From the NCBI GenBank assembly GCA_012510855.1, contig JAAZHE010000057.1:1-34325 (forward strand): a stretch of 34,325 nucleotides of DNA. The letters are read 5' to 3'. Made by a program: the position numbers and the translations under genes. Of this stretch, positions 1-34,325 are shown piece by piece (position 1 is the stretch's first letter; each line of letters opens with the position of its first letter). Source of the DNA: Bacillota bacterium. Its GTDB lineage: Bacteria; Bacillota; Limnochordia; DTU087. Under the pieces are notes generated by a model. The model did no database searches, was not told the DNA's origin, and was given only the letters and a program-made list of their open reading frames with translations.

Positions 1-1196
1 GATGCAGCCTCATCGATAAGATCGATGGCTTTATCCGGAAGGAAACGGTCGGTGACATAGCGGTCAGCCAGTTTCACCGCTGCCACCAAGGCTTCGTCCA
101 GGATTTTCACCCGATGATGGGCCTCGTACCGGTCCCGGAGACCCTCTAGAATGGCGATGCTCTCGTCAACACCGGGTTCTTCTACCATTACCGGCTGGAA
201 TCGCCGCTCCAGTGCTGCATCCCTTTCCACGTACTTGCGGTATTCATCGATGGTGGTGGCTCCAATGGCCTGCAGCTCGCCTCTCGATAGGGCCGGTTTC
301 AGAATGTTGCTGGCATCAATGGCTCCCTCCGCTGCCCCAGCGCCGATGATGGTATGCATCTCATCGATGAAGAGGATGATATCACCGGAGGCGCGGATCT
401 CTTCCATTACCTTCTTGAGGCGTTCCTCGAACTCTCCTCGGAACTTGGAACCAGCCACCAACGCTCCTAGATCCAAAGTCACAACCCGTTTGCCGGCAAG
501 GGTTTCGGGTACATCCCCAGCCACGATTTTTTGGGCTAGCCCCTCGGCAATGGCTGTCTTGCCGACTCCAGGCTCGCCGATGAGGCACGGGTTGTTTTTG
601 GTCCGACGGCTCAGGACTTGGATCACCCGCTGAATCTCTTTCTCCCGGCCGATAACGGGGTCCAGCTTGCCCTCCCGGGCCATCTCGGTCAGATCCCGAC
701 CGAATTGGTCCAAAGTGGGAGTCTTGCGGGCCCGGGCAACTTTGCCGGCAGCTGCCGGTGTCGGACCCTCGCCCAGAAGGCCCAGTACCTGCCTTCTCAC
801 CCGCTCCAGATCTGCTCCGAGGTTCCGAAGCACCTGTGCTGCTACACCCTCGCCTTCCCGAATTAGGCCAAGGAGAATATGCTCTGTACCGATATACGTG
901 TGGCCCAGCTGACGGGCTTCATCAAAGGCCAGTTCCAGTACCCTCTTTGCCCTGGGGGTAAAGCCGATCTGACCGACGGTCACTCCGTCGCCCCGACCGA
1001 TAACCCGCTCCACCTCAGAGCGGATCTGATCTAGCGGCCCTAATTCCTGCAGCACTCTGGCAGCCACGCCGTGACCCTCGGCTACCAGCCCCAGAAGAAT
1101 GTGTTCGGTTCCTACCACATTATGGCCAAGGCGGCGAGCTTCCTCCTGAGACAAGACAATTACCTTCTGTGCTCGCTCGGTGAATCTGCCAAACAT
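1..1196 (-). CDS. clpC: ClpC, AAA+ unfoldase of the Clp protease (3' end outside window)
   Basis: ATP-dependent unfoldase that feeds substrates, including proteins marked with phospho-arginine, to ClpP in the cytoplasm. The frame is open to the left edge, so it is missing from the ORF track and only about the first 398 residues are present. I read it directly: the start [10 protein letters not shown] at 1196 is followed by two Clp N-terminal repeats (about residues 4-145, with GTEHILLGL in each), then the first AAA domain with Walker A GEPGVGKT at about 207-214 and Walker [10 protein letters not shown]. The second AAA domain and ClpP-contact loop lie outside the window. The start is preceded by a purine-rich GGAAGGTGAGGG. 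It is the last gene of ctsR-mcsA-mcsB-clpC, 56 bp after mcsB, so it should be repressed by CtsR. ClpC rather than ClpB/ClpE is supported by the N-domain sequence and the operon. Confidence 0.96.
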
Positions 1197-1252
1197 TAAC
1201 CCTCACCTTCCTTTATTTCTGCTAACCTCTATTTCCACGGATGGGTATTTTC

Positions 1253-2308
1253 TCAGTGGTGGATATGCAGGTATTCCCTGATCAGGCTGGCCCTATACAC
1301 ATCCCGTTCAGCGGCATCCATGTTTCTACCGATCAATTTCTGCAGATGTGCCGGTCTAATCAAGACCACAAGGGATTTGGGTACCCGGACATCAACTTCT
1401 TTGATCAGCTCCAAATCCACACCCAACCATACCAAGGAGACCAGCTGCATAGCCTCCTGGCTGGAGATAAGCCTAGCCTGAGATAGAACTCCAAATGCCC
1501 TGTAGCACCGATCCTCCAACTGGGCTTTGCCTAGTTGGAGCAGCTGTTCCCGGGCTTCCCTCTCCTGGTCAACTACTTGTCTGGCTACAGTAGCCAAGTG
1601 CTGGATAATCTCCTTTTCCGAATGACCCAAGGTCAGCTGATTGGAAATCTGGTAGATATCCCCCACAGATTCCGTCCCTTCGCCGTACAAACCCCTGACT
1701 GCTATACCCAACTTGTTGACAGCCGGTACTAAACGGGACATCTGTATGGTCATTGCCAACGCCGGAAGGTGCATCATCACCGAAGCTCTCATTCCCGTTC
1801 CAACATTGGTTGGACAAGCAGTCAGGTACCCCAGGTCCGTTGAAAAGGCGTATTCCAGTTTTTCACCTAAGATATCATCCACTTGATCACATTGTTCCCA
1901 AGCAGATTGGAGTTGAAACCCGGGATAGATAGACTGGATCCTGAGATGGTCTTCCTCGTTGACCATGATGCTCACCAACTCATCCCGGCTAAGGACTACC
2001 GCCTTATGCTTGACGTCTTTAGCCTGCTGGGGACTGATCAAGTGTTTTTCCACCAGCAGCTCCCTTTCCAATCTGGGCATATTGACGAGACTAAGATACT
2101 CCCAATCCAGACCAGTAGTGCTGTCTACTACTGAGCGAACTAGTTCATTTACATGGGCCGCCTGTTGGTCGTTGGCCGCGGCTGGAAAGGGAATCTTGGC
2201 TATATTCCGGGCCAGACGGATCCGGCTCCCAATGACAATGTCATCCTCAGGTCCGGTCCCCTTCATCCATTGACTGAGAATACTGTTAACGGCATCTTGC
2301 AAAGACAT
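1253..2308 (-). CDS. mcsB: McsB, protein-arginine kinase
   Basis: Phosphorylates arginine side chains on proteins; in Bacillus this marks misfolded proteins for ClpC-ClpP and inactivates CtsR. The 351-aa length matches the family. Phosphagen-kinase features are visible: the nucleotide-binding GSRIRLARNI near residue 27, the catalytic-cysteine segment CPTNVGTGMRASV in the middle, and RGLYGEGTES just after it. The start ATG at 2308 is preceded by GAGGGGGG with about 9 nt spacing. It lies between mcsA (31 bp gap) and clpC, the classical order. No damaged motif was seen. It normally needs McsA as activator, and that gene is next door. Confidence 0.96.
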   Translation of the reverse strand: MSLQDAVNSILSQWMKGTGPEDDIVIGSRIRLARNIAKIPFPAAANDQQAAHVNELVRSVVDSTTGLDWEYLSLVNMPRLERELLVEKHLISPQQAKDVKHKAVVLSRDELVSIMVNEEDHLRIQSIYPGFQLQSAWEQCDQVDDILGEKLEYAFSTDLGYLTACPTNVGTGMRASVMMHLPALAMTIQMSRLVPAVNKLGIAVRGLYGEGTESVGDIYQISNQLTLGHSEKEIIQHLATVARQVVDQEREAREQLLQLGKAQLEDRCYRAFGVLSQARLISSQEAMQLVSLVWLGVDLELIKEVDVRVPKSLVVLIRPAHLQKLIGRNMDAAERDVYRASLIREYLHIHH

Positions 2309-2339
2309 AGGTATTTACCCCCCTCTCTCCAACCTCGGC

Positions 2340-2876
2340 CTAGCGGCCCTCCTGTCTTTCCGCTTCCCTAAGACTCTTTTCCAGAGCTCGAATCTTATCC
2401 CGCAGCTTAGCTGCCTCCTCGTATTTTTCTTCCAGAATAGCTTTCCTCTGCTGCTCCCGGAGCTCTTCTATCTGCTGGCGGTAACTGGCAGCGGCACTGC
2501 TGATACCCGGCACTTTCCCGGTATGGCCGACGCTGCCTTGAATCCGCCTAAGGAGCGGCAAGATCTCAGCTCTGAATTGATCGTAACACTCACTACATCC
2601 CAGTCGACCTGACTCTCTAAAATCTCCATAGGCAAGGCCGCAGTTGGGACACCGCTGGGTTCTGACTCCAACGGCGGTTCCCGATGAAAGGGCCTGGACT
2701 TGCTCCAGCATCCCTTTCCAGAAATTCTCAAAGGTCAATGATGGCTCAAAGCCAAAGGTCAGCTCACCCTTTGTCTGAGCGCATTCCTGACACAGATGCA
2801 TCTCTGTCTTCATGTTGTTTACTATCTTAGTAATATGAACCGAGGCCGGACGCCTGCGGCACTCCTCACACAGCAT
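2340..2876 (-). CDS. mcsA: McsA, zinc-binding activator of McsB
   Basis: Adaptor/activator of the arginine kinase McsB. With the start at 2876 the protein is 178 aa, close to the family length (about 185). Zinc-binding pairs are visible: CEEC at the N terminus with CQEC about 25 residues on, then CPNC and CSEC in the middle. A UVR (UvrB/UvrC-type) helical motif lies near the C terminus (about residues 130-170, EQQRKAILEEKYEEAAKLRD). The track starts 15 codons upstream at 2921, but ATG 2876 has GAGGGGG at good spacing and gives the usual family start MLCEEC, so I chose it. It follows ctsR with a 34-bp gap. Confidence 0.93.
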   Translation of the reverse strand: MLCEECRRRPASVHITKIVNNMKTEMHLCQECAQTKGELTFGFEPSLTFENFWKGMLEQVQALSSGTAVGVRTQRCPNCGLAYGDFRESGRLGCSECYDQFRAEILPLLRRIQGSVGHTGKVPGISSAAASYRQQIEELREQQRKAILEEKYEEAAKLRDKIRALEKSLREAERQEGR

Positions 2877-2910
2877 CTTGGAACCCCCTCTGTTCAGTCT
2901 CCCGCCGGGC

Positions 2911-3405
2911 TCACTCACCACAGCCTCCCTGGAGGAGAAGAATCAGCATCGACCTAAGCAGCTTGGCTCTTACCCTGTCGGCATAGACCGGTTGAAGCTG
3001 TTCCGTTTCCTCCGCTAGTAGCGAGCGAATGACCACCGCATCTTTTCGGCTCAGGTAATTGTGGTCCAAGAGCCGAACCAACAGAGCCTCAGCCTCATCT
3101 ATGTCTATACTCTCGCCAACGGTCTGGCGTATCCAAGAGCATATACCCTCGGGGTGCTGGGGCTCCAGCCGAAAGATGCGGATATAGCCGCCGCCTCCCC
3201 GGCGGGTTTCTACGATATATCCCCGCTCACTGCTAAATCTAGTTTTGAGCACGTAATTGATCTGGGATGGCACACATTCAAACAGCTCTGCCAGCTCAGT
3301 GCGACGAATCTCCAGTCCACCTTGACCTGCTTGATCCAATAGAGCTTTTATATAGCGTTCGATGTGATCTGTTAGGCTGCTAATAAATGCCACCTCCACC
3401 TGCAT
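2911..3405 (-). CDS. ctsR: CtsR, heat-shock transcriptional repressor
   Basis: Repressor of clp genes that binds tandem heptads (A/G)GTCAAA. The winged-helix region is clear: VPSQINYVLKTRF followed by the glycine-rich wing RRGGGGYIRI, then a C-terminal dimerisation/regulatory half. The track start (TTG at 3450) overlaps the -10 box and precedes the operator, so it cannot be right. ATG 3405 (164 aa) is used here as the conservative start, but its ribosome binding site is weak. A strong GGAGGT sits 7 nt before an in-frame ATT codon at 3384, which would give 157 aa (Bacillus CtsR is about 154) and align directly to known N termini. It is first gene of the stress operon and probably autoregulated through the operator at 3414-3430. 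Confidence 0.94.
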   Translation of the reverse strand: MQVEVAFISSLTDHIERYIKALLDQAGQGGLEIRRTELAELFECVPSQINYVLKTRFSSERGYIVETRRGGGGYIRIFRLEPQHPEGICSWIRQTVGESIDIDEAEALLVRLLDHNYLSRKDAVVIRSLLAEETEQLQPVYADRVRAKLLRSMLILLLQGGCGE

Positions 3406-3413
3406 CAATTGTA

Positions 3414-3430
3414 TTTGACCTTTCTTGACC
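3414..3430 (-). promoter_or_regulatory. CtsR operator at the ctsR promoter
   Basis: Read on the minus strand the site is GGTCAAG AAA GGTCAAA, matching the CtsR consensus of two (A/G)GTCAAA heptads with a 3-nt NAN spacer, with one mismatch in the first heptad. It lies immediately downstream of the -10 box, as expected for autorepression of the operon. Confidence 0.85.
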
Positions 3431-3440
3431 TTCCGGGTCC

Positions 3441-3470
3441 ATTCTAACAAAACCCCCGGGGAAAATTCAA
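3441..3470 (-). promoter_or_regulatory. SigA-type promoter of the ctsR operon
   Basis: On the minus strand a -35 TTGAAT (3465-3470) and a -10 TAGAAT (3441-3446, five of six matches) are separated by 18 bp. Transcription would start near 3434, so that the CtsR operator just downstream covers the start region. This position also shows that the TTG start in the ORF track lies in the promoter. Confidence 0.75.
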
Positions 3471-3574
3471 TTATGCCCCAGGCCCATCTGACAGGATTAA
3501 GGGGGAAAATCCCGGGATTTCCGGGGTTATTTGGGGTGTTGCGTCCGATACATCACCAAAACACCCGTTTTGTT

Positions 3575-3591
3575 AGTCAAATAAGGTCAAA
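3575..3591 (+). promoter_or_regulatory. Second CtsR operator (perfect consensus), plus-strand orientation
   Basis: The plus strand reads AGTCAAA TAA GGTCAAA, a perfect match to the CtsR heptad-repeat consensus. It lies about 105 bp upstream of the ctsR -35 box and about 80 bp upstream of spmA. No convincing promoter was found overlapping it on either strand. It may be a distal operator for ctsR or may control a promoter for the divergent spmA. Confidence 0.75.
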
Positions 3592-3672
3592 TTCAAAGGT
3601 AGTGCATGGCTGTCAATCCAACAACATGATACGCGTCGACCGGCATAAGTATTAGCGGGGGGAGGTATGAGG

Positions 3673-4260
3673 ATGATCAACTGGATCTGGTTCATGCTGC
3701 TGGCAGGCGGGATCGTACTCGCTGCTTATAGCAACGATGCGGCCCTGGTAACCGATGCTATTTTGGAGGCAGCCGCCGATGCCGTTACTCTGGTCATCGG
3801 CCTGTTGGGGTTGATTTCCTTTTGGTCGGGCCTGATGGAAATTGCGGAAGCATCCGGCCTAACTAAGCTCTTTGCTAAGCTGCTTCGGCCCCTCACCACC
3901 CGGCTCTTCCCAGATGTTCCACCGGAGCATCCCGCCATGGGTGCCATTATTCTGAGCATCACTGCCAATATCCTGGGCATGGGCAATGCAGCCACCCCCC
4001 TGGGAATCAGGGCCATGGAAAAGCTTAATGAGTTGAACCCGGAACCAGGCGCAGCCACCGATGCCATGTGCACCTTTGTGGTGGTGACTACATCCTCTTT
4101 GACGGTTATACCCATCACCGTCATAGCCATGCGGGCCGCTGCCGGCTCCACAGATCCTGCTAGAATCATCGGCCCCACGCTGGCGGCTTCGGCAATCTCC
4201 ACTTTCACCGCGATTGTCACCGACAGGGCGTGGCGCCGCCGCATATCCAGCAGGCGATGA
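3673..4260 (+). CDS. spmA: SpmA, spore maturation protein A
   Basis: Integral membrane protein with SpmB needed for spore core dehydration in Bacillus. The 195-aa product matches the family (196 aa in B. subtilis). Visible family segments include FWSGLMEIAE (about 50), FPDVPPEHPAMG and NAATPLGIRAME (about 100), and VTTSSLTVIPITVIA near 140, in a nucleoside-recognition ('gate') type membrane fold with several hydrophobic helices. The track starts at 3667, but the GGAGGT directly abuts that ATG; the second ATG at 3673 has 6 nt spacing and gives the usual start M(I/V)N, so it is preferred. spmB follows 41 bp later. Sporulation-sigma control is expected from the family, but I could not read a SigE promoter. 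Confidence 0.93.
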   Translation: MINWIWFMLLAGGIVLAAYSNDAALVTDAILEAAADAVTLVIGLLGLISFWSGLMEIAEASGLTKLFAKLLRPLTTRLFPDVPPEHPAMGAIILSITANILGMGNAATPLGIRAMEKLNELNPEPGAATDAMCTFVVVTTSSLTVIPITVIAMRAAAGSTDPARIIGPTLAASAISTFTAIVTDRAWRRRISSRR

Positions 4261-4301
4261 CTGGCATCACTAGAGTTCCTGCTGAAGTGGGGTGAACATA
4301 T

Positions 4302-4844
4302 ATGATCATCGATACCTTGGAGTCAATCAGCCGCTGGGCCATTCCGACGATTGTTTTGGGTATTCCCCTGTGGGGATTGGTTCGGGGGGTTAGGATTTAC
4401 GAAACCTTCGTGGAAGGAGCTAAGCAGGGTCTGTTGGCAACGATAAGGATAACCCCTTACTTAATAGCTATGTTTGTAGCCATTCGGGTGTTCCGGGTTG
4501 CCGGAGGCATGGATCTCCTTCTAAAGGCCATAACTCCCTTTACCAGCATGCTGGGCATCCCCCCAGAGGTGGTTCCCATGGCCCTGATTCGGCCCCTGTC
4601 GGGTTCAGGATCCCTCAGCATGCTGGGAGAGCTTTTGCATACCTACGGACCTGATTCCCTGGTGGGGATGACGGCTTCCACCATTCAAGGCAGTACTGAA
4701 ACCACCTTGTACGTCATCACTGTATATTTGGGGGCCATCGGAGTAACCCGGGCAAGGCATGCTCTACCCATCGGTTTGTGGTCAGACCTAGTGGGATTCT
4801 TAGCCGCGGTGTTTATTTGCACAAGGCTCTTGGGCACTCAATAA
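4302..4844 (+). CDS. spmB: SpmB, spore maturation protein B
   Basis: Membrane partner of SpmA in spore dehydration. At 180 aa it matches the family (178 aa in B. subtilis). Family segments include IPLWGLVRGVRIYETFVEGAK near residue 20, the polar loop RPLSGSGSLSML near 105 and STETTLYVI near 135. Several hydrophobic helices are apparent, including one at the C terminus. The start ATG has GGGGTGA at suitable spacing. The stop codon lies in the loop of a perfect hairpin, so the spmAB transcript may end right there. Confidence 0.94.
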   Translation: MIIDTLESISRWAIPTIVLGIPLWGLVRGVRIYETFVEGAKQGLLATIRITPYLIAMFVAIRVFRVAGGMDLLLKAITPFTSMLGIPPEVVPMALIRPLSGSGSLSMLGELLHTYGPDSLVGMTASTIQGSTETTLYVITVYLGAIGVTRARHALPIGLWSDLVGFLAAVFICTRLLGTQ

Positions 4845-4857
4845 AGTCTGAGTGCCC
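4832..4857 (+). terminator. Hairpin at the end of spmB
   Basis: GGGCACTCA (4832-4840) pairs perfectly with TGAGTGCCC (4849-4857) around an 8-nt loop that contains the spmB stop codon. The following tract CTGCTCTTT is only moderately T-rich, so termination may be partial. A second weaker inverted repeat, CAGGTAG/CTACCTG at 4875-4914 followed by GTTTT, could back it up. Confidence 0.55.
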
Positions 4858-5082
4858 CTGCTCTTTGGGTCTGTCAGGTAGCAGACGGTGCTGAGACTTG
4901 TCCTTTACTACCTGGTTTTACAGCACTACAATTCGTCTTTCCAGCATCGCCCAGTGCTGGACTGCGCACAGGAGCAGGCGGCATTCACCCCACCATAATA
5001 TGGAAAATTACCAGCATGTGCATAATCCCCGGGTTGAATGCACACAATTATAGTAGAGATAGATAGGCAGGAGGAATGGCCG

Positions 5083-5235
5083 ATGTGTAATGCTACCAAG
5101 CGAGCCCAAAAAGTCAAGCTGCTGGAGGAGGCAATCCAGGCCATTGCCCAGCATCCCACCCTTGACCAAAATGCCAAGAACCGGGGTATTCAGCCCCTCA
5201 AGATGGCTCTAGTCCGACTGGCTAAGGAAGCGTAA
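5083..5235 (+). CDS. Small hypothetical protein, 50 aa
   Basis: I do not recognise this protein. The product from ATG 5083 is a 50-residue, charged, helical-looking polypeptide (MCNATKRAQK... to ...MALVRLAKEA) with one cysteine and no membrane segment or signal peptide. The start is chosen because GGAGGAA lies 7-8 nt upstream; the track start at 5038 has no ribosome binding site. It stands alone between the spmB hairpins and the araB terminator. The strong ribosome binding site is the main argument that it is real; conservation would have to be tested. Confidence 0.55.
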   Translation: MCNATKRAQKVKLLEEAIQAIAQHPTLDQNAKNRGIQPLKMALVRLAKEA

Positions 5236-5305
5236 CCATTGAGGCAGCCCTGAAATAAAGATCATGAGACTTATAAGTAAAGATCATCAAGCTTGCGAAA
5301 AGAGC

Positions 5306-5339
5306 AGCCCTGTCTCTCCGTAGACGGAGAGACAGGGCT
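5306..5339 (-). terminator. Perfect 15-bp hairpin downstream of araB
   Basis: AGCCCTGTCTCTCCG (5306-5320) pairs perfectly with 5325-5339 around the loop TAGA. On the minus strand it is followed by GCTCTTTTCG, a short T-rich tract, so it best fits an intrinsic terminator for araB; it could also stop plus-strand transcripts from the small gene at 5083. Confidence 0.75.
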
Positions 5340-5406
5340 CCCTTAATCCTCGTTCCTACACTACTTTTGTCTCACCCTAATCTAGTCCACTGCATCCCGG
5401 CTCCGG

Positions 5407-7131
5407 TCAGTCAATTTCCCTTCCTTCCCTGACTGCATCCCTCAGGTCTAGAAGGTCCTTCATGATGTGATACAGATTAGCGGTATAGCCTTTGGTGCCG
5501 AAGATGTCGTGGAGCTCTTTGTACATTCTAAACAGCTTCTCATAGATTTTCACATTCTCCGGAATGGGAGCAAATTCCCGCTCCTTTAATCCACCCATAG
5601 CCGCCTGGGCTTCCTGTACCGTTGCATAGCCTCCGTTCTCAGGACCTGCAGCCACTGCGCCAAACATAGCCGCTCCCAGGGCTGGAGTCTGGGCTGACCG
5701 GGAGATCTTCATGGTCCGGTTGGTAACATCGGCGTAAATCTGCATCAACATGGGGTTCTTCTCGGCGATGCCGCCGCAGTTGACAACTTCCTCGATGTGG
5801 ACGCCGTATTCCTCTAAGCGGTCGATAATCACCCGGGCGCCGTAGGCGGTTCCCTCAATTAATGCCCGGTACATCTCCTCCGGCTTGGTCTGCAGGGTCT
5901 GCCCCAGCATCAAACCAGTGAGCCGCACATCCACCAAAATGGTGCGGTTGCCGTTATTCCAGTCCAGAGCCAAAAGACCGCTTTCACCGGGCTTTTGCTT
6001 TTCCGCTTTCTCTGTAAGCAGCTGATGGAGATCCAATCCCCGTTTCCGGGCTTCCTCCTCATAGCTAGCCGGCACGCAGTTCCTTACGAACCAGTTGAAG
6101 ATATCCCCTACTGCCGACTGGCCTGCTTCCAAGCCGAGATAACCAGGAAGTACGGAGCCATCGACGATGCCGCAGACACCGGGAACATCCGGCATATTGG
6201 TCTGGGCTACAGCAATATCACAGGTGGAGGTTCCGATAATCTTCACCAAGGTCCCTTCTTTAATCCCAGCTCCCACGGCTCCCATGTGGGCATCGAAGGC
6301 TCCTACACTGACAGCAATCCCAGGTCTAAGCCCGAGGCGTTCGGCCCATTCTTCAGTCAAGAAGCCAGCCCTTTCTCCGGCTGTGTAGGCTTTATCCGGC
6401 AGGGTTTCCCGAATCCTCACGAGGCGGGGTTCCACAGCCGCCCAAAAATCCTTATCGGGGTAGCCAGACCAGCCGGCATTGAACATCGCCTTATGACCGG
6501 CTGCACAGACGCTCCGCTTTAGTCTATCGGGAGCCTGGGTACCAGTTAAAAGACCCGGTATAAGATCTGCCAGCTCTACCCAGGTATAGGCAGCCTCAAA
6601 AACCTCCGGGTCCACCTTCAAACAGTGCCACATTTTCGACCAGAACCATTCTGAGGAGTAGGCTCCGCCGCATTTGGCTAAGTACTCAGGTCTAATCTCA
6701 GCTGCCTTGGCGGTAATAGCAGCAGCCTCTTCATACGATGTGTGATCCTTCCATAGCCAGGCCATGGCATTGGGATTGTTGGTAAATTTGGGGTCGAGAC
6801 CCAAGGGCATACCTTGAGCATCTACCGGTATGGGAGTACTGCCGGTGGTATCCACCCCAATGCCGATGATCTGCTCAGGGCTAAAATCCTTGCAGTTGGC
6901 CTTGGCCTGCTCGATGGCGCCACGGCCGGAGGCTTCCAACCCATCTAAGTAGTCCTGAGGATGCTGCCGAGCCAAGTTGGGATCCACGGGATCGACGATT
7001 ACTCCATCGACACCTTTCTTGTAATTGTACACAGACGTACCGACTTCTTCGCCGGTGGCGATATCTACCACTAATGCCCGGACAGAATTGGTTCCAAAGT
7101 CAAACCCTAAAGCAAACCGTCTTTTCTCCAA
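5407..7131 (-). CDS. araB: Ribulokinase (AraB type, FGGY family)
   Basis: Phosphorylates L-ribulose to L-ribulose-5-phosphate with ATP in arabinose catabolism. The 574-aa length and the motifs fit AraB: the ATPase-fold phosphate loop GFDFGTNSVRA at residues 9-19, GVDTTGSTPIP near 92 and MAWLWKDHTSYEEA near 144, a substrate-binding signature rather than a glycerol or xylulose kinase one, and the C-terminal NCGGIAEKNPMLMQIYADV near 437. The start is TTG at 7131 with AAGGGGG at 7 nt spacing. No araA, araD or araR is adjacent, which is unusual since these often cluster. A D-ribulose or other ketopentose substrate cannot be ruled out from sequence. No clear promoter or cre site was recognised upstream. 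Confidence 0.9.
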   Translation of the reverse strand: MEKRRFALGFDFGTNSVRALVVDIATGEEVGTSVYNYKKGVDGVIVDPVDPNLARQHPQDYLDGLEASGRGAIEQAKANCKDFSPEQIIGIGVDTTGSTPIPVDAQGMPLGLDPKFTNNPNAMAWLWKDHTSYEEAAAITAKAAEIRPEYLAKCGGAYSSEWFWSKMWHCLKVDPEVFEAAYTWVELADLIPGLLTGTQAPDRLKRSVCAAGHKAMFNAGWSGYPDKDFWAAVEPRLVRIRETLPDKAYTAGERAGFLTEEWAERLGLRPGIAVSVGAFDAHMGAVGAGIKEGTLVKIIGTSTCDIAVAQTNMPDVPGVCGIVDGSVLPGYLGLEAGQSAVGDIFNWFVRNCVPASYEEEARKRGLDLHQLLTEKAEKQKPGESGLLALDWNNGNRTILVDVRLTGLMLGQTLQTKPEEMYRALIEGTAYGARVIIDRLEEYGVHIEEVVNCGGIAEKNPMLMQIYADVTNRTMKISRSAQTPALGAAMFGAVAAGPENGGYATVQEAQAAMGGLKEREFAPIPENVKIYEKLFRMYKELHDIFGTKGYTANLYHIMKDLLDLRDAVREGREID

Positions 7132-7450
7132 GATAAATCCCCCTTCACGTGGGTTGTCTGACTCGTTGGCACAAATGATGCCAGTGTCGCAAGTTACCTA
7201 GGAAATGTATTCGCAAAAAAACAGAAAAAACCTGCCTAGATATCGTGTAGATGCCCTGGACAGGTGTATAAGAGGTCTTTGCAAGACCATGGCGAATTTT
7301 TCAGTGTATGGATTTTCAAGTTGGTTGCCGGAATGGGCATGATCAGCCGCAGCGCTGCAAAGCCACAGGGTCATGACATGGCAGCGCCGCAGGCTGTAAA
7401 GATGCAGACTTTGAATGGCAAAGCCCGCACGACGGGCAGTCTAAAGGCAG
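7132..7450 (+). ncRNA. Structured leader upstream of the orphan parA (candidate riboswitch or ncRNA)
   Basis: This 319-bp stretch has no credible gene; the track ORF at 7264 overlaps parA out of frame. Its right half folds on paper into nested structures. CAGCC (7344-7348) pairs with GGCTG (7392-7396), and inside it GCGCTG (7352-7357) pairs with CAGCGC (7382-7387). Then a three-way junction follows: AGACT (7406-7410) with AGTCT (7438-7442) enclosing TTTG/CAAA and GCCCG/CGGGC hairpins, ending just before the AAAGG that could act as ribosome binding site. A further hairpin GGTCTT-TGC-AAGACC lies near 7274. Words such as GCAAAGCC-ACAGGGTC and ATGGCAGC resemble pieces of the c-di-GMP-I (GEMM) core, but the P2 arm and tetraloop receptor are not apparent, so I do not assign a class. 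Confidence 0.4.
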
Positions 7451-8239
7451 GTGCAGGACGTGGCTGTCATCTACGCCATCGGCAGTCAAAAAGGCGGAGT
7501 TGGGAAAACAACAACCACCATTAACCTCGGGGCAGCCCTGACCGAGATGGGATGCAGGGTGCTGATGGTAGACTTAGATCCCCAGGGGGGCCTAACCCTT
7601 TGCTGCGGCTATCAGCCGGACTCTCTGGAGAAGACTGTTTACGATGCCCTGCGGCGCTCCTGCAGTGCCGAACCATACATCCTCCAAACATCCTTCGGTG
7701 CTTCTCTGCTTCCAGCCAATGTCGACTTGGCTTTGGCCGAAATGGAGTTGGTAGGTACCTTTGCCCGGGAGCGGCGGCTGGCCATATCCTTAACCCCCAT
7801 CCGGGACAACTTCGATGTGATTCTGATTGACTGCCAGCCGTCCTTGGGGCTGCTCACTGTCAATGCCCTGGCCATCGCAAACTATCTGATTATACCTGTT
7901 GCTTGCGAGTATCTTGCCCAGAAAGCCGTCCAGGGTTTGCTTAAACTGGTCCGCAAAGTCCAGATCCACCATAACAACCAGCTCCAGATAGCGGGTTTGC
8001 TTCCCACCATGTTCGACCGCCGCACCAACCATACGGCCCAGGTATTGAAGGAACTCCATGACACCTTCGAGCCGGAAATCCGGGTGTACCAGTACATAGT
8101 CTACAGGAGCATCCGCTTCGCCCAATCAGCAGCGGCGGGGGAACCTACCATCCACTATGCCCGCAGCATACCCGGCGTCGATGCCTATCGGCAGTTGGCC
8201 AGGGAGATCTTTCTCCAGCTCCCCAGCCATGCAGGCTAG
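7451..8239 (+). CDS. ParA/Soj-family ATPase, orphan
   Basis: Deviant-Walker P-loop ATPase of the ParA/MinD superfamily, 262 aa. The Walker A motif is QKGGVGKTTTT at residues 13-23, the switch motif VDLDPQGG at about 41-48, and the Walker B segment VILIDCQPSLG near 124. It has no N-terminal helix-turn-helix, so it resembles chromosomal Soj rather than plasmid P1 ParA. No parB gene or parS site (TGTTTCACGTGAAACA) is nearby, so it probably is not the main chromosome-partition ATPase; related orphans position proteins or cellular machines. The track start GTG 7451 has only 3 nt between AAAGG and the start; GTG 7460 has better spacing. It is convergent with the Fe-S gene (26 bp gap). Confidence 0.85.
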   Translation: MQDVAVIYAIGSQKGGVGKTTTTINLGAALTEMGCRVLMVDLDPQGGLTLCCGYQPDSLEKTVYDALRRSCSAEPYILQTSFGASLLPANVDLALAEMELVGTFARERRLAISLTPIRDNFDVILIDCQPSLGLLTVNALAIANYLIIPVACEYLAQKAVQGLLKLVRKVQIHHNNQLQIAGLLPTMFDRRTNHTAQVLKELHDTFEPEIRVYQYIVYRSIRFAQSAAAGEPTIHYARSIPGVDAYRQLAREIFLQLPSHAG

Positions 8240-8265
8240 CCAAGAGTGCCATACCCAGTCGCTGG

Positions 8266-9063
8266 CTATGCCCCCATGTCTCGGATCCGCCGCGCTTTTT
8301 CTTCACCGGTAATGGTGATGACAACATCATGGACCGGGAGTGTAACCCCTGCCATCGCCATAGCCATCTCCACCATCCTTAGAAGACCACCGCAGCACGG
8401 CACCTCCATGCGGGCAACGGTAATACTGGCCAAGTCGTTGGCCCGGATAACAGCCGCCAGCTTCTCCACATGCTGTCTGGCGTCATCCAATTTCGGACAG
8501 GCTACGGCAACAACCCGGTCCCGCAGAAGCTCTCTATGGAACCCGGCAAAGGCAAAGGGAACACAGTCTGCACAAAGCAATAGATGAGCACCCTGCAAGT
8601 AATGAGCAGTGGGTGAGATAAGCGCCAGCTGCACCGGCCAATGGCTAAGCTCTGATCTTGCCCATCTCCCCTCCCCCAGTTCATCCTGGAAAGACGCTGT
8701 CTTTGTCCGCTCCTCCCCGGGATGATTAATGGACAGGGATCTAAGACCCGGACAGCCCCCTTGCAAACCATCGACACTCTGCCCGTTGTCTGGAGATGAA
8801 GAGCGGCTTTCCTTTGCCTTCTGCTCCCGCTGCAAGGCAGCTACCAATTCTGGGTCAAAGGCTTCAGCCTCTGCCTCTTCTAGGTAAAGGGCACCCTGGG
8901 GACAGTCGCCGAGGCATGCGCCCAAACCGTCACAGAGTGCTTCCCTCACCAGGCGGGCTTTGCCGTCAACGATCTGCAGGGCACCTTCGGCACAGCCCGG
9001 AATGCAAAGGCCGCAGCCGTTGCATTTCTCCTCATCAATACGAATGATCCAACGTTTTGCCAC
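8266..9063 (-). CDS. Ferredoxin-domain Fe-S protein with extra C-terminal cysteines
   Basis: About 265 aa. The N terminus is a two-cluster 4Fe-4S ferredoxin domain: CNGCGLCIPGC near residue 14 and CDGLGACLGDCP near 44. A variable, probably disordered linker (about 85-140) follows, then a second half with CADCVPFAF, a lone cysteine in ACPKLDD and the paired cysteines in PCCGG, which could bind another cluster or make a redox-active site. Proteins of this layout are common in anaerobic Firmicutes but lack a proven function; an electron-transfer role is inference. GTG 9063 was chosen over the track's TTG 9066 because GGAGG lies 7 nt upstream. It stands alone, convergent with parA. Confidence 0.78.
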   Translation of the reverse strand: MAKRWIIRIDEEKCNGCGLCIPGCAEGALQIVDGKARLVREALCDGLGACLGDCPQGALYLEEAEAEAFDPELVAALQREQKAKESRSSSPDNGQSVDGLQGGCPGLRSLSINHPGEERTKTASFQDELGEGRWARSELSHWPVQLALISPTAHYLQGAHLLLCADCVPFAFAGFHRELLRDRVVAVACPKLDDARQHVEKLAAVIRANDLASITVARMEVPCCGGLLRMVEMAMAMAGVTLPVHDVVITITGEEKARRIRDMGA

Positions 9064-9195
9064 CAATTACCCTCCCCTATCTTCAGTGCAGCTTTATCTG
9101 CCTAATTCCTACTAAGCAACTAGGTTATATATTATCACAACCCCAATGAGGTGTATAGCGCCGTGTCTTTAATTTTTAGCAAACAAGCTGCAAGG

Positions 9196-11448
9196 TTACT
9201 CTCCTCCGTTTCTCCCCCGTTCCTCTATAATTAAGCTGAGAACGAGTCCCGCTGCATAAATACTGGTAGTCCCTCCGGCCACCACCCCAGAATCGTTGAA
9301 AAGCAAAGCCGCGAGGCTGCCGACAATGGTGGCAAGCACAATCCCCCGCAGGTTGGGGTGTTTTTCCATAATCCCCTTCACCCCCGGAGTCGGACGGTAA
9401 ACCAAAACCGCCATTATGCCAAGGGCAACCAACAGACCCTTGCTCCAAATGCTGTACCGCATTAGCCGCCAGTTCATGGCCAGTTTCCTCTGGGCAATAG
9501 CTCTAATTTCCGCCCAATCGCCCTGCAGGGCAATCCATAAAGCGCGGGTGACATGTGAACCTGTACCGGCGGCGGGAAACAGGTTCAACAGGAAAAGGAC
9601 CGCCAAGAGTGCCAAGCAGAACCCAACTGCTGGGAAGGGGATCCGCCTCCCGGTCCCATACGCCAAGGCCAAGGAAAAGGCGACAAGAGCAGTGATGGTG
9701 CCGCCGGCATTAGCTCCCAAAGCCGGGGATCCGAGGATCAGAATCACCAGCAAGAACCAGAGAAGGATAGCGGTCCCTGCCTTAGGCCAGCGCTCCCTGG
9801 CCACTGGTACCGCCAGCAGCGACGCACCCACCAGTATACCCATATATTCATTGCCGATCCCGTAGAACCGGGCTCCCAACATCACATCATAACCCAGGGG
9901 AGAGTACTTAATCAGTGGACCGCCCAAAAGCGTGTCGACAGCAATACCCATAGCGGTTAACCCACATATGAGTCCAAATCGATGCTCTGTGTTGGGAGCT
10001 AAGCGTACAGCCAAAACTGCAAAGAGGACTGCCATCACCAGTGTGTACGAGAAAGCTGCAATCACTGTCATGGGCCGTAAAATGGGCAAGATGAGAAGTG
10101 CGAGGGGGATTGATGTGATCAACAGCAGCAAGAAACCCATGAAGCGGACCCAGCTCTTGGGCAAACTGGAATACACCCCCACCAGGGCAAAGGCAGTCAG
10201 GTAAAGGATAATCTCCAAAGTGACAAAAGCTTTGAGGAGAGGTGTACGCTGCCAGTAAGTTGCGGCACTGCGGGAAAGCAGATCCTCCAAGTACCTCAAC
10301 CTAGCACCCAAGGGGTTGTTAACCCCCGGACTGGGATTGCCAAACCTCCTCGGCAGTTCTTTACTAGTGGTTAGCAAGGCCCCCGGCAGCCCCTTAGGTA
10401 TGGGAAGGTCCAGCCAGGAAAGCACCGAAGGTGCGATGTCATAGTTGGCGACTACACCCGGCCGACGGGTCGTCCCGCTCACCAAGAGTCCAGGTGCAAG
10501 TCCAGGTCCGGCTGCAATGATGGGTGTCAAAAGCCTCCCCCCAGCAATGTCTTCCCCGGTGGGAAGGGGGCTGACCATCAAGACCCAGTCTTTGTCGAGG
10601 TCTACCTCCTCGAGAAGCTTCTCTAGAAACCCGTCGGCGGCCTCGAGGGCCGCTTGCCGGTAACTGCGGTAGCGGGAGGGGGCAAGCTGCCGCCTCTCCT
10701 CCTCTACCCGGTCCATATCCCCCAGATCTACGACGATAAATGACGCCTCGGAACGGACCTTGAGATACTCCCGCCAAAGGGCTTCAATATCGGTCCGGCG
10801 GCCGGTGGGAAAGTCCGGATCCGATTTGTTTAGCTCGGAGTCCACATTGCCCATGGGTATTTGGCCCCGGCTGTCCATGGCAACTAAAGCTGCCCATCTT
10901 TGCTCCTCATGGGTGTCGGAATTGCCGATTACGGCAGCTTTCTGCTTTCCTTCCCGAAGGGCATCACCGATCACTCCTATCCGCTGGGTGTTGGCGGAGG
11001 CTAGATTGTTGGTCTTGATATTCTCTATATCCAACACCACTATGGAACCGAAGGGAGGATCCCACCCAGTGCGGCGGCGGTAGATATCTCCCGCTGTCTC
11101 CCCCCGATATGCCCCATGACTGGGTAAAGCTGTCTTGGCATCGGCACCGCCTACCAGGCGGGTGCCGCCACCTATGGTTGTATAGGCATTTTCCGCGGTA
11201 AGGCCACCACCGGTTCTGGTATTCATGAGGCCGATTCCGCCCCGAGCTGCTAAATCTACCAGGGAGGAACCCTCCATAGCCATGAGCTCTTCTAGACACA
11301 GGCGGTTAATTACCACCAGGGTAACCCGGCCGGTTTTTTCCCCGCCTTCTGCACCCAAGCTCAAGGGACTGAGCAAGATAATCAGCGATGATATACCCAA
11401 GAGGACTATCACGATGCTCGAGAACTGCCGCCTTTTGTTCCCAGCCAC
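9196..11448 (-). CDS. Membrane protein with extracytoplasmic alkaline-phosphatase-like domain
   Basis: A 750-aa protein of uncertain function. A hydrophobic N-terminal segment (about 9-32) acts as signal anchor. Residues about 40-390 look like a degenerate alkaline-phosphatase/sulfatase fold: VTLVVINRL at the start, AENAYTTIGGGTRL, an internal FIVVDLGDMDRVEEER and WVLMVSPLPTG (parallel to the metal-binding strand ends), and VANYDIAPSVLSWL, which is typical of this superfamily's C-terminal part. The rest (about 405-745) is a polytopic domain with roughly ten hydrophobic helices. The start is GTG 11448, 2 nt after the stop of the upstream glycosyltransferase, implying translational coupling. 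A role in modifying or exporting an envelope glycopolymer is inference from that pairing. Confidence 0.75.
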   Translation of the reverse strand: MAGNKRRQFSSIVIVLLGISSLIILLSPLSLGAEGGEKTGRVTLVVINRLCLEELMAMEGSSLVDLAARGGIGLMNTRTGGGLTAENAYTTIGGGTRLVGGADAKTALPSHGAYRGETAGDIYRRRTGWDPPFGSIVVLDIENIKTNNLASANTQRIGVIGDALREGKQKAAVIGNSDTHEEQRWAALVAMDSRGQIPMGNVDSELNKSDPDFPTGRRTDIEALWREYLKVRSEASFIVVDLGDMDRVEEERRQLAPSRYRSYRQAALEAADGFLEKLLEEVDLDKDWVLMVSPLPTGEDIAGGRLLTPIIAAGPGLAPGLLVSGTTRRPGVVANYDIAPSVLSWLDLPIPKGLPGALLTTSKELPRRFGNPSPGVNNPLGARLRYLEDLLSRSAATYWQRTPLLKAFVTLEIILYLTAFALVGVYSSLPKSWVRFMGFLLLLITSIPLALLILPILRPMTVIAAFSYTLVMAVLFAVLAVRLAPNTEHRFGLICGLTAMGIAVDTLLGGPLIKYSPLGYDVMLGARFYGIGNEYMGILVGASLLAVPVARERWPKAGTAILLWFLLVILILGSPALGANAGGTITALVAFSLALAYGTGRRIPFPAVGFCLALLAVLFLLNLFPAAGTGSHVTRALWIALQGDWAEIRAIAQRKLAMNWRLMRYSIWSKGLLVALGIMAVLVYRPTPGVKGIMEKHPNLRGIVLATIVGSLAALLFNDSGVVAGGTTSIYAAGLVLSLIIEERGRNGGE

Positions 11449-11450
11449 TG

Positions 11451-12653
11451 CTACTTTTCACCCTTCCTCAGCAAAGGTGAGGCTGACGTCCACCGAAGGA
11501 CCTGGTCGTAGACCTCTTTGACCCGCTCTACCATCACTTCTCCACTAAAATGACTGCGGGCGTGAACAGCCGCCCTTCGGCCCAGTTCTTTAGCCCGCTC
11601 CCTGTCCCTGGCCAAGAGAATCAGTGCCTCGGCCAGCTCTTGGACAAGGCCGGGACTGATCAATATGCCGCTGCAGCCGGAGTCGATCATATGAGGAAGT
11701 CCCCCTACATCAGCAGCGATCACCGGCAGTCCCAATGCCATGGCTTCCATCACCGATAGGGGCCACCCTTCAGTGCGGGAGGGCAAGACAAAAGCATCAA
11801 AGGCAGGGAAAATCCTACGGGCATTATCCCGATAACCCAAGAACCTGACAAAGGCAGCAAGTCCATAGCTTCTTGCAGCTTGCTGCAGCTCTGCTGCCAT
11901 CGGACCATCACCGATGATCACGAAGCGGAGACTGGGCTCTTTTCTTACAGCCAGGTTGGCTGCCTCCAGCAGCAGATCAGGTCCCTTTTCCCAAGTCAAG
12001 CGACAGGCGGTGCCGACAACAAACCATTGGTCATCATCGGGCCAGCCCCAGGAAGCCCGGTAGGCTCTCCGGACTTCCGCCTGCCTTTCCCCAGTTTCTA
12101 ATTCCGTCAGCTCGATGCCGTTGGGGATTAGACTCACCTGAGCGGGGGGACAGCCGATAATATTAATCAGTTCATCTCTGATGCCGGGAGAAACGGCGAT
12201 GAAATGGGATGTGTACTTAACCAAGTATTTTTCCATCAGATAGCGGACTTTTCGCTGACGGGACTGCCGGCTTGGGGGCAGAATCTCGTTATGGTAACTC
12301 ACGATCACCGGATAGGACAGCCTGCCCCGCCAGTTTAGAGCGAGGCGGGTAATCAAGCCTGCTTTAGCCCCGTGGGCATGGATGATATCAAAGGGATGTA
12401 CCTTTAGAAATCGAGACAACTGCCCGATGACCAGAGGATCCAGCCAAAGACGGGGAGTATCGCCCACATCCAGCGGCAGCAGCCGAGTAATGCCGGCAGC
12501 TCTCATTTTCTGCAGCACTAACTCCTCAACGGGGCAGGCTACAGTCAGATCATAACCGCATAGGCCGAGACCCCTAAGGAGAAGCTCCAAATGGGTCAAC
12601 ATGCCCCCGGCTGCAGGCCGGATTACATGGAGAACTCGAGGGATGCCGATCAC
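11451..12653 (-). CDS. GT4-family glycosyltransferase
   Basis: A 400-aa retaining glycosyltransferase of the GT-B fold. The N-terminal acceptor domain begins RVLHVIRPAAGGMLTHL (residues 5-21), with FDIIHAHGAKAGL near 90. The C-terminal nucleotide-sugar domain contains GTACRLTWEKGPDLLLEA near 215, FVIIGDGP, and the GT4 signature FDAFVLPSRTEGWPLSVMEAM with EGWP and the conserved E near 305-320. It would transfer a sugar to a lipid- or polymer-linked acceptor at the membrane; donor and acceptor cannot be told. GTG 12653 is the only possible start because an in-frame stop lies just upstream; its GAGGAG is unusually close (1-2 nt). It forms an operon with the 750-aa membrane protein. Confidence 0.9.
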   Translation of the reverse strand: MIGIPRVLHVIRPAAGGMLTHLELLLRGLGLCGYDLTVACPVEELVLQKMRAAGITRLLPLDVGDTPRLWLDPLVIGQLSRFLKVHPFDIIHAHGAKAGLITRLALNWRGRLSYPVIVSYHNEILPPSRQSRQRKVRYLMEKYLVKYTSHFIAVSPGIRDELINIIGCPPAQVSLIPNGIELTELETGERQAEVRRAYRASWGWPDDDQWFVVGTACRLTWEKGPDLLLEAANLAVRKEPSLRFVIIGDGPMAAELQQAARSYGLAAFVRFLGYRDNARRIFPAFDAFVLPSRTEGWPLSVMEAMALGLPVIAADVGGLPHMIDSGCSGILISPGLVQELAEALILLARDRERAKELGRRAAVHARSHFSGEVMVERVKEVYDQVLRWTSASPLLRKGEK

Positions 12654-12667
12654 ACTCCTCTAGAGAC

Positions 12668-12690
12668 TTACGGTACCACCCTTTGTTGGT
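12668..12690 (-). promoter_or_regulatory. T-box-like sequence upstream of the glycosyltransferase
   Basis: The minus strand reads AAAGGGTGGTACCGTAAG, matching 12 of the 14 bases of the T-box consensus AGGGTGGNACCGCG. There is no recognisable stem I with specifier loop in the roughly 70 bp available upstream before the rubredoxin-like gene's terminator, and no terminator follows. It may be a remnant or coincidence. Confidence 0.25.
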
Positions 12691-12752
12691 TCAGTTATTA
12701 CCTGTTATTCTTCCCCTGAGGGGGATTATCATCCATGGGTTTTCCGTCTGCC

Positions 12753-12799
12753 AAAAAAGAGAAGACCAGGAGGGATTTTGAGGATCCTTTCCTGGTCTT
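12753..12799 (-). terminator. Intrinsic terminator of the rubredoxin-like gene
   Basis: On the minus strand AAGACCAGGA/TCCTGGTCTT forms a 10-bp stem (12790-12799 with 12762-12771), with a possible inner GGAT/ATCC pairing, followed by CTCTTTTTT. This is a good Rho-independent terminator 19 bp after the stop codon of the 36-aa gene. Confidence 0.8.
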
Positions 12800-12817
12800 T
12801 CACAGCTTGATTCCGAT

Positions 12818-12928
12818 TTATTCCACCTTTTCAAACTGCTCTCTCGGAGCTCCGCACTTGGGACACTCCTTGGGGCGACACCGACCTTCCTTAGTTTCGC
12901 CGCAAGCAGTACACTTCCATACCGCCAT
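12818..12928 (-). CDS. Rubredoxin-like 36-aa protein (two CXXC knuckles)
   Basis: Not in the ORF track because of its size. The minus strand encodes a 36-residue protein starting MAVWKCTACG and ending EQFEKVE, with four cysteines in two knuckles (CTAC and CPKC) and one or two additional cysteines between them. This is the layout of the rubredoxin-like domain found as a separate mini-protein or as the tail of rubrerythrins, binding one iron or zinc. The start ATG 12928 has GGAGGTG at 8 nt spacing and the gene ends in a strong terminator, so it is a complete transcription unit. An electron-transfer role next to oxygen-detoxifying enzymes is plausible but unproven. Confidence 0.85.
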   Translation of the reverse strand: MAVWKCTACGETKEGRCRPKECPKCGAPREQFEKVE

Positions 12929-13007
12929 TAGCCTGCACCTCCGCTTCTAGAGATAATGGATAAGGATTAGGCAAACTCCATGGATTCCCTGCCTACACGA
13001 GATGCAT

Positions 13008-14660
13008 TTACCCATCAATATACGAAGTATCCCACAGCCACTGATGCTTAGCTACCAAAGGCATGCGCCATCCTCGGCCAAACCCCCGTCTTGTCACCCT
13101 TAGGCCCGGAGCTGCCTGACGCCGTTTGTACTCACTTCGCACCAAGAGCCGCAGCACCTCATCGACGGTCTCTTGGGGATAACCTGCCTCAGCCACTTCC
13201 TCTCTATTCTTACCTTCCTCAATGACTAACCGCAGGATTCCATCGAGGATAGTGTAAGGAGGCAAGCTGTCCACATCCAACTGGTTGGGGCGCAGTTCCG
13301 CGGAAGGCGGCTTAGTCAGGATTGAAACCGGAATTACCTCCTTCTCCCGGTTGATCCAATCTGCCAGCCGATAAAGATCCGACTTGTAAACATCGCTAAG
13401 CACCGCCAGGCTGCCGCTCATATCACCATAGAGAGTGGCATAGCCTACAGCCAGCTCCGATTTGTTGCTGGCGTTGAGCAGCAGCCACCCGTACTTGTTG
13501 GCCAGAGCCATGCAGAACATCCCCCGCAAGCGGGCTTGAATGTTTTCCTCTGCCACATCCATACTCACATCGATGAAACTGTCCAAGAGGGTGCTCTTAA
13601 CAACGGACAGGGCATCGGAGATGGGAATAACCTTCAAGTCACAGCCCAAATTCCCCGCTAGTTCCTTGGCGTCGGTGATCGATTGGGGGGAAGTATAGGG
13701 GCTGGGAAGGGTAACGCAGTGAACATGCTCCTTGCCCAAGGCTTCTACAGCTAAACAGGCAGTGATCGCGGAATCTAACCCCCCGGAAAGGCCTATCACC
13801 ACATCGCTGAAACCGGATTTGGCAGCATAATCCCGGATTCCTAGAACCAGGGCTCCATGAAGCATGGCTATGGAGTTGGTGGTGACTGGGGGCATCTCCC
13901 CCTTAACGTGGATGCCCTCCATTTCCACTACGATGAGTTCCTCTTGAAAGGCACTGCCTCTAGCGCAGATATGGCCCTCACCGTCAACGGCCAGAGACTG
14001 GCCTGCGAAAATCGCCTCATCATTGGCACCAACCTGGTTCACCCAAAACACCGGCTTGCCCGCCTTGCGGGCTATTTGACTGAGCAGCTCTTGGGTGTTA
14101 GCCTCCTGTCCAAAATAGTAGGGGAAACTCCCTATATTCACCAAGAAATCCGCTCCAGCATCCGCCTGGGCTTCCATGGGGTTTTCTGGACCCTCCATAT
14201 CTTCACCCACTGACATACCCATGGATAAACCGGCTACAGTCTCAAGTGCTGTCTCCTGGCTGCCGGGAGTGAAGTAACGTCGTTCATCCACCAGATCGAA
14301 ATCCACGAGATTCTGTTTGTGCCGGGACCGGACATTTCCCTGACCATCGCAGAAAAAGGCGGCATTGTACACGTTCACTCCCCGCCCGTTGCCCTTAACT
14401 ACACGGTACTCCGGACCTCCAATAATCGCCGCTATGCCCTCAATGTCCCGGGCCAACTGCTTAACAGCCTTGTCTGCGGCAACCAAAAGCTCCCGGCGGG
14501 TCAGAAGATCCCCAGGCGGATAGCCGGTAACTGCCATTTCTGGGAAGACCACCAGTTTACATCCCAGTTCCTTGGCCTTAGCGGCATAGTCTCGCATCTT
14601 CTGGACGTTGCCCTGCAAGTCTCCTATAGTCAAGTTGATTTGTGCCAGTGCGATTTTCAC
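13008..14660 (-). CDS. nadE: NAD+ synthetase, amidase-fused form with Cys-to-Gly at the amidase nucleophile
   Basis: Converts nicotinate adenine dinucleotide to NAD+ with ATP. The 550-aa protein has an N-terminal nitrilase/amidotransferase domain (about 1-250) and a C-terminal synthetase domain (about 275-550). The synthetase P-loop GLSGGLDSAITACLA, NASNKSELAVGYATLYGDM and DVYKSDLYRLADW are intact. In the amidase domain Glu41 (FPEMAVTGYPPGD) and Lys115 (RHKQNLVDF) of the usual Glu-Lys-Cys triad are present. The segment normally reading xCEDxW instead reads SVGEDMEG, with Gly152 encoded by GGT at 14205-14207. Glutamine hydrolysis should be lost unless the base is an assembly error, leaving an ammonia-dependent enzyme. 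GTG start with GAAGG 8 nt upstream. Confidence 0.92.
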   Translation of the reverse strand: MKIALAQINLTIGDLQGNVQKMRDYAAKAKELGCKLVVFPEMAVTGYPPGDLLTRRELLVAADKAVKQLARDIEGIAAIIGGPEYRVVKGNGRGVNVYNAAFFCDGQGNVRSRHKQNLVDFDLVDERRYFTPGSQETALETVAGLSMGMSVGEDMEGPENPMEAQADAGADFLVNIGSFPYYFGQEANTQELLSQIARKAGKPVFWVNQVGANDEAIFAGQSLAVDGEGHICARGSAFQEELIVVEMEGIHVKGEMPPVTTNSIAMLHGALVLGIRDYAAKSGFSDVVIGLSGGLDSAITACLAVEALGKEHVHCVTLPSPYTSPQSITDAKELAGNLGCDLKVIPISDALSVVKSTLLDSFIDVSMDVAEENIQARLRGMFCMALANKYGWLLLNASNKSELAVGYATLYGDMSGSLAVLSDVYKSDLYRLADWINREKEVIPVSILTKPPSAELRPNQLDVDSLPPYTILDGILRLVIEEGKNREEVAEAGYPQETVDEVLRLLVRSEYKRRQAAPGLRVTRRGFGRGWRMPLVAKHQWLWDTSYIDG

Positions 14661-14719
14661 CAGATCACCTTCTTTAGCTCAACACGATCACCTGAGCACT
14701 TCCGTCTTTAGTTTACCTC

Positions 14720-14748
14720 ATTTTAGCAGGAGAAAGCCCATCCTGCAA
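14720..14748 (-). promoter_or_regulatory. Candidate promoter of nadE
   Basis: On the minus strand TTGCAG (14743-14748) and TAAAAT (14720-14725) are separated by 17 bp. The -10 matches five of six bases, the -35 only three, so this is moderate evidence. Confidence 0.45.
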
Positions 14749-14757
14749 CCGACAGGA

Positions 14758-14788
14758 TTGACAGACCTTTACTGGAATGTAGTATAAT
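14758..14788 (+). promoter_or_regulatory. Promoter of the DUF2103-like gene
   Basis: TTGACA (14758-14763) and TATAAT (14783-14788) are both perfect SigA hexamers, with a rather long 19-bp spacer. The leader that follows contains a hairpin CCCGTT-CTTCT-AACGGG. The long spacer raises the possibility of an activator that twists the DNA, but no obvious dyad fills it. Confidence 0.65.
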
Positions 14789-14881
14789 AGCCAAAACGGA
14801 CGTGAGCCTGCAGCCCGTTCTTCTAACGGGGTGCATCTAGACCAACTACGTTACAGATAGCTTCAATAAGGATGAGTGTTC

Positions 14882-15565
14882 ATGCCCAATAAACACCGGC
14901 GGGGTGGTGTTAAGCAGCAGCACTCCATTATTCCAGGCATACGCAAAAGACTGCAGAAAATCGCGGCCTGCCCCTATGTGCAGGCTGTTACCCCCGGACG
15001 CATTTCCTCCGCGACCGGAAGTCAAGAGCCCGTGATAGTCTTTCAGTATTTCCAAGCAAGCGGCATGAAGCTCATCGGCAAAGTACCGGGAGCAGTTCAG
15101 GAGATTTTTGTTGTCAGCTCCCAGCGAGAAGCTGCCCTCAACTGGCTGACGGCAGCCAATCTCGTCCTCTTGGAGGAAAACCGTCCGGGAAAACCCTACA
15201 GCCAGAAACGCAAAGCTAGGACTGGAGCTGCCGATGACTCCGCCAAACCCATCCACGAAGCCTCCCCTGACACCCTGCAGCGCTATAAGCAGTTTCTCAA
15301 CGACAGTGACGGCCCACTGATGGTGGCCGTTGGTGATCGGTTAAACGGCAGGGCCCGGGAATTCCATAACAAGCTGCTCCAAGAAGCTGGGGCCAAGGAA
15401 AAAGAAAACGGCAAAAGGAGTCAAAAGAACGCAAGCCAGCGGGTCATAGCTGCCGGCCAGCGGCCGTCACCTTCCTCGCCTTCCAACATGGAACAGTGGC
15501 TCAAGGCCGCGGATAAGCTGGGACCTCAGTACTGGCGGCAAGTTAGAGCTGAGAAGGAATCCTAG
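14882..15565 (+). CDS. DUF2103-like protein with basic C-terminal extension
   Basis: About 227 aa. The first 95 residues (KHRRGGVKQQHSIIPGIRK, VTPGRISS, then KLIGKVPGAVQEIFVVSS) resemble the DUF2103 family, described as predicted metal-binding proteins, from memory of that family's HSIIPG and PGRI segments. The remaining 130 residues are lysine/arginine-rich and low in hydrophobicity, with a helical patch SPDTLQRYKQFLND, and may be disordered or nucleic-acid binding. ATG 14882 is preferred to the track's GTG 14876 because AAGGA is better spaced. Its stop is 11 bp from the convergent typA stop with no hairpin between. No function is known; the family call should be checked by profile search. 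Confidence 0.65.
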   Translation: MPNKHRRGGVKQQHSIIPGIRKRLQKIAACPYVQAVTPGRISSATGSQEPVIVFQYFQASGMKLIGKVPGAVQEIFVVSSQREAALNWLTAANLVLLEENRPGKPYSQKRKARTGAADDSAKPIHEASPDTLQRYKQFLNDSDGPLMVAVGDRLNGRAREFHNKLLQEAGAKEKENGKRSQKNASQRVIAAGQRPSPSSPSNMEQWLKAADKLGPQYWRQVRAEKES

Positions 15566-15576
15566 TTTGTTGGAGT

Positions 15577-17397
15577 CTAGCCGGAGCGTTTCCCTTTGTT
15601 TCTGCTCAGCACCGCTTTCCGCAGCCTGATGCTCTTGGGCGTGACCTCCACCAGTTCGTCATCGGCTATGAAGGCTATAGCCTCCTCCAAGGAAAGAATC
15701 CGAGGCTCATCGATTTTCGGTGCAATTTCTGCCGTAGACGAGCGAATGTTGGTGACATGCCGTTTCTTAGTCACATTTACGTATAGATCGTTCTCCCTGG
15801 AATTCTCGCCGATGATCATCCCTTCGTATACCATGGTCCCCGGGCGAATAAACAAAGTTCCCCTTTCCTGGATATTGACTATGGCATAGGCAGTGGCTTC
15901 CCCCTGCTCGCACGCCACTAAAGCCCCGTTATTCCGACTGGGGATATCCCCTCGGTAAGGGCCGTACCCATAGAAGGTATAATGCATCACTCCCGTTCCC
16001 TTGGTCTCAGTGAGGAAATCAGAGGCAAAACCGATCAGGCCCCGGGTAGGAACGGTGAATTCCAGTTTGAGCCGGCCATCTGCCATCTGCACCATATTCA
16101 AGAGTTCCCCCCGACGGGTGCCCACCTTTTCCATAAAGCCCCCCATGTACTCGGCTGGAATATCCACCACCAAATGCTCCAAAGGCTCAAGCAGCCCTTC
16201 ATCGGACTCCTTAAGGAGCACCTGGGGTTTGGAGACCGCCATTTCATAGCCTTCCCGCCGCATGTTCTCAATGAGAATCGAAAGGTGGAGCTCGCCTCGG
16301 CCGGCCACTTCAAAGACATCGGGACTATCTGTTTCCTTAACCCGCAAGGCCACGTTGACCCGTTTTTCCCTTTCCAGCCGTTCCCGCAAGTGGCGAGAAG
16401 TCAGATACTTGCCCTCTTGACCGGCAAAGGGACTGTCGTTTACCCGAAACAGCATCATTAAAGTAGGCTGGTCTACCTCTAGAGGCGGCAGGGGACTTGG
16501 CTCTTCTATTGAGGTAATGGTATCGCCGATCTCGACATTGTCCACGCCAGCTATAGCGGCAATCTCTCCTGCCGGCACCATTTCTGCTGGGACTCGCTTT
16601 AGGTTTTCGAAGACAAACAGCTGGGTGATGGTCTCTTTGTGCAGTTTGTCGGTACCACCTCGGACAACTGCCACCTGGTCACCCCGCTTGAGTGTGCCGT
16701 TATGCATGCGCCCAATGGCGATGCGGCCAATGTAGGGATCGTAATCTAGGGTACTGATCATGAGCTGCAAAGGAGCCTTTTCACTGCCCTGGGGTGAAGG
16801 TATATAGCGAATAATGGCGTCCAACAGGGGTTTTATCGAACCCTGCCCCTTCTCCACCGCCTGTAAAGCATCATCCAGCTTCTCTTCTACAATGCCCAGG
16901 CGGGCCGAACCGTAAAGCACGGGGGAATTGAGAAGCTCTTCATTGGCTCCTAGGTCTATGAAAAGGTCCAAGACCTCATCCACTACTTCTAGGGGCCGAC
17001 AATCAGATCGATCGATCTTGTTGACCAAGACGATGGGCTGCAATCGCCGGGCTAGGGCCTTTTGGAGCACAAAGCGGGTTTGGGGCATAGGGCCTTCAAA
17101 GGCATCCACTACTAAAAGGGCACCATCAACCATATCCATAATCCGTTCCACTTCTCCGCCGAAATCGGCATGGCCCGGTGTGTCCACAATATTGATTTTG
17201 TAACCTAGGTAGCTGACCGCGGTGTTCTTGGCCAAGATGGTGATGCCCCGCTCCCGCTCGAGAGCGTTGGAGTCCATCACCCGCTCCTCAACATCAGCGT
17301 TGGCCCGAAAAACTCCGGTTTGCTTGAGAATCCCATCCACCAACGTGGTCTTACCGTGATCTACATGGGCAATAATGGCTACATTACGCAATTTCAT
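15577..17397 (-). CDS. typA: TypA/BipA ribosome-associated GTPase
   Basis: Translational GTPase of the EF-G/LepA class involved in ribosome assembly and stress adaptation. From ATG 17397 it has 606 aa, the family's usual length. GTPase motifs are visible: G1 AHVDHGKTT (residues 10-18), the switch-I region ERERGITI, G3 DTPGHADF, G4 NKID and G5 near GSA. Then come the EF-Tu-like domain 2, EF-G-like domains, and the TypA-specific C-terminal domain ([19 protein letters not shown]). The track's start at 17463 is the TTG of the -35 box TTGACA, so it is rejected; AAGG lies just upstream of 17397. Confidence 0.96.
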
Positions 17398-17434
17398 AAT
17401 TACCTTGCCTCCTGCTGCAAAAAGCACAGGTTTA

Positions 17435-17463
17435 AGACTACCCATCTTCCATAGTGTTGTCAA
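17435..17463 (-). promoter_or_regulatory. Candidate promoter of typA
   Basis: On the minus strand a perfect -35 TTGACA (17458-17463) is followed after 17 bp by TAGTCT (17435-17440), a poor -10. The position 38 bp before the ATG is suitable. Confidence 0.5.
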
Positions 17464-17538
17464 GAAGGGAATGGGGATGTAATGCAGAAGCTGCCGATGA
17501 CTATAGACCTTTCATCGAAGCTGAGAAGTTGAAGGGGG

Positions 17539-18072
17539 TTAGAAAAAGCCGGGAATCAACAGTCGGGAGAGGTAAGCAAAGAAAGTACCCACAAGGCTGC
17601 CGGCCAGTACATCACTGGGATAGTGAACTCCAACGTAGATGCGGGACCATCCCACCAATGCTGCCCACAGCACCCACAAGACAGAGTACCCGGGAAAAGC
17701 CAAGGCGTAACTTACCCCAACAGCAAAACTGGCGGTGGTATGGCCCGAGGGGAAAGAATAAGCGCAGATGGGCACATTAAAGGTGCGGATGTGTTCTAGT
17801 CGAAAAATTGGACGGGGGCGATTGACCAAGCGCTTGACTACGAGGCTGACTAGGGAACTTCCAGCTAAAGCTGCAAAGGCTCTGCTGCCGGCAACGAGAC
17901 AAGAGCGCCGCTCGTACAGTCCCGCCAGGATCGCTCCGAGGGTAATGCCGATGGTAAAACCAGCACTGCCGGTATGGGTAACCCACACCGAAAGCTTGTC
18001 CAGCAGCCTGCACCTAATGCGGGTATTGAATAAGCGAAACAGCCACTCATCACCTGCACGGAAAGTTACCAT
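17539..18072 (-). CDS. PAP2-family membrane phosphatase
   Basis: A 177-aa integral membrane phosphatase, probably acting on undecaprenyl pyrophosphate or phosphatidic acid-type lipids. All three catalytic signatures of the PAP2 superfamily are present: KRLVNRPRP (about 80-88), YSFPSGHTT (about 106-114) and SRIYVGVHYPSDV (about 143-155), with the active-site His residues in the last two. Hydrophobic helices flank them. ATG 18072 has GAGGGGG at 7 nt. It could be the BcrC-type undecaprenyl-diphosphatase that recycles the cell-wall lipid carrier, but the substrate cannot be told from sequence. It is transcribed toward typA with a 141-bp gap and may be read through into it. Confidence 0.88.
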   Translation of the reverse strand: MVTFRAGDEWLFRLFNTRIRCRLLDKLSVWVTHTGSAGFTIGITLGAILAGLYERRSCLVAGSRAFAALAGSSLVSLVVKRLVNRPRPIFRLEHIRTFNVPICAYSFPSGHTTASFAVGVSYALAFPGYSVLWVLWAALVGWSRIYVGVHYPSDVLAGSLVGTFFAYLSRLLIPGFF

Positions 18073-18261
18073 TCACCGGCCCCCTCACCATCGGATGATC
18101 CTAGTTTACCACATCTATTCTCAAGGCGCAGTAGAAAATTCACAAGGACCAGCCATAAATGGGCAGCCCTCCCTCTAGGGTCAACTATTATCTAATCTAA
18201 TCATATTAGAAGTGGTGCAGACTAAAGCTAGAATGGGACGCGGAAACAGGAGGAGCTAATC

Positions 18262-19929
18262 ATGATCTTCGATAAATACCAGCCCCGAGTGGCTTATTTC
18301 TGCATGGAATACGGCCTCAATGAAGAACTACCGATATACGCCGGCGGCCTCGGAATCCTTGCGGGAGACATCCTCAAAAGTGCCCATGACCTCCATTTAC
18401 CCATGGTGGGCATAGGTATCCTATGGCAAGAGGGTTATACTTCTCAGTTTATCAATGAACACGGCTGGCCGTATGATCGGCCGGCAAGCTATGCACCGGA
18501 ACTGCTGCAAGACACAGGGGTTACAGTCCATGTAACCATCAGAGGTGATGAGGTGCCGGTGCGGATATGGAAGGTGGATTCCTTTCAAAACGCCCCTCTG
18601 TACCTTCTAGATACCGCTGTCCCCGGCAGCAGCTACGATTGGGTTACGAGGCGGTTATACGGAGGTACCTCCCATGATCGAATTGCTCAGGAGATCGTCT
18701 TGGGAATTGGAGGAGTCCGGGCCCTGGAAGCCCTCGGCCATACCCCAGATGTCTACCACTTCAATGAGGGACATGCGGTCCTGGCTGGGATTGAATTGAT
18801 TCGCCGCAAGAAAGCCATGGGAATGACTTTCCGAGAGGCCTTGGAAGCCACCCGGCGAGAGGTTGTCTTTACCACCCATACTCCGGTTATGGCCGGAAAT
18901 GAAGAACACGACCTTGAGCTCTTGGAATACATGGGTGCCTTTAACGGCCTTTCTTGGGAAGAAATGGAGCAAATCGGCGGAGATCCCTTCAACATGACAG
19001 TTGCGGGCCTGCGCCTTGCCCACATGGCCAACGGCGTATCTAAGCTCCACGGCATAACGGCCAGGGCTATGTGGTCAGATAAAGAGGACCGAGCTCCTAT
19101 AGTCTCCATCACCAACGGGGTCCATGTCAACACATGGATGCACCCGGAAATCCGCAGGGCTTATGAAGCCAACCGGAGCTTGTGGGAACCCCACATGGAG
19201 GCGAAGCAGGAGCTGCTCAATGCCATAGCAAAGAGGACTGGGGTACGGCTTAATCCCAAGGCACTGCTCATTGGTTTTGCTCGCCGGGCGGCTCTGTATA
19301 AGCGTCCGGGACTTATTTTTCAGCGGATGGATATCATAGGTCCGCTGCTGGAGAGCGGACGAATTCAGCTGGTCTTCTCCGGCAAAGCTCATCCCCAAGA
19401 TGAAGCCGCAAAACGTCAGGTGAGCAAGATTGCAGAGATAACCAAGCAGTTTCCCCAGAGTGTCGTCTTTCTGGAGAACTACGACATGGCCTTGGGCCGT
19501 CTGCTCACCGCGGGCTGTGATGTATGGCTCAACAATCCCCAAAGACCTCTGGAAGCATCCGGCACTTCGGGCATTAAGGCTGCCCTCAACGGCTGTCTCA
19601 ACCTGAGCGTCCTTGACGGATGGTGGGTAGAGGCCTGCCAGCACGGTGTTAACGGCTGGCAGTTTGGCGGAGGCTATGAAGGGCCAAGTCAAACCAAATA
19701 CGATTCAGCTAGCTTGTATGAAGTGCTGCTTGAGGATGTGATTCCCACCTATTACGAACATCCCGAGCGGTGGCGGAAAATGATGGTGGAGAGTATCAAG
19801 TCAACCTATTACCGGTTTTCTGCTCAAAGGATGCTGATTGAGTATTACAATATCATGTATCAGCCGTCTCGAACGGCAAAGCTCTTGGCTGAAGAGATCG
19901 ACCATATCCTGGCCACCAGTCTCCGATAG
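18262..19929 (+). CDS. glgP: Alpha-glucan phosphorylase (GT35, short form)
   Basis: Phosphorolyses alpha-1,4-glucans or maltodextrins to glucose-1-phosphate, using pyridoxal phosphate. At 555 aa it is the short bacterial/archaeal form that lacks the eukaryotic-type N-terminal regulatory extension. It starts with VAYFCMEYGLNEELPIYAGG, a family signature, and has FNEGHAVL, TTHTPVMAGNEEHD and ITNGVHVNTWMHPE. The cofactor lysine is in SGTSGIKAALNG (Lys439). ATG 18262 has AGGAGG at 8 nt. It is monocistronic, ending in a bidirectional hairpin, but the next genes (manA, pgi) handle hexose phosphates, so it fits a glycogen or starch use module. Confidence 0.93.
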   Translation: MIFDKYQPRVAYFCMEYGLNEELPIYAGGLGILAGDILKSAHDLHLPMVGIGILWQEGYTSQFINEHGWPYDRPASYAPELLQDTGVTVHVTIRGDEVPVRIWKVDSFQNAPLYLLDTAVPGSSYDWVTRRLYGGTSHDRIAQEIVLGIGGVRALEALGHTPDVYHFNEGHAVLAGIELIRRKKAMGMTFREALEATRREVVFTTHTPVMAGNEEHDLELLEYMGAFNGLSWEEMEQIGGDPFNMTVAGLRLAHMANGVSKLHGITARAMWSDKEDRAPIVSITNGVHVNTWMHPEIRRAYEANRSLWEPHMEAKQELLNAIAKRTGVRLNPKALLIGFARRAALYKRPGLIFQRMDIIGPLLESGRIQLVFSGKAHPQDEAAKRQVSKIAEITKQFPQSVVFLENYDMALGRLLTAGCDVWLNNPQRPLEASGTSGIKAALNGCLNLSVLDGWWVEACQHGVNGWQFGGGYEGPSQTKYDSASLYEVLLEDVIPTYYEHPERWRKMMVESIKSTYYRFSAQRMLIEYYNIMYQPSRTAKLLAEEIDHILATSLR

Positions 19930-19981
19930 CAAGTCTGCTGAACGCATGTTCAACTACAGATTTGAGCAGCCAGATCAAAAC

Positions 19982-20018
19982 AGGCCGAGGTGAACACTAG
20001 AATGCTCAACCTCGGCCT
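19982..20018. terminator. Bidirectional terminator between glgP and manA
   Basis: AGGCCGAGGT (19982-19991) pairs perfectly with ACCTCGGCCT (20009-20018). The minus-strand side is followed by GTTTTG and the plus-strand side by ATGTCTTTC, so it can serve both convergent genes, better for manA. Confidence 0.72.
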
Positions 20019-20088
20019 ATGTCTTTCACCTAGTTATCTTCCGGTGAAAACTATCTTGTCCATGCTTTCCATTGTCGCACTTGCTACC

Positions 20089-21195
20089 TTATGCTTCCGC
20101 GAGGGGCAGATAACTGGTGCGGTAGTCTCCTACACCAGCCACCATCTTGGTAATATCTGGATAGCTGTATCCGTGGGACAAAAGGGGTTCGATAATATTC
20201 CGCCTTATATCGGGGACGTAGCATTTCATCACTTTACCGGTTCCCACCAGTCTGTACATCTCAACACAAGCGGGAACCAGCACCGAGTCCCCCGGCTCCA
20301 TGGCAAGCTGGATGCCGGACCCGTCATCTTCCAGAGCAAAGCTGCCCTCCAGGCAGGTTAGAAGATGAAATCTCTCGCCCTGTGTTGCTTCTGGGACAGC
20401 GCCCTCTACCAAGAGAATCTCCAAGGCAAAATACCGATTGGCCACCATCACAGTCTTCTGCCCTGCCGGCTGAGGAATTGTCAGACCGGTTACCGGAGTG
20501 GTCTTTTGGCCGGCAAACTGGATCACATCCAACGCTTTCTTGATGTGGAGCGGCCGGCTCTTGCCTTGAGCATCGACCCGATCCCAATCGTAAAGGCGGT
20601 AGACTGTATCAGAGTTCTGCTGGATTTCGGCCACCATTACTCCACTACCCAAGGCGTGGACCGTCCCCGCGGGCACATCAAAGACATCCCCTGGCTTGAC
20701 AGGCACCCGGTTAAGACAATGGGCCAGAGTCCCATCGGCAATTGCCTTCCTCAGGGATTCCCGGGTTGCTCCCGGTTTCAGGCCGTAGATGATTTCAGCC
20801 CCCGGTTCGGCTGCAATTACATACCAGGCCTCCCACTTGCCCGGATCGCCCGACTCATGATCAGCTGCATACTCGTCATCAGGATGTACTTGAACAGAAA
20901 GATAATCATTGGCGTCCAGTATCTTGAGGAGCAGCGGAAACTTAACTAGAGCCGAATCAGGGAGTGCTGTGCCGATCAGCGCTCTTCCGTACATGCTCAT
21001 CAATTCCGGAAGGGTGGTTCCTGCTAGAGGTCCGTTGGCAACAACGCTAATACCTTGGGCGTGGGCGGCAACCTCCCAGCTTTCTCCGATGCTGGCGCTG
21101 GGAAGTACCCTGCCGAACTTCTTGTTCAGGGCAGTTCCGCCCCAAACCTTTTCTTTATAGATTGGGTAAAACCTCAAGGGATATGGCTTGATCAA
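20089..21195 (-). CDS. manA: Mannose-6-phosphate isomerase, class I cupin type
   Basis: Interconverts mannose-6-phosphate and fructose-6-phosphate with a bound zinc. The 368-aa protein carries SVQVHPDDEYA near residue 100, the metal-site helper KWEAWYVI near 120, VPAGTVHALG near 174 and the EIQQNSDTVYRLYDWDR segment near 190, all typical of type I enzymes of the Bacillus kind. It is about 50 residues longer than the compact Bacillus enzymes; the extra C-terminal part (KCYVPDIRRNIIEPLLSHGYS onward) follows the cupin core. TTG 21195 has GGGAGG at 7 nt. It lies 21 bp after pgi and is probably cotranscribed with it. Confidence 0.92.
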   Translation of the reverse strand: MIKPYPLRFYPIYKEKVWGGTALNKKFGRVLPSASIGESWEVAAHAQGISVVANGPLAGTTLPELMSMYGRALIGTALPDSALVKFPLLLKILDANDYLSVQVHPDDEYAADHESGDPGKWEAWYVIAAEPGAEIIYGLKPGATRESLRKAIADGTLAHCLNRVPVKPGDVFDVPAGTVHALGSGVMVAEIQQNSDTVYRLYDWDRVDAQGKSRPLHIKKALDVIQFAGQKTTPVTGLTIPQPAGQKTVMVANRYFALEILLVEGAVPEATQGERFHLLTCLEGSFALEDDGSGIQLAMEPGDSVLVPACVEMYRLVGTGKVMKCYVPDIRRNIIEPLLSHGYSYPDITKMVAGVGDYRTSYLPLAEA

Positions 21196-21216
21196 CTGAA
21201 GTCCTCCCTGCTAAGG

Positions 21217-22575
21217 TCAGCTGATGCTCTGGGACAACCGCTTTTCTAAAGCTTCCCGCTCCTTTTCGAAACCGGGCTTGCCCAGTAAAGCAAACATGTT
21301 GCGCTTATATGCTTCAACTCCAGGCTGGTCAAAGGGGTTTACTCCTAAGAGGTAGCCGCTGATAGCGCAAGCCTTTTCAAAGAAGTATACTAACTGCCCG
21401 AAACTGTACTCACTGAGCCGCGGAACCCGCACCACAAGGCTGGGAACACCGCCATCGGAATGGGCCAGCAAAGTCCCCTCCAGAGCCTTGCGGTTGACGT
21501 AATCCACGGTCTTCCCGGCCAGATAATTGAGGCCGTCCAAATCTTCCTCTTCACTGGTTATTGCCAGTTCCGACTGGGGATTCTCTATTTGAATCACCGT
21601 CTCCATGATAACCCTCAGGCCTTCCTGAATATACTGACCAAGGGAGTGAAGATCAGTGGTAAAGTCCACAGAAGCGGGGAACAAACCTTTATGGTCCTTT
21701 CCTTCACTTTCACCAAAGAGCTGCTTCCACCATTCCGCTAGATAGTGAAGGGCCGGTTCATAAGTGACCAGGATCTCAATCAGCTTCCCCTTGCGGTATA
21801 GGCAGTTGCGCACTGCTGCGTATTGGTAGCTGGCGTTGGCATTCAGCTTGGGAGAAGCGTACTCGTGCATGGCTGCCTCCGCTCCAGCCATCACGGCATC
21901 AATGTCTAGGCCTGCTACCGCCATGGGCAGAAGGCCCACTGGAGTCAACACCGAGTACCGGCCACCGATATCGTCAGGAATCACGAAGGTCCGATAGCCT
22001 TGGGCATAGGCCAGCTGTTTGAGGGCTCCCCGGGTTCGGTCAGTTGTGGCGATAATCCTCTGCTTAGCAGCTTCTTTGCCGTACTTCCGCTCCATGAAGG
22101 ACCGCAGAATCCGAAAGGCTACAGCCGGCTCAGTGGTTGTGCCCGACTTGGAAATGACGTTCACATAGACTTCCCTATATTCCAGCGAGGACAGCAAATC
22201 GCTAATGTATGCACCACTGAGGTTGTGACCGACGAAATAGACGGGTACGTCTACTCCACTGAAAGGTGGTGTCAGCATCTCAATCGCTGCTCGGGCCCCG
22301 AGATACGACCCGCCGATACCAATCACAACAAAGGCATCGGCTTGGGCCCGTACTTCCGCGGCTGTATCCTTAATCCTGGCAAATTCCCCTCGATGGTAGT
22401 TGGCGGGGAGCTCCAACCAGCCTAGATAATCGCTACCTGGACCCGTACGGCTGTGCAGCCGCCTATGGGCTTCTTGTACTTGGTCTTCCATATATGCAAG
22501 CTCATGCTCTCCGATAAAGGATAATGCCGGTGTGTAATCAAAGCGCAATTTCTCTGCAACCAGTGTCTTGGCCAT
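21217..22575 (-). CDS. pgi: Glucose-6-phosphate isomerase
   Basis: Interconverts glucose-6-phosphate and fructose-6-phosphate in glycolysis. The 452-aa length is typical for Firmicutes. Signatures are [17 protein letters not shown] near 80, [17 protein letters not shown] near 138, the [12 protein letters not shown] segment with the catalytic Glu near 290, and [15 protein letters not shown] with the catalytic Lys near 420. The ATG at 22575 lacks a convincing ribosome binding site; an excellent AAGGAGG lies about 55 nt upstream without a usable in-frame start. First gene of pgi-manA. Confidence 0.95.
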
Positions 22576-22700
22576 TTTGCTTAGCGATGGAGCCGCGGCT
22601 TGATGCTGCGGACTAGATCGCCCCCACCCTCCTTCTCTGCTTCACGGTCCTCCGGAAGCTTGATAAGCCTGCTGTGTTACACTAACAGACTTCTCTTCTT

Positions 22701-22729
22701 ATACTATTATCCCTACAGGCTTCTGGCAA
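22701..22729 (-). promoter_or_regulatory. Candidate promoter of pgi-manA
   Basis: On the minus strand TTGCCA (22724-22729, five of six) and TAGTAT (22701-22706, four of six) are 17 bp apart. A GATAAT lies within the spacer as an alternative -10. The leader of about 120 nt contains a small hairpin around CTGTTA-GTG-TAACA. Confidence 0.45.
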
Positions 22730-22752
22730 CAAGCCCAGAGTCCTAGCTAAGT

Positions 22753-24360
22753 TCACCCATGTACCTTACCCAGATAGTACTCTCCAATATTGGCAGCATG
22801 GTCGCCGATTCTCTCCAGATTGGAGATAATATCCAGATATACTATGCCAGAAAGGGGTGAGCAGAGGTTCTGATTCAGCCGATCAATATGTCTGCGGCGG
22901 AGCTCTTCCTCCTGTTCATCGATGCGGGCCTCCCTTTCCTTAATAGCCAAAGCGTATTTAGCCTCATTTTCTCGCCATGCCCGTAGGGCTAAATTCAAGG
23001 TCTCCATGGTATAATCCAAGAACTCCAAGAGCTCTTTATTGGCTGCTTCGCTGAACATTATCTGATTGACAGCCTTGTGCTCCAGAAGCTCGCCGATATT
23101 AGTCCCGGGGTCCCCCACTCGCTCTATATCATTGATGAGGTTGTACAGCTGGCGGTGGCGCTCTGATTGACTTTCCGATAAAGACATCTTGGATAGTTCC
23201 ACCAGGTAGTGGGTGATGCCCTCCTCATACTGGTCAATGGCATCTTCCAAGATAGCAATGCGGCCCAAGGCCTCTTCGTTGGGGTCGGTGACATTTTCTC
23301 TGGCAATGGTGAGCATCTCCATAGCCATCTCACCCATGTGCATGACTTCAGTATAGGCCTGCTGTAAAGCAGCTTCGGGAGTGGCCAACAGGCGGCTATC
23401 CAGTTGGAGAGACAGCTTTTTCTCCCGGGGATCGTCGGGCACAAGCTTAGTCACCGTATATGCCAAAAGACCCGATAGCGGCAGCAAAACAAGGGTATTG
23501 GTCACATTAAAAACAGTGTGGGCATTGGCAATTTGCCTTGTAATCGATGGTGATGTGAGTCTAACCACCTGGGTGAACAATGGCAGCAGGGGAAGGAAGA
23601 TTAACGCGCCGATAACGTTAAAAAGCAGGTGGGACATGGCTGCCCGCCGGGCATTGACCGATGTGCCAATACTAGAGAGCATCGCGGTAATTGTCGTACC
23701 GATGTTATTCCCCAAAAGCACCGGCAGAGCCAGTCCCAAGGGGATCAAACCATCCCTGGCCAGTCCCTGCAGTATACCGGTGGTAGCAGAGCTGCTCTGC
23801 ACTATGGCTGTCACCCCTGCACCCACCAACAATCCGTAATACCACCTATCCGACAATGTCAGCATCAGCTCGGCAAAAACCGGGCTCTCCCGAAAGGGCT
23901 TCATGGCACCGGTCATAGTCTCGATACCAATGAACAAAAGACCAAACCCCAGTAGAATTTCACCCCAATAGCGGTTCATCTTTCGTCTTCCGAACAGCAA
24001 GAATAGGGCGCCTATGGCAACAAAGATCCAGGCGTATTCACCGAGATCAAAAGCGATGAGCTGAGCAGTTATAGTTGTTCCGATGTTGGCTCCCATGATC
24101 ACGCCTATAGCCTGGGACAAGTTCATTAAACCAGCATTGACAAAACCAACTACCATGACCGTGGTTGCACTGCTGCTTTGAATGATGGAGGTGATCACTG
24201 TTCCCAACAATACTCCCAAGAGCTGGTTGGTAGTCAGCGCTTCCAGCCAGCGGCGCATCTTGCTGCCGGCCGCTTTTTGCAGGCCGTCGCCCATTTGGTG
24301 CATGCCAAAAAGAAATAGACCCAGCCCGCCTAACAACCCAAAGATCATTTGGATCACCAA
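22753..24360 (-). CDS. Na+/phosphate symporter with PhoU-like C-terminal domain
   Basis: A 535-aa member of the PNaS (Na/Pi cotransporter) family. The duplicated transport signature QSSSATT occurs twice (IIQSSSATTVMVVG near 60 and IVQSSSATTGILQG near 188), each with GANIGTT or GNNIGTT following, giving inverted repeats of membrane helices over about 1-315. Residues about 340-535 are a soluble helical PhoU-like region (HRQLYNLINDIERVGDPGTN and LERIGDHAANIGEY), which in relatives regulates transport. It would import phosphate with sodium. The start is uncertain: TTG 24360 is distant from AGGAG, and ATG 24348 (MIFGLLGG) is an alternative. No phosphate-regulon neighbours. Confidence 0.9.
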   Translation of the reverse strand: MVIQMIFGLLGGLGLFLFGMHQMGDGLQKAAGSKMRRWLEALTTNQLLGVLLGTVITSIIQSSSATTVMVVGFVNAGLMNLSQAIGVIMGANIGTTITAQLIAFDLGEYAWIFVAIGALFLLFGRRKMNRYWGEILLGFGLLFIGIETMTGAMKPFRESPVFAELMLTLSDRWYYGLLVGAGVTAIVQSSSATTGILQGLARDGLIPLGLALPVLLGNNIGTTITAMLSSIGTSVNARRAAMSHLLFNVIGALIFLPLLPLFTQVVRLTSPSITRQIANAHTVFNVTNTLVLLPLSGLLAYTVTKLVPDDPREKKLSLQLDSRLLATPEAALQQAYTEVMHMGEMAMEMLTIARENVTDPNEEALGRIAILEDAIDQYEEGITHYLVELSKMSLSESQSERHRQLYNLINDIERVGDPGTNIGELLEHKAVNQIMFSEAANKELLEFLDYTMETLNLALRAWRENEAKYALAIKEREARIDEQEEELRRRHIDRLNQNLCSPLSGIVYLDIISNLERIGDHAANIGEYYLGKVHG

Positions 24361-24490
24361 AACAGATTCACTCTCCTAAATCAACTCTACCTGAGCTGAG
24401 GCAATCAGTCTTGCAATTACTTACTGGCAAATGATTTATCAGCTGACGGGATCAGCATGCATCACATGCAACCCACTCGATACCAATAAC

Positions 24491-25660
24491 TTACATGTAA
24501 TCGCTAAAGTCTTCACCCACATGCCGCTCCCAACAAGCGAGGAAATTGATCAGCTGATCCCATGACGGGCTGCGCCCAGTCCGAACGTAGTAGCCGGAGG
24601 TAGCCGCACCAACAGTTAACGCCTGCTCCGGGGACAGCCCCAGAAGCAGTCCGAGACAGAAGCCCCCATTAAAATTATCTCCTCCGCTGGTGGTGATAAC
24701 GGGACTGCTTGTATAAGGCCCCGGAGCATAGTAATACTCTCCATCGAAGACAGCCCCGGCTCCATCAACCGGGTGAACTACTACGCCGTAAAGGTCCATA
24801 GCCTCAGAGATAGCTTCTGTAATATCCCTCAAGCTGACCTCATTGATGGGCACGGAAAACTTGATCCCATACGCTTTAGCCACCTCAGAGGCTTCTTTGC
24901 GGTTAATGCTCAGTATGGTCCGGTAATGAGATGAGAAGCGGGCAAAAATCTCCATCGCCTTCCGCCAATCCTCGCCAGTCCGCTTCTCGGGGTCTATGGG
25001 ATCCATGAAAAACAAGCGGGGTTCACCCTCAAAGGTGATCTCCGGCAAAATCTCGCTCTGGAGTTTCTCCCAGATGATGTTCATTTCGGGAATCATAGTC
25101 CAATTAATAGTTGCAACCAGCTGACTTTGCTGGATCAAGGCCTTTAGCTTATCTTTCCCTACTTGAGACAAGATTCGATCCCAGGTAATCTCTTTTAGGG
25201 GCGAGGTATTGCACAACATAATCTTTCCATCTTGGAATTCCAATGCCAGAGTCTGCCCGGGATTAGCGATATTGAAATACTCAGCTGCTAAGGCAGCGAA
25301 GTCTTCGAACACAGGATTCACCGCAGGATAGCCGATACACCCAATATATGTAAATTGGCAGCCGAGCCTGCCCATGGTAGCCCCCATGCTTACAGCGCTG
25401 CCGCCGATCTTAACGTAACGGGGAACATGCTCCAGGCTGGTACTGAGACCCGCAGCATCCATAATCTTCTGGCCAAAGCCTTGAATGGTCTCCACCTTGG
25501 TAAAGCTGTCGAAGTCAATACGCTTGTCCACTAGATCTGACACTTGGTCAACGAAAGCATCAAATCCGAACAAAAGCTGCAGCTTTGCCGCTTCAGCTTC
25601 CCGGCCGAGAAGCGCCTGCCGGGTACTGGCTATCAGCTGAACCACTTGGTTATCAGTCAT
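24491..25660 (-). CDS. PfkB-family carbohydrate kinase
   Basis: Ribokinase-like sugar or nucleoside kinase, about 389 aa from ATG 25660. Features are an N-terminal LLFGFDAFVDQVSDLV, the first PfkB signature region GGSAVSMGATMGRLGC near 88 and the second signature TTSGGDNFNGGFCLGLLLG near 325, where the Asp of GDN is the expected catalytic base. It is longer than typical ribokinase (about 300 aa), with an insertion in the middle (IPEMNIIWEKLQ and FMDPIDPEKRTGEDW). The substrate cannot be told. The track adds 20 N-terminal residues from 25720; ATG 25660 has GGGGG 8-9 nt upstream and a more usual N terminus. It stands alone. Confidence 0.82.
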   Translation of the reverse strand: MTDNQVVQLIASTRQALLGREAEAAKLQLLFGFDAFVDQVSDLVDKRIDFDSFTKVETIQGFGQKIMDAAGLSTSLEHVPRYVKIGGSAVSMGATMGRLGCQFTYIGCIGYPAVNPVFEDFAALAAEYFNIANPGQTLALEFQDGKIMLCNTSPLKEITWDRILSQVGKDKLKALIQQSQLVATINWTMIPEMNIIWEKLQSEILPEITFEGEPRLFFMDPIDPEKRTGEDWRKAMEIFARFSSHYRTILSINRKEASEVAKAYGIKFSVPINEVSLRDITEAISEAMDLYGVVVHPVDGAGAVFDGEYYYAPGPYTSSPVITTSGGDNFNGGFCLGLLLGLSPEQALTVGAATSGYYVRTGRSPSWDQLINFLACWERHVGEDFSDYM

Positions 25661-25831
25661 CAATCTCAACCCCCAGTAGGTAGATTGGCTGTCTAACCAC
25701 TGCCCACTCCTGCATGGCATCGGTATAGTCTAATTTACTGAGCTAATGCTTATGTATCCAGGATTCTCTTACGACACCACCTACTTGTTTTCTATTGGTT
25801 AAATTAAAATCCTGCCCAACCAGACTCTTGT

Positions 25832-25841
25832 CAGTATACTG
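25832..25841. promoter_or_regulatory. Palindrome upstream of the lipoprotein gene
   Basis: CAGTATACTG is a perfect 10-bp palindrome flanked by TTGT and AACAA, about 110 bp before the lipoprotein start. It may be an operator; no clear -35/-10 pair could be set around it. The surrounding 25661-25952 region otherwise holds nothing recognised. Confidence 0.3.
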
Positions 25842-25952
25842 TAACAAACAGTTTGCTTTGGTGGTTCCCATGCCATAACTTGGCAGGAGCCCAAAAAAGA
25901 GGTTATCGCCCCACGCTGCCGAAAATCCCAACGAGACTAGGGGGAGGTTTGT

Positions 25953-26555
25953 ATGAAACCAATAGCCATACTCTTGCTGCTGATATTTTTGCTGGGCAGT
26001 ACTGGATGTGAGCCGCAGCCCAGCCAGATGGCCAGGTTGGGCATGGAATCGCTGGGTCTGGTAGTCGAAGTCGATGCCCCAGACCTGGAGGCGGTAGTTG
26101 CCGGTTATATCCAGAACAAACTGCCAAAGGTGAAAGTCATCGGTTCCGATGCTGTATGGACTCAAGTGGACACCTCAGGCAGTCTTAGATCCCTTTCCGC
26201 ACTGGAACGCCGGGACAACTTATGTAAGCTGAGGGAGGAGCTGGAAATCCAATACCTGGCTGTTATATCCATCAAGCCGGAAGAAAGTCCTCGCCATTCT
26301 ACATCAATCACCGTTGGTACCGACAAGACAGAAGTTCGGCTAAACCAGTATCTGACAGTTAACCTAGAATACACGATAATCGACACCGCCTCCGGTGAGA
26401 AGGTCTATGCCGGCCAGGCGAGGGGCAAATCCAGCGATATTGCCGATTTGAAGGTAGGAACTCAGGGAACACGGGTTGGAATTCAATTAACCCAGGAAAG
26501 GGCATTGCTAAAAGAAGCGGTAAGGAATGCCCTGAGGGAGACCGGTTTATTCTAA
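25953..26555 (+). CDS. Lipoprotein of unknown function
   Basis: A 200-aa secreted lipoprotein. The N terminus has a lysine, a hydrophobic core (IAILLLLIFLLG) and a lipobox LLGSTGC, so Cys19 should be lipid-modified and the protein anchored outside the membrane. The mature part (QMARLGMESLGL, ..., EIQYLAVISIKP, ..., LNQYLTVNLEYTIIDTASGEKVYAGQARG) has alternating beta-type segments with a resemblance to the curli-assembly CsgG/LpoB-like domain that includes 'tdtgev..a' strands, but I cannot confirm this. GGGGGAGGT lies 6-7 nt upstream of ATG 25953. It is monocistronic, ends in an intrinsic terminator, and is convergent with melA. The track ORF 25743-26165 on the opposite strand is a shadow. Confidence 0.75.
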   Translation: MKPIAILLLLIFLLGSTGCEPQPSQMARLGMESLGLVVEVDAPDLEAVVAGYIQNKLPKVKVIGSDAVWTQVDTSGSLRSLSALERRDNLCKLREELEIQYLAVISIKPEESPRHSTSITVGTDKTEVRLNQYLTVNLEYTIIDTASGEKVYAGQARGKSSDIADLKVGTQGTRVGIQLTQERALLKEAVRNALRETGLF

Positions 26556-26609
26556 AAAGGAAGAAGCGTCTTCTCAATCCTGCAAGCTGGAAAGGTAGAG
26601 AAAACTATA

Positions 26610-26634
26610 GACCCGGTTTCCCGGGTCTTCTTTC
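26610..26634 (+). terminator. Terminator after the lipoprotein gene
   Basis: GACCCGG (26610-26616) and CCGGGTC (26621-26627) form a GC-rich 7-bp stem with loop TTTC, followed by TTCTTTC. On the minus strand the same hairpin is followed by TATAGTTTTC, so it may also end melA transcripts. Confidence 0.72.
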
Positions 26635-26660
26635 ACGTCATGGCTAGTTTCAGCCTGTGT

Positions 26661-27968
26661 TCATCCTGTTGCCAACTTGAACTTGGGCAGCCAATCGCCG
26701 TGGGCCTCAATCAGATCATCGCAAAGGGCGATAATCTGGTCAATGGTCAGCTCGCTTGATGTATGGGGATCCAGCAGAGCCGCATGGTAAATATGTTCTT
26801 TCTTGCCGGTTAATGCCGCTTCGATGGTCAACAGCTGCACATTGATATTGGTCATGTTGAGCGCTGCCAGCTGAGGAGGCAGCTCGCCTACATAGCAAGG
26901 GGACACACCGCTGGCATCAACTAAGCACGGCACCTCAACACAGGCTTCCTTGGGCAGATTGGGAATCAAACCGTTATTGAGCACATTGCCGCCGATTTTA
27001 TAGGGCTTGTTTGTCTCCATGGCTTCGATAATGTACGAAGCATACTCCTCGGTGCGCTGGTGGGTGATATCCTTGTTGTTGACCAAATCGTCCCGCATCT
27101 TTTCCCATGCCTTGATCTGCGCGACACAGCGGCGGGGGTACTCATCCAAGGGGATATTGAACCTCTCAATGAGTTCCGGACATTGGCTCTTGATAAAGTA
27201 AGGCATGTACTCAGCATTGTGTTCGCTGGATTCGGTCACATAGTAGCCAAAGCGGTGCATGATCTCATGCCGCACCCTGTCCCAATCCGGTGGTCCCTGT
27301 TCCTTGGACCGCCGCTTGATTTCCGGATACAAGTCCTCACCATCCCGGGTGATCTCCAGGAGCCAGGCCATGTGGTTGATCCCCGCGATTTTCCACTGCA
27401 CATTGTCTGCGGCCATCCCTACTCCTTCTAGCAGCTGGCGGGCACAGACCTGGACACTGTGGCACAAACCGACAGTCTTAATTGGTGTTGCCCTCAACAT
27501 GGCACCGGTGAGGATCGCCATGGGATTGGTATAGTTGAGAAACCACGCATCGGGGCAAACCTCTTCCATGTCCCGGGCAAAATCCAGCAGAACCGGTATG
27601 GTACGCAAGGCCCGGAAGATGCCGCCGATACCGAGGGTATCGCCTATGGTCTGCCGCAAACCGTATTTCTTGGGCACCTCAAAATCGATAACAGTGCAGG
27701 GCTCGTAACCTCCCACCTGGATCGCGTTGACTACATAATCGGCGCCCCGCAGGGCTTCCTTTCTGTCGGTGTAGGCCTTGATCACAGCATGACCGCCGTA
27801 ATTGGCGTTAATGTTATTGAGCATGTTCTCCGAGTCTTTCAGCCGCTGCAGGTCAATGTCGTAAAGCGCTAGATGAGAACCCCTCAGGGCTGGTGTCAAC
27901 ATCACATCTCCGAGGACATTCTTGGCAAAGACGGTACTACCCGCCCCCATAAAAGTGATCTTAGGCAT
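26661..27968 (-). CDS. melA: GH4-family alpha-galactosidase-like glycosidase
   Basis: A 435-aa NAD+- and Mn2+-dependent glycoside hydrolase of family 4, which uses a redox-elimination mechanism. The N-terminal Rossmann segment ITFMGAGSTVFAKNVLGD (residues 4-21), NYTNPMAILTGAM near 147, the metal-site cysteine in GLCHSVQ near 172 and the following GINHMAWL are present. The CHSV tetrapeptide is, in the family, associated with alpha-galactosidases such as MelA, whereas CDMP marks phospho-glucosidases; hence the call, though alpha-glucosidase or glucuronidase use is not excluded. ATG 27968 has GGGAGGA at good spacing. It is divergent from the MerR-type regulator gene; no transporter or PTS gene adjoins. 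Confidence 0.87.
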   Translation of the reverse strand: MPKITFMGAGSTVFAKNVLGDVMLTPALRGSHLALYDIDLQRLKDSENMLNNINANYGGHAVIKAYTDRKEALRGADYVVNAIQVGGYEPCTVIDFEVPKKYGLRQTIGDTLGIGGIFRALRTIPVLLDFARDMEEVCPDAWFLNYTNPMAILTGAMLRATPIKTVGLCHSVQVCARQLLEGVGMAADNVQWKIAGINHMAWLLEITRDGEDLYPEIKRRSKEQGPPDWDRVRHEIMHRFGYYVTESSEHNAEYMPYFIKSQCPELIERFNIPLDEYPRRCVAQIKAWEKMRDDLVNNKDITHQRTEEYASYIIEAMETNKPYKIGGNVLNNGLIPNLPKEACVEVPCLVDASGVSPCYVGELPPQLAALNMTNINVQLLTIEAALTGKKEHIYHAALLDPHTSSELTIDQIIALCDDLIEAHGDWLPKFKLATG

Positions 27969-28108
27969 AGTGGATTCCTCCCGCTCAGATATTCCTCCAT
28001 TGAAGCCGGAGGTGTTTTTCAGAGTATAGTAGAAGGGTTCGACAATAGGCGCTTATTTCCTTTGCTGGCTGCCGCCAAATTCCCAAGCATCAAATTACCC
28101 CTTGTCCC

Positions 28109-28139
28109 TTGACTCTCACGTTACGTGATAGTTTATATT
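28109..28139 (+). promoter_or_regulatory. MerR-type promoter with dyad operator in a 19-bp spacer
   Basis: TTGACT (28109-28114) and TATATT (28134-28139) are separated by 19 bp, the long spacer typical of MerR-family-activated promoters. The spacer contains the dyad TCACGTTACGTGA, extended to a near-perfect 21-bp palindrome at 28112-28132. It lies 26 bp upstream of the merR-family gene, so autoregulation is likely. Confidence 0.85.
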
Positions 28140-28164
28140 ACGAGATGAAAGGCTGGTGATCTCC

Positions 28165-28935
28165 ATGGCAATGAAGGTCAAGGAAGTAGCAGATCTGGTT
28201 GGAATTAGCGTGCGCACGCTCCACTATTACGATCAGATTGGACTCTTGGTCCCCGACCAAGTCAACGAATCCGGGTACCGGCTCTATTCAGACAAGAACT
28301 TGGAGATGCTGCAGCAGATCCTGTTTTTCCGAGAGCTGGGATTCCCGCTCAAGAAGATCAAAGAGATCATTGAAAACCCGACATTTGACCAGCAGGAAGC
28401 TTTAGTCTTGCACCGGAAAATGCTCATGGAAAAACGCCGGCGAATAGACCAGATGTTGGAGACCATTGATAAAACCATCCGACATCTCAAGGGAGAGATT
28501 GACATGACTAGAGAAGAGAAGTTCAAGGGTTTCGATTTCAGCCGCAATCCCTATGAACAAGAAGCTAGACAGCGTTGGGGAAATGAGGCTGTTGACAAAG
28601 CCAACACAAAGCTGGGAGCGCTTTCCAAGGCGGAACAAGGGGCACTGGCAGACAAAATGAATGAAATCTACCGGAGGCTTGCTGAACTCCGGCACGGCTC
28701 GCCGGAGTCCGATGAGGCCCAAGCAGCCATCAAGGCCTGGTATGACCTGCTCAACTCGAACTTCGGCAGCTATCCTCCAGAGGTCTTTAAGGCCCTTGGG
28801 CAGATGTACGTCGATGATGAGAGGTTCACTGCGAATATCGACCAGTTCGGTGAAGGGTTGGCTGCCTTCATGCGGGACGCTATGGCCTACTTTGCCGACA
28901 ATTACGAATCCGCCGAGGCTGATGATGACTGTTGA
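28165..28935 (+). CDS. MerR-family regulator with TipAS-type effector domain
   Basis: About 256 aa. An N-terminal MerR winged helix (MKVKEVADLVGISVRTLHYYDQIGLL, YRLYSD) is followed by a dimerisation coiled coil (about 75-115) and a C-terminal helical domain (about 140-250, RWGNEAVDKANTKLGALSKAEQ through FMRDAMAYFADNY). The C-terminal layout resembles TipA/Mta, whose TipAS domain binds thiopeptide or other amphipathic drugs and activates multidrug efflux. ATG 28165 is used; GTG 28156 is the track alternative. Its own promoter carries the operator described separately. The convergent MFS gene and divergent melA are possible targets. Confidence 0.88.
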   Translation: MAMKVKEVADLVGISVRTLHYYDQIGLLVPDQVNESGYRLYSDKNLEMLQQILFFRELGFPLKKIKEIIENPTFDQQEALVLHRKMLMEKRRRIDQMLETIDKTIRHLKGEIDMTREEKFKGFDFSRNPYEQEARQRWGNEAVDKANTKLGALSKAEQGALADKMNEIYRRLAELRHGSPESDEAQAAIKAWYDLLNSNFGSYPPEVFKALGQMYVDDERFTANIDQFGEGLAAFMRDAMAYFADNYESAEADDDC

Positions 28936-28965
28936 TGGCAGTTAGTGCTGAAAGAGGGAGCTTGA

Positions 28966-30165
28966 TTAGCCTTCCTCAAGAGCCGAACTGTCTCTCAGGG
29001 TCAACAAACCGGCAAGCATGATTACCGGAAATACAACAGCCAGCAAAATGCCCGCCCGTAGATCGCCACCGGAGGCATCGGCTGCGAATCCCACCAAAGT
29101 TGGCCCTGAGACACACCCCAAATCTCCGGCTAAGGCCAGAAATGCGAACATTGCCGTACCACCAGTAGGCAGCGTTCTGGCAGCTATACTAAGGGTACCG
29201 GGCCAAAAAATGCCCACAGAAAACCCGCATAGGGCACAGCCTACCAGGCCCAGGACGGGGTTTCCCGATAGTCCAGCCAGCAGGTAACATGCAACGCACA
29301 ATCCCGCACTGCCCATCATCATTTGCTTGAGGGGAATATGGTCACTGTATTTTCCGTGCAGGAGTCTAGCTAATCCCATGAGCAGCGCAAACCCGCAGGG
29401 ACCTGCTAAATCTCCAATGGTCTTGTCAACCCGCAAGCCTGCTTCGGCAAAAGCAGAGGACCATTGGCTCATCGCCTGTTCCGCTGCTCCCGCGCTTACC
29501 ATCAACAGCATGAGCAGCCAAAAGAGCTTCTGCCCTAATAGATTCCTAATGGTCAATCCCTCATTTTCCCCTACGATGGGATAAAGGGGGACTTGGGAGA
29601 AATAAAGCAGATTAAATGCCGGTATTAGTGCCCAGATACAGGCCAGGATTCGCCAGTTATCGATCCCTACCAGTGCGAAAAAGGCAGTTGAGAGCAACAC
29701 CACACCGACATGACCCCAACAATAGAAGGAATGGAGCAGGCTCATGGCCGCCTCCTTCTTTTCCGTGGGACACGCTTCCACAATGGGGCTGATGATTACT
29801 TCGATTAGACCGCCGCCAATAGCATAAAAGACAACAGCAGTCAGAAGACCGGCATAGCTGTTGGGTACTAAACTGGGGAACAACGCCATACCCACTAATC
29901 CTAAGGCGGCAAAGAAATGGGCGGCAACCGCCGCAACTCTGTACCCAATGCCATCGATACAGTGGGCTGATAGCAGGTCTACACACAGTTGGACAAGGAA
30001 ATTCACCGTGGTGATTAGAGTAATCTGCTCTAGGGATAACCGAAAGGATCTCTGAAAAGTCAGGAAGAGAAGCGGAGCGAAATTATTAATGGTAGCCTGG
30101 GTGATGTAGCCGATATAACTGGCATAGATGGTGTGCTCATACCTGGTCCTGATACTATCCAGCAT
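28966..30165 (-). CDS. MFS transporter
   Basis: A 399-aa major facilitator with about twelve hydrophobic helices. Residues 1-200 and 215-395 give the two six-helix halves. The signature loop between helices 2 and 3 is present as DLLSAHCIDGIGYR near 65, a variant of the classic D-x-x-G-R/K motif, and the parallel loop in the second half reads GLARLLHGKYSDHIP. The substrate is unknown; sugar efflux or uptake, or drug efflux under the nearby TipAS regulator, are both possible. ATG 30165 has GGGAG at 7 nt. It converges with the merR gene (30-bp gap, no terminator seen). Confidence 0.85.
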   Translation of the reverse strand: MLDSIRTRYEHTIYASYIGYITQATINNFAPLLFLTFQRSFRLSLEQITLITTVNFLVQLCVDLLSAHCIDGIGYRVAAVAAHFFAALGLVGMALFPSLVPNSYAGLLTAVVFYAIGGGLIEVIISPIVEACPTEKKEAAMSLLHSFYCWGHVGVVLLSTAFFALVGIDNWRILACIWALIPAFNLLYFSQVPLYPIVGENEGLTIRNLLGQKLFWLLMLLMVSAGAAEQAMSQWSSAFAEAGLRVDKTIGDLAGPCGFALLMGLARLLHGKYSDHIPLKQMMMGSAGLCVACYLLAGLSGNPVLGLVGCALCGFSVGIFWPGTLSIAARTLPTGGTAMFAFLALAGDLGCVSGPTLVGFAADASGGDLRAGILLAVVFPVIMLAGLLTLRDSSALEEG

Positions 30166-30194
30166 CCCTATTCTCCCATGTAGGCAAAATCTGG

Positions 30195-30225
30195 ACTAGA
30201 ACCTTCACTGAAGACTACAATTCAA
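30195..30225 (-). promoter_or_regulatory. Possible MerR-type promoter of the MFS gene
   Basis: On the minus strand TTGAAT (30220-30225) and TCTAGT (30195-30200) have a 19-bp spacer, containing the imperfect dyad CTTC-AGT-GAAG. The architecture fits a MerR-controlled promoter, but the dyad sequence differs from that of the regulator's own promoter. Confidence 0.35.
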
Positions 30226-30313
30226 CAGAACACCATCTATATCCTCCAAAGGGCTATCTCACCACAGCACGAGCCACGTGTACATTATCTTACCTATACT
30301 TCGTACTTATATC

Positions 30314-30374
30314 AAAAAGACAGCCCACTCCCCCTAGCCAGGATTGCAGGTGCCTAGGCTTGATGGGAGCGGGC
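30314..30374 (-). terminator. Intrinsic terminator of fprA
   Basis: On the minus strand GCCCGCTCCC (30365-30374) pairs with GGGAGTGGGC (30323-30332), one G-T pair, with an inner AGCC-AGG/CCTGGCT stem, followed by TGTCTTTTTG. It lies just past the fprA stop. Confidence 0.8.
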
Positions 30375-30386
30375 CCTGGAACTAGT

Positions 30387-31574
30387 CTATGCCCGGGCGA
30401 TAGCCTTGCCGAATTCCACTGCTGCTTCTTGGGCATCGAGGTCAGGATTCCACAGCTGCCTGAATCCCTCATTGAGCAGCTCAAGGCCTGCGTCCTGCAA
30501 GCTCTCATTGATAATCTTTACCGACTCTCCACTCCAACCGTAGCAGCCAAAGGCTGCCGCCTTTTTCTTCTTAAACTTCATCTGCTTGACCATATGCAAG
30601 AATCCTGCTACCGAATGGAGGATGCCGTTGTTAATGGTAGGTGAACCTATCACCACAGCTTTGGATCTAAAAACTTCGGTAATTACATCATTCACATCAC
30701 TCTTGGAGAGATTGTAGGATCTGACGGTCACATCGGGATCTGCTAAGCCGATGCCTTCCACAATCCTCTCCGCCAGCATTTTGGTGCCGTTCCACATGGT
30801 ATCGTAGACTACGGTGATCTGGTTCTCTTGGTAATCATTGGCCCACTGGGCATACTTTTCTACAATCTGCAGGGGGTTGTCTCTCCAGATCACCCCGTGG
30901 CTGGTGGCAATGATGTCAATGGGCAGATTCAAAGCAGTGATCTCGTCCAGCTTTTTCCTCAGTATTGCGCTAAAGGGAGTCAAAATGTTGGCGTAATACT
31001 TCATCGCTTCGGCAAAGAGCTCGCACTGATCCACCAGGTCATTGTACAGTTTTTCCGTTGCATAGTGCTGTCCAAAGGCATCGTTGCTGAATAGTATGTT
31101 GTCCTTTGTGAGATAGGCAGCCATACTGTCCGGCCAGTGAAGCATGGCCATTTCAACGAAAACAAGTTCCTTACCGTTGCCGATGTCTAGTTTGTCCCCG
31201 GTCTTGACCACCCTGAAATTCCAGTCTTTATGGTACTGGCCCTGCAAGGACTTAACTGCATTGGCGGTACAGTAAATAGGTGTATCGGGGATGTGTTCCA
31301 TCAGAATAGGGAGTGCACCGCTATGGTCTACCTCTCCGTGGTTGATCACAATATAGTCAATGTCCCTCAGATCAATTTCTCCCGCCAGGTTCTCCACGAA
31401 CTCTTCAGCAAAGGGGAGCCATACTGTATCAATCAGGACTGTTTTTTCTTCCTGGATTAGGTAGGCATTGTAGGTGGAACCTTTATGGGTCGAATACTCG
31501 TATCCGTGGAAATCCCGCAGCTCCCAGTCAACCTTACCTACCCAGTATACGTTATTCTTTATGTGCTTTTTCAT
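30387..31574 (-). CDS. fprA: Flavodiiron protein FprA (A-type flavoprotein)
   Basis: Reduces oxygen and/or nitric oxide in anaerobes, receiving electrons from rubredoxin-type partners. From ATG 31574 (AGGAGG upstream) it is 395 aa. The metallo-beta-lactamase-like domain carries the diiron ligands His79, Glu81, Asp83, His84 in NHGEVDHSG, then MLHWPDSM, FSNDAFGQHY and ATSHGVIWRD. The C-terminal flavodoxin domain begins VVYDTMWNGTKMLAE near 255 and binds FMN. There is no C-terminal rubredoxin domain, so this is a class A protein. The track's longer N terminus from 31619 is rejected because the ribosome binding site lies within it. The 36-aa rubredoxin-like protein in this window is not adjacent but could be a partner. 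Confidence 0.95.
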   Translation of the reverse strand: MKKHIKNNVYWVGKVDWELRDFHGYEYSTHKGSTYNAYLIQEEKTVLIDTVWLPFAEEFVENLAGEIDLRDIDYIVINHGEVDHSGALPILMEHIPDTPIYCTANAVKSLQGQYHKDWNFRVVKTGDKLDIGNGKELVFVEMAMLHWPDSMAAYLTKDNILFSNDAFGQHYATEKLYNDLVDQCELFAEAMKYYANILTPFSAILRKKLDEITALNLPIDIIATSHGVIWRDNPLQIVEKYAQWANDYQENQITVVYDTMWNGTKMLAERIVEGIGLADPDVTVRSYNLSKSDVNDVITEVFRSKAVVIGSPTINNGILHSVAGFLHMVKQMKFKKKKAAAFGCYGWSGESVKIINESLQDAGLELLNEGFRQLWNPDLDAQEAAVEFGKAIARA

Positions 31575-31906
31575 GTGTTCTTGTCCTCCTTGGTGGTATC
31601 CTTGCAGCGACTGGACCAAGAGTCCCTAGGGTCTATCATGTACTGCTCGGCTCGGGGAAATTCTCCCCAGCTCGCAGCTGACCATTTGGCCCACCGCTAG
31701 TGGTTGCACCTTTCCGAAAGACCGGTTCTACCTACCACAGGCACGCAGTGCTTGTCCATGCGACTGCAGTTACCTGAACCCTAAGATATTCACTACCCCA
31801 CTTCTCGTCTTTCCAAACAACACCATCTCCAGTCGTTCTGTTGGGGTGTTGAATCTAAGAAAGCAGGGTTTCCCCTGCTTCGATGTTGACTATTACCAGC
31901 TGAGGG
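31575..31906 (-). other. Gene-free region: fprA leader
   Basis: About 330 bp without a coding frame. On the minus strand it contains the cobW terminator at its upstream end, then inverted repeats CAACACC/GGTGTTG (31818-31851), GGTTC...GAACC enclosing about 47 nt, and a compound hairpin around GGGGAGAATTTCCCC. I could not set a convincing promoter or match it to a known riboswitch (no T-box, SAM or cobalamin boxes). Confidence 0.35.
31861..31880 (-). terminator. Terminator after the CobW-like gene
   Basis: AAGCAGGG (31861-31868) and CCCTGCTT (31873-31880) form an 8-bp stem with a 4-nt loop; on the minus strand it is followed by TCTTAG. The T-tract is short, but the position 27 bp after the stop fits. 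Confidence 0.65.
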
Positions 31907-33010
31907 TTAATTGGATGGAGGTGTTACGACACGGTCGTAACGATAGGTTGGTCGCGGATACCCGGGACTGAGACACTTTAGGGCGATGACCTCTGATCTA
32001 ATATTACTTCCGCAGACATTGGCAATTTCTTCAAATGCGATCTTCTCCAACTCTTGAGGTGCCATCTGAACCCGGGCATTGAGAGTCATTCTTGCTTCAT
32101 TTCCAACCCCTGCGCTTCTTCGTATGGTGGGAGGTTCATCGGTACTTATCAAGTTTCCAATGACAAAATTGCTGCCGACTTCGACAATCAGCTTGACATG
32201 GCCGATGGCGGAATCGGCCTCATCAAATCGGCGACTGAGCCTGGTCAGCAAATCCTTCGCGAATTTGTCCCAATCGATAGAGTCACCCTTAAGCTCCAAA
32301 GTCGTGTTGAGCCACCCCAAGACTGCTTCTCCTTCAGCATAAATGTCATAGTCTACTTCTACTATATTCTTTCCGGCATCAGTACGACTGACAACTTCAC
32401 TGAGCCATTGATCCAGACCTTCTCCAGTCTTAGAGCTGACGACAAGTACTTCAGAACCAGGCCACTCCTGTTCTGCACGCCGCTGGAGATTCTGTATCTC
32501 CTCTTCAGTGAGCAGATCGGCCTTGCTGATGGCGATAATATCTGCCTCTTCAATCTGCTTTTCGATTATATACACTGCGCTGGGATGCAGTCCGGAGTCT
32601 CTTCCGTCGAGAATATCAGACAGACGCTGCGGATCAACCAGTACCGTCAGCGGGGCAACGACAAAATCCTTGCCGAAATGGTCCTTTAGAGGCTGCAGAA
32701 CCGTAGCAGAAAGGTCCGTACAGCTTCCTACTGGTTCGGCGATTATAACCTCGGCTTGGTGATTCTTTATTAGGTCGAAAATTGCCTCGGTAAAGCCTGC
32801 GAAATTGCAGCAAACACAGGCTCCGCTCACTTCTCTAAAGATTTCTACTGCGTGTTCAAGCAGCGTTGTGTCAACTAATTCCGGGGCTTGATCGTTCGTA
32901 ATCAGACCAATCCGCTTTCCTTCCCGGGCAAGTCTAGTGGCTGTCTCAAAAAGAAGTGATGTTTTCCCAGCGCCCAAGAATCCGCCAACTAAGATAATGC
33001 TTGTTTGCAT
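31907..33010 (-). CDS. CobW-like G3E-family GTPase
   Basis: A 367-aa P-loop GTPase of the G3E/COG0523 type. Walker A is GGFLGAGKTS at residues 9-18, the metal-binding CVCC motif lies at 65-68, IAEPVGSCTD follows as the switch/Walker B region, and SKADLL is the base-recognition motif (a variant of NKxD). A C-terminal domain of about 170 residues differs from the usual short CobW C domain. Family members insert or deliver metals (Co for cobalamin, Zn, Ni). The Cys-rich CxCC is kept, so metal binding is likely, but the target is unknown. ATG 33010 has GGAAGGG upstream. It has its own promoter and a 260-nt leader; no cobalamin genes adjoin. Confidence 0.82.
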   Translation of the reverse strand: MQTSIILVGGFLGAGKTSLLFETATRLAREGKRIGLITNDQAPELVDTTLLEHAVEIFREVSGACVCCNFAGFTEAIFDLIKNHQAEVIIAEPVGSCTDLSATVLQPLKDHFGKDFVVAPLTVLVDPQRLSDILDGRDSGLHPSAVYIIEKQIEEADIIAISKADLLTEEEIQNLQRRAEQEWPGSEVLVVSSKTGEGLDQWLSEVVSRTDAGKNIVEVDYDIYAEGEAVLGWLNTTLELKGDSIDWDKFAKDLLTRLSRRFDEADSAIGHVKLIVEVGSNFVIGNLISTDEPPTIRRSAGVGNEARMTLNARVQMAPQELEKIAFEEIANVCGSNIRSEVIALKCLSPGYPRPTYRYDRVVTPPSN

Positions 33011-33274
33011 CTTATCCCTTCCTTTCAGAGTCAGTTTTGGCTAGCCTCAGTACTTGGAGCTGCACTCTCCAACCCCCTAAGGGACGCGCCCGTTAACTGC
33101 GCTGCGAAATACGTTGGCGGCTTCTTAGCGGTCATCCTATTATCTATCACCATCGCCAGACTCACCGCCGGATCTAAGTCGGCACGGAGAGGTGTCTGAT
33201 GGCGAAAACAGGCAGTGCATCACCGCCAATGCCGCCAGATCGGTGATGCAACAGATTGGCCGATTGCGTTGATT
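33011..33274 (-). other. Long structured leader of the CobW-like gene
   Basis: The roughly 260 nt from the predicted transcription start to the ATG hold no gene; the track ORF 33005-33199 on the plus strand lacks support. On the minus strand there is a perfect 9-bp hairpin GCATCACCG/CGGTGATGC (33217-33249), then GCCG/CGGC and a possible GGCGG...CCGCC arm, and a hairpin TTGGAG/CTCCAA about 50 nt before the start. No cobalamin riboswitch box was recognised. A metabolite- or metal-sensing leader is a reasonable guess only. Confidence 0.35.
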
Positions 33275-33281
33275 ATAGCCA

Positions 33282-33310
33282 ATTATACCCTCTCACGCTG
33301 ACCAAAACAA
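33282..33310 (-). promoter_or_regulatory. Promoter of the CobW-like gene
   Basis: On the minus strand TTGTTT (33305-33310) and a perfect TATAAT (33282-33287) are 17 bp apart. Upstream of it lies a palindrome GGTCAA-TC-TTGACC (33334-33347) that could be an operator. Confidence 0.6.
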
Positions 33311-33457
33311 AGGGACATAATTGCTATCTGATAGGTCAATCTTGACCAGACAAGCCATCTTCTGAACACTCTAATTCAGTCTTTTATATCCCAGCCCTTG
33401 ACAGTAACGCAACGAACTCCACATGAAGTTTTAGACTAATTTATAATATCGCGAAAA

Positions 33458-33952
33458 TTATATGCGAGCAAGTTCTTCTGCTATTTCATTCACTGTCTTA
33501 CCGTTTGTGTTTATCTTTATCGTATTCAACTGATGATAAAGTGGAATTCGAGCAAGACTCCTGTCTATGACATCAGGCTTTCTTTTACCTGCTGCAATAT
33601 CTTTGCTAAGGCGTTCACGCAGTTCTTTTTCATCACAGATTAAAGAAATCGTCTTAATTTCGCAATTCGTCTTATCAAGGTTGTTTATGATCCTATCAAT
33701 AATTGACTGTTCGTGCATTACCCAGCAAAAGATGATGTTATCATATGCGGAGCAATGGATGAATTGATTCAGCAGAAAGCAGATATTTTCCATAACCATA
33801 TTTTTGGTTTCTTCGGTTACCTGAAACGGGCTTGCGTCCCAGCACCAGTCGCCGTCAAGAAAGACACTATTATCAAGTTTGAGTTTGAGCTCTTGACATA
33901 CCGCCGTTTTTCCGATACCCATTGTGCCGCCGATCAAATACAATTTTTTCAT
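33458..33952 (-). CDS. Small P-loop nucleotide kinase-like protein
   Basis: A 164-aa protein with an adenylate/shikimate-kinase-like fold. The N terminus reads KKLYLIGGTMGIGKTAVC with the Walker A GGTMGIGKT at residues 8-16, followed by a strand ending VFLDGDWCW, where the Asp probably helps bind the substrate. A lid-like ELRERLSKDIAAGKRKPD lies near 110-127. Similar orphan ATPases are widespread and mostly uncharacterised; the phosphate acceptor is unknown. The gene is visibly more AT-rich than the rest of the window, and it follows the recombinase relic, so acquisition by horizontal transfer is likely. ATG 33952 is preceded by GGAG at about 10 nt. Confidence 0.78.
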   Translation of the reverse strand: MKKLYLIGGTMGIGKTAVCQELKLKLDNSVFLDGDWCWDASPFQVTEETKNMVMENICFLLNQFIHCSAYDNIIFCWVMHEQSIIDRIINNLDKTNCEIKTISLICDEKELRERLSKDIAAGKRKPDVIDRSLARIPLYHQLNTIKINTNGKTVNEIAEELARI

Positions 33953-33971
33953 TTATTAACATCTCCATAAT

Positions 33972-34176
33972 TTATCTTCCAAGTAAGCGGTAAAATTCTT
34001 TTCTTGATGGCCCTGTCTTACTACTAGCAATATCTATATAATTATCTACAAGTAACCATTTAGGAACTGAAGCCACCGTTCTTGCTAAGGCTGATATTTG
34101 AGATGTTAGGCCATTTAACTGGTCCATGGAATTTGAACTTACTCGACTATAAATACCAACACGGGTGAAAGTTCAT
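33972..34176 (-). pseudogene. Serine recombinase (resolvase) N-terminal relic
   Basis: Not in the ORF track. The minus strand, read from 34160, encodes VGIYSRVSSNS followed by MDQLNGLTSQ and, later, DNYIDIASSKTG-SRKEF-RLL before a stop at 33972. This matches the N-terminal catalytic domain of serine recombinases (Y-x-R-V-S with the nucleophilic Ser, then the helix and the 'D..ISG..-R.EF..L' region). The natural start ATGAACTTT at 34176 is joined to that frame only if one base (around 34167) is removed, and at the 3' end CTTGGAAGAT would give LLED if one G were removed. So at least two frameshifts and a deletion of most of the protein are inferred. Confidence 0.72.
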
Positions 34177-34325
34177 CTTTTCTCGATACGTTCGTTCCCC
34201 AAGCTCTTGATAATGTAATCTTATAGGCTATATAGTCACTTTAGGACACCAAGTTAAAATCCAATAAATACTGTAACCCTTATACCATCAAGCCCTTAGC
34301 TATATTTCATTTATCAACCTTAGAC

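Follow-up and report, generated by a model that had tools for sequence, protein, structure and literature searches.

The locus at the end of this contig raises the question of what its interrupted serine recombinase and the short reading frames beside it represent. The window, by which we mean the whole analyzed stretch of 34,325 nucleotides, is a complete contig (C151) of a draft genome comprising 248 contigs (85% complete, 6.5% contamination), and its sequence ends at 34325. An initial annotation proposed that an AT-rich boundary carries a truncated recombinase with two frameshifts and a second decayed gene of the same mobile element, with a P-loop kinase as possible cargo. The compositional boundary is real, as the contig tail has a GC content of ~36% vs 48–55% in the remaining window. 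The GC content drops from 53% to 40% at about 33300, and positions 33011–33457 are intergenic with no notable open frame. In an attempt to set the left boundary by conservation, we found no match to 33005–33457 in 80 relatives. The segment from the kinase to the contig end is too small to hold relaxase or conjugation genes. The features identified here are listed in table 1.

Table 1. Features at the right end of the window (positions are those of the whole stretch)
Feature	Position	Strand	Evidence
P-loop kinase, AAA_18, 164 aa, intact; possible cargo	33458..33952	-	PF13238, E 4.9e-16
Junction from recombinase to kinase 5' flank, TTG common to both sides	33980..33982	-	L003 and L030 matches
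Serine recombinase fragment, residues about 36–97 of 324	33980..34166	-	85.6% nt identity to L030 719–533; PF00239, E 2.7e-5
Deletion junction (~216 bp missing compared with L030), with loss of the recombinase start codon and of codons 1–33	34166..34168	-	L030 alignment
Non-coding attachment-end (rumA-tail) region, including the SDYIAYK/NERIEK stretch	34168..34325	-	L030 match, repeat profile
rumA (RlmD-type 23S rRNA uracil methyltransferase), last five codons and stop, SKVDK*	34307..34324	-	C-termini of relatives

The proposed truncation of the recombinase was borne out. The minus-strand open frame (34172–33975, 66 aa) matches the Pfam Resolvase model, and its best relative, a locus from a Clostridiaceae MAG referred to here as L030, encodes an intact 324-aa recombinase with Resolvase and Recombinase domains to which the fragment is 85% identical at the amino acid level. 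In the window this gene survives as a truncated fragment only, with about 33 N-terminal and about 226 C-terminal codons absent. No further copies of the recombinase were found in the source genome or genus, and a search of 73 genomes found the att/recombinase DNA of the window nowhere else in the class.

The two breaks in this gene are junctions and not frameshifts. The first apparent frameshift, at which MNF gives way to TRVG, is the deletion junction relative to L030: blastn and alignment equate window 34168|34166 with L030 316|533, leaving ~216 bp missing at 34167. The second, which yields the ending RLLGR*, is the TTG junction between recombinase and kinase 5' flank. Here the blastn match to L030 begins at 33980 and that to L003, a different genome that carries the kinase, ends at 33982; recombinase homology ends at ...CTTG, and from TTGGAAGATAAATTA on the window corresponds to the kinase 5' flank as in L003. 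The frameshift model is thereby rejected. Since the breaks are junctions and the terminal codons are missing, read correction could not make the gene whole again. A frame that is open over 66 codons and 85% conserved could also be taken for a functional mini-protein instead of a relic. We consider this extremely improbable given that the head of the fragment has no start codon, that two-thirds of the protein is gone, including most of the catalytic domain and the entire Recombinase domain, and that a recent loss accounts for the residual identity.

The stretch upstream of the fragment, which had been read as a second decayed gene (SDYIAYK followed by NERIEKR), does not match any Pfam model. 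Positions 34325–34168 align with L030 163–316 (78.5% identity over 158 bases, E 1.7e-31), a region that follows the rumA stop (...VVLMSRVEI*) and precedes the recombinase. This counterpart is non-coding: stops interrupt its aligned frames, and its length differs from that of the window stretch by four bases. NERIEK itself is the translation of a motif, GGGAAC..ATATCGA (about 34199–34182), that many loci share in their non-coding rumA-tail repeat. The peptide SKVDK* at the contig end, which went unmentioned in the initial annotation, matches the C-termini of rumA in relatives (MSRVEI* in L030, MSRIDK* in L031, and MSKVEK* in the genus mates G001, G003, and G004), and bases 34325–34323 (GTC) are the last three of an octamer, TTGATGTC, that is shared by the related loci described later. 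These codons and the non-coding end are both present, but the contig stops before the remainder of rumA. Of the two adjacent decayed genes assigned to one mobile element, then, the recombinase survives as the relic of such an element, and the other turns out to be a non-coding attachment end together with the final rumA codons. Short open stretches of frame upstream of the recombinase are what speaks for a pair of adjacent genes decayed through frameshifts; with stops in L030, no Pfam match, membership in a repeated non-coding region, and junctions at both recombinase breaks, there is very little likelihood left for that model. Searching Rfam for structured RNA gave no match with an E value of 1 or less in 30000–34325 and none at gathering score in 11 loci, and single-sequence folds predict hairpins in the att region.

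Using the recombinase fragment, we collected 34 loci. In 21 of them a same-strand rumA gene, or its C-terminus, lies upstream, and the intact recombinase of L030 is directly downstream of rumA. A profile of the rumA-tail repeat, which is ~150 bp long, scores above 40 bits in 28 of the 34 loci, and the matches include loci left out of its building (L032, L033, L034, L041, L049, L050, L054, L058, and L060). When this profile was built without the window, the window tail was its best match yet a weak one (E 0.014, or 0.14 without L030). Because the independent profile matches so weakly, the placement of the window rests on the pairwise match to L030. The repeat is present three times in L042 and L051, twice in L030, L034, L038, L045, L047, L056, L061, and L062, and several times in G203, a single-contig genome. 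Copies in several loci are direct repeats with a spacing of 2–4 kb, usually 2–3.5 kb.

The octamer TTGATGTC follows the recombinase stop after 138–142 bases in seven cases. L033 and L044 are 97.5% identical from its first base onward and have differing rumA genes, and the blocks shared by L042 and L051, L047 and L051, and L051 and L056 all end at its last base. Such block edges between hosts are what site-specific exchange at the octamer would predict. A 2.5-kb block with 97.8% identity is shared by a Fusibacter tunisiensis genome (L047 6969–9500) and a MAG labelled Prevotella (L050 2115–4646), reflecting either recent transfer or mis-binning of the latter. At L030 2957–6716, beyond the second repeat, a gene resembling DNA cytosine methyltransferases precedes an AAA (McrB-like) gene and further genes, probably a restriction system as judged by translation alone.

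In several relatives, units of 2–4 kb stand head to tail after rumA, and each unit has its own short serine recombinase along with one or two cargo genes and the rumA-tail repeat. Arrays of this kind were seen at L042 2055–7139, L051 2503–6834, L047 4983–7140, L056 4818–7133, and about 23600–50900 of contig C1 in G203. The cargo between repeats includes a beta-lactamase-family protein, a metallo-beta-lactamase-fold protein, GNAT acetyltransferases, methyltransferases, a GrpB/APH protein, a glyoxalase, Fic and HTH proteins, and others. Many units have their cargo ahead of the recombinase; L030 and, judging by position, the window have it behind.

The kinase may be cargo of the element, as had been suggested, and its position agrees with the att–recombinase–cargo layout of L030, in which a nuclease-like gene comes after the recombinase. 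Against this, copies of the kinase in five class mates (76–88% nucleotide identity, 39–53% GC) have neither a recombinase nor an att repeat within about 1.5 kb, and the repeat profile gave no match beyond chance near or left of the kinase, where a second att repeat would be expected on its far side. None of the ORFs in the recombinase loci encodes a relative of the kinase, which gives no sign of recurrent cargo. The kinase matches a gentamicin-resistance ATP-binding family weakly (34 bits, cut-off 170).

Taken together, these data make it very likely that the window terminates in the attachment-site end of an integrative element whose target was the 3' end of rumA and whose recombinase has since been destroyed. 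The fragment, both junctions, the rumA-like tail, and the attachment repeat with its family can be read directly from the nucleotides; we infer from them that the element integrated and moved in the past and that it brought the kinase along as cargo, unless the kinase came in with the same rearrangement. A short (~310–325 aa) Ccr-like serine recombinase would insert the element at TTGATGTC within the last codons of rumA, swapping the rumA tail for that of the element and leaving the non-coding end and recombinase gene downstream. In the window copy, the recombinase would then have been lost through the ~216-bp deletion, and an illegitimate junction would have fused what remained, at codon ~97, to the kinase 5' flank.

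The contig end falls within the octamer, so that any join to a full rumA would lie outside the window. Since a different att-like tail (E 2.3e-4) already follows the closest full-length rumA of the source genome (contig C6), the window copy probably represents a strain variant or a unit from inside an array. Att-like tails at the contig end after the closest full rumA were seen in four genomes of the genus (G000 contig C6 4234–4349, corresponding to L076 and L102, as well as L074, L075, and L078). The rumA contigs of G000, G001, G003, and G004 all end within about 100 bases past the gene, and these ends right after rumA fit a variable site, which is suggestive only. A comparison with an empty site by way of cobW was uninformative because a different gene precedes cobW in G004. 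An assembly chimera, in which the AT-rich tail (33300–34325) came from another low-GC organism of the sample and was joined to a contig of ~50% GC, would make the relic real and place it in another genome. The GC drop, the unmatched segment left of the kinase, the contamination of the draft genome, and the fact that the nearest relatives of the tail belong to other lineages are all compatible with such a join. However, the kinase is present in class mates at the identities and GC contents given earlier, differing GC is expected of foreign elements, and three genus mates have the same kind of rumA tail, and we regard a chimera as unlikely.

Streptococcal ICEs and IMEs with serine recombinases have been described as inserting at the 3' end of rumA (PMC4701971, PMC5704250), and a nested recombinase island lies at the same place in Dehalobacter (PMC11578063). 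The relic in the window hence belongs to a known kind and is a decayed new member of the rumA-targeting elements. As in the streptococcal elements, a serine recombinase would target rumA and the 3' part of the gene would be exchanged, giving an altered tail. Those elements, however, have one attachment site inside the integrase gene, whereas in the relatives studied here the att repeat is outside the short recombinase gene and the units are mostly only 2–4 kb. The Dehalobacter island likewise gathers several recombinase-bearing elements at the rumA 3' end in a Firmicutes genome, but it spans 100–400 kb and its inner elements are not delimited, whereas the octamer and the ~150-bp repeat delimit small units here.

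There is also a resemblance to the staphylococcal cassette chromosome (SCC), in that the intact relatives match the CcrB model (E 1e-29 for L030). The intact recombinases of L030 and L034 reach no more than 103.5 bits, far below the curated cut-offs of 700–900 for CcrA, CcrB, and CcrC, and the proteins are ~310 aa long compared with ~450–560 aa for Ccr. SCC inserts at the 3' end of the rRNA methyltransferase gene rlmH; the elements described here also use the 3' end of an rRNA methyltransferase gene, but this gene is rumA. With integron gene-cassette arrays they have in common rows of mostly one- or two-gene units, repeat sites between these units, and small resistance- or modification-type enzymes as cargo, but unlike integron cassettes the units bear their own serine recombinase.

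The searchable open-access PMC text contained the rumA hotspot, and no description of small-cassette arrays was found in it. It is possible, if somewhat doubtful, that the relic and its kinase cargo are part of a widespread, undescribed system of small self-mobilizing cassettes, found mainly in Firmicutes, that combine a short Ccr-like recombinase, one or two cargo genes, and a rumA-tail att repeat and are stacked integron-like after rumA. What appeared to be a double pseudogene is explained as the end of a rumA-targeting element, and the octamer and repeat allow tangled islands behind rumA to be cut into units. If the cassette reading is true, rumA in Gram-positive bacteria would be a place where single genes of an adaptive or resistance type are gathered, much as in an integron.
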